Positions 1-64,000 of a DNA stretch of 64,000 nt are shown in pieces; within the stretch, counting starts at the first letter, position 1, and every line of letters begins with the position of its first letter. The notes under the pieces were generated by a model, which was not told the origin of the DNA, ran no database searches, and worked only from the letters and a program-made list of their open reading frames with translations. A program made the position numbers and the translations under genes. The stretch is from Bacteroidota bacterium. Its GTDB lineage: Bacteria; Bacteroidota; Rhodothermia; Rhodothermales; JANQRZ01. Location of the stretch: NCBI GenBank assembly GCA_038746285.1, contig JBCDKT010000003.1:1-64000 (forward strand). Reading direction: 5' to 3'.

Positions 1-3
1 CTA

Positions 4-166
4 AGAAACTGTTTGGTGAACGAAAGTCGCGGCCTGCGACCGGCTACGGCCACCCGCTGCGGCGTCGCGCTCCATCGCCGATGCCTCGGCATCGGCTGCT
101 TCGCGCTCCTTGCGGCGGTCGGCCTCGCTCGGTCTCGGCTTCCCGCTCCTTCCCCAAACAGTTTCT
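4..166. repeat. MITE-like element with 13-bp terminal inverted repeats
   Basis: The element is bounded by a perfect 13-bp inverted repeat, agaaactgtttgg at 4-16 and ccaaacagtttct at 154-166. The roughly 137-bp interior is GC-rich. The ends resemble insertion-sequence termini of the IS5 type, but this is only a resemblance: no transposase and no convincing target duplication is visible. A 66-codon frame crosses it on the minus strand and is probably not a gene. A similar-sized element with different ends lies at 21058-21167. Confidence 0.6.
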
Positions 167-359
167 GAAGAGACGTAGCCCGAGCTGCGGCGATGCAGCA
201 CAACGCGGCAGGCAACGTTCGGGGCCGTGCGTAGGCCGTTGAGGATTCGTCAAACACAGCCCAGGCGCTCGCGTGAGCCGATTGGAAGGGGCTTCTCGTC
301 TTTGATGGGGAAGCGGGGCTGCGGCCCCGGCCTACTCATCGAAAACCGGGAGCCTCCCC
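167..359. other. Intergenic region upstream of the subtilase
   Basis: No gene, RNA or convincing promoter was recognised between the inverted-repeat element and the protease start. A weak gggag purine run lies about 8 bases before the ATG at 360. Confidence 0.4.
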
Positions 360-3300
360 ATGTACCGCGCACTCTTCCTCAGCCTCCTCGCCGCCGTTCT
401 GTTTCTCACGCCCCGCGCTGCCGAGGCGCAGCAGTCCGAGGCCGGCCTTCAGCCGAAGGCGGCGGGCGTGACGATGCCGCTCGCCCGTCCCGACCCCGCC
501 TCCGCCGCACAGCGCGGCATGGCCCCGGACTCCATCCTCTACGACGACGGCAACGCGGTCCCGGACGACGTGATCGGCTTCGGCGACGTCGTCCCGTTCT
601 ACGCCGCCACCCGGTTCACGGCGGGCTCCTCGTTCACGCTCCTCGGTGCGCGCGTCGCCTACCGCACCGAGTTCAGCAGCGCGCCGCTGCTGATCGAGGT
701 CTACGACGACGCAGCCGGGCCGAACAACCCGACGGGCGGCACCCTGCTGTTCTCCGGCACCGCAAACGCGCCGTCGCAGGACGGCCACCTCACCGGGTTC
801 AACTTCGGCGCGCCGGTCGGGCCGTTCGCGGCGGGCGAGTCGTTCTTCATCGTCGTTGGCTTCTCGGGCGTGACCTACCCAATGGGGGCCGACACGCGGG
901 GGACTGGCAACTACACTGGGCGCGGCTTCTTCAGCGGCACCGGCAGCGCGGGCGACTGGACGGCGCTCGGCGATGTGCTCCAGAACGGGCAGGACGACAT
1001 GTGGGTGCTCCGCGCCCTCGGCGAGAACGGCGGCGGCGGCGGGCAAGCGCCCGACATCAACGTCACCCCGTCCAGCCTCTCGGCGTCGCTCAGCCCCGGC
1101 GCGAGCACGACGCTCGACCTCACGATCGGCAACACCGGGGCCGGGTCGCTGACCTGGAGCGCGGCAGCTACGGCCAGCCGCCCCGGCGGTGCGCAGCGCG
1201 AGCCGGCCGTGGCGGTGCTCTACGCCTCGCGGCCCGCGACCTCGGACTTTGCCGCGCTCCGCGAAGTCGTCCAAGACCGCGGCGAGGTCGCCGTAATCGT
1301 CGGCCTCAGCACGGCGTTCCGGCCCGAGGGTGAGTTCGACCGGGCCGACGGCGCCGAGCGCCAGCGCCAGCGGATCGCGGGCGAAGGCGAAGCCCTCCTC
1401 GGGCGGCTTGCGGCATTCGGCGTGCAGAACGTCAAGCGCTTCGAGACGGTGCCCTACGTGGCGATGACGGTCGATGCCGCCGCGCTCGCCGCGCTCGAAG
1501 CCGACCCCGGCGTCTACGCCGTGTACGAGGACGCGTGGCTCGCCCCCTCGCTCGCCGAGAGCACGGGCATCGTCGGGGCACCGGCCGCGTGGCAGCAGGG
1601 GTTCGCCGGGGCCGGGCAGGCCGTCGCCGTCCTCGACACGGGCGTTGACACGGGGCACCCGTTCTTCGGCGGGCGCACCGTGGCCGAGGCCTGCTTCTCG
1701 ACGAACGGCCCCGGCGTCCAGTCCACCTGCCCGAACGGGCAGGGCCAGCAGACCGGGCCGGGCGCGGCAGCGGCGTGCTCGCCCGGCATCGACGGGTGCG
1801 ACCACGGGACGCATGTCGCCGGCATCGCGATGGGGCGCGGCAGCTCGTTCTCCGGCGTCGCCCGCGACGCGAGCCTCATCGCGGTGCAGGTCTTCTCCAT
1901 CCTGACCGACCCGCAGGCGTGCGGTGGGCAATCCGCGTGCGTCAGGACAGCGCAGTCGGACCAGATTCGGGGCCTCGAGTACGTCTACAGCCAGCGCGGC
2001 AATGTTGCCATCGCCTCGGCCAACATGAGCCTCGGCGGCGGGCGCTTCTCGAGCGACTGCGACGCAAGCCCGCTCAAGCCGATCATCGACAACCTCCGCT
2101 CGGCGGGGATCGCCACGGTCATCGCCTCAGGCAACGACGGCTACACCGATGCCATCGGCGAGCCGGCGTGCATCTCGTCGGCCATCGCGGTCGGCTCGAC
2201 GGGCGACGGTTCCGGCGGCTCGATGGCGGACGCGGTCTCGGACTTCTCGAACTCCTCGCCGTCGCTGGACCTCCTCGCGCCCGGCAACTCGATCACGTCC
2301 TCGGTCACCGGCGGCGGGTTCGGGCCGAAGGGGGGGACCTCGATGGCCGCGCCGCACATCGCCGGCGCGTGGGCCGTCCTCAAGGGCCAGCGCCCGCAGG
2401 CGAGCGTCACCGAGATCTTCAACGCCATCGCCTCCACCGGCGTCCCGATCACCGACCCGGGCAACGGCCTCACGCACCCTCGCCTCCAACTCGATGCCGC
2501 GCTCGGCCAGGGCGGTGGCGGCGGGTCGTGGCTCTCGGCCAGCCCCCCGTCCGGCACGACGGCCCCCGGCGCGACCAGCACCGTCACCGTCCGCCTCGAC
2601 GCGTCGAGCCTCGGCGCGGGTACCCACAACGGCACGATCCTCATCACCTCGAACGACCCTGACGAGGCGAGCGTGAGCGTGCCCGTCACGCTGACCGTCG
2701 GCGGCGGCGGCGGAGGGGGCGGCACGGTCCTGACGCACATCCGCGAGGGCGACACCCAGAACACGATCACCGCGCAGACCGGCGGCTACGTCCACGGCAC
2801 GAACGGCTACGACGACACCGGCAAGGCCGTCGCCTTCGCCGTGCCGGGCGGCGGGTCGGGGCAGCTTGCGGGCGTCAGCGTCCGCTTCAGCGCCCGCGCG
2901 GCGACACCCGTGATCGCGTCCTACACGCTCCGGGTCTACGGCGGCACGCCCGCCTCGGGGCCGCAGGGGGCGCCGCTCTTCTCGCAGACCTACAGCCTCG
3001 CCGACATGAACGTGGACGGCGACCCGAACACGCCCTCGCCGCCGACCGAGCACGTCTTCTCGGCTCCCGTCGCGGTCGACGGCTCGTTCTTCGTCGCGGT
3101 CGAGTACCAGACGCCCTACGGCGCAGAGGACTTCAACATCGCCAGCACCGCAGCGCTCGGCGCGGCCTCCGGGTTCGAGTGGGAGCGCTGGAGCGACGGC
3201 TCCTGGAATAACATGTCCGACGCGTGGTTCCAGGGCAGCGACGGCTGGCACATGTGGATCTCCGCGCACATGGGCAACTTCGTCGACACCGAGGCCGAGG

Positions 3301-3575
3301 GTGGCGTCGCCGAGGCCGTCGCGCTCGCGCCGAGCTACCCGAACCCGTTCGCCTCCTCCACGTCGGTCCGCTACGCGCTGCCCCGCCCGGCCGAGGCGCG
3401 GCTCGACGTCTTCGACGCGCTCGGCCGCCGCGTCGCCACGCTCGCCGAGGGCGTGCAGGCAGCCGGCGACCACGAGGCGACCTGGAGCGCCGACGGGCTG
3501 GCGAGCGGCGTCTACGTCCTCCGCCTGAGCGCGGGCGGGACGGTCGAGACGCAGCGTGTGACGCTCGTGCGCTAG
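360..3575 (+). CDS. Secreted S8 (subtilisin-like) serine protease with T9SS sorting domain
   Basis: A 1071-residue secreted subtilase, predicted to be exported by Sec and then by the type IX system to the cell surface or medium. It has a signal peptide (residues 1 to about 24), an N-terminal beta-rich domain (about 55-221) and a glycine linker. The S8 triad is Asp426 (LDTGVD), His482 (HGTHVAG) and Ser661 (GTSMAAP), with oxyanion Asn592. A second beta-rich domain (about 790-975) precedes a C-terminal sorting domain (about 985-1071, starting SYPNPF). Two half-domains flank the protease: residues 231-268 (PDINVTPSS...LTWS) and 722-780 (WLSASPPSG...VTLTV). Together they look like one Ig/BACON-like repeat split by the catalytic domain. 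Substrate is unknown. Confidence 0.93.
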   Translation: MYRALFLSLLAAVLFLTPRAAEAQQSEAGLQPKAAGVTMPLARPDPASAAQRGMAPDSILYDDGNAVPDDVIGFGDVVPFYAATRFTAGSSFTLLGARVAYRTEFSSAPLLIEVYDDAAGPNNPTGGTLLFSGTANAPSQDGHLTGFNFGAPVGPFAAGESFFIVVGFSGVTYPMGADTRGTGNYTGRGFFSGTGSAGDWTALGDVLQNGQDDMWVLRALGENGGGGGQAPDINVTPSSLSASLSPGASTTLDLTIGNTGAGSLTWSAAATASRPGGAQREPAVAVLYASRPATSDFAALREVVQDRGEVAVIVGLSTAFRPEGEFDRADGAERQRQRIAGEGEALLGRLAAFGVQNVKRFETVPYVAMTVDAAALAALEADPGVYAVYEDAWLAPSLAESTGIVGAPAAWQQGFAGAGQAVAVLDTGVDTGHPFFGGRTVAEACFSTNGPGVQSTCPNGQGQQTGPGAAAACSPGIDGCDHGTHVAGIAMGRGSSFSGVARDASLIAVQVFSILTDPQACGGQSACVRTAQSDQIRGLEYVYSQRGNVAIASANMSLGGGRFSSDCDASPLKPIIDNLRSAGIATVIASGNDGYTDAIGEPACISSAIAVGSTGDGSGGSMADAVSDFSNSSPSLDLLAPGNSITSSVTGGGFGPKGGTSMAAPHIAGAWAVLKGQRPQASVTEIFNAIASTGVPITDPGNGLTHPRLQLDAALGQGGGGGSWLSASPPSGTTAPGATSTVTVRLDASSLGAGTHNGTILITSNDPDEASVSVPVTLTVGGGGGGGGTVLTHIREGDTQNTITAQTGGYVHGTNGYDDTGKAVAFAVPGGGSGQLAGVSVRFSARAATPVIASYTLRVYGGTPASGPQGAPLFSQTYSLADMNVDGDPNTPSPPTEHVFSAPVAVDGSFFVAVEYQTPYGAEDFNIASTAALGAASGFEWERWSDGSWNNMSDAWFQGSDGWHMWISAHMGNFVDTEAEGGVAEAVALAPSYPNPFASSTSVRYALPRPAEARLDVFDALGRRVATLAEGVQAAGDHEATWSADGLASGVYVLRLSAGGTVETQRVTLVR

Positions 3576-3628
3576 CCGTAGCTGGCTGCGGGCGGGACAA
3601 GCTCGGTGCGGAGCCTGCCCGCGCCCGG

Positions 3629-3657
3629 ACCCGCCGGACCCTCGCGGTTCGGCGGGT
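3629..3657. terminator. Hairpin between convergent genes
   Basis: A 12-bp stem (3629-3640 with 3646-3657, one G.U pair) encloses a 5-base loop and is followed by a pyrimidine-rich stretch. It lies between the protease stop and the aspS stop, so it probably terminates one or both convergent transcripts. Confidence 0.6.
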
Positions 3658-3666
3658 TCTTCGGTT

Positions 3667-5487
<1,821 letters not shown>

Positions 5488-5525
5488 GGCGCTTCGGGTG
5501 TAGCGTGGTCGGGTGTGCGAGCGGC

Positions 5526-5533
5526 GAAAGTTA
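5526..5533 (-). promoter_or_regulatory. Candidate -7 box for aspS
   Basis: TAACTTTC on the minus strand matches 7 of 8 positions of the Bacteroidota -7 consensus TAnnTTTG. No TTG was seen at the usual upstream spacing. Confidence 0.3.
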
Positions 5534-5575
5534 TGGGGACGGCGCGAGGGGGCGTGGGGAGGATAGAGAATAGGG

Positions 5576-5620
5576 GATGGAAAATGGCGTGCCATCCTCC
5601 ATCTTCAACCCTCCATCTTC
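5576..5620. repeat. Imperfect hairpin and direct repeat upstream of meaB
   Basis: Arms gatggaaaatggc (5576-5588) and gccatcctccatc (5591-5603) are inverted repeats with 11 of 13 positions matching. The octamer ccatcttc recurs at 5599-5606 and 5613-5620. The tract is AT-richer than its surroundings and ends about 30 bases before the meaB start. Confidence 0.5.
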
Positions 5621-5648
5621 GACACTGCCACGCTCTATCTTCTGCGCC

Positions 5649-6605
5649 ATGTCCCGCCCCGATTCCGCCACCCTTGCCGCTGCCGTCCGCGATGGGCAGC
5701 GCCGCGCCGTCGCCCGCGCCATCACACGGGTTGAGAACGGGCTGTCCGGATCTGCTGGCCTCGTGGATGCGCTCTATCCACACACCGGCGAGGCATGGCG
5801 GCTCGGGATCACGGGGCCTCCGGGTGCGGGCAAGTCGACCCTCACCGACCGGCTGATCGGGTCGATGCGCGAGGCGGGGGAGACAGTCGGCGTGGTCGCC
5901 GTCGATCCGTCGAGCCCGTTCACGGGCGGCGCGCTTCTCGGCGACCGCGTCCGCTTCGGCGAGCGGCTGGGCGACGACGGGGTGTTCTACCGCAGCCTCG
6001 CCGCACGGGGCGCGGGCGGTGGTCTCTCGGAGTCGACCGAGGCCGCGTGCGACATGCTCGACGCCGCCGGGTTCAGCCGGGTGGTCGTCGAGACGGTCGG
6101 GGTCGGACAGGGCGAGCTCGACGTGGCCGAGGCGGCCGACACGGTCGTGGTCGTCCTCGTGCCTGAGAGCGGCGACGTGGTGCAGGCGATGAAGGCCGGG
6201 CTCATGGAGATCGCCGACGTGTTCTGCGTCAACAAGGCCGACCACCCCGAGGCCGACGCGCTTGTCGGCGCGCTTCGCTCGATGCTCCGGCTGCGCGCCC
6301 ACGACGAGGCGACCTGGATGCCGCCGGTGGTGAAGACCGTCGCCACGCAGGCGGAGGGGCTGGACGCTCTCGCCGAGGCGATGCAGGAGCACCGCGACTG
6401 GCTGGGCGAGGACCGCTGGCAGGCCGCCCGCGACGACCGCCTCCGCCGCCGCGTCCGCCGCCTCGTCGAGGCCGGCTGGCAGCGACGCTTCTGGACCCCG
6501 GAGCGCCGTGCCACCCTCCGCGACGCCATCGCCACGCTCGGCAGCGAGGACCGCGCCCCGCACGCCCTCGCCGCCCACATCCTCGCCGGGTCCCCGAGAC
6601 CGTAG
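5649..6605 (+). CDS. meaB: MeaB-type G3E GTPase, methylmalonyl-CoA mutase chaperone
   Basis: GTPase of the MeaB/ArgK group that loads and protects the B12 cofactor of acyl-CoA mutases, usually methylmalonyl-CoA mutase, in the cytoplasm. The 318-residue product has a Walker A motif GPPGAGKST around Lys62, the family segment DPSSPFTGGALLGDR, the ETVGVGQ switch region and the NKAD guanine-specificity motif. Length is typical. The frame is open 24 codons upstream, but that part is repeat sequence, so the ATG at 5649 is preferred. A mutase gene normally lies nearby; none is in this window. It is divergent from aspS. Confidence 0.93.
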   Translation: MSRPDSATLAAAVRDGQRRAVARAITRVENGLSGSAGLVDALYPHTGEAWRLGITGPPGAGKSTLTDRLIGSMREAGETVGVVAVDPSSPFTGGALLGDRVRFGERLGDDGVFYRSLAARGAGGGLSESTEAACDMLDAAGFSRVVVETVGVGQGELDVAEAADTVVVVLVPESGDVVQAMKAGLMEIADVFCVNKADHPEADALVGALRSMLRLRAHDEATWMPPVVKTVATQAEGLDALAEAMQEHRDWLGEDRWQAARDDRLRRRVRRLVEAGWQRRFWTPERRATLRDAIATLGSEDRAPHALAAHILAGSPRP

Positions 6606-6675
6606 GGGCGCAGCACCGCTGCGCCCTGGTCGGGGTTGGAGCGAACCCTCGGGCGCGGCACCGCCGCGCCCCTAC
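6602..6675. repeat. GTAGGGGCG...CGCCCCTAC inverted-repeat element
   Basis: Left arm 6602-6626 begins gtaggggcgcagc and right arm 6651-6675 ends gccgcgcccctac; each arm can also fold on itself. The core resembles the hairpins at 8579-8601 and 61123-61150. It overlaps the last codon of meaB and may double as a terminator. Confidence 0.6.
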
Positions 6676-6925
6676 GCCTGCCAGGACCACATACCGTCTC
6701 GCTCTGCTGATTATCCCTCGGTCCACCGTCTTCTGTCTACCGTCCTCTGTCTGCCGTCCTCTGTCCTCCGAAACAGGGCACTTCGGTGCGGCTCGGTGCG
6801 AACGGCGCGGCTCCGCCCGTTGCCGAAGGGAGCGGATGCGGCACCGCCGCCCCGTTCATGCTATCTTCTCTACGCTTGCGCCGCCCCTGACCGGGGCGCT
6901 CCTCTCACTAGACCGGGCACGCCCT
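6606..6925. other. Intergenic region, repeats only
   Basis: About 320 bases between meaB and the peptide transporter. It holds the inverted-repeat element (to 6675) and the 14-bp tandem array at 6723-6764. A TATCTTCT box at 6862-6869 is a weak promoter candidate. No gene was recognised. Confidence 0.5.
6723..6764. repeat. Three tandem copies of a 14-bp unit
   Basis: Units at 6723-6736, 6737-6750 and 6751-6764 read ccaccgtcttctgt, ctaccgtcctctgt and ctgccgtcctctgt. The pyrimidine-rich array lies about 160 bases upstream of the transporter start. Confidence 0.7.
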
Positions 6926-8551
6926 ATGGCCAAAGACCCCAACGCCGAAGCCTCCACCGACCTCGCCGCGCACGAGATAGCCGGCGCGAGCGCCGCTGCC
7001 GGTGCCGTCGGGGCGAACGACACGCGCTTCTTCGGTCACCCGCTCGGGCTGTCGAACCTCTTCTTTACCGAGCTCTTCGAGCGCTTCTCCTACTACGGGA
7101 TGCGCGCGCTCCTCGTCCTCTTCATGACGGCCGCGACCGTCGATGGCGGCCTGGGCTACGACGTGGCGAAGTCGTCGCTCATCTACGGGATGTACACCTC
7201 GCTCGTCTACCTCGTCAACCTCCCGGGCGGGTGGATCGCAGACCGCCTGCTCGGGCAGCGCCGGAGCGTACTCGTCGGCGGCATCATCATCGCCGCCGGG
7301 CACTTCACGATGGCGATCCCGACGACGCTGTTCTTCTTCGCCGGGCTGGGGCTGATCGTGATCGGGACGGGCCTCTTGAAGCCGAACATCTCGGTGATGG
7401 TCGGGCAGCTCTACTCGCCGCAGGACGCCCGCCGCGACGCCGGGTTCACGATCTTCTACATGGGAATCAACATGGGTGCCTTCGCGGCCCCGCTCGTCTG
7501 CGGCGCGCTCGCGGTCAACTACGGCTGGCACTACGGCTTCGCCGCGGCCGGCGTCGGCATGACGGTCGGGATGATCGTCTACGTCCTCTTCGGCAAGCAG
7601 ATCAGCAACGTCGGCTCGCTGACGGCCGAGGCGGAACGCGAGAAGTCGGCCTCGTCGTCGATGTTCGTCAAGGGGCTCCTCGGCGTGCTCGTGCTCGTCG
7701 GCGGGATCTACGGGCTGATGGCGGCCGGGATCGTGCCGGCGAGCGAGGAGGGCGTCACGGCGGTCTACACGGTGCTGCTCCTTGTCATCGTGGGCGGCCT
7801 CTTCGGCTGGCTCTACACGCGCGACTACTGGACCAACGTCGAGCGCAAGCGGCTCTACCTCATCGGGCTCCTCTTCGTCGGCGCGGCCGTCTTCTGGGCG
7901 GCGTTCGAGCAGGCCGGCTCCAGCCTCAACCTCTTCGCCGAGCGCTCGACGGATCGCGGGCTGCCGGACTGGCTGGCCTGGCTGCCGGGTCTGGAGACGC
8001 TCGCCGACGGCGTGCGCGGCATCCCGACGGCGTGGTTCCAGTCGGCCAACGCTTTCTTCATCTTCACGATTGCCCCCGCCGTCGCCGCGCTCTGGGTGTG
8101 GCTCGGGCGGCGCGGCAAGGACCCGTCGTCCCCGACCAAGTTCGGCATCGGCCTGACGCTGCTCGGGTCGGGCTTCCTCGTGATGGTCGTCGCGGGCGGC
8201 GCGGCGGCCGGCGGCGCGCAGGTCTCGCCGTGGTGGTGGCTCGTCCTGACCTACCTCCTCCACACGCTCGGCGAACTGACGCTCTCGCCGGTCGGCCTGA
8301 GCGCGATGACCAAGCTCGCCCCGGCGCGCGTCTCGTCGCTGATGATGGGCGTGTGGTTCCTCGGAGCGTCGGTCGGCAACTTTGTCGCGGGCTACATCGC
8401 CTCGTTCTACGACACGATGGCGCTGCCCAGCTTCATGGGCCTCGTCGCCGCGATTGCCATCGGCGCGGGCGTCGTGTTCTTCTTCGCCGCCGGCCCGTTC
8501 AAGCGGATGATGGCAAAGGCCGAGGAGGCCCCCGTCGTGGCTGGCTCCTGA
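6926..8551 (+). CDS. POT/PTR-family proton-coupled peptide transporter
   Basis: Inner-membrane major facilitator superfamily protein of the proton-dependent oligopeptide transporter family, predicted to import di- and tripeptides with protons. The 541-residue product carries the family signature TELFERFSYYGMR (about residues 48-60) and many hydrophobic helices, with GTGLLKPNISVMVGQLY as the second PTR signature region and a long extramembrane stretch near the middle. The frame is open 30 codons upstream, but ATG at 6926 gives the expected cytoplasmic N terminus. It is followed by dut after a short gap containing a hairpin. Substrate range is inferred from the family only. Confidence 0.92.
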   Translation: MAKDPNAEASTDLAAHEIAGASAAAGAVGANDTRFFGHPLGLSNLFFTELFERFSYYGMRALLVLFMTAATVDGGLGYDVAKSSLIYGMYTSLVYLVNLPGGWIADRLLGQRRSVLVGGIIIAAGHFTMAIPTTLFFFAGLGLIVIGTGLLKPNISVMVGQLYSPQDARRDAGFTIFYMGINMGAFAAPLVCGALAVNYGWHYGFAAAGVGMTVGMIVYVLFGKQISNVGSLTAEAEREKSASSSMFVKGLLGVLVLVGGIYGLMAAGIVPASEEGVTAVYTVLLLVIVGGLFGWLYTRDYWTNVERKRLYLIGLLFVGAAVFWAAFEQAGSSLNLFAERSTDRGLPDWLAWLPGLETLADGVRGIPTAWFQSANAFFIFTIAPAVAALWVWLGRRGKDPSSPTKFGIGLTLLGSGFLVMVVAGGAAAGGAQVSPWWWLVLTYLLHTLGELTLSPVGLSAMTKLAPARVSSLMMGVWFLGASVGNFVAGYIASFYDTMALPSFMGLVAAIAIGAGVVFFFAAGPFKRMMAKAEEAPVVAGS

Positions 8552-8578
8552 CAGCCTCACCGTTTCATGCTCTTCGTA

Positions 8579-8601
8579 GGGGCGACGTACTGCGTCGCCC
8601 C
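8579..8601. terminator. GGGGCGACG hairpin after the transporter gene
   Basis: A perfect 9-bp stem (8579-8587 with 8593-8601) encloses a 5-base loop, preceded by gta. It belongs to the GTAGGGG...CCCC type also seen at 6602-6675 and 61123-61150. It lies 17 bases before the dut start, so it could attenuate read-through into dut. Confidence 0.5.
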
Positions 8602-8618
8602 CACCTCTTTCTCGTCCC

Positions 8619-9074
8619 ATGACCGATCCCATCCGCGTCCCCGTCGAAATTCTCTCGCACGGCGAGGGCCTCGCCCTTCCCGCCCACGCCACCGAAAATG
8701 CAGCGGGCCTCGACCTTCGCGCTGCGGTGCACGAGCCCGTCGCTCTCGCCCCCGGTATGCACGCGCTCATCCCGACGGGCCTCAAGCTCGCCCTGCCGCG
8801 CGGCACCGAAGGGCAGGTCCGCCCCCGCAGCGGCCTCGCCATGCGCCACGGCGTCACCGTCCTCAACAGCCCCGGCACGATCGACGCCGACTACCGGGGC
8901 GAGGTGAAGGTCCTACTCGTCAACCACGGCCTGGAGACGTTCACCGTAGAGCGCGGCGAGCGCATCGCCCAACTCGTCGTGGCGCGGTACGAGCAGGTCG
9001 AGTTGGTGCGGGAGGCGGAACTGGAAGAGACGGCACGCGGGACGGGGGGCTTCGGTCACACGGGGCGGGCGTAG
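8619..9074 (+). CDS. dut: dUTP diphosphatase
   Basis: Trimeric cytoplasmic dUTPase that hydrolyses dUTP to dUMP and pyrophosphate, keeping uracil out of DNA and feeding dTMP synthesis. The 151-residue product shows all five family motifs in order: AGLDLRAA (about 28), RPRSGLA (about 67-73), the uridine-binding region [13 protein letters not shown] (about 83-95), [10 protein letters not shown] (about 111-120) and the C-terminal P-loop-like [10 protein letters not shown]. Length is typical. The 3' end faces the minus-strand polysaccharide locus across about 70 bases with no clear strong terminator. Confidence 0.97.
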
Positions 9075-9144
9075 ACGATCCGGCACCGGAGCCGTGCTTC
9101 CAGCCCTCCCCTCAACCTGGTCGATGCGGGAGGAGAGCGCAAGG

Positions 9145-10395
9145 CTAAGCCTCGACGGTGTGGAATGCCTTCTGGTCGCGGGGTAGGACGTTGAGTGCGG
9201 TCAGCACGGTCTGGGCGACGGGATGGGCGCGGCGGTCGGCGCGGCGCAGCCCGGCCTGGAACGCGCTCCACATCGACTCGGCAAAGCGCTCCGGGGCCCA
9301 GCCTTCTACGATCTCTTGCGAGCGCGTCCCCATCGCTGTCCGGTCTGCCGCCGGGTCGGCTACCCGAAGCAAAGCCTCGGTGAGTGCCTCGGCCGAGGTC
9401 GGGTCGAAGGTGAAGCCGTTCTCGCCATCGCGGACTAGGTCGCGCGCGCAGCCCGCACCCGTCGAGACGATGACCGGCAGGCCCGCCGCCATCGCCTCGT
9501 TTACGACGAGCGCCCACTGGTCGGCGAGCGCTGGGTGGACGAACGCGCCGGCACGGGCGTAGTAGTGCGGCAACTCGTCGATCTGCCGAAACCCGCAGAA
9601 CGCGACGCCTTCGATGCCGCGCTCGGCGACGAGCCCTTCGAGGTCCGGCCGGAGCACGCCGTCGCCGAGCATGAGCAGCCGCCAGGGGGCGTGGCCGAGC
9701 GCGTTCGCCCGCCTGCGGTACGCGCCGTAGGCCAGGAGGAGCCGGTCGAGGTTTTTGCGTGGGATGAAGCGGTTGGAGGCAAGGAAGAACGGCGCATCGC
9801 CGGCAAGACCGGGAAGCGAAGGCGGGGACGAAAGCGCGCGCGACGCGTCCGCCGCCTGGCGGAAATAGGCGTTGTCGACGGCGTTGTACTTCTCGAAGAC
9901 GACCGATGCCGGCAGGCCGAGCTTCTCGGTGTAGGCCCGCTGCGGCGTCCCGCCCACGATCGCGGCGTCGAACTGCCGCACGATGAGCGACTTCACGCGC
10001 TCGCGCCACCCGACGCGCTCGGCGTCGTCTTCCTTCGTCGCTTGCATCAGCACGGCGGCGCGCCGGTTCCGGCGGCACCACAGCAGGGCAGCCCGTGCGT
10101 CGGGGTAGCCGTAGCTCATGATCGCCACGCCGTCCGGACGGAGCCGGTCGAGCGTGTCGAGCGTCGCGCGGTGCATCTCGGCAGGTGGGATGGCCTCGAA
10201 CACGCCGTCGGGGAAGACCTGCTCGCGGCGGAAGGGCGTCGCTCCAGACTCGACCCTCCACTCGTAGAGCGCGTCGTCCCCGGCGGTTTCCAGTCCCACA
10301 ACCTCAACATCGTGCTCGGCGAAGAGCGTGTGGGTGGCGCAGAGACGGGCGAGGTGGAGCGGGCCGAAGCGGGGCCACTGGATGCAGAGACGCAT
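9145..10395 (-). CDS. GT4-like glycosyltransferase
   Basis: Retaining GT-B glycosyltransferase of the family 4 type, last gene of the minus-strand polysaccharide locus. The 416-residue product has an N-terminal acceptor-side domain and a C-terminal nucleotide-sugar domain. Visible are the family segment SNRFIPRKNLDRLL in mid-protein and the C-terminal stretch EAMAAGLPVIVSTGAGC followed by RDGENGFTF, the usual EX7E-type donor site. The frame is open 39 codons further upstream, but that part overlaps the preceding gene and the ATG at 10395 starts a normal GT N terminus (MRLCIQWPRF). Donor and acceptor sugars cannot be told. Confidence 0.88.
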   Translation of the reverse strand: MRLCIQWPRFGPLHLARLCATHTLFAEHDVEVVGLETAGDDALYEWRVESGATPFRREQVFPDGVFEAIPPAEMHRATLDTLDRLRPDGVAIMSYGYPDARAALLWCRRNRRAAVLMQATKEDDAERVGWRERVKSLIVRQFDAAIVGGTPQRAYTEKLGLPASVVFEKYNAVDNAYFRQAADASRALSSPPSLPGLAGDAPFFLASNRFIPRKNLDRLLLAYGAYRRRANALGHAPWRLLMLGDGVLRPDLEGLVAERGIEGVAFCGFRQIDELPHYYARAGAFVHPALADQWALVVNEAMAAGLPVIVSTGAGCARDLVRDGENGFTFDPTSAEALTEALLRVADPAADRTAMGTRSQEIVEGWAPERFAESMWSAFQAGLRRADRRAHPVAQTVLTALNVLPRDQKAFHTVEA

Positions 10396-10412
10396 GAGAG
10401 CAGGACGTGTGG

Positions 10413-11558
10413 TCAGGCGTTGGTCTGGGAGGCGGAGGGCTGCCGCCGCTGAAGCACCCAGGTCGCAAGCGCGGCGAGGCCCGGGTAGTAAAGCGGGACT
10501 GCTCGCAGCCACGCCCGGTCGGCTAGGCGCTCGCGGTAGGCGTAGAACCCTTCGAAGCAGTCCACGTCTCCGTTCGCGTAGTGCCGCCGGTAACGCGCCG
10601 CCGCACCTGCTCCGTCAAACACCGTCGCCGTCGGCGTGGTGAGCGAGCGGCGGATGGCAGGCACCACGCGCTCGTACGGGAAGAACAGCACGAGGGCGAC
10701 CGCGCACGTCGTGACGAAGTGGACGTAGAGCGTCAGCACGTTCGTCAGGTGGAACGCGATGATGGTCAACAGGACGAGCGGCAGCAGAGGCCGCCGGAAG
10801 GCCGCCACGGAAGCCGCCGCAAAGACGAGGGCGATCCCAACGTACCCGATCACGTAGACCGGGCCGAAGGGAGCAAGCGCGGCCGGCGCGTCGAGCGGAA
10901 GGTCGTAGATGCGGTAGGTGTAGAGCGTGGAGATGGGGAGGGCGTCTGGGTGCAGCCACGTCAGGCCCGGTTTGAGCACTTGCCGGACGGTCATGTCTAC
11001 CCACTTCCACAGCCCGGCTATCATGTACGGAAAGAGGAGCGCCGCCCGGTACCACGCGTCGGTCCAGGCCTGGAGCGAGGCCTCGGCCACGGTCTCCGGC
11101 CGCCCGACGGGCAGGAAGAGAGCAAACGTGTGGGCCAGCAGGAACAGGTGGTTCGTGTGCTCGATCTTGCCGAAGGTGAACTCGGTGCTCATCAGGAGCA
11201 GCACGCTCGTAGCGAGGACGAGCCGGGCCGCGACCAGGCGAGGCCGCCGCCAGCACGCGGCGATAGCCAGGGCGCAGACCGCGAACGCCGCGTACCACGC
11301 CGCCGCACTCGGCGGTGCAGGGAAGACGAGGGCGGCGAGCCATGTCTCCGGCTCGTACAGCACGGCCGGCCGTGCTGCCAGGTCCTGCCAGCGCGCCCAG
11401 CGGATGCCGAGCCAGACGACGCTCCAGAGCAGGAGCGCCCGGTCGGCGTAGAACCCGGCCAGGGCCGCGCCGAAGGCACGGTTGGCCCGTCCCGTCTCGC
11501 TCAGCGCGACGTGCCGAGGCGCGTCACCGCGTAAGATGGAGAACAGTCGTGGTGTCAT
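10413..11558 (-). CDS. HTTM-like polytopic membrane protein
   Basis: Integral membrane protein of 381 residues with about eight hydrophobic segments. The overall pattern (EFTFGKIEHTNHLFLL, then a WKWVD segment and a FHLTN segment in transmembrane helices) resembles the HTTM family, bacterial relatives of vitamin K-dependent gamma-carboxylase. The reaction of bacterial HTTM proteins is mostly unknown. The start overlaps the end of the upstream small membrane protein by 35 bases, so the two are probably translationally coupled. In this locus it could modify a lipid-linked or exported glycan; that is inference. HTTM membership is a judgement from pattern, not a search. Confidence 0.65.
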   Translation of the reverse strand: MTPRLFSILRGDAPRHVALSETGRANRAFGAALAGFYADRALLLWSVVWLGIRWARWQDLAARPAVLYEPETWLAALVFPAPPSAAAWYAAFAVCALAIAACWRRPRLVAARLVLATSVLLLMSTEFTFGKIEHTNHLFLLAHTFALFLPVGRPETVAEASLQAWTDAWYRAALLFPYMIAGLWKWVDMTVRQVLKPGLTWLHPDALPISTLYTYRIYDLPLDAPAALAPFGPVYVIGYVGIALVFAAASVAAFRRPLLPLVLLTIIAFHLTNVLTLYVHFVTTCAVALVLFFPYERVVPAIRRSLTTPTATVFDGAGAAARYRRHYANGDVDCFEGFYAYRERLADRAWLRAVPLYYPGLAALATWVLQRRQPSASQTNA

Positions 11559-11994
11559 AGGCTGCGGGGTCGTCGAGCAGTCCGAGGGGATCGAACGTCT
11601 CGAGGACGACGCGGTAGTCGGTGGCTTCGGGAACCGTCAGCCGGGCGAAGACCAGAAGCTCGCTCAGCGTCTCCCGCCGCTCGGGCGAGCCGGGCGCAGC
11701 GTCCAGCGCCTCGCGCACGAGGGGCTCCCACTGGTAGACGTAGTCCTTGAGCGAGTAGGCAGGCAGCGCGCGCAGGGCTTGGCGTTCCCACGCCGCCTCG
11801 GGCGACGGCCGGGTGTAGAGCCGGTACGTCTCCCCGCCGCGCCAGCCGACCGGTTCGGAGAAGAGGCGCCAGTGGAAGAAGGGGTAGAGTTCACTGACGC
11901 CGCCGAGCTTGTACGTCCCGTAGCTCAGCACCGTCAGCAGCATCCCGGCGAGGGCGAGCAGCCGGGTCGCACGCAGGCGGCGTTCTAGGTGCAT
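11524..11994 (-). CDS. Small membrane-anchored protein, partner of the HTTM-like protein
   Basis: A 156-residue protein I do not recognise. It has a basic N terminus, one hydrophobic segment (about residues 10-27, LLALAGMLLTVLSYGTY) and then a soluble, probably extracytoplasmic domain with YPFFHWRLFSEPVGW and a C-terminal strand-rich part. The ATG at 11994 is preceded by a GGAG run at good spacing; an upstream start at 12069 would overlap the FkbM gene by 32 bases. Its 3' end overlaps the HTTM-like gene by 35 bases, which suggests the two act together. Confidence 0.75.
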   Translation of the reverse strand: MHLERRLRATRLLALAGMLLTVLSYGTYKLGGVSELYPFFHWRLFSEPVGWRGGETYRLYTRPSPEAAWERQALRALPAYSLKDYVYQWEPLVREALDAAPGSPERRETLSELLVFARLTVPEATDYRVVLETFDPLGLLDDPAAYDTTTVLHLTR

Positions 11995-12037
11995 GAGCGG
12001 CTCCGAGGTTACTGGGCGTCCCGTTTCAGGGAAGAGG

Positions 12038-12871
12038 TCAACCTGCCCAGGTGGCCGGACTGAGGACATCGCCGAGTGCGTGCTCGTGGCGGGCGCACCA
12101 CTCCGCGTGGTCCTGGAAAAACAGCGGGGCGTGGGAAGAGCGCACGTTGATGAAGAGGAGGTCTACCTGAACCAGCACGTCGTGCCGTCGGTGCTGGTCG
12201 CAGAGGTCGAGCATCCGAAAGCCGCGCTCGGTCATGAAGGCGAACACCTCGTCTACGGTCGGAGCACCCAGGTTCATCGGGACGACCGAGACTTCCATCA
12301 GGACAAACTCACACGTCGGCAGGCAGGCCGAGGCTCCGCGGAGCACCTCGAGCTCGTAGCCCTGCACGTCGAGCTTGAGGAAATCGACGTGCTGCCAACC
12401 GGCATCGTCCACGAGGCGGTCAAGCGTGGTCGTCCGGCGAGCGACCGTCGTCCGGGGGTAGTGGTCGGACTGCTCCTCGAGCACCGAGCTACCCGTCTCC
12501 ATCACCACGAACTCTACCGGCTGATCGTCTTCGGCCCCGAGCAGGGCATCTTGCAGGAGGGCGCTCGGTGCGAACTCGGCGCGGACGCGCGCGAGCGCCC
12601 CCTGTTTGTCGGCCTGGGGCTCCACCATCAGCACCCGCGCCGAAGGGAAGAGCGTCTTGACCATGCGGGTCCAGTTCCCGACGTAGGCCCCGACGTCGAC
12701 TATCGTTCGAGGGCGGAACCCCCGCCGCTTCAGGTAGGAGAGCGTGGAGGAGACGCTAGGGAAGGAGGCGGTGCCTCCGGCGACCACCCCAGCGCGGAAC
12801 AGGAGGTGCCGAGCGCTGCGGGGGAGCAGGCCGGTCGTTCGCTGGATGAGATGCTTGACGCGGGTGTTCAT
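12038..12871 (-). CDS. FkbM-family SAM-dependent methyltransferase
   Basis: Predicted O-methyltransferase that would add a methyl group to a sugar hydroxyl of the exported polysaccharide. The 277-residue product has the Rossmann SAM-binding signature IVDVGAYVGNWT (about residues 56-67), the acidic second motif VLMVEPQ, and the FkbM-type segment DFLKLDVQGYELEVLRG in the C-terminal half, the usual family hallmark. It lies between two glycosyltransferase-side genes with short gaps (24 bases upstream), so it is in the same operon. The exact position methylated is unknown. Confidence 0.88.
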   Translation of the reverse strand: MNTRVKHLIQRTTGLLPRSARHLLFRAGVVAGGTASFPSVSSTLSYLKRRGFRPRTIVDVGAYVGNWTRMVKTLFPSARVLMVEPQADKQGALARVRAEFAPSALLQDALLGAEDDQPVEFVVMETGSSVLEEQSDHYPRTTVARRTTTLDRLVDDAGWQHVDFLKLDVQGYELEVLRGASACLPTCEFVLMEVSVVPMNLGAPTVDEVFAFMTERGFRMLDLCDQHRRHDVLVQVDLLFINVRSSHAPLFFQDHAEWCARHEHALGDVLSPATWAG

Positions 12872-12895
12872 CGGTGCTGGCGGGGAAGGAAGAGG

Positions 12896-14218
12896 TCAGG
12901 CGTTACCGCGCCGCAGGCGGTTCAGCCGGGCTTTGGCCCCCCAGACGAGCCGGGCGACGAGCGGGACGTGGATCAACTGCATCATCAGTTCGTGGCTGCG
13001 GGGTACGCGGTCGAGGGTGTCGTGCAGGCGGCGGACGATCTCGGCGTCGGAGACGTGCGTGACGAGGTCGGGCGCGGCGCGGAGGGCGCGGGCGAGGGCG
13101 TCGCGCGACGGAGCCGCCCGCGCCATCTCGATGATACGCAGCAGCGCCGGGACTACGTGGTCGAGCGTTAAGGTGGACCGGACGTGCTCGGCACCCTGCT
13201 CGGCGAGGCGGCGGCGCAGCGGCTCGTCGCGTAGCAGCTGCGTCATCGCGGCCACCATCCCATCCTCCCCGTTGACGACGAGGCCCCCCCGGAGATGGCC
13301 GACCACTTCGAGCTGACTGTTGTCGCGGGCGGGCGTGCTGAGCGTGACGACCGGGCACTCGCAGAGCATTGCCTCGGTCAGCACGAGGCCGAAGCTCTCG
13401 CCGATCCGGGCGGCGTGCAAAAACACGTCGAGCGCGCCGTAGCACGCTCGCAGCGCCGCATCCCCGTCCAGAAGTGGCACCTCGATGATCCGTTCGCGCA
13501 CGGACGCGTCGAGGGCGTCGAGGTCGGGGCGAAGCTCCGGGGGGAGGCCGACGAGAAAGAGGTAGCTCTGGGGGTAGCGGCGGGCGACGCGGGCGAACGC
13601 TGGGAAGATGACCGGGTCCCACTTCCACACCGACGGCTGGCCGACGCGCCCGAAGAGGAAGGCGTCATCCGGTACGCCGTGCGTGCGCCGGAACGCAGCG
13701 CGCTCGGCAGCCGTGACGGGATAGAACGAGGTCGGGTCCGCTGTGATCGGGGCGACCACCCCAAGGGGGGGCAGGCGGAGCGAGCGCGTCCACTTCTGCC
13801 AGCGCCAGAAGGCCCACCTCGTCATTAGCAGATGTACGTCCGTGAGCGTGTAGCGCTGCCGGTAATCGACCTTCCCGAACGAAGTCGTCTCGAGCACCGG
13901 GGCGGCAGGCAGCGCGGCTTTGAGGTGGGCGATGGCCTCGGCCATCACCGGCAGCGGAGGACCGAAGCTGTGAAGATGCACCGCGTCCGGCTGCCACGCC
14001 TGCGCCGCCCGGATCGCCTCCGCCCGGGCGGCCTCGTCGTCCCCGCCGATGAACACTGGCACCTCGCGCTGGCGCAGCACCTGGGCACGCGGGCCGCCGC
14101 CGGTCACCGCGAGCACCGCCGAGCCGTGCCCGGCCCGGAGGTAGCCGAGCGCGTAGTCCTGGGCGGCGCGCTGCCGCCCGCCGCGCTTCAGGGTATCGAT
14201 GACCGTGAGAATCTTCAT
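12896..14218 (-). CDS. GT4-like glycosyltransferase
   Basis: Second GT-B glycosyltransferase of the locus, 440 residues. It starts MKILTVIDTLKRGGRQRAA, a typical N terminus for GT4 enzymes in which a Gly-rich loop binds acceptor or donor phosphate. The C-terminal domain has GRVGQPSVWKWDPVIFPAF and, later, ESFGLVLTEAMLCECPVVT, the family donor-binding region. A basic tail rich in Arg and Leu follows and may bind the membrane. The stop is 24 bases from fkbM downstream, and the start is 9 bases after the flippase gene, so the genes are co-transcribed. Linkage formed is unknown. Confidence 0.88.
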   Translation of the reverse strand: MKILTVIDTLKRGGRQRAAQDYALGYLRAGHGSAVLAVTGGGPRAQVLRQREVPVFIGGDDEAARAEAIRAAQAWQPDAVHLHSFGPPLPVMAEAIAHLKAALPAAPVLETTSFGKVDYRQRYTLTDVHLLMTRWAFWRWQKWTRSLRLPPLGVVAPITADPTSFYPVTAAERAAFRRTHGVPDDAFLFGRVGQPSVWKWDPVIFPAFARVARRYPQSYLFLVGLPPELRPDLDALDASVRERIIEVPLLDGDAALRACYGALDVFLHAARIGESFGLVLTEAMLCECPVVTLSTPARDNSQLEVVGHLRGGLVVNGEDGMVAAMTQLLRDEPLRRRLAEQGAEHVRSTLTLDHVVPALLRIIEMARAAPSRDALARALRAAPDLVTHVSDAEIVRRLHDTLDRVPRSHELMMQLIHVPLVARLVWGAKARLNRLRRGNA

Positions 14219-14227
14219 GGCCGTCTA

Positions 14228-15496
14228 CTAGGTCGTGAGGGTCCGTATCCGAATGCGGTAGCGCACGGCGTGAGCCGCCAGCAGGCACGCCTCAGACGCG
14301 AGCGTGGCGTAGACCGCGCCCTGCACACCAAACTGGGGAATCAGAGCGAGGTTCAGGCCGATGTTAAACGCCACCCCGAGGCCCAGCATCCACGCGAGGA
14401 GCCGCTGGTCGCGGAGGGCCAGCAGGGCGAAGGAGAGTGTCGAGCGCAGGCTGGTCAGCGGGAGTGACCATGCGAGCACCCGCAGCGCGGCGGCGGCAGG
14501 CCCGAGCTGCGGGTCCGGCGAAATCCACCCGATCAGTGGGTCGGCCACGAGCGCGACGGCGAGGGCTGCCGGGAGCGAGACGAGCAGCAGGAGGCCCACT
14601 GTCGCCCACACCACCGACCCCAGCTCGCCGTACGTCCCCGCTCCGGCGAGCCGCGCCATCCGGGGGTAGGCCGCTGCCTGGGCCACCAGGACCGGGAGCA
14701 GATTGAGCGCCTCGACGATCCGAAAGGCCAGCCCGTACTGCCCGGCCGCCGTCAGTCCGCCGATCGCCTCCACCATCACGGTGTCCACCCGGAAGAAAAA
14801 CATCCCGAACAGGCTGAGCAGGCCGAAGGGGATCAGCGGGCGGAGCGAGCGGACGAGAAACGCCCGGTCCAGCGACTCGCGCTGCAACGGCGCGAGGTGA
14901 CGGGCGACCCACCACACGGCCCCGCCCGTCGTCAGCACCATCCCGAGGCTCATGCCCAGAATCGTTCCCTCGACCGAGCCGAGCACGAGCAGCGCGGCGA
15001 GGCCGAGCGCGACCACCACTACTTTCTCCACCACTACCGAGACCGCCTGGTAGCGCAGCCGCTCGAACGCCTGGAAGAAGCTGTGGGCATACTCCCGCAG
15101 GCTGGTCGCGGCCTGGTACAGGCAGGCCAGCCCGACGGCCAAGATCAGCCTGCCGTCGTAGTCCAGGAGCCACGCCGCGACGAGCGCTGCCAGCGCCGCC
15201 AGCGCGTAGGCGACGACGCGGAAGGCGACGAAGTTGGTAAAGAACCGCGACGCCACCGCCGGGTCGGCCGCCACCTCGCGCACGGTATACTGGTTGATGC
15301 CGAAGCCGGTGAAGGCGAAGCAGAGCGCCCCCAGCGAGAGGGCGGTGTTGAACGCGCCGTACCCGTCGGCTCCGAGCACGCGGGCGCACCCGAAGGTGAT
15401 GAACGCGAACCACAGCGGCTTGACCGCCGCGCTGGCCAGGCTGAGCCAGGCCAGGTTCTTCAGGACGTGGCGGTAGGGGGCGAGGAGGAAGCGCAC
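14228..15496 (-). CDS. Wzx-type polysaccharide flippase
   Basis: Polytopic inner-membrane protein of the MATE/MOP flippase superfamily, predicted to flip lipid-linked oligosaccharide repeat units to the periplasmic face. About 12-14 hydrophobic helices are visible over 422 residues, with the N-terminal segment LAWLSLASAAVKPLWFAF and the ARVLGADGYGAF motif common to this family. The frame is open far upstream, but that part overlaps the polymerase gene by over 100 bases; the GTG at 15496, 17 bases after the polymerase stop, is the likelier start. No clear ribosome binding site is present, so the start is uncertain. Confidence 0.85.
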   Translation of the reverse strand: MRFLLAPYRHVLKNLAWLSLASAAVKPLWFAFITFGCARVLGADGYGAFNTALSLGALCFAFTGFGINQYTVREVAADPAVASRFFTNFVAFRVVAYALAALAALVAAWLLDYDGRLILAVGLACLYQAATSLREYAHSFFQAFERLRYQAVSVVVEKVVVVALGLAALLVLGSVEGTILGMSLGMVLTTGGAVWWVARHLAPLQRESLDRAFLVRSLRPLIPFGLLSLFGMFFFRVDTVMVEAIGGLTAAGQYGLAFRIVEALNLLPVLVAQAAAYPRMARLAGAGTYGELGSVVWATVGLLLLVSLPAALAVALVADPLIGWISPDPQLGPAAAALRVLAWSLPLTSLRSTLSFALLALRDQRLLAWMLGLGVAFNIGLNLALIPQFGVQGAVYATLASEACLLAAHAVRYRIRIRTLTT

Positions 15497-15513
15497 GGGA
15501 CGAAGCGGGTGGG

Positions 15514-16923
15514 TCAGCCGTGCCGGTGACGCTGGCCCAGCCCGCTGACGAACGCGGCGGGCAGCATCAGCGCGAACACGCCGCCGGTATCCATCATCAT
15601 GCCTTCCGTCAGTGCCGCCACGCACAGCGCGGGGAGCACCGTGACCGCGGTGAGGGCGAGGGCATACTCCAAGCGGGAAGACTGCCGGCGGGTGAGGCGG
15701 ACCCCCAGCCCGAACGTGGCTACCAGGATGAAGACGAACAGACCGAGGCCGACGATGCCGTGCCGGTAGAGCATGCCGAGAAAGGCGTTGTGGATGTGGA
15801 ATTTGTTCTCGGTGACGTAGTAGATGAGGGTGTAGTTGTCGAAGGGGACGCCGAGGCCGCGCCCGATGATGGGGCTTTCCGCGATCAGTTCAAGCGCCGT
15901 GCGCCACTCGTAGAACCGGTTGATGAGCGAGACGTCCTTCGACCCCGCCGAGCCGATCGTGCTGAACCGCTCGGCCAGGCCTTGGATCACGAGCGAGAAG
16001 GCGTCCCCGAGAAGTAGCGTGCCCACCGCGAGGAGCGCGCCCACGCCCAGCGCGCCGGCTGCTACGAGGCGTACGCGCTGCTTGCCCTCCACAATCAGGA
16101 ACAGCACTCCCAGGCCGGCCGCCACCGCCAGCCACACGGCGCGGCTCAGGCCCACGGCAACGCCGGCGAAGGACGCGGCAGCAAAGACCAGCGCCACCAC
16201 TTGGCCCCGCAGCGTACGCGCGAAGTAGAGCAGGAAAACGAGCGACCCGAGGAGGCCGATCATGAGGAACCGCTCGTGCTCGCGCTCGCGGTTGTTGGCG
16301 ATCTGCCAGAGGTGTTCTGCCTCGCGCAGGTCCGTGGCGTAGTTGTAGAAGGTCTGCAAGGCGAGGATCAGGACGATGAGGGCCAGCGTCCCCAGCATGA
16401 CGTGGACGCCGTAGCGCTCGCGCACCAGGGCCTCCTTGATCGGGAAGTAAAACGCGAACAGTACGAGCGCCATCCACTGGCGGACGGCCGGGCCGGGGAG
16501 GCCGCCCGTGAACGGGACGAGGACCAGCGAGGCCGTCCCGAAGACAAGCAGCAGCGCGACTGCGCAGTCCAGCGGCGTGCGGAGCAGGCGCTCGCGGCCC
16601 AGTACAGCGTGGTAGACGAACCACGACCCGAGGTAGCTGAGGTAGTAGACCCCGCACAGGGCCTCCGTTATCTGCACGCCCTCTTCCTTTTGCAGCACGA
16701 ACACGAGCGCCACGAGCACCACGCTGAGGTGGGCCAGTGGGTGCCGTACGAGCACAGCCAGTGCGCCCCCCGCAATGAGCACCAGCGGGAGCAGCACGAT
16801 GAACGTCGGGGCCGCCCAGCCCAGCGCGAAAATGGACCCTAGGCCGAGCACCAGAAAGGCTCCCAGGAGTCTCTCGCCCCAGCGGCGGACGGACTCTACC
16901 GAAGGCAGCGCGTCCGCCGCCAT
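15514..16923 (-). CDS. O-antigen ligase/polymerase-type protein (Wzy/WaaL family)
   Basis: Polytopic inner-membrane protein of 469 residues with about 10-12 helices. A large periplasmic loop in the second half contains NRFYEWRTALELIAESPIIGRGLG, the pattern of the Wzy_C/O-antigen ligase domain. With a flippase, chain-length regulator and exporter around it, polymerisation of repeat units is the likeliest role, though a ligase cannot be excluded. The ATG at 16923 overlaps the stop of the Wzz gene by one base (TGATG), indicating translational coupling; an in-frame start 22 codons upstream would overlap it more. Confidence 0.85.
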   Translation of the reverse strand: MAADALPSVESVRRWGERLLGAFLVLGLGSIFALGWAAPTFIVLLPLVLIAGGALAVLVRHPLAHLSVVLVALVFVLQKEEGVQITEALCGVYYLSYLGSWFVYHAVLGRERLLRTPLDCAVALLLVFGTASLVLVPFTGGLPGPAVRQWMALVLFAFYFPIKEALVRERYGVHVMLGTLALIVLILALQTFYNYATDLREAEHLWQIANNREREHERFLMIGLLGSLVFLLYFARTLRGQVVALVFAAASFAGVAVGLSRAVWLAVAAGLGVLFLIVEGKQRVRLVAAGALGVGALLAVGTLLLGDAFSLVIQGLAERFSTIGSAGSKDVSLINRFYEWRTALELIAESPIIGRGLGVPFDNYTLIYYVTENKFHIHNAFLGMLYRHGIVGLGLFVFILVATFGLGVRLTRRQSSRLEYALALTAVTVLPALCVAALTEGMMMDTGGVFALMLPAAFVSGLGQRHRHG

Positions 16924-18170
16924 CACGCGTCCGCGTTTGCGGCGGCCCGGCGGAGCCGCTCGGCGACGTAGGGATAGTGCCGCCGCCACCAGGCGAGCAG
17001 GAGGACGAACGACACAGCGAGCACGAAGCCGGAGAGCGTGCTCACGATGACGATGAAGCGGCGGGAAGGCCGCGCCGGCTGGATGGGCGGTACCGCCGCG
17101 TCGAGCACCTGCACGGCGTCGGTCTCGTTCATCTCCTGAATCCGGGCTTGCTCGTAGATCGGGTAAACCGTCTCTATGATCTCGGCCTGGATGAGCTGGC
17201 CCTGGATCAGCTCGGCGTAGCGGCGGGTGAGCGCGGGCAATTCACCCATGGCGACAGGGAGGAGCGCGTCCCGTCCGCTGAGCGCACCCTGGACCTGGCC
17301 GCGCGCAGCGCGCAGCGCTTCCCGTGCCGTGCGCACCTGAGGATTATCGGAGCCGTACTGGCTCAGGAGGGTCTGGTAGGCTACCTCCGTCTCCGCAACG
17401 CTCGCCCGGGCCACCGCCATGCCCTCCATGAAGACCTGGGCCTGCGTCTCTAGCTCCACCACGCCGTGCTCTTCCTGGAACGTCTGCAACTCGGCACGCA
17501 CGGAGTCCAGGTCGGCCTCGGCCTCGGCCAAGCGGATCTCGATGAATGAGCGCGTCTGCCCGGCATTCTCGGAGGTGAGGCGCGTGTGCACCTCGTTGAG
17601 TCTCTCCACCATGAAGTTCGCCATACGGGCTGCCCGCTCGGGGTCCCGGTCGTAGGCCCGCACGGCCAGCGAGAGGAACTCGGGGTCCACGTCGAACTCC
17701 ACGTTCTTGCTCAGGCGCATCATCGCGTCGAACTCCGGCGTCTCGGAGTCGTCGGTCTCGTACACCTGGACGAGGTCGAAGGCGTCGACGACGGAGGTCT
17801 TCATGCCGTCGCTGTTCAGGATGGCGAGGTAGCGCGTGTACTCGCCGCCGCCGACGCCGAGGAGGCCGCCCAGGCCGCCAGGGCCGCCGACGAGCCCGCT
17901 GAGCACAGAGAGCGCGCCGCCCTCGGGCTGAAGCACGCGCGCCTCAGCGGCATAGTAGCGTGGCAGCAGCAGCGCCAGGAGGATCGACCCTACGGCCGCA
18001 ACAGCCGTGACGCCAGCGATGAGCCGGCGGCGCTGGTACAGAAGGCCCGCTGCGCTCCACAGCGCCTGCTCAGACCGTTCCCGAGTCGATGCAGGTACAG
18101 TGCTGGGCGGCGTGCTCCCGTTGCCGAGGCGCGGTTCTCCAAGGCGGGTTTCTCTGGTTTCGACATCCAT
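16923..18170 (-). CDS. Wzz-type polysaccharide chain-length regulator (no kinase domain)
   Basis: Inner-membrane co-polymerase of the Wzz/PCP family that sets chain length. The 415-residue product has two transmembrane segments (about residues 50-70 and 377-397) flanking a periplasmic domain rich in predicted coiled coil (AEAEADLDSVRAELQTFQEE and neighbours). The Pro-rich stretch PPIQPARPSRR sits just before the second helix, as in the family. It ends shortly after that helix without a tyrosine-kinase domain, so any partner BY-kinase must be elsewhere. A GTG 11 codons further upstream is possible, but the ATG at 18170 is preferred. Confidence 0.9.
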   Translation of the reverse strand: MDVETRETRLGEPRLGNGSTPPSTVPASTRERSEQALWSAAGLLYQRRRLIAGVTAVAAVGSILLALLLPRYYAAEARVLQPEGGALSVLSGLVGGPGGLGGLLGVGGGEYTRYLAILNSDGMKTSVVDAFDLVQVYETDDSETPEFDAMMRLSKNVEFDVDPEFLSLAVRAYDRDPERAARMANFMVERLNEVHTRLTSENAGQTRSFIEIRLAEAEADLDSVRAELQTFQEEHGVVELETQAQVFMEGMAVARASVAETEVAYQTLLSQYGSDNPQVRTAREALRAARGQVQGALSGRDALLPVAMGELPALTRRYAELIQGQLIQAEIIETVYPIYEQARIQEMNETDAVQVLDAAVPPIQPARPSRRFIVIVSTLSGFVLAVSFVLLLAWWRRHYPYVAERLRRAAANADA

Positions 18171-18243
18171 AACAGTTGCGGTATGAGCACTCCACCAACG
18201 CACCGCCGACGCTCAGACGCATGCCGGCTCGGTCTCGGCGAGG

Positions 18244-20061
18244 CTAGTCGCGGGTCAGCGAGAGGTAGACCGTGATGAACGAGGCGACGGCGCTGGCCGC
18301 GGCGAGGCCAGCCTGGATGTACTGGAACCGCCGCGCGGTGCGGTTCTGCTCCTGCTGCAGTTCGATGGCGCGCTCCTGGAGCACGATCCCCTGCACGGCC
18401 GGCGTGTCGCCAACGCCGACGCGGTTCACAAAGACGTAGTCGCCGGAGGCGAGCGGGGCGTCGGTGGCGAGGCGTATACGTCCTGTTCCGGCGTCCCGCA
18501 CGTAGGTCTTTTCGGCGGCGTCGCTGCGGCCTCCTGCCTGCTCGACGTAGTAGTCCGCGTCCCGTCCTGCCTGGACAGGGACGTAGCCCGGCCGCTGGAC
18601 CTGGCCGGCGACGAGTACCGCCTGCGGGTCGCCCGGGATCACGAGGCGGTCGCCGTCCCGCAGTGGAATGGCAGGGCCGGTGCCGGTGAGGGCAGCCGCC
18701 ACGTCCACCGAGACGCGCTGCGGTTGCAGCAGCTCCCGGCCGTAAAACTGCCGCCCAGCGAAGTCGAGGTCGCTGTTCCGGGTTAGCTCGCTGATCTCGG
18801 CTTCGACGGCCCGCTGGACGGCTAGGGGCGCGATCTCGGCGTCGAGCGGAATCTCACGGAAGGGGGTGAGTTGGTCCGGTTCGTACAAGGCTGACCGAGT
18901 AGCCCCCCGGCGTTCCAGGTACGCTCCCCGTGCGAGCGCGCCCGGCCGCAGACTCCCGGCCAGCGCCACGAGGTCTTGGAGCGTCGTCTCGCCCGAGCGG
19001 ACGGGGTAGGAGCCCGGGTAGCGCACGTAGCCCGCCACGGTTGCGACGCCCGCGTCGAGGTCGCGCGGCATCACGAGCAGGCGGTCGCCGGGCTGGAGGC
19101 TCGGGTTTTCGGCGAGGCCCGCAGCGAGAGCACCAGCATCGAGCGTCTGGGCTCCCTCCGCATCGCCGCGCCGCAGAAGCCGGACCGGCCCGAGGGCATC
19201 CAGGTCCGCTTGGTCAGTGGCGATGAGGAGCAGGTCGAGCGCCGTGTCGCCGTCCCGGAAGTCGTAGGAGCCGGGCGTCGAGACCTCGCCCTCGACGGCC
19301 ACCGCAGCGAGGTCGTCGCGGAAAGCAGGGACGTAGAGCGCGTCCCCGTCGCGGAGGTACGGGTTGAAGCGGAGGTCGCCGGAGGCGTAGTAGCGCCAGA
19401 GGTCCACGGTCTCGGCCGTGCCGTCGCGGCGGCGCAGCTCGACGTTGCGCAGGGCTGGCAGGAACGCCGGCTCGCCGGAGAGCGCGGCCGCCTGGCGGAG
19501 CTGGCGCAGCACGAACAGCGGGTTGGTGTCGTCCATCGCCGCGCTCAGCGCGTCCTCGACGCGGGCCACCGGCACGACGACGTGCCGCCCCGGCCGGGTC
19601 ACCGTCCCGGCGACGTGGACGTAGAACTGCCGGGGGCGCTCTAGCGCAATCTCCGTCTGGACGTTGCGGTAGGCGCGCTGCAGGCCGGTCCGGACCGCTC
19701 GCCGGGCTTCGCCCAGGGTTTCGCCCGACACCTCGAACGTCCCCACGTCCGGCACCACGAGCAGACCCTCAGCCGTCACCGGAAGGCTGAGCTGCAGCGG
19801 AATCGCCGTCCCAATCGTGACACCGAACACGTCGCCGGGACCGACGAGGTAGGCGTCTGGGTCGAGTGCTCCTTCCAGCGGGACGGTGTCTCCGGTGAGC
19901 GCTCGCTGGAGCGTGGCGCGCCGGGCCTGCTGGAACGCGGCTTCCGTCTCGGGGGTGAGACCGCTGAGCCCCTGCGCCTGGGTGCCGGCCGGCACGAGGA
20001 GGAGAGCCAGGAGGGTGCAGCAGGTGAGCCGGGGAACGGCCCAGAAGTCTGCGAGAGGCAT
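18244..20061 (-). CDS. Polysaccharide export protein, Wza/OPX family
   Basis: Periplasmic or outer-membrane polysaccharide exporter, first gene of the operon. The 605-residue product has a signal peptide (residues 1 to about 29, ending GTQAQ), a polysaccharide-export domain (LVGPGDVFGVTIG, then a poly-sac segment ending ERPRQFYVHVAG) and several SLBB-type beta-grasp repeats (VAVEGEVSTPGSYDFRDGDT, ATVAGYVRYPGSYPVRSGET, LVAGQVQRPGYVPVQAG). A hydrophobic helix near the C terminus (AGLAAASAVASFITVYLSL) resembles the OPX outer-membrane segment. Unlike E. coli Wza there is no clear lipobox. It starts the series that runs down to 9145. Confidence 0.9.
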   Translation of the reverse strand: MPLADFWAVPRLTCCTLLALLLVPAGTQAQGLSGLTPETEAAFQQARRATLQRALTGDTVPLEGALDPDAYLVGPGDVFGVTIGTAIPLQLSLPVTAEGLLVVPDVGTFEVSGETLGEARRAVRTGLQRAYRNVQTEIALERPRQFYVHVAGTVTRPGRHVVVPVARVEDALSAAMDDTNPLFVLRQLRQAAALSGEPAFLPALRNVELRRRDGTAETVDLWRYYASGDLRFNPYLRDGDALYVPAFRDDLAAVAVEGEVSTPGSYDFRDGDTALDLLLIATDQADLDALGPVRLLRRGDAEGAQTLDAGALAAGLAENPSLQPGDRLLVMPRDLDAGVATVAGYVRYPGSYPVRSGETTLQDLVALAGSLRPGALARGAYLERRGATRSALYEPDQLTPFREIPLDAEIAPLAVQRAVEAEISELTRNSDLDFAGRQFYGRELLQPQRVSVDVAAALTGTGPAIPLRDGDRLVIPGDPQAVLVAGQVQRPGYVPVQAGRDADYYVEQAGGRSDAAEKTYVRDAGTGRIRLATDAPLASGDYVFVNRVGVGDTPAVQGIVLQERAIELQQEQNRTARRFQYIQAGLAAASAVASFITVYLSLTRD

Positions 20062-20111
20062 TGGCGGGGGGCGGAGTGCGAAATTTGGACTGCAAACACG
20101 ACAGGCGGCCC

Positions 20112-20142
20112 GCAAACTAAGGGCGCGTCCAACCTAGCGCAA
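20112..20142 (-). promoter_or_regulatory. Candidate Bacteroidota-type promoter of the polysaccharide operon
   Basis: On the minus strand TTG (20142-20140) is followed after 20 bases by TAGTTTGC (20119-20112), close to the Bacteroidota TTG-N19-TAnnTTTG pattern. It lies about 50 bases before the exporter ATG. The same octamer TAGTTTGC occurs upstream of ispG. Confidence 0.45.
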
Positions 20143-20188
20143 CCGTGGCCCCCGTCTCCGGCTTTTCGGCCTTTCGTCTTCGCCAAAA

Positions 20189-21052
20189 ATGAGTCCTCCT
20201 GTTTCCGCCGGTACCCTGCGCCGAGTAGCTCCGGCCAAAATCAACCTCGGTCTCCACGTCCTGCGCCGTCGCCTGGACGGCTACCACGACGTAGAAACGG
20301 TCCTCCTGCCTGTCGGCTGGCGCGACCGGCTGACCGTCCGGCATGGCAAGCCCTTTAGCTTCTCATGCACCGACCCGACGCTGCCTGTGGACGACCGCAA
20401 CCTCTGCGTGCGCGCGGCCCATGCCCTCGCCGCACATGCGGGCATCGAGCCCCACGGAGCGCTCCACCTCGAAAAACACGTCCCGCACGGGGCAGGCCTC
20501 GGCGGCGGATCGTCCGACGCGGCCCACACCTTGCGCCTGCTCGCCGACTGGTGGAGCCTCGAGGTGCCTGGGTCCGCGCTCCACGCCCTCGCCGCCCGCC
20601 TCGGCTCCGACGTGCCGTTCTTCCTCCACGACGAGGCGATGCTCGCCACCGGGCGCGGCGAGGTGCTGGAGCCGCTGGCCGCCGAGCCGTACCGCCTGCC
20701 GTTTGCGCTCACCATCGTGATGCCACCGGTCCACGTCTCGACCGGGGACGCCTATGCGCTCGTGCAGCCGAACGCCGAGCCCGGCCCCGACCTGCGCGCT
20801 ACGGTACTCTCAAACGACCTGGAGCGGTGGCACCGCGACCTCGTCAACGACTTCCAGGCACCCATCTTCGAGCGCTACCCCGAGGCGTGCAGGGTACGAG
20901 ATACGCTGGTGGAGTCGGGAGCCGGGTACGCTGCACTCTCTGGCTCCGGGGCCGCCGTGTTCGGCGTCTTCGAGCAGGCAAAGGCCGCACGGCACGCCGC
21001 GCACGCTGCGGAGGCTACCGGCCTCCGCGCGTGGTGGAGCGACGCTGCGTAG
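20189..21052 (+). CDS. ispE: 4-diphosphocytidyl-2-C-methyl-D-erythritol kinase
   Basis: GHMP-superfamily kinase that phosphorylates CDP-methylerythritol with ATP, the fourth step of the MEP isoprenoid pathway, in the cytoplasm. The 287-residue product shows the N-terminal PAKINLGLHVLRRRLDGYHD motif, the ATP-binding loop HGAGLGGGSSDAA (about residues 94-106), and the C-terminal GHMP segment ALSGSGAAVFGVF. Length is typical. The MEP enzyme IspG is also in the window (42659-44128), though far away. The gene is divergent from the polysaccharide operon and stands alone. Confidence 0.96.
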   Translation: MSPPVSAGTLRRVAPAKINLGLHVLRRRLDGYHDVETVLLPVGWRDRLTVRHGKPFSFSCTDPTLPVDDRNLCVRAAHALAAHAGIEPHGALHLEKHVPHGAGLGGGSSDAAHTLRLLADWWSLEVPGSALHALAARLGSDVPFFLHDEAMLATGRGEVLEPLAAEPYRLPFALTIVMPPVHVSTGDAYALVQPNAEPGPDLRATVLSNDLERWHRDLVNDFQAPIFERYPEACRVRDTLVESGAGYAALSGSGAAVFGVFEQAKAARHAAHAAEATGLRAWWSDAA

Positions 21053-21057
21053 TGCCG

Positions 21058-21167
21058 AGAGCCTGTATTCAAGCCGAACGTGACGGACTGCGAACAGCGT
21101 GGCACAACGCTGGAGGCCCCGCGCCGCGCTCGTTCTCGCCTGCGTCCTCACTTCGAATACAGGCTCT
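21058..21167. repeat. MITE-like element with 13-bp terminal inverted repeats
   Basis: Perfect 13-bp ends agagcctgtattc (21058-21070) and gaatacaggctct (21155-21167) flank a GC-rich interior with no gene. It fills the gap between two convergent genes and ends 4 bases before the stop of the GH16-like gene. The ends differ from those of the element at 4-166, so it is probably a separate family. No target duplication was found. Confidence 0.6.
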
Positions 21168-21171
21168 GAGA

Positions 21172-22659
21172 TTAACGTTCGGTGCAGTCGAACGCGACGG
21201 TACGGTGCGCCCGGGTGGTGAGGTTGTCACGGTTCGGATACCTCCAGTGCTCGCCCTGGACGATGCCGTGCGGTTCCCAGAAGTCCTGCGCTGTTGCCTC
21301 CAGTTCGAGGCCCGTCTGCTTCCGGTGCGGCGTGACGGTGAGCGTGCGGTCCACGCTCTCCCGCCACGGCCCTGCCGCTCCCGTACGGTCCAGGTACCGA
21401 TACCGGTAGGACGTGAAGTACGTCCCGATGCGATGCACCTCCACTGTCCAGTCGACGGCCTCACCGCACTGCACGCGGTCCGGCCCGGTGATCCGAAGTG
21501 GGATGCTGTCCGGGTAGTCGTAGACTTCGATGGTCGGGCGACCGGTGGTGTTGACGCGCGTGAGGTCGGCTCTGCGGAGGAGAGCCACCTGCGCGAGTAC
21601 GTCCCCCACGTCCAGCTCGCCGGCAGGCGTGTAGTACGCCCAGTCTACTTCGAGGCTGTGTGAGGCGCGGAGGCGGGGGTGCCGGTCGCGGTGCCTGGGC
21701 TTGAGCCAGTGCAGGGAGAAGGCGAGGTGCATCGGGGCCTGGGGGTAGAACGAGGGGCCGGTCGTGACCGAGCGCTCGGCGACGGAGCGAAGCGACCGGT
21801 CGCGTGATTCCGGCATCATGCGGTACGTCACGGTCTGCGCCTCGCCGTCTACGTGCATCACCAGGTAGAGCCAGCGTTCGGCCCAAGAGCCGACGACCGG
21901 GGCGGTCTCCATGAAGGCCTGGGTAGGCGGCCCGTTTCGTGCGAGGAACCCGTCGCCGGTCCCTTTAGGGGCCGGCCCCGCCTCGTCCATGCGCTGCGCG
22001 CCGCTTGGCTCGTAGTGTACGCCGAAGTGGTTGGTGACGCTCATGCGCGAGACGAAGTCACGGTCGGGGGCACCATCCCGACCGCGGACACGGGGGTGGC
22101 TCTCGTTCTCGAAGTCAAGCTCGGACCAGAAGCGCCTGCGCACGGGCTGACCACTCTGGTCCGACTCGAGGATGTAGGACGTGGGCGACATGGTCCACAC
22201 GGCTTGGCGAAGCTCATGCCCGCCCCGGTGCTCCGAGAGCCGGACGCGCCACAGGTACGTCCCCGCTCGCATCGCCCGGGGCGAGAAGACGACCTGGCTC
22301 CGGTCGTAGTCCTCGGCCTCGAAGCCGGCCGGCAGCCCCATCTTCATGACCGATGGCTCCTCGAACGTGATGGTGCCAGGGATGGGAAGGCTGCTCCGGT
22401 TGAAGCGGTGCCACCCCCGGCTCTGCACGGTCCCATCGGGCATCGTCCACGCATTGAGGCCGAAGAGGTCGCCCGTTGGAGCGTGCTCGATGGAGCCGGT
22501 GGTCCGCGCCGAGGCGTAGGCGAAATCGTCGAAGAACGCGGGGAGCGCACCGTAGTAGCACGGGCCGTCGTAGCCGACTGGCGTGCTGTGGCACGGCGTC
22601 GGCTGGGCGTGCGAAGAGCCAAAGGCAAGGACGAGCAGGGCGAGCAGAGGGAGACGCAT
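21172..22659 (-). CDS. Secreted GH16-like (concanavalin A-like) protein
   Basis: A 495-residue secreted protein with a signal peptide (residues 1 to about 19, ending SSHAQ). The region up to about residue 310 looks like a jelly-roll glycoside-hydrolase-16 fold: GTYLWRVRL, then WSELDFENE, where E180, D182 and E184 match the GH16 active-site pattern E-[ILV]-D-x-E, and later HFGVHYEPSG at the place where GH16 enzymes have a Trp-rich strand. The C-terminal part (about 380-495) looks like an additional beta domain. If it is an enzyme, a beta-glucan or galactan could be its substrate; this is inferred from one motif plus fold-like spacing. Confidence 0.6.
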   Translation of the reverse strand: MRLPLLALLVLAFGSSHAQPTPCHSTPVGYDGPCYYGALPAFFDDFAYASARTTGSIEHAPTGDLFGLNAWTMPDGTVQSRGWHRFNRSSLPIPGTITFEEPSVMKMGLPAGFEAEDYDRSQVVFSPRAMRAGTYLWRVRLSEHRGGHELRQAVWTMSPTSYILESDQSGQPVRRRFWSELDFENESHPRVRGRDGAPDRDFVSRMSVTNHFGVHYEPSGAQRMDEAGPAPKGTGDGFLARNGPPTQAFMETAPVVGSWAERWLYLVMHVDGEAQTVTYRMMPESRDRSLRSVAERSVTTGPSFYPQAPMHLAFSLHWLKPRHRDRHPRLRASHSLEVDWAYYTPAGELDVGDVLAQVALLRRADLTRVNTTGRPTIEVYDYPDSIPLRITGPDRVQCGEAVDWTVEVHRIGTYFTSYRYRYLDRTGAAGPWRESVDRTLTVTPHRKQTGLELEATAQDFWEPHGIVQGEHWRYPNRDNLTTRAHRTVAFDCTER

Positions 22660-22686
22660 CGGGGCAGGGGAGGGGGGGGGAAACAA

Positions 22687-23934
22687 TCAGGTTCTTCCTT
22701 CAACCTCGCGCTCGATTTCGAGCGCCGCGGCGAGGAGGTCGTCCCGGAGCGGGGCGAGCTTCTCGTGCTGGGCGACGTACTGTGCCATCGCGTCCTTGAG
22801 GTCGGCGTCGCGCTGCACGCTCGTGGTCCGCTTGCGCTCGGCGGGGTCTACGACGCGCTCGACAGCGGCGACGGTGTCGGCCTCGGCCAGGGCGGCGCGG
22901 ACGGCGTGGAGGTCGACCTGCGGCACCTGCGACTCGTCGATCCGGTAGCGGACCCGGACGACGGCCTCGCGCACGTCGGCCAGCTTGATCCGGCCGACAA
23001 TCGCGCCGGTCGGGTCGGCGGCGGCGCGGGCGTCGGCCTCGATGGGTACGAAACGCCGGGCAGGCGTCGGGACGAAGGTGTAGGTCGTCTTCTTTTTGGG
23101 ACCCTCAGCGCCGATCTCTACGAGGACAAAGCCCTTGTCGGCGTCGTGCTCCTTGAACGAGATCCGCTCCAGCGAGGACGGGTAGACGACCGGCGGCCCG
23201 TCGCCGCGCTCGTAGGCCTCGCGGTTCCGGTCCTGGTACTTGTGAATGTGCCCGAGTGCGACGTAGTCCACACCCGGCTGCGCGAGCTGGCCGACGGTGA
23301 ACTTCGGCTCGTGGGCGATGAGGCTCGTCCGCTCACTCCCGCCGACCTCGGCCCCCTGGACGGTGAAGTGACCCGCGACGACCGCGGGCAGCGCCGGGTC
23401 GAGCTCGGTCGCGGCCTGCTGCACGAAGCCCGCGTACAGCTCCTCGATGAAGGTGCGGACCTCCTCGGGCGTCTTCTTGCGGTGCGTCTCCTTCGAGAGC
23501 AGGATCGAGCGGATCGGCCACGGTAGCGCGATCAGTTGCAGCGGCCCCGCCTTCGTCTCTACGCGGTCCACGGTCGGCTTCCGGTAGATGCGGACGTTGC
23601 CGGTGAGGTAGCCGAAGATGTCCACGCTCGACGCCTTGCCGAAGGAGACCGGGTGGTCGTGGTTGCCGACGACCATCACGATGGGAACGCCCGCCTCGGC
23701 GACCGGCCGGAGGCACTCGGCGAAGAGCTTCTGCTGCGTCGGCGTCGGGTCGGCGGTGCGGTAGGCGTCGCCGCAGAAGAGGAAGAGGTCCACGTCCTCG
23801 GCGACGGCGCGCTCGGCCATGAACCGGAAGCTCCGCTCGAAGTCGTGGAGCCGCGAGTTCAGCCCGGTCTCGGGGTTGAGCCGCCCGTGCGTCTCGTACC
23901 CGAGGTGGATGTCGGCAGTGTGAAGCAGTTTCAT
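22687..23934 (-). CDS. SbcD/Mre11-family DNA repair exonuclease
   Basis: Metallophosphoesterase of the SbcD/Mre11 type, predicted to process DNA ends and hairpins with an SbcC ATPase. The 415-residue product shows the phosphoesterase motifs in order: HTADIHLGYE (about 4-13), FCGDAYRTADP (about 52-62), VVGNHDHP (about 84-91), AGHFTVQG and GHIHKYQ. The C-terminal half holds a capping domain typical of the family. An sbcC gene usually follows but is absent here. The start at 23934 follows a locus-specific hairpin. A frame open 17 codons upstream encodes part of that repeat and is not preferred. Confidence 0.85.
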   Translation of the reverse strand: MKLLHTADIHLGYETHGRLNPETGLNSRLHDFERSFRFMAERAVAEDVDLFLFCGDAYRTADPTPTQQKLFAECLRPVAEAGVPIVMVVGNHDHPVSFGKASSVDIFGYLTGNVRIYRKPTVDRVETKAGPLQLIALPWPIRSILLSKETHRKKTPEEVRTFIEELYAGFVQQAATELDPALPAVVAGHFTVQGAEVGGSERTSLIAHEPKFTVGQLAQPGVDYVALGHIHKYQDRNREAYERGDGPPVVYPSSLERISFKEHDADKGFVLVEIGAEGPKKKTTYTFVPTPARRFVPIEADARAAADPTGAIVGRIKLADVREAVVRVRYRIDESQVPQVDLHAVRAALAEADTVAAVERVVDPAERKRTTSVQRDADLKDAMAQYVAQHEKLAPLRDDLLAAALEIEREVEGRT

Positions 23935-23940
23935 GAGTGT

Positions 23941-24016
23941 CGAGTTACGAGTGACGAATGCCGAGTGGATGCCATGTGCGACCATTCGACACTTGACATT
24001 CGCAACTCGTCACTCG
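23941..24016. repeat. Imperfect hairpin upstream of the SbcD-like gene
   Basis: Arms 23941-23960 and 23997-24016 (20 bases each) are inverted repeats with 17 of 20 positions matching, built from degenerate cgagt/acgaat words. The element occupies almost the whole gap between the PBP1A stop and the SbcD-like start. Confidence 0.65.
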
Positions 24017-24018
24017 CT

Positions 24019-26376
24019 TCACCATCCGATCCGGCCGCGGCGCTCCTCGTCGCGGCGCTGCTGCTCGCGCTCGTTGTAGCGGTCCAGGAGGCGCTGCACG
24101 GCGGTGCGGTCGTCCTCCTCGACCGGCGGCGGCGGGTCGGGGCGGACGTAGCCGCTCGGCGGCTCGAAGCGGTTGCGGTCGAAGGCGGCGGCCAGCTCGG
24201 TCTCCGAGGCGTCGACGCGGCGCACGAAGTCGCCGACGACGTGGAGCGCGTTGTGCGCGCCCTGGCCCCACCACGAGGTGCGGAAGGCCACGCGGCGGTC
24301 GTTCCAGCCAACCCACGCGCCGGCTACGAGGTCAGGGTGCATCAGCATGAACCAACCGTCGGCGCTCTCCTGCGTGGTGCCGGTCTTGCCGGCGAAGTCG
24401 GCGTTGCGGAGGCCGTACTTCCAGCGGATGCGCTGCCCGGTCCCGTTTTCGACGACCTCGCGCATCATGTCGACGACGGTGTAGGCCGTGCTCGCCGAGA
24501 GCGCCTCGCGGCCCTGCGGCTCGAAGCGGGCGATGACGTTCCCCTGCCGGTCTTCGATCCGGGTGATGAGCTTGGGCTCGTGGTAGACCCCGCCGTTGGC
24601 GAGCGTCGTGTAGGCCCCGACCATCTCCAGCAGCGTCACGTCGCTCACCCCGAGGCCAATCGAGCGGACGGCCTCGACGGGGCTCTCGACGCCGAGGCGC
24701 CGGGCGTACGTGGCGACCGTCGCCGGGCCGATCTCCTGCGTCAGCCGCGCCGTCGGAATGTTTTTGCTCTGGCCGAGCGCGGTGCGGAGCGTGACGTAGT
24801 CGCCCGTCGAGCCCCCGGAGTTGCGCGGCGTCCAGGGCGCGAGCGGCGGCTGCCGCCAGACGAACGTCGAGTCCATCAGCCGGTAGTAGGGCGAGTAGCC
24901 GTTGTCGATGGCGGCGATGTAGACGAACGGCTTGAACGTCGAGCCGGGTTGCCGCTTGGCGGTCTGGACGTGGTCGAACTTGTCGGCCACGAAGTCGCGC
25001 CCGCCGACCCACGCCTTGACGTAGCCCGTGCCCGGATCGACGGCGACGAAGCCGGCTTCGAGGCGGGTCTTGTCGGTCCTGAGCGAGTCCATGAACGCCT
25101 CGTCCTGCCGGAGCTGGGCCGTCGCTGCGTCGCGCTCGACGCCCTGGCGGCGGAGGCTGCGCCAGCGGTCGGTGTCACGCACGAAGGCATCGACGAGGCG
25201 GCTCTTGCTGTCCCAGAAGTAGGCCCACGGCTCGACGTCGTTGTCCCGGAGGTAGGTCTCGTACGCGTCCTCCTGGCGCGACGAGAAGAAGCGCCGCCCA
25301 GCCCACTCGACATCGACCACGTTCTGGAGCTTCTGGGTCTGCTCGGTCACCGCCGCCTGGGCCATCGCCTGGATCCGGCTGTCGATGGACGTGTGGACGA
25401 CGAGGCCGTCGGAGTAGATGTCGTAGCCGTTCGCCTCGCCCCAGTCCTTGAGCTGCTTGCGCAGGATCTCGGCGAAGTGCGGGGCGAGGTTGTCGGTGTG
25501 GGAGTAGACGTTGAAGTCGAGCGCGATCGAGTCGGCGCGGAGTTCGTCGTAGCGGGCGCGCTCCAGCATCCCCTCGCGGACCATCGACGCCATGACGAGG
25601 TTGCGGCGCTCGGCGGCGCGCTCGGGGTAGGAGACCGGGTTGTAGCGGCTCGGGCCTTTGAGCATCCCGACGAGCGTCGCGGCCTCCTCCGTGTTGAGGT
25701 CCGAGGCGGGCTTGTTGAAGTAGGTCTGGGCAGCGGCCTCGATCCCGAAGGCGTTGTAGTTCCACGCGACGGTGTTGAGGTACATCTCCGCGATCTCGTC
25801 CTTCGTGTAGCGCCGCTCGAGCTGGACGGCGGTCAGGATCTCCTTGACCTTGCGCGTGACCGTCCGGTCGAAGCCGACCGCCTCGTAGAGGTTGCGGGCG
25901 AGTTGCATCGTGATCGTCGACGCGCCGCGCACGCCCTTGCCGGTGAGCACGCCGTAGGCGACCGCCCCCCAGCCGCGCATGTCCACGCCCCAGTGCCCGT
26001 AGAACCGGCGGTCCTCGAGCGCGACGAGCGCCCGCGTCATCTCGGGCGAGATCTCGGCCGCCGTCACCCAGGTCCGGTTCTCGCCGAGGTAGTAGCGCGC
26101 CAGTTCGGCCCCGTCGGCGGTGTAGGCCACGGTCGACTCCAGGTGCTCGGGGTTCTCGATCAGCTCGGTCGGCGGGAGCGTGAACGAGAGCGCGAAGAGG
26201 TAGAGCAGGACCGCGAGCGCCGCCCCGCCGATCCCGAGACCGATCCACTTGAGCGCGCCGAGGGAGCGCCGGTGGAGTGCGGCCGCCGCCTCGGCCTTCG
26301 CGGCTCCGCTGCGCCGGGCGTCGGGGTCCTCGAAGTAGCGGTTGAGTTCGTCGTCGGAGTACGGCTCGTCGGGCAT
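24019..26376 (-). CDS. Class A penicillin-binding protein (PBP1A type)
   Basis: Bifunctional inner-membrane enzyme that polymerises and crosslinks peptidoglycan. In the 785-residue product a cytoplasmic tail is followed by one transmembrane helix (about 42-63). The GT51 glycosyltransferase domain has catalytic Glu121 (EDRRFYGHWG) and ILTAVQLERRYTKDEI. The transpeptidase domain has Ser479 and Lys482 (STFK), Ser537-Asn539 (SKN) and Lys664 (KTGT). A Pro- and Arg-rich tail closes the protein. Length and order fit PBP1A/1B. A YkuD transpeptidase lies a few kilobases away (30738), but the two are not in one operon. Confidence 0.95.
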   Translation of the reverse strand: MPDEPYSDDELNRYFEDPDARRSGAAKAEAAAALHRRSLGALKWIGLGIGGAALAVLLYLFALSFTLPPTELIENPEHLESTVAYTADGAELARYYLGENRTWVTAAEISPEMTRALVALEDRRFYGHWGVDMRGWGAVAYGVLTGKGVRGASTITMQLARNLYEAVGFDRTVTRKVKEILTAVQLERRYTKDEIAEMYLNTVAWNYNAFGIEAAAQTYFNKPASDLNTEEAATLVGMLKGPSRYNPVSYPERAAERRNLVMASMVREGMLERARYDELRADSIALDFNVYSHTDNLAPHFAEILRKQLKDWGEANGYDIYSDGLVVHTSIDSRIQAMAQAAVTEQTQKLQNVVDVEWAGRRFFSSRQEDAYETYLRDNDVEPWAYFWDSKSRLVDAFVRDTDRWRSLRRQGVERDAATAQLRQDEAFMDSLRTDKTRLEAGFVAVDPGTGYVKAWVGGRDFVADKFDHVQTAKRQPGSTFKPFVYIAAIDNGYSPYYRLMDSTFVWRQPPLAPWTPRNSGGSTGDYVTLRTALGQSKNIPTARLTQEIGPATVATYARRLGVESPVEAVRSIGLGVSDVTLLEMVGAYTTLANGGVYHEPKLITRIEDRQGNVIARFEPQGREALSASTAYTVVDMMREVVENGTGQRIRWKYGLRNADFAGKTGTTQESADGWFMLMHPDLVAGAWVGWNDRRVAFRTSWWGQGAHNALHVVGDFVRRVDASETELAAAFDRNRFEPPSGYVRPDPPPPVEEDDRTAVQRLLDRYNEREQQRRDEERRGRIGW

Positions 26377-26432
26377 ACGGCGGTGGGGTGGGCGCTCGCT
26401 CGGGCGGAAAAACGGCGGGGGATTCTGGGTTA

Positions 26433-27218
26433 TTACACAGGCCCTGCCCGATGTTCCGTCCGGGCCAGAACTTCGGCCTCGGCTCCGGTCCAGCGCAGCA
26501 GGGCGAGGCCGCCCGCGTCCAACCGGGCGAAGGTCCGCTCGGCGAAGAAGTAGCCGGGGTTGAGGTAGGTCCCCTCGGGCCAGGCGCTCAGCTCGGCCTG
26601 GTGGGTGTGGCCGTGGACCACGAGGTCGGCGGAGGTGGTGGCGAGGTGCCGCCGGGCGGAGGCGCGGAGGTCGCGGACGAACGGGTCCTCGGGCGCACCG
26701 TCGCCGCGCAGGGCGTACCAGCGGGCGAGGCGGAAGCCCCAGTCGCCGGGCGGGAGGCTGCGGTAGAGCCAGTACGCGAGCCGGTTGCGCAGGACCGGCT
26801 TGGCGAGGTTGTAGCCCCAGTCCGAGGCCACGAGGCCGTCGCCGTGCGTGAGGTAGGCCTCGTACGGCCCGAGGCGCACCGCGAGGTCGCCGAGCACGCG
26901 CACGCCGAGCTCGGTCTCGAAGTAGTCCAAGTGCCACGGGTCGCGGTTGCCGACGAGGTAGGTCGCGGGCAGGCCGCCGTCGGTCCACGCCGCGAGCGCG
27001 CCCTGCAGCCGGACGAAGCCTTTCGGGACGAGGGTGCCGTACTCGATGAACTGGTTGAACACGTCGCCGACGAGGAACAGCCCGCCGCCGCCGCGCTCGG
27101 TGCCCTCGCGCACCGCGTCCTCGTGCGCGCCCAGCACGGCGATGGCGTCGCGCTCGGCGGCGCGGCTCTCGGCGTCGGTGCCGCGCCCGAGGTGGAGGTC
27201 CGAGAGGAAGAGGTACAC
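26433..27218 (-). CDS. LpxH-like metallophosphoesterase
   Basis: Calcineurin-like phosphoesterase, most like UDP-2,3-diacylglucosamine pyrophosphohydrolase of lipid A synthesis, which would act at the inner face of the inner membrane. Motifs in the 261-residue product: SDLHLGRGT (about 6-14), VGDVFNQF, GNRDPWH, HGDGLVASDWG and HGHTHQAE. GNRD in place of the usual GNHD is a feature of LpxH enzymes. The start codon appears to be GTG at 27218; a 16-bp tandem array ends two bases upstream. The reading frame is open through the array, but the repeat-coded residues are not plausible as protein. LpxH versus a related phosphatase is not certain. Confidence 0.75.
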   Translation of the reverse strand: MYLFLSDLHLGRGTDAESRAAERDAIAVLGAHEDAVREGTERGGGGLFLVGDVFNQFIEYGTLVPKGFVRLQGALAAWTDGGLPATYLVGNRDPWHLDYFETELGVRVLGDLAVRLGPYEAYLTHGDGLVASDWGYNLAKPVLRNRLAYWLYRSLPPGDWGFRLARWYALRGDGAPEDPFVRDLRASARRHLATTSADLVVHGHTHQAELSAWPEGTYLNPGYFFAERTFARLDAGGLALLRWTGAEAEVLARTEHRAGPV

Positions 27219-27220
27219 GA

Positions 27221-27316
27221 GCGGGGAGGAGCGGAAGCGGGGAGGAGCGGAAGCGGGGAGGAGCGGAAGCGGGGAGGAGCGGAAGCGGGGAGGAGCGGAA
27301 GCGGGGAGGAGCGGAA
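27221..27316. repeat. Six perfect tandem copies of a 16-bp unit
   Basis: Unit gcggggaggagcggaa repeats six times without a mismatch over 96 bases, directly upstream of the GTG at 27218. A partly complementary pyrimidine tract follows (27343-27372), so a long imperfect hairpin is possible. The rotated unit differs at one base from a unit found twice inside ileS (54354-54385). Confidence 0.95.
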
Positions 27317-27445
27317 GATAGGCGAGGCGGTGGAGCGCAAAATCTTCCGCTCTTCCGTTCCTGCGCTCTTCCACACCTGAGGCGCAACCTTCCCCCAGGC
27401 GGCTCGTTCGACCATGCCCCAGCCCGAGGAACCGCGCCCGACCGC

Positions 27446-28159
27446 ATGTCCCAGAACGCCTACGCCCCGCCGACGTGGTCCGTGATGCCACCGGTGATCA
27501 AGAACCTGCTGATCATCAACGGCCTCGCGTTTTTCGCCACGCTCGCGCCGCAGCTCCAGCAGCTCCTGTTCAACTGGTTCGCCCTGTGGCCGATGGGGAC
27601 GCCGGAGGTCGCGCCGGGGCGCTTCGGGGCGATGCAGGACGTGCCCCAGTTCTACCCGTGGCAGTTGGTCACGACCGCCTTCCTGCACGGTGGCTTCGGG
27701 CACATCCTGTTCAACATGTTCGGCCTCTGGATGTTTGGGATGCGGATCGAGAACACATGGGGGAGCCAGCGCTTTGCATTCTTCTACTTCTTCTGCGTCA
27801 TCGGGGCGAGCCTGACGCAGCTCGTCGTCACCTCGGCCCCGTTCCTGTTCGGCATCGGCGACCCAGTGATCGTGCCGACGGTCGGGGCCTCGGGCGGCGT
27901 CTTCGGGGTGCTCCTGGCCTTCGGGATGATGTACCCCGAGGAGCGGATCATGCTCCTCTTCCCGCCGATCCCGATGAAGGCGAAGTGGTTCGTGATCGGG
28001 CTGATGGCGCTCCAGCTCTACGCGGGCATCACCGGGACGCAGGCCGGCGTGGCGAACTTCGCCCACCTCGGCGGCGCGATCGCCGGCTTCCTCCTCATCC
28101 AGTACTGGCGTGGCAAGCTGCCCGTGGGGCCGCGCCCGCACCACTCCGCGTACCGATGA
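27446..28159 (+). CDS. Rhomboid-family intramembrane serine protease (active type)
   Basis: Polytopic inner-membrane protease that cuts substrates within or near transmembrane helices. The 237-residue product has about six helices, the HGGFGHILFNMFGLWMFG segment (two His, an Asn and the loop before helix 2), the nucleophile Ser149 in GASGGVFG and the catalytic His207 in AHLGG. These are the hallmark residues of active rhomboids. The start ATG at 27446 lies after the repeat region. A second, apparently inactive rhomboid follows 85 bases downstream on the same strand. Confidence 0.93.
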   Translation: MSQNAYAPPTWSVMPPVIKNLLIINGLAFFATLAPQLQQLLFNWFALWPMGTPEVAPGRFGAMQDVPQFYPWQLVTTAFLHGGFGHILFNMFGLWMFGMRIENTWGSQRFAFFYFFCVIGASLTQLVVTSAPFLFGIGDPVIVPTVGASGGVFGVLLAFGMMYPEERIMLLFPPIPMKAKWFVIGLMALQLYAGITGTQAGVANFAHLGGAIAGFLLIQYWRGKLPVGPRPHHSAYR

Positions 28160-28232
28160 AGGAGGCAGTGGAGCGCGCATGCCGTAGCTTGAGTTCTTCT
28201 GTTCTCTTGCTACCTTCTCTCCAGGCCGTCCC

Positions 28233-28240
28233 TACTTTTA
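28233..28240 (+). promoter_or_regulatory. Candidate -7 box for the second rhomboid
   Basis: TACTTTTA matches 7 of 8 positions of TAnnTTTG and lies just before the start at 28245, so any transcript would have a very short leader. Weak evidence. Confidence 0.25.
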
Positions 28241-28244
28241 CTCT

Positions 28245-29207
28245 ATGAACGGAGAATCTCCCCTCGACCGGTTCCGGCGGTGGTACAACATGCTGCCGCC
28301 TGCGCTACGCCTGTTGATGACGGTCAACACGGTCCTCTTTCTGGCGTGGTTCATCCTCCAGCTCGTGCAGCCGGCGGCAGAGTTCGTGGTGGACTACCTC
28401 GCGCTCAACACGGCACTGCCAACGCCGCTCTTCCGGCCCTGGCAGCTGCTGAGCTACAGCGTGCTACACCTAGACACGAGCTTCCTCGGGCTGATCACGT
28501 TCGCGTTCGACATGCTCTGGCTCTACTGGATGGGCCGCGACTACGAGGAGACCTTCGGCAGCCACCGGCTGTTCGGGCTCTACGTGCTGGCAGCGGTGGG
28601 CGGGGCGCTCCTGGCCGTCTTCGGCGGGGCCACGCTCGGCGGCAGCGCGCTGATCTACGGCTCGATGTCGGCTGTCTTCGGCGTGCTCTGCTGCGTGGCG
28701 ACGCTCTACCCGAACCGGGGCATTGGGCTGTTCCTGCTCGGCGTCGTCCCGCTGAAGTGGCTGGCGATTGGCTTCCTCGCGCTCTTGGTGCTCACGTCGC
28801 TGCGGAGTCCGGCCTACGTCCTGCTCTACCTCGGCGGGGCCGGCATCGGCTTTCTCTTTGCGAAGGCGCAGCAGAACGGGACCGACCTCGCCGCGTGGGC
28901 CCAGGTGTTCTTCCCGTCGCGCACCGAGCGCACGCCGGCTCCGTCCGGGGAGAAGTCGGGGATGTTCGGCCGCCTGGAGCAGTGGCTAGCCCGGCGCAGC
29001 AAGGACGACCCGAAGCCGGCGCGCTCCAGCGCCTCGCGGGCCTCGGACCCGCCGCGCCGCGCGAAGCGCCGCCCGCGCCCGGCCGCACCGCCGCCCGCCG
29101 GCCCGGCCGACGTGGACCGCATCCTGGACAAGATCAGCGAGCGCGGCTACGACGCGCTCACCGAGGAGGAGAAACGCATCCTCATCGAGGCGAGCGAGGG
29201 TAACTAG
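28245..29207 (+). CDS. Rhomboid-like membrane protein lacking catalytic residues, with C-terminal DUF6576-like domain
   Basis: A 320-residue polytopic membrane protein with the rhomboid helix pattern (FGLYVLAAVGGALLAVFGG) but without the dyad: the site aligned with GASG reads YGSMSAVFG, placing Met141 where the nucleophile should be, and the usual AHLGG reads LYLGG, with Tyr195 for His. The helix-2 HxxxN is also replaced. It therefore looks like a pseudoprotease. A long basic, Pro-rich linker leads to a C-terminal segment RILDKISERGYDALTEEEKR like the small domain found at the end of many Bacteroidota rhomboids. It follows an active rhomboid, so regulation of, or substrate sharing with, that copy is possible. 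Confidence 0.85.
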   Translation: MNGESPLDRFRRWYNMLPPALRLLMTVNTVLFLAWFILQLVQPAAEFVVDYLALNTALPTPLFRPWQLLSYSVLHLDTSFLGLITFAFDMLWLYWMGRDYEETFGSHRLFGLYVLAAVGGALLAVFGGATLGGSALIYGSMSAVFGVLCCVATLYPNRGIGLFLLGVVPLKWLAIGFLALLVLTSLRSPAYVLLYLGGAGIGFLFAKAQQNGTDLAAWAQVFFPSRTERTPAPSGEKSGMFGRLEQWLARRSKDDPKPARSSASRASDPPRRAKRRPRPAAPPPAGPADVDRILDKISERGYDALTEEEKRILIEASEGN

Positions 29208-29236
29208 TGCTGCGACAAGCTCACGCTGACAGGTAG

Positions 29237-29325
29237 GTCATCCCGAACTCGGTTCAGACCGCGCAGCAGCGGCGCAGCCTATCGCCAAGCCACGCCTTAG
29301 ATCCCGGATCAGGGTCCGGGATGAC
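29237..29325. repeat. gtcatcccg...cgggatgac inverted-repeat element
   Basis: Ends gtcatcccg (29237-29245) and cgggatgac (29317-29325) are inverted repeats. A nested hairpin has a perfect 8-bp stem, atcccgga (29301-29308) with tccgggat (29315-29322). The element is in the gap before the EEP gene and resembles intergenic palindromes known in many bacteria. Confidence 0.6.
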
Positions 29326-29458
29326 AAGGTGGAGCGACCTGTCCGTCTCAACGTGCCAGAGGACTAGGACGCGTAGGCGGGGCAGAGCGGAAGCGAGGCG
29401 CGACGAGTCCCGCGATCTTCCGATCTTCCGTCGTATTCCTCGTCCACGCCCGACTGCC

Positions 29459-30553
29459 GTGCGCCGCACCCTCTGGTTCCTGTTCGCCTTGCTCGACGGC
29501 CTGGTGCTCGGGCTGGCGGCGGCGGGGTGGGCGGCGGCCTACGTGGACCCACGGGTTTTTTGGTGGCCTGCGCCGGTAGCGGTCGGTCTGCCCCTGTTCG
29601 CACTCGCCTTGGTTGGGCTGACGGTCCTGCTGGTGGCGCAGAAGCGCTGGGGCTGGGCGGTGCTCCACGGGGCCGCGCTGGCCGTGCTGGCCGTCCGGCT
29701 CGTGCCGCTGGAGCGGCTGGAGGCCCGCGCCGCGCCCGCGCCGGGCGACCTCACGGTGATGACGCTCAACGCCCCGCGCTACGGCGACAGCGCCGAGCAG
29801 CTCACGGCCGACGTGGCAGCCCTGCTGGCCGCCGAGCAGCCGGGCCTCGTGGCGCTGCAAGAGGCCGGGGCCGAGCACGCCCGCCGCCCGCCGTACCGAC
29901 CCGTCATCGCCTCCTACGTGCAGCCTGCTGTCGACTCCCTCGGCTACCGGCTCGCGATCCCCCCGGACTGGGAAACCGAACTGCCGCTGCTTGTCCGCCT
30001 CGACGCGCCGGGCGACTTCGCCGTGCTGGAGCAGAGCCAGGAGGTGCTGGCACGGGGACCTGAGGACGAGGGGGCTTCGCGCTACGTCCGCACCCACTTC
30101 CGGTGGCAAGGGCGTGAGGGCGTCCACTACAACCTCCACCTCCGCTCGTTCGGGGCGGCGAAGCCGTGGGACGTGCGCCTGGACACGGTCGAGGCGGAGA
30201 TGTGGCTGCCGTTCCTCGAGCGCTACCGGAGGGCGTATCAGCGCCGCGCCGACGAGGTAGAGCAGGTCCTGGCGAGCGTCGAGGCCGAGACGCTGCCGGT
30301 GCTGCTCTCGGGCGACCTCAACGCGACGCCCGACAACTGGACCTACCGCCGGCTCGCCGAGGGCCGCACCGATGCCTTCCGCCTGGCCGGGTCGGGGTGG
30401 GGCGGCACCTACCGCGCCGACCGCCCGCTCGTGCGGATCGACTTCGTGCTGGCCGGTCCGGCGTGGGACGTGGTGGCCGCGCACGTCCCGGACGTGGAGT
30501 TCTCGGACCACCGCCCGGTCGTGGCGCGCCTCCGGTGGCGCGAGGCGGAGTGA
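29459..30553 (+). CDS. Membrane-anchored endonuclease/exonuclease/phosphatase (EEP) family protein
   Basis: A 364-residue protein with two or three N-terminal hydrophobic segments (to about residue 87) and a C-terminal EEP hydrolase domain outside the membrane. EEP motifs are visible: MTLNAPRYG (Asn), ALQEAG (Glu metal ligand), LLSGDLNATPD (Asp/Asn) and EFSDHRPVVARL (catalytic Asp-His). Such proteins can be phosphodiesterases of nucleic acids, lipids or nucleotides, so the substrate is open. The best start is GTG at 29459; the frame is open upstream through repeat-like sequence including a variant of the 16-bp purine unit, which is not preferred. Confidence 0.8.
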   Translation: MRRTLWFLFALLDGLVLGLAAAGWAAAYVDPRVFWWPAPVAVGLPLFALALVGLTVLLVAQKRWGWAVLHGAALAVLAVRLVPLERLEARAAPAPGDLTVMTLNAPRYGDSAEQLTADVAALLAAEQPGLVALQEAGAEHARRPPYRPVIASYVQPAVDSLGYRLAIPPDWETELPLLVRLDAPGDFAVLEQSQEVLARGPEDEGASRYVRTHFRWQGREGVHYNLHLRSFGAAKPWDVRLDTVEAEMWLPFLERYRRAYQRRADEVEQVLASVEAETLPVLLSGDLNATPDNWTYRRLAEGRTDAFRLAGSGWGGTYRADRPLVRIDFVLAGPAWDVVAAHVPDVEFSDHRPVVARLRWREAE

Positions 30554-30570
30554 GCGCATGGGGGTTTCCC

Positions 30571-30661
30571 GGCGTGGAGAGTTGGGAGGGCAAGGAGGGA
30601 GCAGCGGTGCAGCACGCTCGAAAACAGCTTCTCCCTCCCGACCTTCCCTTCACTCCACGCC
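30571..30661. repeat. Imperfect inverted repeat between EEP and YkuD genes
   Basis: A 30-base arm (30571-30600, starting ggcgtggaga) is roughly complementary to 30632-30661 (ending cactccacgcc). It lies between two co-directional genes and could serve as a terminator or belong to the wider set of gap hairpins. Confidence 0.5.
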
Positions 30662-30737
30662 GAGCCCTACTGGGCCTCAGGGAGAACCGAAGGCCGGGGC
30701 GAGGGCGTACCAGGCCGCCTGCTAGCTCACGCCTCCG

Positions 30738-31706
30738 ATGACACACGCCTCGCTTCGCCTCACCCTCTGCCTCCTGGGCATCCTAACCTGCGCCGTTCCG
30801 ACCCTGGCGCAGAGCAGCTACGGGCGCACCTACGACCAGGACGACCTCGAAGCGCTCCTCTACAGCCGCCAGAGCGACCTCGGCGACATCCCCGAGGTGA
30901 CGTACCGCTACCACGTGCTCAGCGACCCCGAGGGCAACTCGGTCTGGGCGCGGCACCGGTTCTACAAAGCTATCGGCGACGGCGACGTGCGGCGCGGGCG
31001 CGACCTCCTGCCGCTCATCGAGTTCATCAACTACGTCCGCGTCCAGGAACTCCGCACCGGCGACACGCTCATCGTCCCGAGCCGCGTGGACCTCGACATG
31101 CGCGCCTACGCGCCGTTCCCGCGCCGCTACGAGGGCGGGGCCGAGTTGGACAAGCTGTTCGTGATCGACAAGGAGGTGCAGGCGTGGGCGGCCTACGAGT
31201 ACGGCCGCCTGAAGCGGTGGGGCGTGGTCAACACCGGCGCGCCCGGCTCGCGGACCCCCGGCGGGCGCTACAACTTCAACTGGCAGGTCGAGGAGCGCAT
31301 CTCCTCCGAGAGCCCGCCCGGCGAGGAGTGGCTGATGCGCTGGGTGTTCAACTTCCACCGCACGCGCGGCTTCCACGTCCACCAGTACACCATGCCGACC
31401 GGCGCGCCCGCCTCGCACGGCTGCGTCCGGCTCATCGCCGCCGACGCGAAGTGGATCTACGACTGGGCTGACGGCTGGACCCGCGACGCGGCCCAAAACG
31501 TCACCCGCCAGGGCACGACTGTCCTCGTCCTCGGTGACGGGCTCGAGCCGGAGGGCCGCCCGCAGCGCTTTGTCCGCACGCCGCGCGGCCCGCACGTCAA
31601 CACGGTCGCGCTTCCGGCGAGCCCGTGGGACGTCCCGCCCGGCACCGAGCAGCAAGTCCTCTTCGACCGTCTCCGCGCCGAGCGTGCGCAGCGCAGCGTC
31701 CCCTAG
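30738..31706 (+). CDS. YkuD L,D-transpeptidase
   Basis: Periplasmic enzyme expected to make 3-3 crosslinks in peptidoglycan or attach proteins to it. In the 322-residue product a signal peptide (to about residue 24) precedes a region of unclear fold, then the YkuD domain with Cys229 in the signature SHGCVRL (His227-Gly228-Cys229) and an upstream conserved segment FHVHQYTMP. The C-terminal part has no recognised domain. It lies after the EEP gene and before a decayed antiporter, with no obvious operon partner. With the class A PBP it shows that both 4-3 and 3-3 crosslinking are possible. Confidence 0.88.
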   Translation: MTHASLRLTLCLLGILTCAVPTLAQSSYGRTYDQDDLEALLYSRQSDLGDIPEVTYRYHVLSDPEGNSVWARHRFYKAIGDGDVRRGRDLLPLIEFINYVRVQELRTGDTLIVPSRVDLDMRAYAPFPRRYEGGAELDKLFVIDKEVQAWAAYEYGRLKRWGVVNTGAPGSRTPGGRYNFNWQVEERISSESPPGEEWLMRWVFNFHRTRGFHVHQYTMPTGAPASHGCVRLIAADAKWIYDWADGWTRDAAQNVTRQGTTVLVLGDGLEPEGRPQRFVRTPRGPHVNTVALPASPWDVPPGTEQQVLFDRLRAERAQRSVP

Positions 31707-31715
31707 CCCACCACC

Positions 31716-32157
31716 ATGCAGACCCTGGAGTACGCGGTCGCCTTCGCCCTCATCTGCCTCGCCTCGTACCTGATCGGAGGGGTCCAAGTGGCTGCGCCTC
31801 CCGACCATCACAGGCTACCTCTTCGTCGGGGCGTTCGTCATCGACCCCGCCACGGCGATCGTCACCCTGCTGGAGCAGGCGGTGCGCGTGCCCCAGGCCA
31901 CGGCCCTGCTGCTGCACCGCGACGCGGACCGGTCGGTCGAGCAGATGCGCCTCTCGAACCCCGAACTCGAAGGCCTGCCGCTGCGCGACCTCCGCCTCCC
32001 GCTCGATGTGCTCGTGCTGGAGGTCGGGCGCGGTGGGAGCAGCGTCGTGCCGAGCGGTCACACCGTGCTCTACCGGGGCGACGAGGTGACGCTCGTGGCG
32101 AAGCCGGACTCGCTCGACGGGGCGCGGCTGCGCCTGGTGGGCGGCCGCACCGTGTGA
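31716..32157 (+). pseudogene. Remnant of a CPA2-type cation:proton antiporter
   Basis: The first 22 codons read as a first transmembrane helix (MQTLEYAVAFALICLASYLIG). A frameshift near 31777-31786 then moves to a second frame that reads KWLRLPTITGYLFVGAFV, the usual second helix, and goes straight to the end of a TrkA-N domain and a complete TrkA-C domain (GLPLRDLRLPLDVLVLEV...VLYRGDEVTLVAKPDSL). About 1.3-1.5 kb of transmembrane region expected in this family is missing. So the gene is both frameshifted and internally deleted. An intact relative is at 40578-42575. Confidence 0.75.
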
Positions 32158-32683
32158 AATCCCCTTCGCAGCACCTCCGGCCCGAAACAGGGCCGCGTGG
32201 GCGGGCGTCCGAGCCGCCCCCTCAGACAAGTCTCCCCCCGCGATGACCGCGCACTGCAGCACACTGATCTCGCCTCCGGCACACTCCGTGTGCGGGCAGG
32301 CTAGATGGATGGCGGCCCGCTGCGTTCCGCTCGAACGCGCCCCGCGCTTTGCGTAGTCACCTCTTCCTTTCACCCGCGCCGCCTCCTCCAGCTCCCGGTG
32401 GCCGCGCCAGCTCGGCACACCTGCGAGCGCCGCATCCGGGATACCTCCGCGGGAAGGCCCCGCGTCCTCATCCCCGGTACGCCTGGGGTGGAGAAGCTGC
32501 CTCGGGTGAGCGGGCTGGCCTCGAAACCGATAACGACCGTCTCCTTCGGCGGTCCAAGCGGTGCCACGCACCGCATCGGAGACACGCTCGTGGGACTCGT
32601 CCCCGAGAAGCGCTGGGGTGAGCAATGTCCACCGGTTTGCTACGCCGCCTATCCGTAGATTGCATCCGCCTCTCTTCTACGCC
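32158..32683. other. Intergenic region without recognised features
   Basis: About 525 bases between the antiporter remnant and mrpF. No frame shows family-like sequence and no tRNA or long repeat was seen. It may hold further decayed sequence of the lost antiporter region. A weak TAGATTGC candidate lies near its 3' end. Confidence 0.4.
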
Positions 32684-32989
32684 ATGTCTACGCTTCCCTG
32701 GCCTGTCGCTGTCGGCTCCGTGCTCGTCGGTCTGGCCTTTGTGCTCGTCTTTGTCCGGCTCGTGCTCGGGCCGCGCCTGCCCGACCGCGTCGTCGCGCTC
32801 GACATGATCGCCTACCTCGCGGTCGGCGTGATCGCGCTGTGGACGCTCGCCTCCGGTGTGACGGCCTACCTCGACGCGGCGCTCGTGCTCGCCCTCATCG
32901 CGTTCCTGGCGACGGTCGCCTTCGCCCGCTTCATCGACGCGCAGGAAGAAACGCCCCCGCCCGCCACCCCACCGACGGACCGTGACTGA
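32684..32989 (+). CDS. mrpF: Mrp Na+/H+ antiporter subunit F
   Basis: Small subunit of the multi-subunit Mrp (Mnh/Pha) antiporter in the inner membrane, which exports Na+ in exchange for protons. The 101-residue product has three hydrophobic helices and the conserved segment VLGPRLPDRVVALDMIAYLAVG, typical of MrpF. It is the first gene of the operon in this window. Its last codons overlap the start of mrpG by 8 bases. In most genomes mrpF is the sixth gene of the operon. Confidence 0.92.
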   Translation: MSTLPWPVAVGSVLVGLAFVLVFVRLVLGPRLPDRVVALDMIAYLAVGVIALWTLASGVTAYLDAALVLALIAFLATVAFARFIDAQEETPPPATPPTDRD

Positions 32990-33347
32990 CCTCGTAACGA
33001 CCGCCCTCGTGCTCGCCGGAGCCGCGTTCATGCTGGTCGCGGCCCTCGGCCTGGTGCGGATGCCTGACCTGCTTATGCGGATGCACGCGGCCACGAAGGC
33101 GGGCACGCTCGGCGCGGCGCTGCTCATGCTGGCCGTGACCGTGGCCTACGAGGACGCCGGCGTCACCGTTCGCGCGCTCGCCACCGTCACCTTCCTCTTC
33201 CTGACGGCTCCCATCTCGGCCCACGTCATCGGCCGGGCGGCCTACCGAAGCGGCACCGCGCACCTCTGGCACAACACGGGCCTCGACGAACTAGCCGACG
33301 ACCGCCGCCGCGAGCGTCCGGCCCCACAGGTAGACGACCGCTCATAG
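32982..33347 (+). CDS. mrpG: Mrp Na+/H+ antiporter subunit G
   Basis: Small membrane subunit of the Mrp complex. The 121-residue product has three hydrophobic helices and the family segment [19 protein letters not shown], with a hydrophilic C-terminal tail. The start codon is GTG at 32982, inside the end of mrpF (8-base overlap), which implies coupled translation. It is followed after 10 bases by the large mrpA gene. Function is assigned from the family; MrpG has no known catalytic residues of its own. Confidence 0.92.
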
Positions 33348-33357
33348 TCGACAGCCC

Positions 33358-36141
33358 ATGCTCACCATTCTCCTCCTCAGCTTCGCGGTCGCCCTCGCGG
33401 CCCCGCTCGCGCACCGCGCCCTCGGCGACCGGGCGGGGTGGGTGCTGGCGCTCGTGCCGCTCGGGCTGCTGGCCTACTTCGCGAGCCTCGCGCCGGCTGT
33501 GCTGGCGACCGGCGGCCTCGCCGAGACGACGCCCTGGGTGCCGACGTTCGGCGTGGACCTCGCGTTCTACCTCGACGGGCTGAGCCTGCTGTTCGTCTTC
33601 CTCATCACTGGGCTCGGGACGCTCGTCGTGGTCTACGCCGGTGGCTATCTGAAGGGCCACCGCGACCTGGGGCGGTTCTACCTCGCCCTGCTCCTGTTCA
33701 TGAGCGCGATGCTCGGCCTCGTGCTGTCGAACAACCTGATCGCCCTCTTCGTCTTCTGGGAGCTGACCTCGTTCTCGTCGTACCTCCTGATCGGGTTCAA
33801 GCACGAGGTTGAGGAGTCGCGGAAGTCCGCGCTCCAGGCGCTCCTCGTGACCGGCGGCGGCGGCCTCGCGCTTCTGGCGGGCTTCCTCCTGCTCGGGTCG
33901 ATAGGCGGGGGGACGTTCGACATGCGCGAGATCCTGGCGAACGCCGAGGCCGTCCGGGCGCACGCGCTGTACCCGGCGGCGTTCGCGCTCGTCGCGCTCG
34001 GCTGCTTCACCAAGAGCGCGCAGTTCCCGTTCCACTTCTGGCTGCCGAACGCGATGGCGGCCCCGACGCCGGTCAGCGCCTACCTCCACTCGGCGACGAT
34101 GGTCAAGGCCGGCGTCTACCTCCTGATGCGGCTCGACAGCACGCTCGGCGGGACCGCGCTGTGGACGGTCACGCTCTCGGTCGCCGGCGCGGCGACGATG
34201 CTCGTCGGCGCGGTGTGGGCGCTGCGGCAGACCGACCTCAAGAAAGTCCTCGCCTACTCGACCGTGACCGCGCTCGGCACGCTGACGCTGCTCGTCGGGC
34301 TGTCGTTCGAGGCGAGTATCAAGGCGGCGGTCGTGTTCCTGCTCGTCCACGCGCTCTACAAGGGGGCCCTGTTTATGGTCGCCGGGACGGTCGACCACGA
34401 GGCCGGGACGCGCGAGGTGCTGTCGCTGGGCGGGCTGCGCCGGGCGATGCCGCTCACCTTCGGCGCGGCGGGGCTCGCGGGCCTGTCGATGGCGGGCGTG
34501 CCGCCGCTCTTCGGGTTCATCGGGAAAGAGCTGGCCTACAAAGCCAAGCTCGGCTTCGATGGGGCTGACGTCCTCCTGCCCGGCGCGGCGGTCGTGGCGA
34601 ACGCGCTGACGATTGCGGCGGCGGGGATCGTCGTGCTCCGGCCGTTCTGGGGGGCGCTCCAGCCGACGCCGAAGGACGCGCATGAAGCCCCGCCCTCGAT
34701 GTGGATCGGCCCGCTCGTGCTCGCGCTCGTCGGCCTCGTCTTTGGCCTCTTCCCGTCCCTCTTACCCGCCGCGCTCGTCGACAGCGCCGTGACGGCGACG
34801 CTGGGGTTCTCGACCGAGATCACGCTGGCGCTGTGGTACGGGCTGGGGACGGCGCTCTACCTCAGCATTCTTACCGTCGCCCTCGGCGTGCTCGCCTACT
34901 GGCAGTGGGACCGCGTGCGCGGCGCGCTCGCCCGCCTCGACGGGCTCGCGCGCGTTGGGCCCGAGCGCGGCTACGAACGCCTGCTCGACGGCACGCTCGC
35001 GCTCGCGGGGTGGCAGACGCGGGTGCTCCAGAACGGCAGCCTGCGCGGCTACCTCGTCTGGCTCCTCACGGCGGTCGTGCTCCTGCCCGGCGTGACGCTG
35101 GCCGCGCGCTACCCCGAGGTCTTCGCATCGTTCGGGGCGGCGTGGGACGAGCTGCTGCCGCACGAGTGGGCGCTCGCTCTCCTCATCGTGCTCAGTGCGG
35201 GGGCAACGGTGTTTGCGCGCTCGCGGATGCTGGCCGTCGCGGCGCTCGGCGTGGTCGGGTTCAGCGTGGCGCTCCTTTTCCTGGGCCTCGGCGCGCCGGA
35301 CCTGGCGATGACGCAGCTCCTCGTCGAGACGCTGATCGTGGTCATCATTCTGCTTGTGCTGCTTCACCTGCCGCTCTTGCGGGCCGAGCGCGGCGGGACA
35401 GACGTGGGGCGCTGGGCGAGCGGACTGCTCGCCGTCGGTGCAGGCTTGCTCGTGACCACGCTCTCGCTCGCCATCACCGGACTGCCGTTCGACGCCTCGG
35501 TGTCGGCCTTCTACGCCGAGCGCAGCGTCCCCGACGGTTTCGGCCGCAACCTCGTCAACGTCATCCTGGTCGACTTCCGGGCGCTCGACACGTTCGGCGA
35601 GGTCACGGTCCTGGCCGTCGCGGCGCTGGGGGCGCACGTCCTCGTCCTCGGCGGCGCGGTGCCGGGCCTGCCGCGCCTCGACGTGGGCGGCTCGCTCATC
35701 CTGCGCACGGCGACGCGGTTTCTGATCACGCTCCTGTTCCTGGCGTCGCTCTTCATGCTCTGGCGCGGCCACAACGAGCCCGGCGGCGGCTTCATCGGCG
35801 GGCTGATGGCGGCGGGCGCGTTCGCGCTCTACCTGATGGCTTTCGGCGAGGACGCGATGCGGCGGCTGCTGCGCGTGGACCCGCGCGGGCTGCTCGGCGT
35901 CGGTCTGGCAATCGCCCTCGTGAGCGGGCTGTTCGCGCTCTTCTCGGGCGAGGCGTTTATGACCGGGCAGTGGGTCTCGCTCAAGCTCGGTGCGGCCCTG
36001 GAGCCGCTCAAGCTCGGGACGCCGCTCCTGTTCGACATCGGCGTCTTCCTCGTCGTGATCGGCTTCACGCTCACCATCATCCTGGCCCTGGAGCGCGCCC
36101 AGCCGCGCCCGGCCTCGACTGCTTCAATGCGTGATTCGTGA
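33358..36141 (+). CDS. mrpA: Mrp Na+/H+ antiporter subunits A and B fused
   Basis: Largest subunit, 927 residues. The first ~600 residues are the NuoL-like proton channel ([21 protein letters not shown], then [34 protein letters not shown]). The MrpA-type extension follows ([20 protein letters not shown] at about 645-665; [21 protein letters not shown] near 745). From about residue 780 a MrpB domain follows without a break ([20 protein letters not shown], then [17 protein letters not shown]). Fusion of A and B is known in some Mrp operons. The C-terminal residues MRDS and the stop are encoded by a repeat arm (36129-36148), so the tail may have changed by repeat insertion. Confidence 0.93.
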
Positions 36142-36184
36142 TGCGTGATGTCCCCTCGGCATCCTCACGCATCACGGGTCACGC
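36129..36184. repeat. Imperfect hairpin at the mrpA 3' end
   Basis: Arms 36129-36148 (gcgtgattcgtgatgcgtga) and 36165-36184 are inverted repeats with 18 of 20 matching and a 16-base loop. The first arm contains the last residues and stop of mrpA. The element separates mrpA from mrpC in an otherwise tightly overlapping operon. Confidence 0.75.
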
Positions 36185-36196
36185 AGCATCAACTCC

Positions 36197-36634
36197 ATGC
36201 AAACGCTCCTTGCCCTTCTGACCGGCGTCCTGTTCGCGGCCGGGGTCTACCTGATCCTGCGGCGCAACATGCTGCGGATGATCTTCGGCCTCGTGCTGCT
36301 CTCGAACGCGGTCAACCTGCTCGTCTTCAGCATGGGCCGCGTCGAGCGCCTCGCCCCGCCGCTCGTGGCGCCGGGCGAGGTCGCCCCGCTCGTGGCCGTG
36401 GCGAACCCGCTGCCGCAAGCGCTCGTGCTGACGGCGGTCGTGATCGGGTTCGGGCTGATCTCGTTCGCGCTGGTGCTCGTCTACCGCAGCTTCGTCACGC
36501 TCGGCACCGTCGAGACCGACGCGCTCGGGCCGGAAGACCTCGGCAGCGAAGCCGCCGCGCCGGAGCCGCCCCCTTGGGTTCAGGCGCAGATCGCCGAACC
36601 AACCACTGCCCTCCCCGAACCCGTAGCCCGATGA
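36197..36634 (+). CDS. mrpC: Mrp Na+/H+ antiporter subunit C
   Basis: NuoK-like membrane subunit of the Mrp complex. The 145-residue product has three helices: [19 protein letters not shown], then [19 protein letters not shown] and a third from about residue 74 ([20 protein letters not shown]). The conserved VNL and the polar residues between helices fit MrpC/NuoK. A hydrophilic Pro-rich tail follows, longer than in most MrpC proteins. Its last codon overlaps the start of mrpD by four bases (ATGA). Confidence 0.92.
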
Positions 36635-38145
36635 GCTGGCTTCTCGTCTTGCCGGTCCTGATCCCGCTCGCCACGGCGACGCTTGCGCTCCTGGCGCGGC
36701 GGTCGCTGGCGGCGCAGCGCGTGGTGAGCGTCACCGGTGCCGTCGCCCTGCTCGTCGCGGCCGGCGTGCTGATGGCCGGGATCGTCGAGGACGGCGTGCA
36801 GGCGCTCCAGGTCGGGGCGTGGGCCGCGCCGTTCGGGATCACGCTTGTGGCCGATCTCCTCGGCGCGGTGATGGTGCTCATCACGGCGATCGTCGGCCTC
36901 GCCGCGATTGTCTACTCGCTGGCCTCGGTCGATCCCGAGCGCGAGCGCTTCCACTACCATGTGCTCTACCACGTCCTGCTGATGGGCGTCTGCGGGACGT
37001 TTCTGACGGGCGACCTGTTCAACCTCTACGTCTGGTTCGAGGTGCTGTTGATCTCGTCGTTCGTCCTCCTCGTGCTGGGCAACGAACGGGCGCAGGTGCG
37101 GGGCGCGGTCGTCTACGTCTTTGTCAACCTCGTCGGGTCGCTGTGCTTCCTCGCGGCGATTGGGATGCTCTACGGCATCGCGGGGACCCTCAACTTCGCC
37201 GACCTCGCGCTCCGCCTCGCCGAGACCGACGCGCCCGGCCTCGTGACAGCGGTCTCGATGCTCTTCCTGATCGCCTTCGGGATCAAGGCGGCCGTCTTCC
37301 CGCTCTTCTTCTGGCTCCCGGCGTCGTACCACACCCCGCCGATCGCGGTCGCCGCCATCTTCGCCGGGCTGCTGACCAAAGTTGGGGTCTACGCGCTGAT
37401 TCGCACGTTCACGCTCCTCTTCACCCAGGACATCGGGTGGACCCACACGATCCTGCTCTGGGTGGCGGGGCTGACGATGGTGACGGGCGTGCTCGGCGCG
37501 GCGTCGCAGTCGGACGTGCGCAAGATTCTGAGCTTCCACATCGTGAGCCAGATCGGGTACATGGTGATGGGGCTCGCGCTCTTCACCCCGCTCGCGCTCG
37601 TCGGGGCGGTGTTCTACATCGTCCACCACATCATCGTCAAGGCGAACCTATTCCTCGTCGCGGGCCTCGCCGAGCGGCTCGTCGGGTCGTTCGAGCTAGA
37701 CAATCTCGGTGGGCTCTACCGGGCGCACCCGTGGCTGGCGGTACTGTTCATCGTCCCGGCGTTCTCGCTGGCGGGTTTCCCGCCGCTCTCGGGGTTCTGG
37801 GCGAAGCTGATCCTGATCAAGGCCGGCCTCGACGCGCAGGCGTGGGGGATCGTGGCGGTCGCGCTCGTGGTCGGCGTTTTAACGCTCTTTTCGATGACCA
37901 AAATCTGGAATGGGGCGTTCTGGAAGCCACTGGCTGACGGACTCGCACCTCGGTCGGCGCGCGGCGTCGTGCTGATGGCGAGTCCGGTGGCGGCGCTGGC
38001 GGTGCTCACGCTCGTGATCGGCCTCTGGGCCGAGCCCTTCTTCGCCTTCGCCACCGACGCTGCTGCGGCCCTGCTCGACCCGGCGGCCTACATCGATGCT
38101 GTGCTGGGCGAGTCGGCCGGCCTCCCTTCTCACCTCTCACCATGA
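36631..38145 (+). CDS. mrpD: Mrp Na+/H+ antiporter subunit D
   Basis: NuoM/NuoN-like subunit, 504 residues, one of the two large antiporter-type channel subunits. It shows the conserved core [19 protein letters not shown], the lysine-containing helix [24 protein letters not shown] and [15 protein letters not shown], and the broken-helix region [17 protein letters not shown]. The start ATG at 36631 overlaps mrpC by four bases and the stop overlaps mrpE by four bases, so the C-D-E block is translationally coupled. No repeat or gap interrupts it. Confidence 0.94.
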
Positions 38146-38720
38146 AGCTCTTCCTGCTCAACATCCTGCTGGCGCTGCTGTGGGCGGCGGTGAGCGGCTC
38201 GTTCGAGCCGGTGACGCTCGCGGCGGGCTTCGCGCTCGGCTACCTCGTGCTGCTGCTCGCGCGCCCCGCCTTCGGGGCGTCGGGGTACTACGCCGGGCTG
38301 TGGCGGGGCCTCGCCTTCGCCGCGTTCTACGTGTGGGAGCTGTTGCTGTCGAGCGTGCGCGTGGCCTTCGACGTACTCACGCCGCGCCTCCGCGCGCAGC
38401 CGGGGATCGTCGCCGTCCCGCTCGACGCCCAGACTGACCTCGAGATGACGACGCTCGCCAACCTCATCTCGCTCACGCCCGGCACGCTCTCGCTCGACGT
38501 CTCGCCCGACCGCCGGACGCTCTACGTCCACGCGATGTACCTCGGCGACGGCCCCGACGCGCTCCGGGCTAACCTCAAGGAGCAGATCGAGCGCCGCGTG
38601 CTCGCGCTCTTTCGCCCCTCCGACGTGTCCTCTCCTGACACGACTTCGCTATCTCCGCTTCGGCCCGATAAGGAGCATGGTCCCGACCGGGAAACGGCTG
38701 CGGAGCACAACGTGGGCTAG
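38142..38720 (+). CDS. mrpE: Mrp Na+/H+ antiporter subunit E
   Basis: Small Mrp subunit, 192 residues. Two to three hydrophobic segments near the N terminus ([35 protein letters not shown]) are followed by a soluble domain with the conserved [21 protein letters not shown] hydrophilic C-terminal tail of about 30 residues is longer than usual. It overlaps the mrpD stop by four bases and is the last gene of the operon, so the seven modules run F, G, A+B, C, D, E. Confidence 0.92.
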
Positions 38721-38767
38721 CTGCCCACGCCTTTCTACACCTCACACCTAACCTAACAGGTACTAAC

Positions 38768-39313
38768 ATGCGACACCTCTTAGCTCTCACGCTCGCTGCG
38801 TTTCTCTTCGCTGCGCCCGCCGCCGCTCAGGGAATGAACCACGACCCGATCACGATGGCCGAAGTCGAAGCCGCCCAGCAGGCCTGGGGTGAAGGCATCG
38901 TCTCCATCGGTCAGGTCTACACCAACGGCGGCGACTTCCGCGCCCGTGCCATGGACCACATCCTGACGCACTACGCCTACGGAGCCAACCAGACCATCCT
39001 CTTCAAGCCGACCCTCGCCGCCGAGGACCAGTTCCGTGGGGACTTCGCCGGGGCGCTGAGTTATTTCGTCGGGACCGATGGGACCGAGGACGGCGGCTTC
39101 GCCATCGCGCCGTACACCAACGTCCGCTGGGAGAACGAAGGCACCGTCATCTCCGAAAACGGTGACATGGCTATGGCCATGGGGAACTACTTCTTCACCG
39201 GCACCGACGGCGGCGAGACGAAGGTCGAGTACACCTTCGGCTACGCTAAAGACCGGAACGGCGACCTGGAGATCGTGCTCCACCACAGCTCGCTCCCGTT
39301 CAGCGCGAACTAA
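38768..39313 (+). CDS. Secreted SnoaL/NTF2-like protein
   Basis: Predicted secreted or periplasmic protein of 181 residues with a signal peptide (residues 1 to about 21, ending AAAQG). The mature part (AEVEAAQQAWGEGIVSIGQVYTNGGDFRARA... GNYFFTGTDGGETKVEYTFGYA) has the length and layout of a SnoaL/NTF2-like fold. Such proteins are sometimes annotated as phosphoribosyl-AMP cyclohydrolase in error; no catalytic signature of that enzyme is visible. Function is unknown. It follows the mrp operon without overlap and has its own gap of 47 bases. Confidence 0.7.
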   Translation: MRHLLALTLAAFLFAAPAAAQGMNHDPITMAEVEAAQQAWGEGIVSIGQVYTNGGDFRARAMDHILTHYAYGANQTILFKPTLAAEDQFRGDFAGALSYFVGTDGTEDGGFAIAPYTNVRWENEGTVISENGDMAMAMGNYFFTGTDGGETKVEYTFGYAKDRNGDLEIVLHHSSLPFSAN

Positions 39314-39392
39314 CGGCGGCCTGTGTTGCCCGTTTCACCGCGGCGGCCTGGGGCACTAGGCTTCAGGCCGCCGCTCTATTCTTGCCCCTCCC

Positions 39393-40487
39393 ATGCCTCT
39401 TCTACCCGCCGCACGCCGCCTCGCTCTTGCCACCGCTGCCCTGCTCCTCGCCGCGCCCGCCGCGACCGCCCAACTCTCGCTCGGCAATGACCTCCGCCTC
39501 GACCTCGCCGGCGGCGTCCAACCGCGCTCGAGCGTCGGCGTCGAGGAGAACGCCGAGGACGAGACTCGCTACGGCTTCGGCCTCCGCCGCGCCCGCATCC
39601 AGGCCCGCGTCCTCTACCGCGACCTCGGCGGGGTCGAGTACGACGTCGAGGGCGGCTCGGGGTCGATTGAGAGCGTGGACCTCTTCGCGTTCGCCAACCT
39701 CACTAAGCAGGTCCAGGCGCGCGTCGGCTACTTCCCCATCGCCCAGCCCGCAGGCGGCATCCTCACCCCCTACTTCCTCATCGACGCCGTGGACCGCGCC
39801 GCCATCGACGAGCGCTGGCTCGCCGGCACCCTCGGCGGCGACGGCCGTGACCTCGGGGCCGACGTCACCTACGCCGGTGACCGGACGACGCTCTCACTGG
39901 CGGTCCACAACGGCTTCGGCACGTTCCAGCGCGGGACCAACAACTTCCGCGAGGGCATCTCAGGCGACGACGTGGTCAACGGCGCGGAGACGCCGGGGCT
40001 GGCCCTCTCCTCGGTCGCGATCTACGAGCCGGGGTCGGGCGTCGAGGTCGGCGTCTACGGCGGCTTCAACGGGGCCAACCCCGACCGGACCGACCGGGGG
40101 GCCGGCGGCCGGGACTACACGAGCGGCGGCGCACACGTCTACTGGGGCGGTTCGCCCGGCAGCCAGCCCGTCCGCCTCAAGCTCGACGCGATCGCGCTCC
40201 GCTACGACGACGACGGCGACGGCTCGCAGGACCAGGCCGGTCTCTCGGCCTTCGGGGCCGTCCGGGTCTTCGGCTACGGCGAAGCCTTCGCCCGCGCCGA
40301 GCGCTACTGGAACGACACGGACCGCTCCGGCGACGACTTCCTCACCGCCGGCCTCAGCTACAGCCCCAGCGCAGCCCGCGGCGCTCCGTACCACCGCGCC
40401 CGCCTGACGCTGGCCTACCACTTCCGCACGAGCGACGTCCTCGACAACGCCCACCTCGTCGTCCTCCAGGGACAGATCATCTTCTGA
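39393..40487 (+). CDS. Outer-membrane porin, phosphate-selective porin O/P-like
   Basis: Predicted outer-membrane beta-barrel of 364 residues with a signal peptide (to about residue 26). The body alternates polar and apolar residues in short strands (GFGLRRARIQARVLYRDLGG, DLFAFANLTKQVQARVGYFP), a pattern seen in the phosphate-selective porin O/P family, and it ends in Phe as barrel proteins often do (...LQGQIIF). Substrate cannot be judged; phosphate selectivity is the family label only. It is flanked by a small secreted protein and an antiporter, with no shared operon evident. Confidence 0.8.
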   Translation: MPLLPAARRLALATAALLLAAPAATAQLSLGNDLRLDLAGGVQPRSSVGVEENAEDETRYGFGLRRARIQARVLYRDLGGVEYDVEGGSGSIESVDLFAFANLTKQVQARVGYFPIAQPAGGILTPYFLIDAVDRAAIDERWLAGTLGGDGRDLGADVTYAGDRTTLSLAVHNGFGTFQRGTNNFREGISGDDVVNGAETPGLALSSVAIYEPGSGVEVGVYGGFNGANPDRTDRGAGGRDYTSGGAHVYWGGSPGSQPVRLKLDAIALRYDDDGDGSQDQAGLSAFGAVRVFGYGEAFARAERYWNDTDRSGDDFLTAGLSYSPSAARGAPYHRARLTLAYHFRTSDVLDNAHLVVLQGQIIF

Positions 40488-40547
40488 CCGGCTCCGCCCG
40501 GCGACACCGACGAGACAGAGGTACTGTCTCAGCAGGGCACGGGCGGT

Positions 40548-40555
40548 TACCTTTC
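40548..40555 (+). promoter_or_regulatory. Candidate -7 box for the CPA2 antiporter
   Basis: TACCTTTC matches 7 of 8 positions of TAnnTTTG and lies 23 bases before the start at 40578. No TTG at the usual spacing was seen. Confidence 0.3.
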
Positions 40556-40577
40556 CCGCAGCCGCACCCTACGTCCG

Positions 40578-42575
40578 ATGCCGCTCGCCGTCACGCTCCC
40601 GTTTCTCCGCGAAGTCGCCATCCTGCTCGTAGCGAGCGTCGGGATCGCCTACCTCTGCTACCGCCTCCGGCTCGTCCCGATCGTCGGGTTTCTGCTGGCC
40701 GGGGTGCTCGTCGGGCCAGGGGCGCTCGGGCTGGTGGATGACGGCGACTTCGTCCGGCAGGCGGCCGAGGTCGGCGTGATCCTGCTGCTGTTCACGATCG
40801 GCGTTGAGTTCTCGCTGGAGAAGCTGGCGCGGATCGGGCGGGCGATCTTCCTCGGCGGCGGCGTGCAAACGCTCGGGACGACGGCGCTCGTGGCGGGCCT
40901 GCTCGCCGCGCTCGGGGTCGAGGTCGGGCCGGCGGTCTTCACGGGCTTCCTCGTCGCACTGTCCTCGACGGCAATTGTGCTGAAGCTCCTCGCCGAGCGC
41001 GCCGAGACAGACACCCCGCCGGGACGGCTCACGCTCGCGGTCCTCATCTTCCAGGACCTCGCGGTCGTCGTGATGGTCCTCCTCGTGCCGACCCTCGCCG
41101 GGGCCGGCGGCTCGGCGCTCGACACGGCGTGGGCGCTCGGCAAGGCGGCGCTCGTCGTGGCGTTCGTGCTCGTCGGGGCGCGGCGCGCGATTCCGTGGAT
41201 GCTCGACCGGCTGGCGAAGACGCGGCGGACCGAGCTGCTGCTGCTGGCCGTCGTCGCGGTGTGCTTCGGGACGGCGTGGCTGACGAGCCTCGCCGGGGTG
41301 AGCCTCGCGCTCGGCGCGTTCCTCGCGGGCCTCGTGGTCTCGGAGAGCCACTACGCCGAGGCGGCCGTCGCGGACGTGCTCCCGCTCCAGACCGTCTTCA
41401 ACGCCGTCTTCTTCGTCTCGATCGGGATGCTGCTCGACGTCGGGTTCGTCGCGGCGAACCTGGGCCTCGTGCTCGCGGCAGTCGTCGGCGTGTTCGCGAT
41501 TAAGGCGCTGCTCGTCGCGCTCGCCGTCCTCGTGCTGAAGTGGCCCGCGCGGACGGCGACAGCGGTCGCGCTCGCGCGCGCGCCGATCGGCGAGTTCTCG
41601 TTCGTCCTGGTGCTCGAAGGCAACCGGTTCGGGCTGACCCCGGGCGGGCTCGGGGCTGACGGGGAGCAGCTGTTCGTGGCGACGGCGGTCGTGCTGATGC
41701 TGCTGACGCCGTTTCTGCTCGCCGCCGGGCCGCGCCTCGGCGAGCGCCTCGGGCGCCGCTGGCCGGGGTCCGCGCCGGAGACCGTCGAGGCCGAGGTCGA
41801 GATGGAGGACCACACGATCGTCGTCGGCTACGGCCCGGCCGGGCAGCGGCTCGGGCGCGTCCTCCACAACACCGGCATCCCGTTCGTGGTGGTGGACCTC
41901 AACCCGGAGAACGTCGAGGCCGCGCAAGAGGCCGGGTTCGAGGCCTTCTACGGCGACATCGGGCGGCACCACCTCCTGGAGACCGTCGGCGTCGAGCGCG
42001 CGAAGGTGTGCGTCGTCGCCATCAACGACCGGACGGCGACCGAGCGTGCCATTCGCCTCGCCCGCTACCACAACCCGACACTCCAGATCATCGTCCGCTC
42101 GCGCTTCATCGCGGACGTAGAGCCGCTCCACGAGGCCGGGGCCGACGTCGTCGTGCCCGAGGAGCTGGAGACGACGGTGCGGCTCTTCAGCCAGGTGCTC
42201 GGGTCGTACTTCGTGCCGCCGGACGAGGTCGCCCGCCAGGTGAGCCTGGTCCGGGCGGGCGACTACGAGGTGCTGCGCGGGAGCATCCAGGAGGCGCACC
42301 TGATGGTGCTCCAGGGCCTCGACGAAGAGGGCCTCCACACCCGCGCCGTCGCCGTGCGCGCCGGGGCACCCGCCGCCGGCGCGACGCTCGCCGACCTCGC
42401 CCTCCGGCGCCGGCACGGCCTGACGGTCCTCGCCGTCCGGCGTGGCCGCGAGACCATCGGCAGCCCGGCGGGCGACTTCCACGTCGAGGCCGGGGACCGC
42501 CTCGTGCTCGTCGGGGCCGCGGCCCAGTTCGCCGCCTGCGCCGACCTCTTCCGTACCCCGGAGCCGGTAGAGTAG
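40578..42575 (+). CDS. CPA2-family cation:proton antiporter with TrkA-N and TrkA-C domains
   Basis: Inner-membrane monovalent cation/proton antiporter of the Kef/Ros type, 665 residues. About 12 helices include LVPIVGFLLAGVLVGPGALG near the N terminus and FLVALSSTAIVLKLL. From about residue 412 a cytoplasmic TrkA-N Rossmann domain begins (IVVGYGPAGQRLGRVL, then VVVDLNPENVEAAQEAGF), and a TrkA-C domain follows from about 580 (LADLALRRRHGLTVLAVRRG). The domains suggest nucleotide or glutathione-adduct control, as in KefC. K+ or Na+ as the ion is not settled by the sequence. Confidence 0.92.
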   Translation: MPLAVTLPFLREVAILLVASVGIAYLCYRLRLVPIVGFLLAGVLVGPGALGLVDDGDFVRQAAEVGVILLLFTIGVEFSLEKLARIGRAIFLGGGVQTLGTTALVAGLLAALGVEVGPAVFTGFLVALSSTAIVLKLLAERAETDTPPGRLTLAVLIFQDLAVVVMVLLVPTLAGAGGSALDTAWALGKAALVVAFVLVGARRAIPWMLDRLAKTRRTELLLLAVVAVCFGTAWLTSLAGVSLALGAFLAGLVVSESHYAEAAVADVLPLQTVFNAVFFVSIGMLLDVGFVAANLGLVLAAVVGVFAIKALLVALAVLVLKWPARTATAVALARAPIGEFSFVLVLEGNRFGLTPGGLGADGEQLFVATAVVLMLLTPFLLAAGPRLGERLGRRWPGSAPETVEAEVEMEDHTIVVGYGPAGQRLGRVLHNTGIPFVVVDLNPENVEAAQEAGFEAFYGDIGRHHLLETVGVERAKVCVVAINDRTATERAIRLARYHNPTLQIIVRSRFIADVEPLHEAGADVVVPEELETTVRLFSQVLGSYFVPPDEVARQVSLVRAGDYEVLRGSIQEAHLMVLQGLDEEGLHTRAVAVRAGAPAAGATLADLALRRRHGLTVLAVRRGRETIGSPAGDFHVEAGDRLVLVGAAAQFAACADLFRTPEPVE

Positions 42576-42630
42576 CGGAATATTAACGGTTGAACCCGAA
42601 CCCGCGCCCGCGCGCTTAGTATGAGCGCCG

Positions 42631-42638
42631 TAGTTTGC
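42631..42638 (+). promoter_or_regulatory. Candidate -7 box for ispG
   Basis: TAGTTTGC lies 20 bases before the ATG at 42659 and is identical to the octamer upstream of the polysaccharide exporter. No TTG at the usual spacing is present. Confidence 0.3.
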
Positions 42639-42658
42639 CGCACACCCATCCCTCTCAG

Positions 42659-44128
42659 ATGGAGCGTCCCCGCCGTATCAGCCGCGCCGTTCACGTCGGC
42701 CCCGTCCAGATCGGGGGCGGCGCCCCGATCTCCGTCCAGTCGATGACAACGGGGAAGACGCACGACGTGGAGAAGTGCGTGGCTGAGATCACCCGCCTCG
42801 CCGAGGCCGGGGCCGACGTGGTCCGCATCGCCGTCCCGCGCCCGGAGGATGCCGACGCCCTGGCCGAGGTCGCCGACGGCAGCCCAGTGCCCGTCGTGGC
42901 TGACATCCACTTCAACTACAAGTACGCGCTCAAGGCCATCGAGTCGGGCGTGGCGAAGGTGCGGATCAACCCCGGCAACATCGGCAAGGCGGAGTGGGAG
43001 CGCGAGGTGCTGCTGGCGGCGAAGGAGAAGGGCGTCCCGATCCGCATCGGGGTCAACTCGGGCTCGCTCGAAAAGGACATCCTCGACAAGTACGGCTACC
43101 CGCAGCCCGAGGCGCTCTTCGAGTCCGCGATGCGGCACGTCGAGGTCTGCGAGCGCGTCGGGTTCGAGGACCTCGTGATCTCGGTCAAGCACTCGGACGT
43201 GTTCTTCATGATCCAGAGCTACCGACTCCTCGCCGAGCGCACCGACTACCCCCTCCACCTCGGCGTCACCGAGTCGGGCTCGCTCGAGTCCGGCACGATC
43301 AAGTCCTCCATCGGCATCGGCAGCCTGCTCGCCGACGGCATCGGGGACACGATCCGCGTCTCGCTCTCGGCCGACTCGATCCACGAGGTCAAGGTCGGGC
43401 ACCGCATCCTGAAGTCGCTCCGACTCGGCCGCCCCGGCGTCAACATCATCGCGTGCCCGACCTGCGGCCGCCTCGCGGGCGACCTGATCTCGATTGTGGA
43501 GGAGGTCGAGGCGGCGGTTGAGAAGGCGAACTTCGAGAAGGACCTCAACGTGGCGCTGATGGGCTGCGCGGTCAACGGCCCGGGCGAGGCCGCCGGGGCC
43601 GACCTCGGCGTGTCGCTCGGGCGCGGGCGGGCGCACCTGTTCAAGCACGGCGAGATCATCCGCACCGTCCCCGAGGACACCATCGTCGAGGCCGTCCTCG
43701 AAACCATCGCCGCGTGGGACGACGACCCCGAGCCGGAGGAGGAGGCCCCCGCGCCCGCCGCCGAAGAGCCGAAGCACGGCATGGCTGCCAAACTTCCCGG
43801 CTCCAAACCGAAGAAACCGCCCACGCCGAAGAACGAGACCCCCGGCCCAGCCGCCCAGAAAGCGCGCGTTCCGACCCGTCCGCCCGGCGCCAAGCCGAAA
43901 AAAGCGGCGAAGCCTGCCGCCGAGAAGCCGAAGCGCAGCGCGCCCGCCCGTCCCCCCGGTGCCAAACCAAAGAAAGCGCCCGCCCCAGCCGGGGCAAAGC
44001 CAAACGGTGTGCCCGCCCGGCCGCCGGGCCTCAAGCCGAAAAAGGTGCCTGCGCCGGTCGCAAAAAAAGCCAAGAAGCCGGCGGGCAGTAAGCCGGCGCG
44101 GCCTGCTCGTCTCGAAGTGGAGACGTAG
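42659..44128 (+). CDS. ispG: (E)-4-hydroxy-3-methylbut-2-enyl-diphosphate synthase with Lys/Pro-rich tail
   Basis: Iron-sulfur enzyme of the MEP pathway that reduces the cyclic diphosphate MEcPP to HMBPP. The core (about residues 1-362) has the N-terminal PISVQSMTTGKTHD segment, Cys266 and Cys269 (CPTCGRL), Cys303 and Glu310 (GCAVNGPGEA) as expected 4Fe-4S ligands. Unusually, about 125 extra residues follow, starting near residue 363: an acidic Glu/Pro link, then a Lys/Pro/Ala-rich tail with four variants of the unit RPPGxKPKK (LPGSKPKK, RPPGAKPKK twice, RPPGLKPKK). The ATG at 42659 is preferred over a TTG 8 codons upstream. Confidence 0.93.
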   Translation: MERPRRISRAVHVGPVQIGGGAPISVQSMTTGKTHDVEKCVAEITRLAEAGADVVRIAVPRPEDADALAEVADGSPVPVVADIHFNYKYALKAIESGVAKVRINPGNIGKAEWEREVLLAAKEKGVPIRIGVNSGSLEKDILDKYGYPQPEALFESAMRHVEVCERVGFEDLVISVKHSDVFFMIQSYRLLAERTDYPLHLGVTESGSLESGTIKSSIGIGSLLADGIGDTIRVSLSADSIHEVKVGHRILKSLRLGRPGVNIIACPTCGRLAGDLISIVEEVEAAVEKANFEKDLNVALMGCAVNGPGEAAGADLGVSLGRGRAHLFKHGEIIRTVPEDTIVEAVLETIAAWDDDPEPEEEAPAPAAEEPKHGMAAKLPGSKPKKPPTPKNETPGPAAQKARVPTRPPGAKPKKAAKPAAEKPKRSAPARPPGAKPKKAPAPAGAKPNGVPARPPGLKPKKVPAPVAKKAKKPAGSKPARPARLEVET

Positions 44129-44154
44129 CGCTTCGGTGCAGCCGAACTCGACCG

Positions 44155-44697
44155 CTACGCGGCTCGCGCGCTGAGGGCGCGGACGGTCCGCACGAGTTGG
44201 TGCTGGTGGTGCTCGATGTGGGCTTCGAGGAAGCGGAGCGTCTGGGCGATCGTCATCGGCCCGGCGACCGCATGCATCACGAGCCCCTCGTCCGCCAGGT
44301 CAGGCGGCAGCGTCTCGGCCACGCGGTGCCACTGCGCGCCCGCTTCGCCCCACGCTTGCCGGAGTTCACCCAGGCTCACCTCGCCGGTCGGCTCGATCCC
44401 GACGCCGTCGGGGACCTTGAACTTCGACGGGGTGCGCATCGCCCGGACGAGGCCGTCCACCGACTTCGCCGACGGCTCGCCGAACCGCTTCCGGCCCTCG
44501 CCCTTCTCGATCTGCCGCCCCGCGACGTGCCCCAGGCCGCGCTCGACGATCAGCAGGTGCTCGCCGATGCCGAGTGGCGACCACGCCTTCGAGGTGGGTG
44601 CCTGGCCGAGCTGCTCCGGCGGGATCGAGTCGAGGCCGGCGAGAAACTCGGCCCGGCGGGCGTCGAGGGGATCGAGAAAGGCAGCGAGGTCAGGCAT
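44155..44697 (-). CDS. DinB-like four-helix protein
   Basis: A 180-residue protein of the DinB/YfiT-like superfamily, small four-helix bundles that can be metal-dependent S-transferases using bacillithiol or mycothiol. Visible are AWSPLGIGEHLLIVERGLGH in the first half and HIEHHQHQLV near the C terminus, giving the His residues expected to bind a metal. The frame is open 26 codons upstream, but ATG at 44697 gives a normal N terminus (MPDLAAFLDPLDARRAEF). It is convergent with ispG across 26 bases. The substrate is unknown. Confidence 0.8.
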   Translation of the reverse strand: MPDLAAFLDPLDARRAEFLAGLDSIPPEQLGQAPTSKAWSPLGIGEHLLIVERGLGHVAGRQIEKGEGRKRFGEPSAKSVDGLVRAMRTPSKFKVPDGVGIEPTGEVSLGELRQAWGEAGAQWHRVAETLPPDLADEGLVMHAVAGPMTIAQTLRFLEAHIEHHQHQLVRTVRALSARAA

Positions 44698-44808
44698 GGG
44701 GCAGTGAGACGGTGAGCGAAGCGAGCAGCGAAGGTACTGTACCCATCGCCACCCGCGCGTGTGGAGGCAAGGCACACCTCGTCCCTACGGGTCGGCACTA
44801 TGCCAGCG

Positions 44809-46947
44809 TCAGCCCTCCACCGCCCGGATCAGCACAGCCCGGCCGTCGACCTCGACGAGCACGTCTTCGCGGAGGGTCAGGTAGATCATCTGCTCGGGCG
44901 CGAGGCGGCGGGCGAGCGCGAAGAAGCGGTCCGAGAACTGCTCGACCTCCATCGCCTCGGTGGGGTCGGCGTCCAGCAAGCCTGCATCGACCCACAGGTC
45001 GCCGCGCTGGTAGAACGCCCGCGTGCCGACCTTCTGCACGGTCTCGACGCGCCGCGCGTTGCCCTCGGCGTCGTAGGCGACGGCCTCGGCCTCGGCCTGC
45101 GGGGCCGACGCCATCGCCGACCGCATCGCCCGCTGCCCAACGCCCGAGGCCCCGCTCGTCTCGTCCATCATCTCCAGGCCGCGGCGGCCTTGCCTCTGCA
45201 GCTCCTCGCGCGAGGCGAAGACCGCGTCCTCCTCGGCGAGGAACGAGGTGTAGGGCGTCAGAATCCCGTACTGCGTCGAGAGCGCGACGAGCTCGTCCAC
45301 CAGCTCCTCGTTCTGCCCGTCGAGGTCGATCTGCTCCAGGAGAGCGGCGACGCGTCGGCTGGCCCAGAGCGGCTCGATGAAGTCAGCGCGCGTGCGGTCG
45401 CCCTCCTCCGCGAGGTTGGCGCGGACGGTTACCGCCCGCTCGTCGTCCCCGGCGCGGCCCGCGAGGCGGATGGTTACGTCGCCGCCCCGCGTGTAGCGCC
45501 CGGCCCAGACGATCTGGCTGCCCTCGAACAGGTCGGGCAGGTCGCGGGGATAGGCGCGGTTGATGCGCGTCCCGTCGAAGTCGATGGCGAGGTCAGAGAG
45601 GACGGGACTCGTGAGACGGTTGTAGAGCCCGGCGACGCTCGCTTCGAGGTCGTCCTCGGGGCGGACGTACTCCGTCGTCCCGCCGCTCGCCGCGGCGAGA
45701 CGCTCCAGGAGGCGAGCGTTCACGTCGTAGCCGACCCCGAACGAGAAGATGCGGGCGTCGGCTCCGTTGGCGCGCTCGGCGTTCAGGGCGATCGCGCCCT
45801 CGCCGGTCTCGCCGGCCGTCGGGAGGCCGTCGGTGAGGAAGAGGACGTAGGCTGGGTTGCCGTCCTCCGGGATCAGGCCGAGGGCTTCGCCGAGCGCGCC
45901 GTCGATGTTCGTCGAGCCGCCGGGTCGGAGGCCGTCCACGAAGTCGAGCGCCGCGTCGCGGCTGCCGGCCGAGTAGCGCTGCAGCTCGGGCTCGAAGACC
46001 TCGACCCGGTCGTCGTAGGCGACGACGTTGAAGAGGTCGTCGTCGCCGAGGTTGTTCAGCACGAAGGCGAGGGCGTCGCGGGCCTGCTCCATCTTGCGCC
46101 CGGCCATCGAGCCCGAGCGGTCGATCACGAAGACGACGGTCTTGGGAAGGGCCTCGGCTTCGGCGTCGGGGATGTCCGGCGAGGCGAGGAGCAGGAAGTA
46201 GCCGTCCTCGGCCCCCTCGGGCCAGTGACTCAGGACCGTCGCGCTGACGGGGCCTTCCTCGGCCTCGGGTTCGTAGACGAGCCGGAAGTCGCGCCGCAGC
46301 CGCACGTCGTCGGCCTCGAACGTAACGCGCGTCCGCCGCCGCTCGCGGTCGATCTCGACCTCGTGCGAGGGGCTGTAGACCGCGCCGACATCGCCGCTGA
46401 GCGCCAGGCTGATGCGGAGTTCGCCGACCGACGCTTGCTGCCGGGCGAGGCCGAACGGGTAGCTGAACGTCACGCGGTCGCCCTCGCGGGGCGAGACCTC
46501 GGTGTAGCGGAAGTGGACGGTGCTCTCGCCGCGCGCCGGGACGGGGAAGACGCTCGTCCGGTAGAGCCCGTAGCCCGCGTACTCCATCAGCGCGGGGTCG
46601 ATCATGCGCCGGACGATCTCCTCGTAGCGGCGGCGGGCCTCGTCCTTCGGAAGCACCTCGCCGATCAGCTCCTGTCCGTCGGCGACGAGGACCAAGTCCT
46701 GCACGGCTGCGCCGGGCGGGATCGGGAACAGAAACTCCGTCTCGACGGGCCGGTCGTTCGGGTTGAAGAGGGTCTGCGTGACCGAGACCTCAGCCACCTG
46801 GTCGGCGATCCGCCCGTCGATCTCGAGGGCCGCCATCTCGACGGGTCGCTCAGGGACGGGAACCGGGCGCGGCGGCGGGACGATGATCTGCGCCGAGGCG
46901 GCGAGGGGGGCGAAGAGGCAGAGCGCGAGCAGGAAACAAGACTTCAT
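44809..46947 (-). CDS. Secreted VIT and von Willebrand factor A domain protein
   Basis: Predicted periplasmic or surface protein of 712 residues with a signal peptide (to about residue 19). A VIT (inter-alpha-trypsin inhibitor N-terminal) domain spans about 35-170 (VSVTQTLFNPNDRPVETEFLFPIP), followed by a VWA domain with the MIDAS motif Asp276-Ser278-Ser280 (DRSGSM) and the later TDGLPTAGE segment. A C-terminal part from about residue 560 has no recognised fold. Such proteins often bind partners through the metal site; the partner here is unknown. It is convergent with no gene on its 3' side except the DinB-like gene. Confidence 0.88.
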   Translation of the reverse strand: MKSCFLLALCLFAPLAASAQIIVPPPRPVPVPERPVEMAALEIDGRIADQVAEVSVTQTLFNPNDRPVETEFLFPIPPGAAVQDLVLVADGQELIGEVLPKDEARRRYEEIVRRMIDPALMEYAGYGLYRTSVFPVPARGESTVHFRYTEVSPREGDRVTFSYPFGLARQQASVGELRISLALSGDVGAVYSPSHEVEIDRERRRTRVTFEADDVRLRRDFRLVYEPEAEEGPVSATVLSHWPEGAEDGYFLLLASPDIPDAEAEALPKTVVFVIDRSGSMAGRKMEQARDALAFVLNNLGDDDLFNVVAYDDRVEVFEPELQRYSAGSRDAALDFVDGLRPGGSTNIDGALGEALGLIPEDGNPAYVLFLTDGLPTAGETGEGAIALNAERANGADARIFSFGVGYDVNARLLERLAAASGGTTEYVRPEDDLEASVAGLYNRLTSPVLSDLAIDFDGTRINRAYPRDLPDLFEGSQIVWAGRYTRGGDVTIRLAGRAGDDERAVTVRANLAEEGDRTRADFIEPLWASRRVAALLEQIDLDGQNEELVDELVALSTQYGILTPYTSFLAEEDAVFASREELQRQGRRGLEMMDETSGASGVGQRAMRSAMASAPQAEAEAVAYDAEGNARRVETVQKVGTRAFYQRGDLWVDAGLLDADPTEAMEVEQFSDRFFALARRLAPEQMIYLTLREDVLVEVDGRAVLIRAVEG

Positions 46948-47003
46948 CGGGACCCAGGTTGAACGGCCGAACAGACGGCCTATCCAACGCCCCCGCAGCC
47001 GAT

Positions 47004-47216
47004 TTATTGCCGGACGGGCTGCGGAGTGGGTGCCGAGGGGCGGTGCCCAGCGGGCGGAATACCGTCCTGCGACGGGTGCTTGGCTCGGGGAGCATCGCGG
47101 TGTTCAACGCCGAGTTGGAGGCAGCATTCGGTGTAGCGCGCCCAGGCCTCGGCGTCGCCTTCGAGCCACGCGGTGCGGGCTGTGTGGAGGGTGGAGGCGA
47201 GCGTGGAAAACGGCAT
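47004..47216 (-). CDS. Hypothetical small protein
   Basis: A possible 70-residue protein with a helical N-terminal half (STLASTLHTARTAWLEG, then DAEAWARYTECCLQLG) and a disordered Pro-rich end. I do not recognise a family. The start ATG at 47216 is preceded by a pyrimidine-rich repeat-like tract on the minus strand. The composition of the first half looks protein-like, but evidence is limited to that. Confidence 0.4.
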   Translation of the reverse strand: MPFSTLASTLHTARTAWLEGDAEAWARYTECCLQLGVEHRDAPRAKHPSQDGIPPAGHRPSAPTPQPVRQ

Positions 47217-47422
47217 GGCAGAGTGGTGGGTCGGAAGGGTGGGAATGGGCGTCGGAGGCAAGAAGCCTGCCCGTCCGGCGCGGCGTGCGGCGTCGGCGGA
47301 TTCAGGGCCGAGCGTGCGCCTGAAAAGGCGATGGATCGCAGAGGTGACCGGCGGAAGGGTTGGCCTGGTGCCGCGTATCATCGAGACCTGCCCCGCCGCG
47401 ATCCACCTACCGAGACGAGAGA

Positions 47423-48160
47423 ATGAGTGCCGACGTGCCAACGCTGACCGCCGACATCCGCGCCCGCGCCGAGGCCGTGCGCGCCCGCATCGACGCCGCC
47501 TGCGAGCGGGCCGGGCGCGACCCCGGTGCCGTCCGGCTCATCGCCGTCAGCAAGACCTTCCCCATCGAGGTCGTCCGCGCCGGGATCGAGGCCGGGCTGA
47601 CGGACTTCGGCGAGAACCGGGTGCAGGAGTTAGAGGAGAAAGCCGGAGTCGTCCCTGGCGAGACCGGCGGCGGTTCGGTCCGGTGGCACCTCATCGGGCC
47701 GCTCCAGAAGAACAAGATCAACAAGGCGCTGCCCCACGCCGACGCGTTCCACGCGCTCGACAGCGAGAAGCTGGCGGCGGACATCGACCAGCGCGCCGTC
47801 CGGGCCGGCCGCGCCCTCGACTGCTTCGTCCAGGTCAACGTCTCCGGCGAGAGCTCGAAGTCCGGCCTCGACCCCGACGCGCTCCACGGCTTCCTCGACG
47901 GTCTCGCGGCGTACGCCCACCTCCGCGTTGTCGGGCTGATGACGCTCGCGTCGCCGGCGCAGTCGCCCGGAGAGCTAGAGACCCTCGTCCGTCCCCAGTT
48001 CCGTCACCTCCGCCGCCTCGCCGAGACCTATGGCGGGCGCAGTCCCAACGTCGCGCTGGACCGCCTCTCGATGGGTATGAGCGGTGACTTCGAGGTGGCC
48101 GTCGAGGAAGGCGCGACCGAGGTGCGCGTCGGCTCGGCGATCTTCGGGGCGAGGGAGTGA
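47423..48160 (+). CDS. YggS/PROSC-family PLP-binding protein
   Basis: Cytoplasmic pyridoxal-phosphate homeostasis protein with an alanine-racemase-like TIM barrel and no known catalytic reaction. In the 245-residue product Lys44 in AVSKTFP is the PLP-linking lysine. FGENRVQEL, WHLIGPLQKNKI and LSMGMSGDFEVAVEEGAT are the conserved family segments. The start ATG at 47423 follows a GAGAGA purine run. The 8-bp tandem array begins directly after the stop. YggS genes often neighbour cell-division genes; here divIVA follows downstream. Confidence 0.94.
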   Translation: MSADVPTLTADIRARAEAVRARIDAACERAGRDPGAVRLIAVSKTFPIEVVRAGIEAGLTDFGENRVQELEEKAGVVPGETGGGSVRWHLIGPLQKNKINKALPHADAFHALDSEKLAADIDQRAVRAGRALDCFVQVNVSGESSKSGLDPDALHGFLDGLAAYAHLRVVGLMTLASPAQSPGELETLVRPQFRHLRRLAETYGGRSPNVALDRLSMGMSGDFEVAVEEGATEVRVGSAIFGARE

Positions 48161-48224
48161 GTGGGAGTGTGGGAGTGTGGGAGTGTGGGAGTGTGGGAGT
48201 GTGGGAGTGTGGGAGTGTGGGAGT
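48161..48224. repeat. Eight perfect tandem copies of an 8-bp unit
   Basis: Unit gtgggagt repeats eight times over 64 bases, beginning with the base after the yggS stop codon. It can pair imperfectly (including G.U pairs) with the second array at 48278-48333, giving a possible long hairpin. Confidence 0.95.
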
Positions 48225-48277
48225 CAAGCAAAACCACGAAAACTACTGAGCCCCGTGCGCTCTGCGCCAACGATCTT

Positions 48278-48333
48278 CGCCCATCCGCCCATCCGCCCAT
48301 CCGCCCATCCGCCCATCCGCCCATCCGCCCATC
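48278..48333. repeat. Seven perfect tandem copies of a second 8-bp unit
   Basis: Unit cgcccatc repeats seven times over 56 bases, followed by a decayed copy. The array ends about 110 bases upstream of the divIVA start. Both arrays in this gap have 8-bp units but different sequence. Confidence 0.95.
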
Positions 48334-48446
48334 CGCCCCATTCCTCCCATTCTGCGCCACAGGCGCACCCCAGGCCTCCACGCCGAAAAATCCCTCCGTA
48401 CCTTCCCTCCGTACCTCCAGCCCTTCCCCTCCCAACCCCGCCTCCG

Positions 48447-49352
48447 ATGAAGCTGACGCCGCTCGACATCCGCACGCACGAGTTCGCCCGCAAGGTCCGG
48501 GGCTACGACCCCGACGAGGTCCGGGCCTTCACCGAGATGGTCTCGCGCCAGTGGGAGGAGATGCAGGAGGACCTGCGCCGCGCCGAGGACCGGGTGCGGG
48601 AGATCGAGGGCAAGATCACGCACTACGAGAAGATCGAGGAGGCGCTGCAGGAGGCCCTCGCCACGTCTCGTGAGGGAGCCAAGCGGACCCAGGCGAACGC
48701 CGAGGAGCGCGCCCGCCTGATCGTCGAGGAGGCCGAACTCAAGGCCGAGCAGATCACGCAGGAGGCCGGGCAGAAGCACCACCAGCTTCGCCACGAGGTC
48801 GCCCAGCTCGCCCACCGCCACGACGAGATTACGGCCCGCCTGCGGCACTTCCTGATGTCCGAACTCGAAATCCTCGCCCGCCACGAGGACGACAAGCCGA
48901 TCGGGTTTATGAAGCTCATGCCGTCGGCTCCGGCCGAAGCCCTGCCGAGCGTGTCGCCCCCGGCGCTTCCCCAGACCGAGACGCCCGTCCCGACGCCGCC
49001 AGAGCCCGCGCCACCCGTGGCGGCCGACGAGGTCTCGGTGCCCGACCCGGTCTCGGCACCCGACCCGGTCGTCCCCGCGCCTGCTGCCGCCGGCGGAGCG
49101 TCGGACGAGGCGGTATCGGACGAGACGACGTACGCCGAACTCTACGCGCGCGCCGCCGAGGCCGAGTCCAACCGCGAGGCCGACCGCCCCATCGTGGCGC
49201 TGGAGGAGCCGGAAGAGGAGGCTGAGCCGACCTGGACGCTGCGCTCCATCGTCGGCGGCGAACTGGACGAGGAGCCCCGCGAGTCCGAGCCGGCCACGGC
49301 CCCGGCCACCGAGAAGGAGCGCATCCGCCGCATCCTCGAAGACCTGGAGTAA
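48447..49352 (+). CDS. DivIVA-domain protein
   Basis: Coiled-coil cytoplasmic protein of the DivIVA family, which marks membrane curvature and cell poles or septa. The 301-residue product begins with the DivIVA membrane-binding motif (LTPLDIRTHEFARKVRGYDP, residues about 3-22), followed by about 120 residues of predicted coiled coil (EEMQEDLRRAEDRVREIEGK and onward) and a Pro/Ala/Glu-rich, probably disordered region. A short C-terminal helix (EKERIRRILEDLE) closes the protein. The start ATG at 48447 follows the two tandem arrays. The role in this lineage, division or growth, is not established here. Confidence 0.88.
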   Translation: MKLTPLDIRTHEFARKVRGYDPDEVRAFTEMVSRQWEEMQEDLRRAEDRVREIEGKITHYEKIEEALQEALATSREGAKRTQANAEERARLIVEEAELKAEQITQEAGQKHHQLRHEVAQLAHRHDEITARLRHFLMSELEILARHEDDKPIGFMKLMPSAPAEALPSVSPPALPQTETPVPTPPEPAPPVAADEVSVPDPVSAPDPVVPAPAAAGGASDEAVSDETTYAELYARAAEAESNREADRPIVALEEPEEEAEPTWTLRSIVGGELDEEPRESEPATAPATEKERIRRILEDLE

Positions 49353-49429
49353 GAGCGGACGATGGGAAGAACGGAGGAGTGGAAGAGATTGCTTCCCCGT
49401 CGGCCCCGCATCTTTCACCCCATCAGCCA

Positions 49430-50254
49430 ATGAACACGTACCGCCGCCACGTCGAAGAGGCCGTCTCGGTCATCCGCAACCAGACCGGCGTCGAGGCCCG
49501 CATCGGGCTGATCCTCGGGACCGGCCTCGGCGCGCTCGCGGAGGAGATTGAAGCCGAGGCCACGGTTCCGTACGACGCGATCCCGAACTTCCCGCTCTCG
49601 ACGGTCGAGAGCCACCACGGGCGGCTGATCGCCGGGCGGCTCGGCGGGGTGCCGGTGTGGGCGATGCAGGGGCGCTTCCACCTCTACGAGGGCTACGGGC
49701 CGAAGGAGATCACCTTCCCCGTCCGCGTCCTCGCCGCGCTCGGCGTCGAGACGCTCCTCATCTCGAACGCGGCCGGGGGCATGAACCCGCACTTCCGGCG
49801 CGGCGACCTGATGCTGGTCACGGACCACATCAACCTCCAAGGCGCGAATCCGCTCGTCGGGCCGAACGACGACGGCTGGGGGCCGCGCTTCCCCGACATG
49901 AGCATGCCCTACGACGAGGACCTGCGGGACCTCGCCGAAGCGGCCGCGCTGGAGCAGGCGGTCAAGCTCCAGCAGGGCGTCTACGTCGCCGTCGAGGGTC
50001 CCAACCTCGAAACCCGTGCCGAGTACCGCTTCCTCCGCCTCGTCGGGGCCGACGCCGTCGGGATGAGCACGGTCCCCGAGGTCATCGTCGCCCGGCACCA
50101 AGGGCTGCGGTGCCTCGCCATCTCGGTCGTCACTGACGAGTGCTTCCCCGACGCGCTCGAACCGGTCTCGATTGCCGACGTGCTCGCCGCCGCCGCCGAG
50201 GCCGAGCCCAAGCTGACGGCCGTCATGCGCGCCGTCGTACAAAAAGTGGGGTAG
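49430..50254 (+). CDS. Purine nucleoside phosphorylase
   Basis: Cytoplasmic salvage enzyme that splits purine nucleosides with phosphate, of the trimeric (PNP-I, inosine/guanosine) type. The 274-residue product has LILGTGLGALAEEIE (phosphate loop), HHGRLIAG, MQGRFHLYEGY, the base-site SNAAGGMN region, and VEGPNLETRAEYRFLR with GADAVGMSTVPEVIVARH further on. All are family-typical and length is normal. The stop codon lies inside a strong hairpin shared with the convergent T9SS gene. Confidence 0.95.
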   Translation: MNTYRRHVEEAVSVIRNQTGVEARIGLILGTGLGALAEEIEAEATVPYDAIPNFPLSTVESHHGRLIAGRLGGVPVWAMQGRFHLYEGYGPKEITFPVRVLAALGVETLLISNAAGGMNPHFRRGDLMLVTDHINLQGANPLVGPNDDGWGPRFPDMSMPYDEDLRDLAEAAALEQAVKLQQGVYVAVEGPNLETRAEYRFLRLVGADAVGMSTVPEVIVARHQGLRCLAISVVTDECFPDALEPVSIADVLAAAAEAEPKLTAVMRAVVQKVG

Positions 50255-50276
50255 GCGCGCTCGGCACCTACCCCAC
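50246..50276. terminator. Terminator hairpin between convergent genes (copy 1)
   Basis: A perfect 10-bp stem, gtggggtagg (50246-50255) with cctaccccac (50267-50276), preceded by five A's. It overlaps the stop of the nucleoside phosphorylase and ends 22 bases before the stop of the convergent T9SS gene. An identical 31-base copy is at 52211-52241. Confidence 0.75.
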
Positions 50277-50298
50277 CTCTGGTTGGCGGCACCTCAGC

Positions 50299-52074
50299 CT
50301 AGCGCGTCAACGTGAGCGTCTGGGTCTCGACCACGCCGCCGGCCTCCAGGCGCACGAGGTACGTCCCCGCCGCGAGGGCGCTGCCGTCGAAGGCTGCGGT
50401 ATGCGGCCCGGCCTCGCGCGCGCCCTCGGCGAGCACTGCCACCTCGCGGCCGAGCACGTCGAAGACCACCAAGCGCACCGCCGCCGCCTCGGCCAGCGCG
50501 AAGGCCACCTCGGCCCGGCCCGCCGTCGGGTTCGGGTACGCGGTGAGGCCCGTCACCTCCGCCGTGGCCGTGGCGACCGGCGCGCCGTCCTCGGTCCACG
50601 GCGTGGCCTCGATGACCGACCACGCCGGCGTGCCTGGCCGCGCGGCGCCCTGGACCGTGACGGTGAGCACCTCGGTGTCGACGCTCTGGCCGAAGGCCTG
50701 GCCGATGGCGAAGGTGAGCTCGTAGGCCCCCTCGGGCGCGGCCGAGGGGACAGCAATCTGGGCAGCTAGGAGGAGGGTCTGCCCGGCCGGGACCGTGCCG
50801 CTCTGGACGACCTGCTGCGCGACGACGTTGCCGTTTCGCCGAGCGGTGAAGAAAAAGTCACCGCTGGCGGCGCTGCCAGTGTTGTTGGCGACGGTGTAGA
50901 CGATGGGGAGGGCTGCGCCGGGTGCGACGGAGGGGGGGGCTGTCACGGTGAGGGCGAAGCCCCCGGCGAGCGGGGCGCCGCTGAAGTTGCCGATCGCAGG
51001 CTCGTTGCCGCGCTGGCTCGGTGCGCCCGCAATGTCGGAGCAGCTCAGAAGCCCGGTGCCGTCGTTGGAGCAGAGCTGTGCCGGCCGGTTGAAGGCGGCA
51101 ATCGCGAGGTCCGCGTCGCCGTCGTCGTCGAGGTCGCCGGCGGCGAGGCCGTTGCCGTTGAACTCGGAGTTGGCGATGTCGGTGCACGAGAAGCTGCCCG
51201 TGCCGTCACCGAAGCAGACAAGGCTCGGCCCGGGGAAGAGGTTCGAGAAGGCGACGTCGATGTTGCCGTCGCCGTCGAAGTCGGCGGCGTCGCTGCCGCG
51301 GCTTTCGTCTTCGGTGCCGGGGATCGTCGAGCAGGAGAAGCTGCCCGCGCCGTCGCCGAGGCAGATGCGGTTGAGGTCGGCCCCGCCGAAGGCGAGGTCG
51401 GCATTACCGTCGTTGTCGGCGTCGAGCGCCGAGACGGCGTAGTACGTGGTGGTGTCCGGCGCGATGTCGTTGCAGGTAAACGCGCCGGTGCCGTCGTTCT
51501 CGCAGTAGGTGTCGGGCGTGCCGAAGGGATTGCCGCGCTCGGCGACAGCGAGGTCGAGGTCGCCGTCGTTGTCCGCGTCGAAGGTCGTGATGCCGAGCGA
51601 GGTCTCGCCGTCGGTGGTGTACGCCGCGCAGGTGAAGCCCGCGCTGCCGTCGTTCGTGCAGAGCCGGTTGGGACCGAACCCGATGGCGAGCGCGAGGTCG
51701 AGGTCGCCGTCGCCGTCGGCGTCGAAGGCATCGAGGTCGTAGACCGTCGGGTTGCCGCCGGGCAGGTTCGAGCAGGTAAACGTGCCGGGGCCATCGTTGA
51801 TGCAGAGCTCGCTGGCTTGGAAGAAGCTGCCCGCCACCACGTCGTCGTCGCCGTCGCCGTCGAAGTCGCCGGCAGTAGCGCTCAGCGAGAACCCGTTGCG
51901 CGTCGAGACCTGCGCGCAGGCGAGGGTACCGGTGCCGTCGTCGGTACAGACTTGGTTCGGCTCGCCCTGGTTGGCGAAGAACACGCCCGGCACCTGAGCC
52001 GTGGCGGGGAGGGAGGCCAGCGCAAAGAACAGCAGCGCGAAGGCAGAGAGGGAGGAGAGCGAGGCAAGACGCAT
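50299..52074 (-). CDS. Secreted VCBS/FG-GAP repeat protein with T9SS sorting domain
   Basis: Predicted T9SS cargo of 591 residues. A signal peptide (to about residue 27) is followed by about six VCBS/FG-GAP-like repeats with calcium-binding patterns such as DFDGDGDDDVVAGSFF, DADGDGDLDLALAIGF and DLDDDGDADLAIAAF. A CARDB-like beta domain follows (TVTAPPSVAPGAALPIVYTV), and the C-terminal ~85 residues are the sorting domain (TAYPNPTAGRAEVAF ... GTYLVRLEAGG). The repeats bring Cys-containing spacers of near-constant layout. Its C-terminal coding segment has a close paralogous copy at 52264-52524. Function is unknown. Confidence 0.9.
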   Translation of the reverse strand: MRLASLSSLSAFALLFFALASLPATAQVPGVFFANQGEPNQVCTDDGTGTLACAQVSTRNGFSLSATAGDFDGDGDDDVVAGSFFQASELCINDGPGTFTCSNLPGGNPTVYDLDAFDADGDGDLDLALAIGFGPNRLCTNDGSAGFTCAAYTTDGETSLGITTFDADNDGDLDLAVAERGNPFGTPDTYCENDGTGAFTCNDIAPDTTTYYAVSALDADNDGNADLAFGGADLNRICLGDGAGSFSCSTIPGTEDESRGSDAADFDGDGNIDVAFSNLFPGPSLVCFGDGTGSFSCTDIANSEFNGNGLAAGDLDDDGDADLAIAAFNRPAQLCSNDGTGLLSCSDIAGAPSQRGNEPAIGNFSGAPLAGGFALTVTAPPSVAPGAALPIVYTVANNTGSAASGDFFFTARRNGNVVAQQVVQSGTVPAGQTLLLAAQIAVPSAAPEGAYELTFAIGQAFGQSVDTEVLTVTVQGAARPGTPAWSVIEATPWTEDGAPVATATAEVTGLTAYPNPTAGRAEVAFALAEAAAVRLVVFDVLGREVAVLAEGAREAGPHTAAFDGSALAAGTYLVRLEAGGVVETQTLTLTR

Positions 52075-52210
52075 GAGAAGCTCCGGTTGGATGGAGAGGT
52101 AAGGGGGAGATCAAGTATAGGAGCAACAGTCGAGAGAAGCTAGTGGTTTAGACCCTGTCCACCGTCCACCTTCAGCGCATCGCTGGATGGGTGGATCACA
52201 CAGCAAAAAA

Positions 52211-52241
52211 GTGGGGTAGGCGCGCTCGGCACCTACCCCAC
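52211..52241. terminator. Terminator hairpin (copy 2, identical to 50246-50276)
   Basis: The same 31 bases as copy 1, with the 10-bp stem 52211-52220 and 52232-52241, preceded by six A's. It lies downstream of the orphan T9SS domain on the minus strand, in the same relative place as copy 1. Confidence 0.75.
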
Positions 52242-52263
52242 CTAGTAACACGTCAGCGCCGAG

Positions 52264-52608
52264 CTAGCGCGTCAGCGTCAGCGCCTGCGTCTCGACTACG
52301 CCGCCGGCCTCCAGCCGCACCAGGTACGTCCCGGCGGCCAGCCCGCTGCCGTCGAAGGCCGCCGCGTGCGGCCCCGCCTCGCACACGCCCTCGGCCAAGA
52401 CCGCCACGGCGCGCCCGAGCACGTCGAAGACCACCAGCCGCACCGCTGCACGCTCGGCCAGTCCGAAGGCCACCGTCGCCGCGCCTGCCGTCGGGTTCGG
52501 GTACGGCGCGGCGAGGCCTGTCACCCCGGGCGCGGCACCGACGGCAGCGAGCGGCGCGTCGCAAGCCGAACCACGTGGGCCCCGTCGAAGGCCCCGACCT
52601 TGATCGGG
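52264..52608 (-). pseudogene. Orphan T9SS sorting domain, remnant of a lost cargo gene
   Basis: The minus-strand frame is open from an in-frame stop at 52609-52611 and has no start codon ahead of the conserved part except a GTG at 52524. The coded sequence is only the end of a T9SS protein (APYPNPTAGAATVAF ... VVFDVLGRAVAVLAEG ... AGTYLVRLEAGG), highly similar to the C terminus of the product of 50299-52074. No signal peptide or passenger domain is present, so it cannot be exported as it stands. The adjoining terminator is identical to that of the intact gene. Confidence 0.75.
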
Positions 52609-52732
52609 CTACTGGGAAAGAGGGGGGCAGACGGGCAGGAGTATACCGTGCGAAGGTGTAGCGAAGACGCGCCTCCAGCCCCAATCTGCCGTGCGCTTTT
52701 GGCGCAGGTCCGGCCCGAGAGCGAATCGCTGG

Positions 52733-52740
52733 TATCTTCG
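52733..52740 (+). promoter_or_regulatory. Candidate -7 box for the 227-aa protein gene
   Basis: TATCTTCG matches 7 of 8 positions of TAnnTTTG. Similar TATCTTC words lie ahead of the peptide transporter (6862), meaB (5636) and ileS (53539). A short leader would include the repeat at 52745-52778. Confidence 0.3.
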
Positions 52741-52744
52741 CCGC

Positions 52745-52778
52745 CATTCGACCTTCGACATTCGACCTTCGACATTCG
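52745..52778. repeat. 14-bp tandem repeat upstream of the 227-aa protein gene
   Basis: Unit cattcgaccttcga occurs at 52745-52758 and 52759-52772, followed by a partial copy to 52778. The array ends 18 bases before the start at 52797. Confidence 0.8.
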
Positions 52779-52796
52779 CTCCTCGGCACTTTCAGG

Positions 52797-53480
52797 ATGG
52801 ACGACATCTGGGACGAACACCGGTGGGAGGACTTCCTCCGCGAGAGCGACCGCCGCACGGACCTCTACATGCGGTACTGGGACCAGTACGTCCGCCGCAT
52901 CCCGCCGCCGCCCGAGGACGCCCCCGAGGCTGCGCGGGAAGCCTGGGAGCGCGGCCTCCACGCCTACCTCGCCCGCAAGATGGGCTGGGACCAGCACGAC
53001 GGCGACCTCCCGCTCTGGCTCGAGGACTTCGACGCCGAGCCGGAGGACGACGGCGAGGCCTGGAAAGCCGGGCTGGGCGAGGCGTACCCCGAGGCCCAGG
53101 ACGTGCGCGACCTCCCGCTCTACCAGCGCGCCTTCGCCTTCGGCTCGACGGTGATGGACTGGGCCGAGACCGTGCCGGAGGGAGACAAGGACACTGTCTT
53201 TGTGGACTTCTGCTCGAACGCGCTCCAGGTCGGCGCGAAGGTGGCCGGGGGGCACGGCATGGGGTACGACCTCGAAGCGCTCGGCGGCAACATCGCCGTC
53301 ACGAAGCGGGGGCTGCACGCGGCCAACCGGGCGCTTGCCGCGCTCCAGCAGCTCCGCCGCGAGCCGTTCATGGAGGAGGCCACCTACCGGCGGCTCTACG
53401 AGCAGACCTACGAGGTCCGCAACGCCGTCGGCCTGCACGTCCAGCACCTCCGCGAGCGCTTCGAGCGCGGCGTCGAGTAG
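52797..53480 (+). CDS. Conserved-looking hypothetical protein, 227 aa
   Basis: A soluble 227-residue protein I do not recognise. It is rich in Trp, Asp, Glu and Arg at the N terminus (WDEHRWEDFLRESDRR), predicted mostly helical, with no signal peptide or membrane segment. A central stretch FGSTVMDWAETVPEGDKDTVFVDFCSNALQVG and a later HGMGYDLEALGGNIAVTKRG look like conserved structural core. The start ATG at 52797 has a nearby purine run. It is co-directional with ileS 92 bases downstream, so a shared transcript is possible, but there is no functional link. Confidence 0.8.
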   Translation: MDDIWDEHRWEDFLRESDRRTDLYMRYWDQYVRRIPPPPEDAPEAAREAWERGLHAYLARKMGWDQHDGDLPLWLEDFDAEPEDDGEAWKAGLGEAYPEAQDVRDLPLYQRAFAFGSTVMDWAETVPEGDKDTVFVDFCSNALQVGAKVAGGHGMGYDLEALGGNIAVTKRGLHAANRALAALQQLRREPFMEEATYRRLYEQTYEVRNAVGLHVQHLRERFERGVE

Positions 53481-53572
53481 GAGACCTCCTGCTGGTTAGG
53501 CAACGAACCCTTCACAGGAGAGGGCGAGAGGGCCTTCGTATCTTCCAGGCCCCCTTTTTCGCCCCACAGCCC

Positions 53573-56500
53573 ATGCCGCGCTACCCCGACGCCAAAGGAT
53601 TCGACCACGCCGCCGCCGAGGAGCAGACGCTCCAGTGGTGGGACCAGCACGACGTGTTCGCCCAGAGCCTCGCCCAGCGTGAGGGCGCGCCCCACTTCGT
53701 CTTCTACGAGGGCCCGCCGACGGCGAACGGCAAGCCGGGCATCCACCATGTGATGGCCCGGACGATCAAGGACCTCTTCTGCCGCTACCGCACGATGAAG
53801 GGCTTCCGCGTCGACCGCAAAGGCGGCTGGGACACCCACGGCCTGCCGGTCGAGATCGAGGTCGAGAAGGCGCTCGGGCTGGAGGGGCGGCACGAGATCG
53901 GGCCGGACGGAAAAATCTCCATCGAGGCGTACAACGCCGCCTGCCGCGAGAGCGTCCTCCGGTACAAAGACCTCTGGGACGACCTCACGCGGCGCATGGG
54001 CTACTGGGTCGACCTCTCGGACCCGTACATCACCTTCGAGAACGACTACATCGAGTCCGTCTGGGCGCTCCTCAAAGCCATCGCCGAGCGGCAGACTGCT
54101 GACGGCGAGTCGTTCCTCTACCGGGGCCACAAGATCCAGTGGTACAGCCCCGGCTCGGGGACGGTGCTCTCGTCGCACGAGGTCTCGCTGGGCTACGAGG
54201 AGGTGCAGGACCCCTCGGTCTACGTCCGCTTCCCGGTCGAGGGCGAGCCGGACACCTCCTTCCTCGCGTGGACCACGACGCCGTGGACGCTCGTCTCGAA
54301 CACGGCGCTCGCGGTCGGGGAGGGGATCGACTACGTGAAGGTGCGGGCTGAAAGAGCGGAAGCGGGGAAGAACGGAAGCGGGGAAGAGTTTCTGTACCTC
54401 GCCGAAGCGCTGCTCGGCACCCTCGGCGGCGAGCACGAGGTCGTCGAGCGGATCACCGGCCGCGACCTCGTCGGCAAGACCTACCGGCCCGTCTTCGACA
54501 CCTTTGCCGATCACCCCGAGGCCGACCGGGCGTGGCGCGTCGTCCCCGCGCACTTCGTCTCGACCGAGGACGGTACTGGGATCGTCCATATGGCCCCCGC
54601 TTTCGGCGCGGACGACTTCGTGGTCGGGCAGCGCGAGGACCTGCCGCTCTTCAACCCGGTCACCCCGGACGGACGCTTCACCGACGCCATGCCGCTCGTC
54701 GAAGGGCAGTGGTTCAAGGACGCCGACAAGGCGCTCGCCCGCGACCTGCGCGAGCGCGGCCTGCTCTACCGCCACGAGACCTACCTCCACAACTACCCCC
54801 ACGACTGGCGCAAGGGCACGCCGCTGATGTCGTACCCGGTCGAGAGCTGGTTCATCCGCACGACCGCGATCAAGGACCGCCTCGTCGAACTCAACCAGAC
54901 CATCAACTGGCAGCCGGAGGGCATCGGGACCGGGCGCTTCGGGCAGTGGCTGGAGGGGAACGTCGACTGGGCGCTCAGCCGGATGCGCTACTGGGGTACC
55001 CCGCTCCCGGTCTGGGTGAGCGACCGCGACCCCGACGACTACGTCGTGATCGGCTCGCTCGGCGAGCTGCGCGAGAAGGCGGTGCTGCGCGACAGCGTGG
55101 TCGACCTGCACCGGCCGTTCGTGGACGAGATCACCTGGCCCGCGCCCGGCGGCGGGACCTACCGCCGCGTCCCCGACCTGATCGACGTCTGGTTCGACTC
55201 CGGGGCGATGCCGTTCGCGCAGTGGCACTACCCGTTTGAGAACCACGAGACGTTCGCGCGCAACTTCCCCGCCGACTTCATCGCCGAGGGGGTCGACCAG
55301 ACGCGCGGGTGGTTCTACACGCTTCACGCGATTGCCGCGCTCGTCGAGGACTCGGTCGCCTACAAAAACGTCGTCGTCAACGGCCTCGTCCTCGACGAGA
55401 AGGGCGAGAAGATGTCCAAGACAAAGGGCAACACGGTCGATCCCTTCGCCACGATTGACCGCCACGGGGCCGACCCGGTGCGGTGGACGCTGATGAGCGC
55501 GAGCGCGCCGTGGGAGAGCCTCCGCTACTCCGACCGCGCCGTCGAGGAGACCAAGCGCAAGTTCTTCTCGACCGTCACCAACACCTACAGCTTCTTCGCC
55601 ACCTACGCGAACCTCGACGGCTTCGCCTACGGCGGCGACCCCACGCCGCTCGCCGAGCGCACCGAGCTCGACCGCTGGATCCTCTCGCGCCTGGGCACGA
55701 CCGTCGGGGCCGTCGACGCCGCCTTCGGTGCGTACCACCCGACGCAGGCCGCGCGGGCGATGGAGACCTTCGCCGACGACCTCTCGAACTGGTACCTCCG
55801 CCGCAGCCGCCGCCGCTTCTGGAAGGGGTCATCCGACCCCCACTCGATGGATGTGGACAAACGAGCGGCCTATGAAACCACCTACGAGTGCCTGACGACG
55901 CTCGCCAAGCTGATGGCTCCGCTCGCGCCGTTCTACGCCGAGTGGCTGTGGGGTGCGCTCCGCTCGGACGACGCGCCGGCCTCCGTTCACCTCGCCGATT
56001 TTCCAGCGGTGGATGAGGCCGCCGTCGACGCCGCGCTCGAAGACCGGATGGCGCTCGCCCGGACCGTCGCCTCCATCACGCTCGCGCTCCGCAACGAGGC
56101 CGGAATCAACGTCCGGCAGCCGCTCGGCGCGCTCTCGGTCGTCACCGGGACGGCAGGCGTCGACGAAGCGACCCTGCGCTCGGTCGAAGGCATCGTCCTC
56201 GACGAGGTCAACGTCAAGCGGATCGACGCCACCCGTTCGGACAGCGGCCTCGTGGCGAAGTCGGCCAGGCCCAACTTCAAGGCGCTCGGGCGCCGGCTCG
56301 GGCCGCTGATGAAAGCCGCGAATGCAGCCATCCGCGCCCTCGGTGCCGACGCCATCAGCCGCTACGAAACCGAGGGTTCGCTCACGCTCGACCTGGAGGG
56401 TCCCAGCGGGACCCGCGAGGCCGTTGCGTTCAGGCCAGGCGACATCGACATCGCAAGCGAAGGGATCGAGGGCCACCTCGTCGGGCAAGAAGGACCGGTG

Positions 56501-56830
56501 ACCGTCGCTCTCGACACGACCATCACGGACGCGCTGCGCGACGAGGGCGTCATGCGCGAGTTCGTCAACCGGGTTCAGAACTTGCGCAAGACCGCCGCGT
56601 TCGCGGTGGCGGACCGGATTTTCGTTACCTTCCGCGCCCCGGACGCGTTGGCAGACGCCATTCGCGCCCACGCCGACACCATTCGGAACGAGACGCTGGC
56701 CGAGCGGCTGAGCGCCTCGGACGTGCCGAGCGGCGACGCGGTGGAAACCTTCGAGATCGGCGGCGAGCCGGTCGAGATCGGCGTCCGCCGGGTCGGGGCG
56801 GAAGAGACCGCCGCTGCCGAACGGCGCTGA
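53573..56830 (+). CDS. ileS: Isoleucine--tRNA ligase with a repeat-derived insertion
   Basis: Class I aminoacyl-tRNA synthetase that charges tRNA-Ile, with a proofreading (CP1) domain. The 1085-residue product has the HIGH-type motif (GPPTANGKPGIHH, His58-His59), the CP1 editing domain (LAWTTTPWTLVSNTAL, about residues 227-242), KMSKS at Lys613-Lys616 (EKMSKTKGN) and a C-terminal tRNA-binding part. Length fits the longer (type 2) IleRS. Residues about 259-272 (RAERAEAGKNGSGE) are coded by two tandem 16-bp units at 54354-54385, close to the array at 27221-27316, and look inserted into a loop of the editing domain region. Activity is probably kept because the frame is maintained. Confidence 0.95.
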   Translation: MPRYPDAKGFDHAAAEEQTLQWWDQHDVFAQSLAQREGAPHFVFYEGPPTANGKPGIHHVMARTIKDLFCRYRTMKGFRVDRKGGWDTHGLPVEIEVEKALGLEGRHEIGPDGKISIEAYNAACRESVLRYKDLWDDLTRRMGYWVDLSDPYITFENDYIESVWALLKAIAERQTADGESFLYRGHKIQWYSPGSGTVLSSHEVSLGYEEVQDPSVYVRFPVEGEPDTSFLAWTTTPWTLVSNTALAVGEGIDYVKVRAERAEAGKNGSGEEFLYLAEALLGTLGGEHEVVERITGRDLVGKTYRPVFDTFADHPEADRAWRVVPAHFVSTEDGTGIVHMAPAFGADDFVVGQREDLPLFNPVTPDGRFTDAMPLVEGQWFKDADKALARDLRERGLLYRHETYLHNYPHDWRKGTPLMSYPVESWFIRTTAIKDRLVELNQTINWQPEGIGTGRFGQWLEGNVDWALSRMRYWGTPLPVWVSDRDPDDYVVIGSLGELREKAVLRDSVVDLHRPFVDEITWPAPGGGTYRRVPDLIDVWFDSGAMPFAQWHYPFENHETFARNFPADFIAEGVDQTRGWFYTLHAIAALVEDSVAYKNVVVNGLVLDEKGEKMSKTKGNTVDPFATIDRHGADPVRWTLMSASAPWESLRYSDRAVEETKRKFFSTVTNTYSFFATYANLDGFAYGGDPTPLAERTELDRWILSRLGTTVGAVDAAFGAYHPTQAARAMETFADDLSNWYLRRSRRRFWKGSSDPHSMDVDKRAAYETTYECLTTLAKLMAPLAPFYAEWLWGALRSDDAPASVHLADFPAVDEAAVDAALEDRMALARTVASITLALRNEAGINVRQPLGALSVVTGTAGVDEATLRSVEGIVLDEVNVKRIDATRSDSGLVAKSARPNFKALGRRLGPLMKAANAAIRALGADAISRYETEGSLTLDLEGPSGTREAVAFRPGDIDIASEGIEGHLVGQEGPVTVALDTTITDALRDEGVMREFVNRVQNLRKTAAFAVADRIFVTFRAPDALADAIRAHADTIRNETLAERLSASDVPSGDAVETFEIGGEPVEIGVRRVGAEETAAAERR
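54354..54385. repeat. Two tandem 16-bp units inside ileS
   Basis: gagcggaagcggggaa (54354-54369) and gaacggaagcggggaa (54370-54385) differ at one base. The first differs at one base from the rotated unit of the array at 27221-27316. The reading frame runs through both. Confidence 0.9.
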
Positions 56831-56885
56831 CCCCATCTAGCTGACCCATCTAATTGATTGCCGGCGCACGCCGCCGGCCCATGCT

Positions 56886-57311
56886 ATGAGCAAGAGCGAA
56901 GACGTGAGCGGAACCCCGGCCCCCGAGGCTAACGGCACGCAGCGGCGGACACCGTTCTCGGACGAGGAGCTCGCCGAGTTCGGCGACCTCATCATCCAGA
57001 AGCGCGACAGCGCCGTCGAAGACATCGAGGCGATGCGGGCGCAGATCGAGGACGCGCGCGAGCACGAGAGCGACTCCGCCTACAGCTTCCACATGGCCGA
57101 CGCCGGCACCGACGCGATGGAGCGCGAGAAGCTCTACCTGATGATCGCCCGGCAGCAGAAGTACGTCGGCTACCTGGAGCGCGCCCTCGAACGGATCGAG
57201 AACAAGACTTACGGCGTCTGCAAGGTCACCGGCAAGCCGATCGCCAAAGAGCGCCTCCGCGCCGTACCCCACACCGAGATCTCCATCGACGCGAAGCGCA
57301 AGCAAAAGTAG
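56886..57311 (+). CDS. TraR/DksA-family protein (one-cysteine type)
   Basis: Small cytoplasmic regulator of the TraR/DksA group, 141 residues, expected to bind RNA polymerase through its secondary channel. A coiled-coil region (DLIIQKRDSAVEDIEAMRAQ and MEREKLYLMIARQQKYVGYLE) leads to the C-terminal segment YGVCKVTGKPIAKERLRAVP. Only one of the four zinc-binding cysteines is present, as is common in Bacteroidota members, so zinc binding is doubtful. It lies between ileS and lspA with the same direction and short gaps, which fits the ileS-dksA-lspA order seen in several Bacteroidota. Confidence 0.85.
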   Translation: MSKSEDVSGTPAPEANGTQRRTPFSDEELAEFGDLIIQKRDSAVEDIEAMRAQIEDAREHESDSAYSFHMADAGTDAMEREKLYLMIARQQKYVGYLERALERIENKTYGVCKVTGKPIAKERLRAVPHTEISIDAKRKQK

Positions 57312-57313
57312 TC

Positions 57314-57392
57314 CGATTTTAGATTTCTGATTGCCGATTTGCGATTGGGAAGCCTGTACAATCGAAAATCTCCAGTCCCGAATCCGAAATCG
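57314..57392. repeat. Long imperfect hairpin upstream of lspA
   Basis: Arms 57314-57347 and 57359-57392 (34 bases each) are inverted repeats with 25 of 34 matching and an 11-base loop. The tract is far richer in A and T than its surroundings and fills the gap between the DksA-like gene and lspA. Confidence 0.75.
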
Positions 57393-57393
57393 A

Positions 57394-58104
57394 ATGCGCG
57401 TTCTCTGGGTCTCGTTCGCCATCCTCGTCGTCGACCAGCTCACGAAGCTGTGGATCCACACGTCGATGTTCACCGGCGAGTCGATCCCCCTGGTCGGCGA
57501 CGTGCTCAAGCTGACCTACACGACGAACCCCGGCATGGCCTTCGGGCTGGAGCTCGGCTCGAAGCTCTTTCTGACGCTCTTCTCGATTGCCGCGACGGTC
57601 CTGATCGTCATCTACCTGTGGGTGGTACGCAAGGGACCGTGGGGCTACCGGCTCTCGCTCGCGCTCATCATCGGCGGGGCGTTCGGCAACATCATCGACC
57701 GCGTCTTCTACGGTGTCCTCGGCATCACCGGCGGCGGCACCGGCCGGCTCTTCCACGGCGAGGTCGTGGACTTCATCCACGTCGACCTCTGGCGCGGTTT
57801 CCTCCCCGAGTGGATCCCGTTCTTCGGCGGCAACTTCCTCGCCCTGTTCCCGATCTGGAACGTCGCCGACATGGCAATCGTGGTCGGCGTCGCGGCGATC
57901 ATCGTCTTCCAGCGGCGCTTCCACGAGGGCCTCGTGCGGGCGGCCGAAGCGGAGAAAGCGGAGGCAGAGAAAGCAGAGGCCCCGCTGGCCGATCCCGCCG
58001 TACCGGCTGCGGCCGAGCCGGTGACGCTCGACGCGCCGCCGGTCGCGGAGCCGTCGGCGGTGGAGGAGCCGGCCGCGCCGAAGACCGCGCCGCCGGAAGC
58101 CTAA
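57394..58104 (+). CDS. lspA: Lipoprotein signal peptidase (signal peptidase II) with acidic tail
   Basis: Inner-membrane aspartyl protease that cuts lipoprotein signal peptides after diacylglyceryl modification. The 236-residue product has four helices and the two catalytic aspartates: Asp102 (GGAFGNIIDRVF) and Asp159 (WNVADMAIVVG), together with VVDFIHVDLWRG between helices. From about residue 178 an Ala/Glu/Pro-rich tail of nearly 60 residues (AEAEKAEAEKAEAPLADP and beyond) is unusual for LspA, which normally ends soon after helix 4. It starts right after the long hairpin; the frame is open 21 codons upstream through the hairpin but ATG at 57394 is preferred. Confidence 0.94.
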   Translation: MRVLWVSFAILVVDQLTKLWIHTSMFTGESIPLVGDVLKLTYTTNPGMAFGLELGSKLFLTLFSIAATVLIVIYLWVVRKGPWGYRLSLALIIGGAFGNIIDRVFYGVLGITGGGTGRLFHGEVVDFIHVDLWRGFLPEWIPFFGGNFLALFPIWNVADMAIVVGVAAIIVFQRRFHEGLVRAAEAEKAEAEKAEAPLADPAVPAAAEPVTLDAPPVAEPSAVEEPAAPKTAPPEA

Positions 58105-58128
58105 AAGTGGTGGTAGAACTCCGCAGCT

Positions 58129-58227
58129 TGTCGTTGCGAGAAGCGAAGGGACTTGTCCCGTAGCGACGTGGCAACCTCCTCGGGAGTGCTTACGTCGGGA
58201 GATCGCTCCGCTCCGCTCGCTACGACA
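58129..58227. repeat. Inverted-repeat element between lspA and the ATP-grasp gene
   Basis: Ends tgtcgttgcgag (58129-58140) and ctcgctacgaca (58216-58227) match as inverted repeats at 11 of 12 positions. Internal words gaagcgaagggac and gtagcgacgtggcaa resemble a widespread bacterial intergenic repeat of the GTCGTTGCGAGxAGCGAAG type. It fills the gap between convergent genes. Confidence 0.65.
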
Positions 58228-58246
58228 GGCGCCTTTGCAACAGGTT

Positions 58247-59116
58247 TTAGTCGCCCATCCGCTCAGCGAAGGCGTCGGCGAAGCGCTCGGGCGAGGCCGC
58301 GTCGTAGGGGAAGTAGAGCGACGGCTCGATCAGCTCGACCTCCATCAGCGCGAAGCCCCCATCACGGCTCACACGGTCGAGGCGCACGAAGTCAGTCCGG
58401 GCGTAGAGTGGGCGCGGGGTGAGGCTGGCGAAGATGGCGTCGGAGACCGCGCGCAGCGCCGGCTCCGGCGTAGCCGCGCGGAGGGTGCTGCCGTGCTCCT
58501 CCTGCACGCGGAAGTCGCCGGACGCGGGCGTCTTGAGGATGGCGTGGCTGTAGGCGTCGCCGAAGTAAAACAGCGAAAACTCGCCCTCGCGCACGACGGC
58601 CGGGACGAACGGCTGCACCAGGCACGCCCGGTCCGCAAACAGGCTGAGGGCCTTACCGGACGGTGCGCCGCGCGGCAGCCGAAACGTGTCGTCCGCGTTC
58701 GCCCCGACGACCGGTTTGACGACCAGTTCGTCCGTGCCGAAGGCGTCGTAGAGCACCGGGAGGTCAGCCGCGTTGAGCCGGCCCAGCCACCGGGTGGGGA
58801 CGATGGGGAAGCCGCGCGCTTCGAGGTCGCGGAGGTAGGTCTTGCGCGCGTTCCAGCGCATCAGCGCGAGCGGGTTCTCCAGGCGCGCCGCCGAGCGGTC
58901 AATCGCTTCCAGGACGGCGAAGAACGCCTCCGGCTCGGCGTGGTAGTCCCACGGCGAGCGGACGACGACGGCCTCGTACACGTCCCAGTCGGCCTCGGCG
59001 CGCCACGAGACTTCGTCGACCTGCCAGCCGCGCCGGGCGAGCGGGTCGTGGAGGAGGCGGTCGTAGGTGACGAAGGCGTCGAGCGCGTCTGTCGTCAGAA
59101 AGGCGCAGCGTCGCAT
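58247..59116 (-). CDS. ATP-grasp domain protein
   Basis: Predicted cytoplasmic ligase of the ATP-grasp superfamily, 289 residues, most like small glutathione-synthetase/RimK-like proteins. Visible features are VRSPWDYH near the end of the first domain, the nucleotide-lysine segment ELVVKPVVGANADDTF (about 130-145) and the C-terminal FALMEVELIEPSLYF, where Glu residues would bind Mg-ATP. The frame is open 41 codons upstream but ATG at 59116 gives the conserved start (MRRCAFLTTDALDAF). The substrate pair (amino acid, peptide or other) cannot be told. It is divergent from lepA. Confidence 0.8.
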   Translation of the reverse strand: MRRCAFLTTDALDAFVTYDRLLHDPLARRGWQVDEVSWRAEADWDVYEAVVVRSPWDYHAEPEAFFAVLEAIDRSAARLENPLALMRWNARKTYLRDLEARGFPIVPTRWLGRLNAADLPVLYDAFGTDELVVKPVVGANADDTFRLPRGAPSGKALSLFADRACLVQPFVPAVVREGEFSLFYFGDAYSHAILKTPASGDFRVQEEHGSTLRAATPEPALRAVSDAIFASLTPRPLYARTDFVRLDRVSRDGGFALMEVELIEPSLYFPYDAASPERFADAFAERMGD

Positions 59117-59292
59117 CGAATTCGGCGTGGGAGTGAGGCTGGAAGCTAGGGACGGGTGAGGGAGCGGCAGGGGGCCTAGCCCCGGAAGCCGGCCGGGTTC
59201 GTCGGTATATTCACGGCCCCGGTCGAACTGCCGCCGCACCGTGCGGTTGACCCCGGACCCTCGACGCCCGACTCCTAGACTCCCGACGCCTG

Positions 59293-61095
59293 GTGGACCA
59301 GCAGCGCATCCGCAACTTCTGCATCATCGCCCACATCGACCACGGGAAGAGCACCCTGGCCGACCGGATGCTGGAGGCTACGGGCACGCTCTCCAAGCGC
59401 GAGATGCAGGACCAGGTCCTCGACTCGATGGACCTCGAGCGCGAGCGCGGCATCACGATCAAGAGCCACGCGATCCGGATGAACTACACCGCGGCCGACG
59501 GGGAGGAGTACGTCCTCAACCTGATCGACACGCCGGGGCACGTCGACTTCTCCTACGAGGTCAGCCGCGCGCTCAACGCGTGCGAGGGCGCGATCCTCGT
59601 CGTCGACGCCGCGCAGGGGATCGAGGCGCAGACGATCGCCAACCTCTACCAGGCGATCAACGTCGACCTCGAAATCATCCCGGTCCTCAACAAGATCGAC
59701 CTGCCGAGTGCCCGCCCGGAGCTCGTCGCCCAGACCGTCACCGACCTCATCGGCGGCGAGCCGGAGGACGTGCTCCACGTCAGCGCGAAGACCGGCATGG
59801 GGATCGAGGGCGTGCTCGAAGCCGTCGTCGACCGCATCCCGCCGCCGAGCGGCAATCCCGAGGCCCCGCTCCAGGGCGCGATCTTCGACTCGGTCTTCGA
59901 CCAGTACCGGGGCGCCGTCGCCTACGTCCGCATCGTCGACGGGACCCTCGACCAGGGCGACCCGATCCTCTTCATGGCGACCGACAAGCGGTACTTCGCC
60001 GAGGAGATCGGCGTGCTCAAGCTCGGGATGGAGAAGGTCAAGACGCTCCGCGCCGGCGAGGTCGGCTACGTCATCGGCAGCGTCAAGGACGTGCGCGACG
60101 CCCGCGTCGGCGACACGATCACGAATCCCAAGCGGCCCGCCGCCGCGCCGGTCCCCGGCTTCCGCGAGGTCAAGCCGATGGTCTTCTCCGGCATCTACCC
60201 GACGGACTCGGCCGACTTCGAGGACCTCCGCGCCTCGCTCGACAAGCTCCAGCTCAACGACGCCGCGCTCACCTACGAGCCCGAGACGAGCGCTGCACTC
60301 GGCTTCGGCTTCCGCGTCGGCTTCCTCGGGATGCTCCACATGGAGATTGTCCAGGAGCGCCTCGACCGCGAGTTCGACCTCGACATCATCACGACGCTCC
60401 CCAACGTCCGCTACACGGTCGAACTCACCGACGGCTCGACGACCGAGGTCTCCAGCCCGAGCGAGCTCCCGCCTATCGGCAGCATCGCCGAGATCCGCGA
60501 GCCCTACATCCGGGCGCAGATCATCACCCCGACGGACTACATCGGCTCGCTGATGACGCTGTGCCAGGACCGCCGCGGGAGCTACGTCAACACCAACTAC
60601 CTCGACACCGAGCGCGTCGACCTCCAGTACGAACTCCCGCTCGGCGAGGTCGTCTTCGACTTCTACGACAAGCTCAAGTCCGTCAGCCGGGGCTATGCGA
60701 GTCTCGACTACGAGGTTCTCAACGAGCGGACCTCCAACCTCGTCAAGCTCGACGTCCTCCTCAACGGCGACCCCGTCGACGCGCTCTCGACGATCGTCCA
60801 CCGCGAGAAGGCGTACGAGATGGGCCGCAAGCTGACAGCCAAGCTCCGCCAGCTCATCCCGAAGCAGCTCTACGACGTGGCGATCCAGGCCGCGATCGGC
60901 AACAAGGTCATCGCCCGCGAGACGGTCAAGGCGCTGCGCAAGGACGTGACGGCCAAGTGCTACGGCGGCGACATCACGCGCAAGCGCAAGCTCCTCGAAA
61001 AGCAGAAGGAGGGCAAGCGGCGCATGAAGCAGGTCGGCTCGGTCGAGGTCCCGCAGGAAGCCTTCCTCGCGGTGCTCTCGATGGACGAGGGGTGA
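59293..61095 (+). CDS. lepA: Elongation factor 4
   Basis: Ribosome-associated GTPase that back-translocates or rescues stalled ribosomes. The 600-residue product has the G1 motif AHIDHGKST (about residues 13-21), [22 protein letters not shown] and NKIDLPSA, then domains II and III, the LepA-specific region [20 protein letters not shown] and a C-terminal domain with [22 protein letters not shown]. The start is GTG at 59293. The stop is directly before the next start (TGA at 61093-61095, ATG at 61098), so the following secreted-protein gene is very likely in the same transcript. Confidence 0.96.
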
Positions 61096-61097
61096 GG

Positions 61098-61976
61098 ATG
61101 GCGCGGCGTCGGGGCATGCTTCGTAGGGGTTTGATTAATCAAACCCCTACCGCACTTCTCTTCCTCATGCTGGTCCCAGCCGCTCGGGCCCAAACCCTCG
61201 CCGAAGAACTGCAGGCGCAGCGGGCGGCGGTGCGGAGCGCCGAGCTCGTCGCCGAAATGGGCCTGGCGACGGAGGCGTGGGGGCCGGTGGAGATCGCGCC
61301 GGATGCCGAGCCCAGCGCGTCGGCCTCGCTCCTGTTCTGGTGGCTCCCCCGAAGCCGCACGCCCCGCGTCGCCGTGGACTCGTTTCCGCCGGTCCGGCCT
61401 GCGGTCGAAGCAGCACCCGAGCCCGAGCCGGTGCCGCTCACCGAGATCGCGTGGGACCGCGTCGCGCCGAGCGAGCAGGGAGCGTTCCTGGACCGCTTCC
61501 GCGAGGCGCTCTGGACGGTCGAGGGCATGACCTTCTTCACCCCGCTCGACACGATCCCGACGCCGGAGCTGCGTGCGCGCCTGAACACGCACTTCGGCGC
61601 GCCGACGCGGACGGCCGTCGCCCGCGGCGTTCGGGGCTTCGAGGGCAGCAGCTTCGTGCAATTTGAGTACTGGTTCGTCGTTAACGACTCGATTCCGTTC
61701 GTCGCGCTCGACATCGACGGGCCGTACGGCCGTGGCCTCGTGCTCGCGGGCGACTTCGAGCACAAGCCGCACCTGGGGCCCCTCAAGCGCGACCTGACCG
61801 CGGTGCTGCTGCGCCCACGCCCGCTCATGCCCTACGTCGACTACTACCAAATCCGCGAGCGCAACCAGTGGGTGCGCACTGGGTATGACGGGGACGAGTA
61901 TTATGTGGTCGAGATCGAGCGCCCGCGCTGGGCGCGGCGGCGCTCCGGGACGGGGCAGTGGTACCTGTTCCGCTAG
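61098..61976 (+). CDS. Hypothetical secreted protein with a palindrome-encoded N terminus
   Basis: A 292-residue protein I do not recognise. It has a likely signal peptide (cleavage after about AARAQ, residue 32) and a mature part with a Pro/Glu-rich stretch followed by a beta-rich domain (FEYWFVVNDSIPFVALDIDG, YYVVEIERPRWARR). The start ATG at 61098 is two bases after the lepA stop. A perfect 28-bp palindrome at 61123-61150 codes part of the signal peptide (LRRGLINQTP). A TTG inside it at 61131 is an alternative start. A later ATG at 61167 would leave too short a signal peptide. Confidence 0.75.
   Translation: MARRRGMLRRGLINQTPTALLFLMLVPAARAQTLAEELQAQRAAVRSAELVAEMGLATEAWGPVEIAPDAEPSASASLLFWWLPRSRTPRVAVDSFPPVRPAVEAAPEPEPVPLTEIAWDRVAPSEQGAFLDRFREALWTVEGMTFFTPLDTIPTPELRARLNTHFGAPTRTAVARGVRGFEGSSFVQFEYWFVVNDSIPFVALDIDGPYGRGLVLAGDFEHKPHLGPLKRDLTAVLLRPRPLMPYVDYYQIRERNQWVRTGYDGDEYYVVEIERPRWARRRSGTGQWYLFR
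61123..61150. repeat. Perfect 28-bp palindrome inside a signal-peptide region
   Basis: The left half is gtaggggtttgatt and the right half is its exact reverse complement, with no loop bases. The ends gtagggg/cccctac match the elements at 6602-6675 and 8579-8601. It may also form a terminator-like hairpin for lepA. Confidence 0.9.
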
Positions 61977-62015
61977 CCGCCTGTCCGACCGTATTCACCT
62001 TTCGGCCCCCGTCCG

Positions 62016-63149
62016 TTGAGCACTCCGACCCAAACGAAGAAGAAAGCCGCACGCGAGCGCGAGGCCGCCCGCGCCAAGCGCAAGGCCGAGCGCGAGGCCG
62101 CCCGCAACGGCAAAGCCGGCGCGAAAGGCGGCAAGCGGAAGGAGGGTTGGAAAGAGACCCTGCGGTTCTGGGGCTGGGCCATCCTCATCGTGCTCGTCGT
62201 CCGCGCCTTCCTCGTCGAGCCGTTCCGCATCCCGACGCCGTCGATGGAGGACACGCTCCTTGTCGGCGACTTTCTGTTCGTCTCGAAGGTCCACTACGGG
62301 GCCCGCACGCCGAACACGATCTGCGTCCCGTTCATCGGCAAGCCGTGCCTGCCGGGCGTCGAGCTGCCGCAGACGCGCCTGCCGGGCTTCTCCGAGGTCA
62401 AGCGCGGCGACGTGGCGGTCTTCAACTACCCGCCGGAGACGGGGCCCATCGAGCGGCGGACGCCCTACATCAAGCGCCTCGTCGGGATGCCGGGCGACAC
62501 GGTGCGGCTGCTCGACAAGGTGCTCTACGTGGGCGGCGAGCGCTACCTGCTCAGCGAGACGCAGCAGCAGTGGTGGGAGGTCTCGCCCTCCGGCAACGCA
62601 GGCGTGCCCCGCGCCCGCGTCGAAGAGGCCGGGGCCGACCTCCTCGGGCCGGTCCCGAACACGAACCGGGTGATCGTCACCGCCACGCCGCAGGCGGCCG
62701 AGGCGCTGAGGGCGCTGCCGTACGTCGCCTCGGTCGAGGGCTACGCCTTCCCCGAGGGCCAGCGGACGGACGGCATCTTCCCGGCCGGCAGCGGCTTCAA
62801 CCGCGACAACTACGGCCCCCTCGCCGTGCCGAAGGCCGGCGAGACGGTCGCGCTGACGGCCGCGTCCTGGCCCGTGCTGCGCGAGGTCATCACTCGCCAC
62901 GAAGGCCACCAGGCCGAAGCGCTCGCCGACGGGCGGTTCCGCATCGACGGCGAGATCGCGGACTCGTACACCTTCGCGCAGGACTACTACTTCGCGATGG
63001 GCGACAACCGCGACAACTCGCAGGACAGCCGGTTCTGGGGCTTCGTCCCCCACGACCACCTCGTCGGCAAGGCCGTGCTCGTGTTCTTCTCGCTCGACAC
63101 GGAGCGCTTCTTCCTGCCCCGCCTGCGCGGCCTCCAGCCGATCCGATGA
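62016..63149 (+). CDS. lepB: Signal peptidase I (first copy)
   Basis: Inner-membrane serine protease that removes signal peptides from exported proteins, S26 family. The 377-residue product has a long basic N-terminal tail (Lys/Arg/Ala-rich, about residues 8-43), one transmembrane helix (about 52-66) and the catalytic dyad Ser76 (IPTPSMEDTL) and Lys153 (YIKRLVGMPGD), with GDNRDNSQDSRFWGFVP near the C terminus. It is longer than E. coli LepB through a large beta-rich insertion (about 160-290). The start appears to be TTG at 62016. The stop overlaps the start of a second copy by four bases (ATGA). Confidence 0.92.
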   Translation: MSTPTQTKKKAAREREAARAKRKAEREAARNGKAGAKGGKRKEGWKETLRFWGWAILIVLVVRAFLVEPFRIPTPSMEDTLLVGDFLFVSKVHYGARTPNTICVPFIGKPCLPGVELPQTRLPGFSEVKRGDVAVFNYPPETGPIERRTPYIKRLVGMPGDTVRLLDKVLYVGGERYLLSETQQQWWEVSPSGNAGVPRARVEEAGADLLGPVPNTNRVIVTATPQAAEALRALPYVASVEGYAFPEGQRTDGIFPAGSGFNRDNYGPLAVPKAGETVALTAASWPVLREVITRHEGHQAEALADGRFRIDGEIADSYTFAQDYYFAMGDNRDNSQDSRFWGFVPHDHLVGKAVLVFFSLDTERFFLPRLRGLQPIR

Positions 63150-64000
63150 CGACCGCGACCGAGCCCTCGCCCCCGCCGGCCGGGCGGAGCCGGCTCTGGG
63201 GTCGCGTGCGGCCGCTGCTGCTTGTCACCGCGCTCGCCCTCGGCGTGGCGCTCGGCCTCCGCCTCTTCGTCGCCGAGGCTTTCCGCATCCCGACGGCCTC
63301 GATGGAGGAGAACCTCCGCGTCGGCGACTTCCTGCTCGTCTCGAAGCTGCACTACGGGCCGCGCACGCCGGCGACCCTCGGCCTCCCGTTCTCCGAGCGC
63401 TACCTCGCCGGCGTCACGCTGCCCTCGCTCCGGCTGCCGGGCTTCGCACACGTTGAGCGCGGCGACGTGGTCGTCTTCAACCACCCGTCGGAGCGCGGGC
63501 CGGTGGAGCGGCGGACGCCCTACATCAAGCGGGTCGCGGGCCTGCCGGGCGACACGGTGTCAATCACCGGCAAAGAACTGCGCGTGGGTGCTGAGCACAC
63601 GCCGCTCGGGCCGGGCATGCTGGCCGACTGGCTCGTGACGGTCGATGCGCAGCCGGCGTTTTCGCTCGACCGCTTCGGCGAGGCCGGGGTCCGGCACCGG
63701 CCTGTGCGCGAGGCCGAGGGCCTGTGGCGCGTGCGGATGACGCTGGGCCAGGCCGAGGCCGTCGCGGCGTGGGACGCCGTGCTCGACCTCCGCCCTGCGA
63801 TTGCGGAGAAAGACCCGCTGCTCTTTCCGGCAGGCACGCAGCAGTCGCTCGACGCCTACGGGCCGGTCGCCGTCCCGAAGCGCGGGCAGACGGTGCAGCT
63901 TGACGGCGCGACCTGGCCGGTGCTACGCGACGTGATCGAGCGCCACGAGGGCCACACCGCCCGCCGCCTCGCCGACGGCCGGTTCGAGATCGACGGCGAG
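63146..64000 (+). CDS. Signal peptidase I (second copy), truncated by the window end
   Basis: Second S26-family signal peptidase; the gene continues beyond 64000. The visible 285 residues have one helix (about 23-41), Ser52 (IPTASMEENL), Lys128 (YIKRVAGLPGD) and the same type of inserted domain as the first copy (about 135-250), but the N-terminal tail lacks the Lys/Arg-rich stretch. The start ATG at 63146 overlaps the first copy, so the two are translationally coupled. The C-terminal GDN segment is not yet reached. Whether the two copies differ in substrate cannot be seen. Confidence 0.9.
   Translation, partial: MTTATEPSPPPAGRSRLWGRVRPLLLVTALALGVALGLRLFVAEAFRIPTASMEENLRVGDFLLVSKLHYGPRTPATLGLPFSERYLAGVTLPSLRLPGFAHVERGDVVVFNHPSERGPVERRTPYIKRVAGLPGDTVSITGKELRVGAEHTPLGPGMLADWLVTVDAQPAFSLDRFGEAGVRHRPVREAEGLWRVRMTLGQAEAVAAWDAVLDLRPAIAEKDPLLFPAGTQQSLDAYGPVAVPKRGQTVQLDGATWPVLRDVIERHEGHTARRLADGRFEIDGE

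Follow-up and report, generated by a model that had tools for sequence, protein, structure and literature searches.

Predicted inactivity of the second rhomboid in a tandem pair

The locus raised two questions: whether the second of two neighbouring rhomboid genes still encodes a protease and, if it does not, why the gene would be kept. The genes, termed A and B (Table 1), lie in the window, by which we mean the whole 64,000-nucleotide stretch of DNA analysed. Both reading frames were intact and lay on a common strand with 85 nt between them; this spacing and shared strand make the two genes candidates for co-transcription. A scan for promoters and terminators of the pair gave none, such a scan being little informative for a GC-rich, non-E. 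coli genome.

Table 1. Features of the rhomboid pair and its flanking genes, as positions in the window.
Feature	Position	Strand	Evidence
Penicillin-binding protein (transglycosylase + transpeptidase), upstream	24022-26400	-	Match in 35/36 Rhodothermales loci
Rhomboid A (237 aa), intramembrane serine protease predicted to be active, lacking a C-terminal tail	27446..28159	+	Pfam Rhomboid 9.1e-33; Ser149, His207 and oxyanion His/Asn all present
Ser149 codon of A (GASGG)	27890..27892	+	Ser in 26/26 A proteins aligned
His207 codon of A (AHLGG)	28064..28066	+	His in 26/26 A proteins aligned
Rhomboid B (320 aa), pseudoprotease by prediction, DUF6576 tail at the C-terminus	28245..29207	+	Pfam, AlphaFold2 model, fold match
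Pfam-matched Rhomboid domain of B	28437..28862	+	PF01694 E 3.4e-9 (own-genome search)
Thr85 of B, oxyanion-hole His position	28497..28499	+	His in 46/46 intact B aligned
Asp89 of B, oxyanion-hole Asn position	28509..28511	+	Asn in 46/46 intact B
Met141 of B, catalytic Ser position	28665..28667	+	Ser in 46/46 intact B; Met in 3/3 of the window's family (f1)
Tyr195 of B, catalytic His position	28827..28829	+	His in 46/46 intact B; Tyr in 3/3 of the window's family (f1)
DUF6576 tail motif of B (D..LDKI...G...L...E...L...S), two helices predicted	29109..29195	+	PF20216 4.1e-8; model helices 287-300 and 307-319
Endonuclease/exonuclease/phosphatase family protein, downstream neighbour	29321..30553	+	PF03372 3.2e-14

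Alignment with related proteins bore out the preliminary description, which had read a Ser/His dyad in A (GASGG and AHLGG) and Met141 and Tyr195 at the same places in B. The A residues were invariant over 26 aligned proteins, and the two B residues fell in the Ser and His columns. The loss extended beyond what had been seen there, as Thr85 and Asp89 of B occupy the columns of the oxyanion His and Asn, both of which A retains. B has therefore lost the Ser of TM4, the His of TM6, and the oxyanion His and Asn of TM2, whereas A has the catalytic Ser and His. Loss of these residues predicts, without proving, that B is inactive.

B could conceivably be enzymatic through a rearranged catalytic site, as some degenerate B proteins retain His195 (for example GAWH and SAWH). 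B of the window contains only two histidines (75 and 107), neither of them in TM6, and the Ser140 and Ser142 that flank Met141 are Ala in a close relative (G002). From these observations, no alternative Ser/His dyad near the site is conserved, as judged by alignment and with the window's family included. A different Ser/His pair, an outcome that the preliminary description had allowed for, thus did not emerge, and a rearranged site appears extremely improbable.

B matched the Pfam rhomboid family (PF01694) at 35.9 bits (cut-off 22.6, E = 1e-08), which places it in the rhomboid superfamily, and DUF6576 (PF20216) at 32.7 bits (cut-off 27.3, E = 8.2e-08), the single PF20216 match in its own genome. 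The rhombosortase model (TIGR03902) was not matched at its curated cut-off of 84, A scoring 36 and B being absent from the matches listed. An AlphaFold2 model of B (pLDDT 88.3, pTM 0.71) matched GlpG with Z = 19.6 (2.5 Å over 170 residues), iRhom1 with Z = 16.8 (3.6 Å over 182 residues) and Derlin-1 with Z = 15.1 (5.0 Å over 210 residues). The rhomboid helix pattern and the DUF6576-like tail, both claimed from the first inspection, are thus kept in B, and with the dyad and oxyanion residues missing its designation as a predicted pseudoprotease stands. Six TM helices, as modelled, would place the tail on the cytosolic side. A search for a solved relative of the tail gave a best PDB profile match at E = 0.062, which was rejected as chance.

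Searched at the protein level, the window's genome yielded A and B only. A family search added two further rhomboids (G000:C36, L247; G000:C31, L248), both with an intact catalytic set, and the proposal that A is the sole other rhomboid of the genome was dropped.

Around the pair, a PF03372 neighbour was found at 9 of 36 Rhodothermales loci and at 10 of 44 other named loci. About 130 bp ahead of rhomboid A lies a perfect 16-bp tandem repeat (6.1 copies, 27220-27317), within the start region of a minus-strand metallophosphoesterase-like ORF (26433-27491); its unit has no other occurrence within the window.

Distribution of degenerate B proteins

A first search of relatives gave a match in 59 of 60. 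The order-wide search covered 114 Rhodothermales genomes, with 95 matched; three of these held A only (G025, G034, G041), leaving 92 B genes, all of which were read. Degenerate B proteins numbered 20 of the 92 and fell in six families (f1, 3/3; f12, 9/9; f4, 3/3; f10, 1/1; f9, 1/3; f15, 3/6). The remaining 72 kept every catalytic residue covered by sequence, B being cut before the His by a contig end in three genomes (G007, G017, G082) and split by a frame change in another (G087). All A copies read, in the order and in the phylum loci, were catalytically intact. Ten f15 genomes had no B match, and further A-only loci occurred among relatives.

The Ser was replaced in 19 of the 20 degenerate proteins, with Trp in 12, Met in 4 and His in 3, and in none with a small residue. 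Included in the 20 is the B of G065, in which Ser and His are kept and the oxyanion residues alone are missing. The chance of Trp, Met or His replacing Ser was put at 0.046 per event from BLOSUM62, or 0.354 for any big side chain, figures that were calculated post hoc with approximate background frequencies and serve as a rough guide, not as a test. A residue of this kind at the old Ser position would probably fill the pocket.

Close relatives (G001, G002) carried Met and Tyr at the two positions with the B frame still open, which speaks against chance. The nearest named relative, a Rhodothermales metagenome bin, was 87% identical in B. Loci titled Rubricoccaceae or Rubrivirga had degenerate B types matching family f12. 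Outside Rhodothermales, 40 of the 41 named loci had an intact B. A phylum survey matched 112 of 118 genomes, and of the 60 loci read (35 paired, 25 single) B was intact in all 35 that were paired, a set that may overlap with the 41 named loci. The pair is therefore spread across the phylum, and the possibility raised at the outset, that the pairing is unique to one genome, did not hold. As most B proteins elsewhere are intact, inactivity would seem to be a derived and repeated change. The isolated case outside Rhodothermales was Mucilaginibacter conchicola (L138:4971-5795), in whose B neither the catalytic nor the oxyanion His remains (P,N,S,Q).

Number of independent losses

The number of changes was estimated on an 83-row tree built from A proteins, on which the state of B required at least five changes. 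This figure, a minimum by parsimony for the one tree obtained, counts loss and regain alike. A single clade of all 19 degenerate rows was rejected (p-AU = 0.000543). Families f1 and f12 formed one supported group (99/99), which suggests that the window's loss is common to all members found of both families. Joining f4 to this group was allowed by the AU test (p = 0.301), so f4 may share its origin with them. A tree of B proteins with the catalytic columns masked gave six changes, Mucilaginibacter counted in; G011, which is without A in the A tree, is present in the B tree only. Four rows had been removed before the counts: a duplicate of the window (L002), two other paralogues (L061, L063) and a frame fragment (L099|5587).

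Conservation of the scaffold and tail

To define what had stayed constant, 58 columns conserved at 90% or more in 46 intact B proteins were taken as the reference. The 12 members of f1 and f12 kept many of these at 100%, for example Arg22, Trp66, Gly82, Trp95, Gly97, Glu101, Gly139, Pro156, Gly166 and Gly202. Values at the catalytic site were 0/12 for Ser, 0/12 for the oxyanion His and 1/12 for the oxyanion Asn (0-8%), with the catalytic His at 50%. All 19 degenerate rows retained nine tail columns (Asp291, Leu294, Lys296, Ile297, Gly301, Leu305, Glu309, Leu313 and Ser317), and at a tenth, Asp295, each had D or E; this alignment omits the short B rows G007, G017, G066 and G069, of which the degenerate G066 ends before the tail. 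The constant feature of B is the tail, and the catalytic site is not. It is quite probable that the tail carries the main conserved function of the protein.

New residues had also become fixed. Trp141 and Asn75 were invariant in the nine f12 proteins, with position 195 variable, and Leu17, Lys171 and Ala174 occurred in 12 of 12 f1 and f12 members vs no more than 1 of the 46 intact B proteins.

Examples from f4, f10 and f12 matched DUF6576 above cut-off, and the Rhomboid profile was unmatched in f4 and just under cut-off in f10 and f12. The f4 model matched GlpG with Z = 16.8 (2.9 Å over 168), a match that is not fully independent, as the model was built from an alignment with other B rows. For the f4 protein L048:2339-3232, which the Pfam Rhomboid profile misses and whose model fits GlpG, annotation would overlook the rhomboid.

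Selection on degenerate B genes

Such losses could also mean that B is decaying, being redundant with A after duplication, with the catalytic residues going first and the gene next. Several lineages are without B; its absence in some genera indicates that it is dispensable over time. The Rhomboid profile is no longer detected in f4, and some degenerate proteins sit on long branches of the B tree (G011, 2.32; G065, 1.95; f4 stem, 2.86), which fits partial relaxation.

Substitution rates pointed the other way. NG86 dN/dS of degenerate B ranged from 0.06 to 0.44 over eight pairs, every value being below 1, although four whole-gene dS were saturated (-1) and dS is perhaps underestimated in the wider pairs. 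The window and G001 gave 0.076/0.656 = 0.12, a pair within f12 (G059, G071) 0.114/1.886, and a pair within f4 (G019, G029) 0.046/0.611. Higher B values sat at wider distances, where those for A were also raised. The ratio of dN in B to that in A was 1.1 to 2.4 in degenerate pairs vs 1.4 to 4.3 in eight intact pairs, arguing for no general acceleration of degenerate B. Tail and scaffold residues are kept, no internal stop was seen in the degenerate B matches listed, and the degenerate state, with its fixed new residues, is present in all 12 members of two families. Against this evidence, progressive decay of B is very unlikely.

These data suggest that the degenerate B genes tested are under purifying selection and mostly not decaying. 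That B is both inactive and kept by selection is, on the sequence evidence, very highly probable.

History of the gene pair

Each of the 25 single-rhomboid loci in the phylum survey (L174, L183 and 23 others) encoded a protein that combined an intact dyad with a DUF6576-like tail. A quick unrooted tree clustered these single-chain rhomboids with A and set B apart (SH-aLRT 99). Since some genomes of the phylum hold one active rhomboid with a DUF6576 tail, a likely history is that a tailed active ancestor was duplicated, that A lost the tail and B kept it, and that B then lost catalysis several times. More tentatively, duplication may have created a two-part system, with catalysis assigned to A and a docking tail to B, which then became a pseudoprotease about five separate times, in almost every case with a bulky residue at the Ser position.

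Function of B

The reading that we prefer, with a probability of about 0.5, is that B is a rhomboid pseudoprotease kept by selection for the cytosolic tail that its membrane scaffold carries, with A probably taking part. In the membrane B would form a scaffold of six helices, and its cytosolic tail would dock a conserved cytosolic partner or client. It would work with the neighbouring protease A, by which any cutting required would be done, and its contacts would more likely run through the tail and the outer face of the protein than through a client gripped in the former catalytic cleft.

Derlins handle clients in ERAD, and YqgP does so for FtsH. By analogy, B might be an inactive client binder that holds TM substrates and passes them on, either to A or to a different protease, of which FtsH is an example. 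In favour are the fold matches of the B model to iRhom1 and Derlin-1 and the finding that the adaptor role of YqgP survives mutation of its catalytic Ser (PMC7231995). In the same study, however, the adaptor needed an unobstructed active site, whereas 19 of the 20 degenerate B proteins have exchanged the Ser for Trp, Met or His. With its pocket probably filled, B would probably not hold clients through a free active site, and action by the tail or outer surface is the more likely. B also lacks the large N-terminal cytosolic domain of YqgP, as its TM1 begins at residue 19 in the model. Client binding of this kind is accordingly rated as somewhat unlikely.

A further possibility is that B tunes or restrains A, either as a heteromer with it or by competing for substrate, so that cleavage is limited. 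The two genes are close and on the same strand in all two-gene loci of the locus survey, A is always intact, and a Drosophila iRhom inhibits rhomboid-dependent signalling (PMC3149277). In most relatives, however, B is intact and so no pure dead competitor, and genera that lack B still have an unchanged A. Such restraint seems unlikely.

The preferred reading, a tail held on a scaffold, includes A only as a probable companion. Proximity is what links A and B as partners. They lie about 55 kb apart in G040, where B is intact, and the two further intact rhomboids in the own genome mean that A is not the sole possible partner. That B is a physical or functional partner of A has, in our estimate, nearly an even chance; that it presents substrates to A or restrains them is a plausible candidate role.

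The constrained parts of B, the DUF6576 tail in particular, would thus indicate a non-proteolytic function, and the bulky residue at the Ser position is open to mutational test. The pair offers a starting point for finding out what DUF6576 does and which role paired rhomboids have across Bacteroidota.

Comparison with known systems

B shares with the GlpG-type rhomboid proteases (PF01694) the six-helix fold, the W-x-G-R motif and other structural residues, and differs from them in having neither Ser nor His nor either oxyanion residue. The single-chain rhomboid of the Ignavibacteriota type is like B in tail and family; unlike the B arrangement, it joins catalysis and tail in one intact gene.

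Rhomboid pseudoproteases are well studied in eukaryotes. The metazoan iRhoms have, like B, a rhomboid fold without the dyad, a likeness of behaviour only. Their hallmarks are the large iRhom homology domain that follows TM1 and precedes TM2, and a role in trafficking or regulating an ADAM17-like client. The model of B leaves about 41 residues from the end of helix 19-38 to the start of helix 80-104, where no such domain was found. B further differs in being bacterial, of separate origin and short at the N-terminus, with no large luminal domain and with a DUF6576 tail. Derlins, inactive rhomboid-fold proteins that act in retrotranslocation, resemble the model of B in fold and differ in the tail. 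TimRhom I and II of Trypanosoma are dyad-less rhomboid-like parts of a membrane machine (PMC5187411); they belong to a mitochondrial translocase and are not known to have an active partner beside them. YqgP of Bacillus subtilis, likewise a bacterial rhomboid, is documented as an adaptor apart from its proteolytic activity. It is an active enzyme that needs an open active site for the adaptor role (PMC7231995), whereas B has no dyad and a pocket that is probably filled.

No description of bacterial dyad-less rhomboid pseudoproteases or of the A/B tandem was found in the openly licensed literature searched, nor was a paper on DUF6576. Rhomboid pseudoproteases and a bacterial adaptor rhomboid are thus known; new, as far as that literature shows, would be a tandem in which the tailed copy has repeatedly turned pseudoprotease. 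The change from protease to pseudoprotease is seen several times in one bacterial order, with gene neighbour, scaffold and tail kept. As these losses stand beside intact relatives, the route from intramembrane protease to pseudoprotease becomes testable. Within Rhodothermales, Rhodothermus marinus has been reported as genetically modified (PMC5822342). If the preferred reading is true, the pair would be a natural, repeated bacterial counterpart of iRhom and Derlin evolution, with the relatives that have an intact B as matched controls.

Follow-up and report, generated by a model that had tools for sequence, protein, structure and literature searches.

Probable capture of an intergenic hairpin arm by the isoleucyl-tRNA synthetase gene of a Rhodothermales bacterium

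How does DNA that resembles a repeat from the gaps between genes come to lie in frame inside ileS, an essential gene? The question is raised by a contig of a Rhodothermales genome (G000, hereafter our genome), of which we analysed a stretch of 64,000 nucleotides (the window). A sequence-only reading of this DNA had noticed a short tandem repeat within ileS and had related it to an array upstream of an unrelated gene; here we trace that repeat to its parent element, to its relatives in other genomes and to its copies in other proteins.

Results

The stretch in ileS departs from a perfect AGAGCGGAAGCGGGGA 16-bp array at 2 of its 39 positions (54350-54388; Table 1). Two tandem units lie within it, 54353-54368 (AGAGCGGAAGCGGGGA) and 54369-54384 (AGAACGGAAGCGGGGA), which differ from each other by one base, and the first also differs by one base from the GGAGCGGAAGCGGGGA unit of the 6.1-copy array at 27220-27317; both relations had been recognized by the sequence-only reading, which had confined the repeat to the 32 bp of the two units, whereas the repeat-like stretch covers 39 bp and residues 260-272. 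The looser variant that it had placed near 29376-29391 does exist, but at 29384-29399. Exact copies of the first ileS unit occur at several distant loci of the genome. When ERAEAGKNGSGEE was recoded synonymously 400,000 times from genome codon use, no recoding matched the repeat equally well, and the resemblance therefore resides in the DNA and is not imposed by the amino acids. By codon adaptation, codons 259-272 rank among the lowest 0.3% of the 14-codon windows in ileS. The stretch is a single arm, without a loop or second arm, and showed no folding in the fold test (z -0.58).

Table 1. Coordinates of ileS and of the repeat features in the window.
Feature	Position	Strand	Description
ileS, isoleucyl-tRNA synthetase	53573..56830	+	1085 codons; PF00133, PF08264, PF19302; IleRS structures 8c8w, 1ile
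Purine arm within ileS, 39 bp	54350..54388	+	GAAAGAGC GGAAGCGG GGAAGAAC GGAAGCGG GGAAGAG; 13 codons = ERAEAGKNGSGEE, residues 260-272
Six-copy 16-bp array, purine arm of element	27220..27317	+	6.1 copies, 100%, GGAGCGGAAGCGGGGA, divergent spacer
Pyrimidine arm of the element of 27220..27317	27343..27372	+	TCTTCCGCTCTTCCGTTCCTGCGCTCTTCC; 27296-27375 folds to -41.6 kcal/mol, z -3.75
Second, degenerate hairpin element copy	29384..29432	+	AGAGCGGAAGCGAGGC ... TCTTCCGATCTTCCG
Degenerate purine arm straight after TAA stop	49353..49385	+	GAGCGGACGATGGGAAGAACGGAGGAGTGGAAG; no clear second arm, no significant palindrome

Within the window, the 16-mer had 12 matches at up to 3 mismatches against 1.16 expected, a count reached by none of 100 shuffles. 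The sequence-only reading had called for a search of the whole genome, in which AGAGCGGAAGCGGGGA (up to 2 mismatches) matched 111 times and its reversed pattern 12 times, an excess of about 9-fold and far over chance; the corresponding counts were 10 versus 13 in the sister species G001 and 45 versus 15 in the more distant G002. A 21-bp word pattern returned 246 matches versus 4 for its reversed control in our genome, overlapping positions within arrays included, 59 versus 2 in G002, 9 versus 1 in G001 and 16, from two arrays, in G046, and it was near background in almost all others of the 196 genomes of the class. Analysis of k-mer enrichment in 120 kb of G001 found no counterpart family, and low-copy relics exist in that species. 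As judged from sequence, the family is lineage-specific. Several contigs begin or end in repeat arrays (C79 and C92 of our genome, which begin in them; C5 and C10 of G002; C1 and C8 of G046); long arrays probably break assemblies, and the copy numbers would thus be underestimates. Further in-gene matches to the 16-mer at up to 2 mismatches (L084, L097, L102, L105 and L111) are without element context and were attributed to chance, the reversed control giving 8.

The 16-mer is no free tandem repeat: it consists of the inner words in the purine arm of an intergenic hairpin that is dispersed through the genome. A complete element measures about 85-110 bp. Its purine arm is built of 8-bp words (GGAAGAGC, GGAAGCGG, GGAAGAAC) and is joined to a complementary pyrimidine arm by a loop of about 20-40 nt that varies strongly between copies; some copies carry inner purine words amplified into 16-bp tandem units. 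A permissive search recovered 42 palindromes in the retrieved loci, and the fold z was -4.39 for L093, -5.44 for L087 and, more weakly, -2.04 for L118, beside the copy of the window (27296-27375; Table 1). The 51 classified element spacers include 33 tandem, 11 divergent and 7 convergent ones. Many copies directly adjoin a stop codon, and the purine arm tends to stand in a fixed register after it (TAG GAGC GGAAGAGC...), with an offset of 4 modulo 8 in 27 of the 38 genes that have an arm within 40 nt. TAG is the stop at 22 of 38 genes adjoining elements versus 85 of 202 (P 0.08), an enrichment that is only suggestive. A role solely as terminator was rejected on the lack of a T run and the many divergent copies (11/51); no intrinsic terminator-like site was found in 26900-30000, and no Rfam match exceeded the gathering score in the window. 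A search for RAYT (Y1_Tnp, PF01797) gave 0 matches in our genome, which is 96.6% complete, with 5 of 14 control genomes positive, and a RAYT/REPtron origin was rejected for want of a Y1_Tnp match.

The element is absent from G001 at two convergent junctions, those of purD and L093. On the 3' side of purD, G001 reads ...GGACTCAAGCGAGTCGCCGGTTGATCACTGACG, whereas in our genome the element occupies about 100 bp and has rewritten the PurD tail to LLRAEAGTSGSGED, the protein ending ...RAEAGTSGSGED; at L093, 14 bp remain unaligned in G001 and 85 bp in our genome. Both empty sites have diverged flanks, and they may reflect loss from G001 instead of gain in our genome, but the purD tails of six further genomes are also without the element. 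One gene present in both species (L204 in our genome, L271 in G001) ends in an element-coded tail with diverged words; because this tail is shared, some copies of the element are probably older than the split of the two species.

The purine strand of the arm is without T and its complement without A, and the arm is therefore stop-free in all six frames; all three frames of the purine strand are hydrophilic (GRAEAGK, EERKRGR and KSGSGE types). Words of the family also lie in frame within the genes of other proteins. One copy encodes AEERKNGRAEK in the linker between the domains of a FAD/OYE fusion enzyme, a linker that G002 and G059 have shorter by about 7 residues or more; another encodes GRAEERKSGG in the hydrophilic loop at the centre of ChrA, a chromate transporter; and further copies encode the C-terminal tails of PurD and of two or three more proteins. 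Compared with synonymous recoding, these copies outside ileS gave P values from <5e-6 to 6e-5; in-gene copies were surveyed around retrieved matches and their number is a lower bound. The linker of the G001 fusion enzyme (L242) has a different purine-only stretch (GAGAACGGGGGAGAGGGAGAACGAGAGAAAGGGGGAGAG, with one C) that misfits the family word (P 0.74). Arms apparently within L083, L107, L117, L215 and L220 were left out of the count as antisense, near gene starts or in doubtful gene calls.

In IleRS, the loop that links KVR to the following strand has 14 residues here and usually 9 in the homologues aligned from the order. Our protein reads KVR-AERAEAGKNGSGEE-FLYLA at this place, and the loop is KVRKENEEGETEYIYLA (9 residues) in G001, which supplies the one other species of the within-genus comparison and whose IleRS is 84% identical overall, and KVRQTRDDGTDEYLILA in G002. 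The loop DNA of G001, AAAGAAAACGAGGAGGGCGAGACCGAG, is purine-rich and encodes charged residues. The loop varies in length, and G046 (L078) and G008 (L035) have longer, unrelated versions of their own. The claim of the sequence-only reading that most IleRS proteins are without such a stretch agrees with the 9-residue loop of most sampled relatives, and the alignment that it had recommended found the same residues in other codons in neither G001 nor G002. Its argument that a 32-bp insertion must have been accompanied by flanking changes restoring the frame is not needed: the loop has a net gain of 15 bp (5 residues) over relatives, and therefore no separate frame-restoring change need be assumed. 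In an AlphaFold (AF2) model of mean pLDDT 83, residues 253-260 and 271-277 are strands and 261-270 a loop, with pLDDT below 50 at 264-268; the model supports a placement of residues 261-270 at the predicted tip of a beta-hairpin, as a low-confidence loop of the editing domain. The earlier proposal that a gap repeat had entered an essential gene and been tolerated in a surface loop is supported, the loop by this model, with the amendment that the repeat is a hairpin arm and not a free-standing tandem repeat. Elsewhere in the editing domain, between the matches to our residues 311 and 319, the G001 IleRS (L061) has an extra segment of about 48 residues that is unrelated to the repeat, and G011 (L062) has another at that place.

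Hairpins with other words are also present. Purine/pyrimidine hairpins occupy the spacer at 27219-27445 and its orthologues in G001 and G002, with a different word in each of the three species, and long palindromes of other 7-8 bp words, among them GAGTGACGA, GGGAGGGCAAGGAG and CGATTT, occur in the spacers 23935-24018, 30554-30680, 57312-57393 and 5540-5680 (palindrome z 4.3-7.1). Because the orthologous spacers and the other palindromes use different words, these sequences suggest that the hairpin architecture may outlive its words. Another spacer contains two perfect 8-bp tandem arrays, GTGGGAGT x8 at 48161-48224 and CGCCCATC x7.6 at 48278-48338, which resemble an arm-loop-arm with yet another word. 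The spacer 52525-52796 contains a CATTCGA/CCTTCGA heptamer tandem repeat at 52745-52778 and no significant palindrome.

Discussion

We consider it probable, at about 0.8, that the stretch derives from a lineage-specific intergenic hairpin element, one arm of which ileS has captured. Either a single arm, or what was left of an element minus its loop and second arm, would have replaced or extended the loop of the editing-domain beta-hairpin, lengthening it by 15 bp net. Because ileS holds a single arm, we favour two routes: the arm may have been copied from a spacer copy by template switching or ectopic conversion, or an element may have been inserted and then have lost its loop and second arm by internal deletion. 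Relatives already have a variable, hydrophilic loop here, and the arm may therefore have taken the place of an older loop and not simply have been added to it. Its tolerance could be explained by an arm that is stop-free in every frame and by hydrophilic peptides that would be acceptable to a surface loop, and IleRS activity is presumably unaffected. Two observations weigh against capture: the ileS copy has no second arm or loop and a fold z of -0.58, which leaves insertion of a whole element unsupported, and the G001 loop (AAAGAAAACGAGGAGGGCGAGACCGAG) is purine-rich already.

The main rival is slippage from a purine-rich coding seed, since the loop of G001 is purine-rich too: the loop would have grown locally when a chance 16-bp seed underwent replication slippage, and convergence or shared mutational bias would account for its likeness to the family. 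The charged, purine-rich loop of the sister species would suit such an origin, as would the return to an ordinary 9-residue loop when one unit is removed and one G added, and the G001 flavoenzyme linker has purine words of a different kind. Slippage is nevertheless the less likely explanation, and in our judgement an improbable one, because of the near-perfect match to a genome-specific unit: 39 bp carry 2 mismatches to the dominant unit of the genome, with 0/400,000 recodings as close, and the 21-bp word pattern stands at 246 against 4 in the reversed control. The words moreover recur in several other proteins, and the purine linker of G001 misfits them (P 0.74).

Selection on the protein would imply an adaptive or functional loop, in tRNA binding or editing, whose amino acids happened to need these codons. 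The position of the loop within the CP1 editing domain and the independently long loops of two relatives (L078, L035) would be consistent with it, but recoding never recovers the repeat, codon use is anomalous, the loop is unconserved and of low confidence in the model, and its DNA words are shared with unrelated proteins; we regard this explanation as very unlikely. Slighter still is the chance that the repeat was mis-joined into ileS during assembly: arrays of the family do break contigs (C79 and C92 begin in them), but the stretch is only 39 bp long, the frame is intact through 1085 codons and the sequence flanking the stretch on either side has normal coding scores.

Capture of an arm would show clearly, in ileS, how non-coding spacer DNA can come to belong to an essential enzyme that is otherwise conserved. 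It would also be a new instance of repeat sequence leaking into proteins, which probably happens because the arms never encode a stop. Repeated entry would have a simple reason, as purine arms cannot hold stops and would code for a flexible hydrophilic peptide in any frame. With a lineage-specific family and empty sites in a sister species, both the spread of the element and its contribution to proteins are testable. More tentatively, and with less than even odds, the elements could represent a poorly described class of spacer hairpins in this bacterial family, whose 7-8 bp words turn over between species and between spacers of a single genome while the arm-loop-arm of a given spacer persists, and whose stop-free hydrophilic arms would be a steady source of linkers and tails for proteins, essential ones included. 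Turnover of words under a kept architecture would, if true, be the more novel finding.

We found no account of such repeats in Rhodothermales in the open-licence PMC literature. Rickettsia palindromic elements (RPEs) are palindromic repeats that lie in frame within unrelated genes (PMC10969869, PMC3733652), which they enter whole, at about 150 bp (PMC10969869). In-frame presence in unrelated genes is found here too (ileS, the FAD/OYE fusion and ChrA, and the tails of PurD and others), but as one arm of 10-14 codons, made of tandem 8-bp words that are stop-free in six frames, instead of the whole palindrome of an RPE. REP elements are intergenic hairpins near 3' ends whose termini often give TAG stops, and some copies lie inside genes, tRNA synthetases included (PMC3733652). 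Like REPs of the GTAG/CGTC superfamilies, the element described here is intergenic, lies near 3' ends and can supply stop codons; unlike them, it has no consistent GTAG or CGTC tag: TAG is common at its end, preceded by varying bases, and TGA and TAA share the register. At about 85-110 bp it also exceeds the 20-40 bp of a REP palindrome, its arms of 8-bp words being longer and its loops variable; no RAYT gene was found in our genome, and copies occupy divergent as well as convergent spacers. The family thus resembles RPEs and REPs, yet is without the tag and RAYT of REPs and, in ileS, without the whole palindrome of RPEs. As a short non-coding inverted-repeat element with terminal inverted repeats and two empty sites in a relative it also recalls MITEs, a comparison that rests on the inverted repeats and empty sites, without an established target-site duplication or autonomous partner. 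Tandem repeats of short, heptamer-type words are reported to be concentrated in the spacers of Beggiatoaceae, Xanthomonas and Nostoc (PMC4679880, PMC4692102); they are described as direct repeats, whereas the words of the present family form the two complementary arms of a hairpin.
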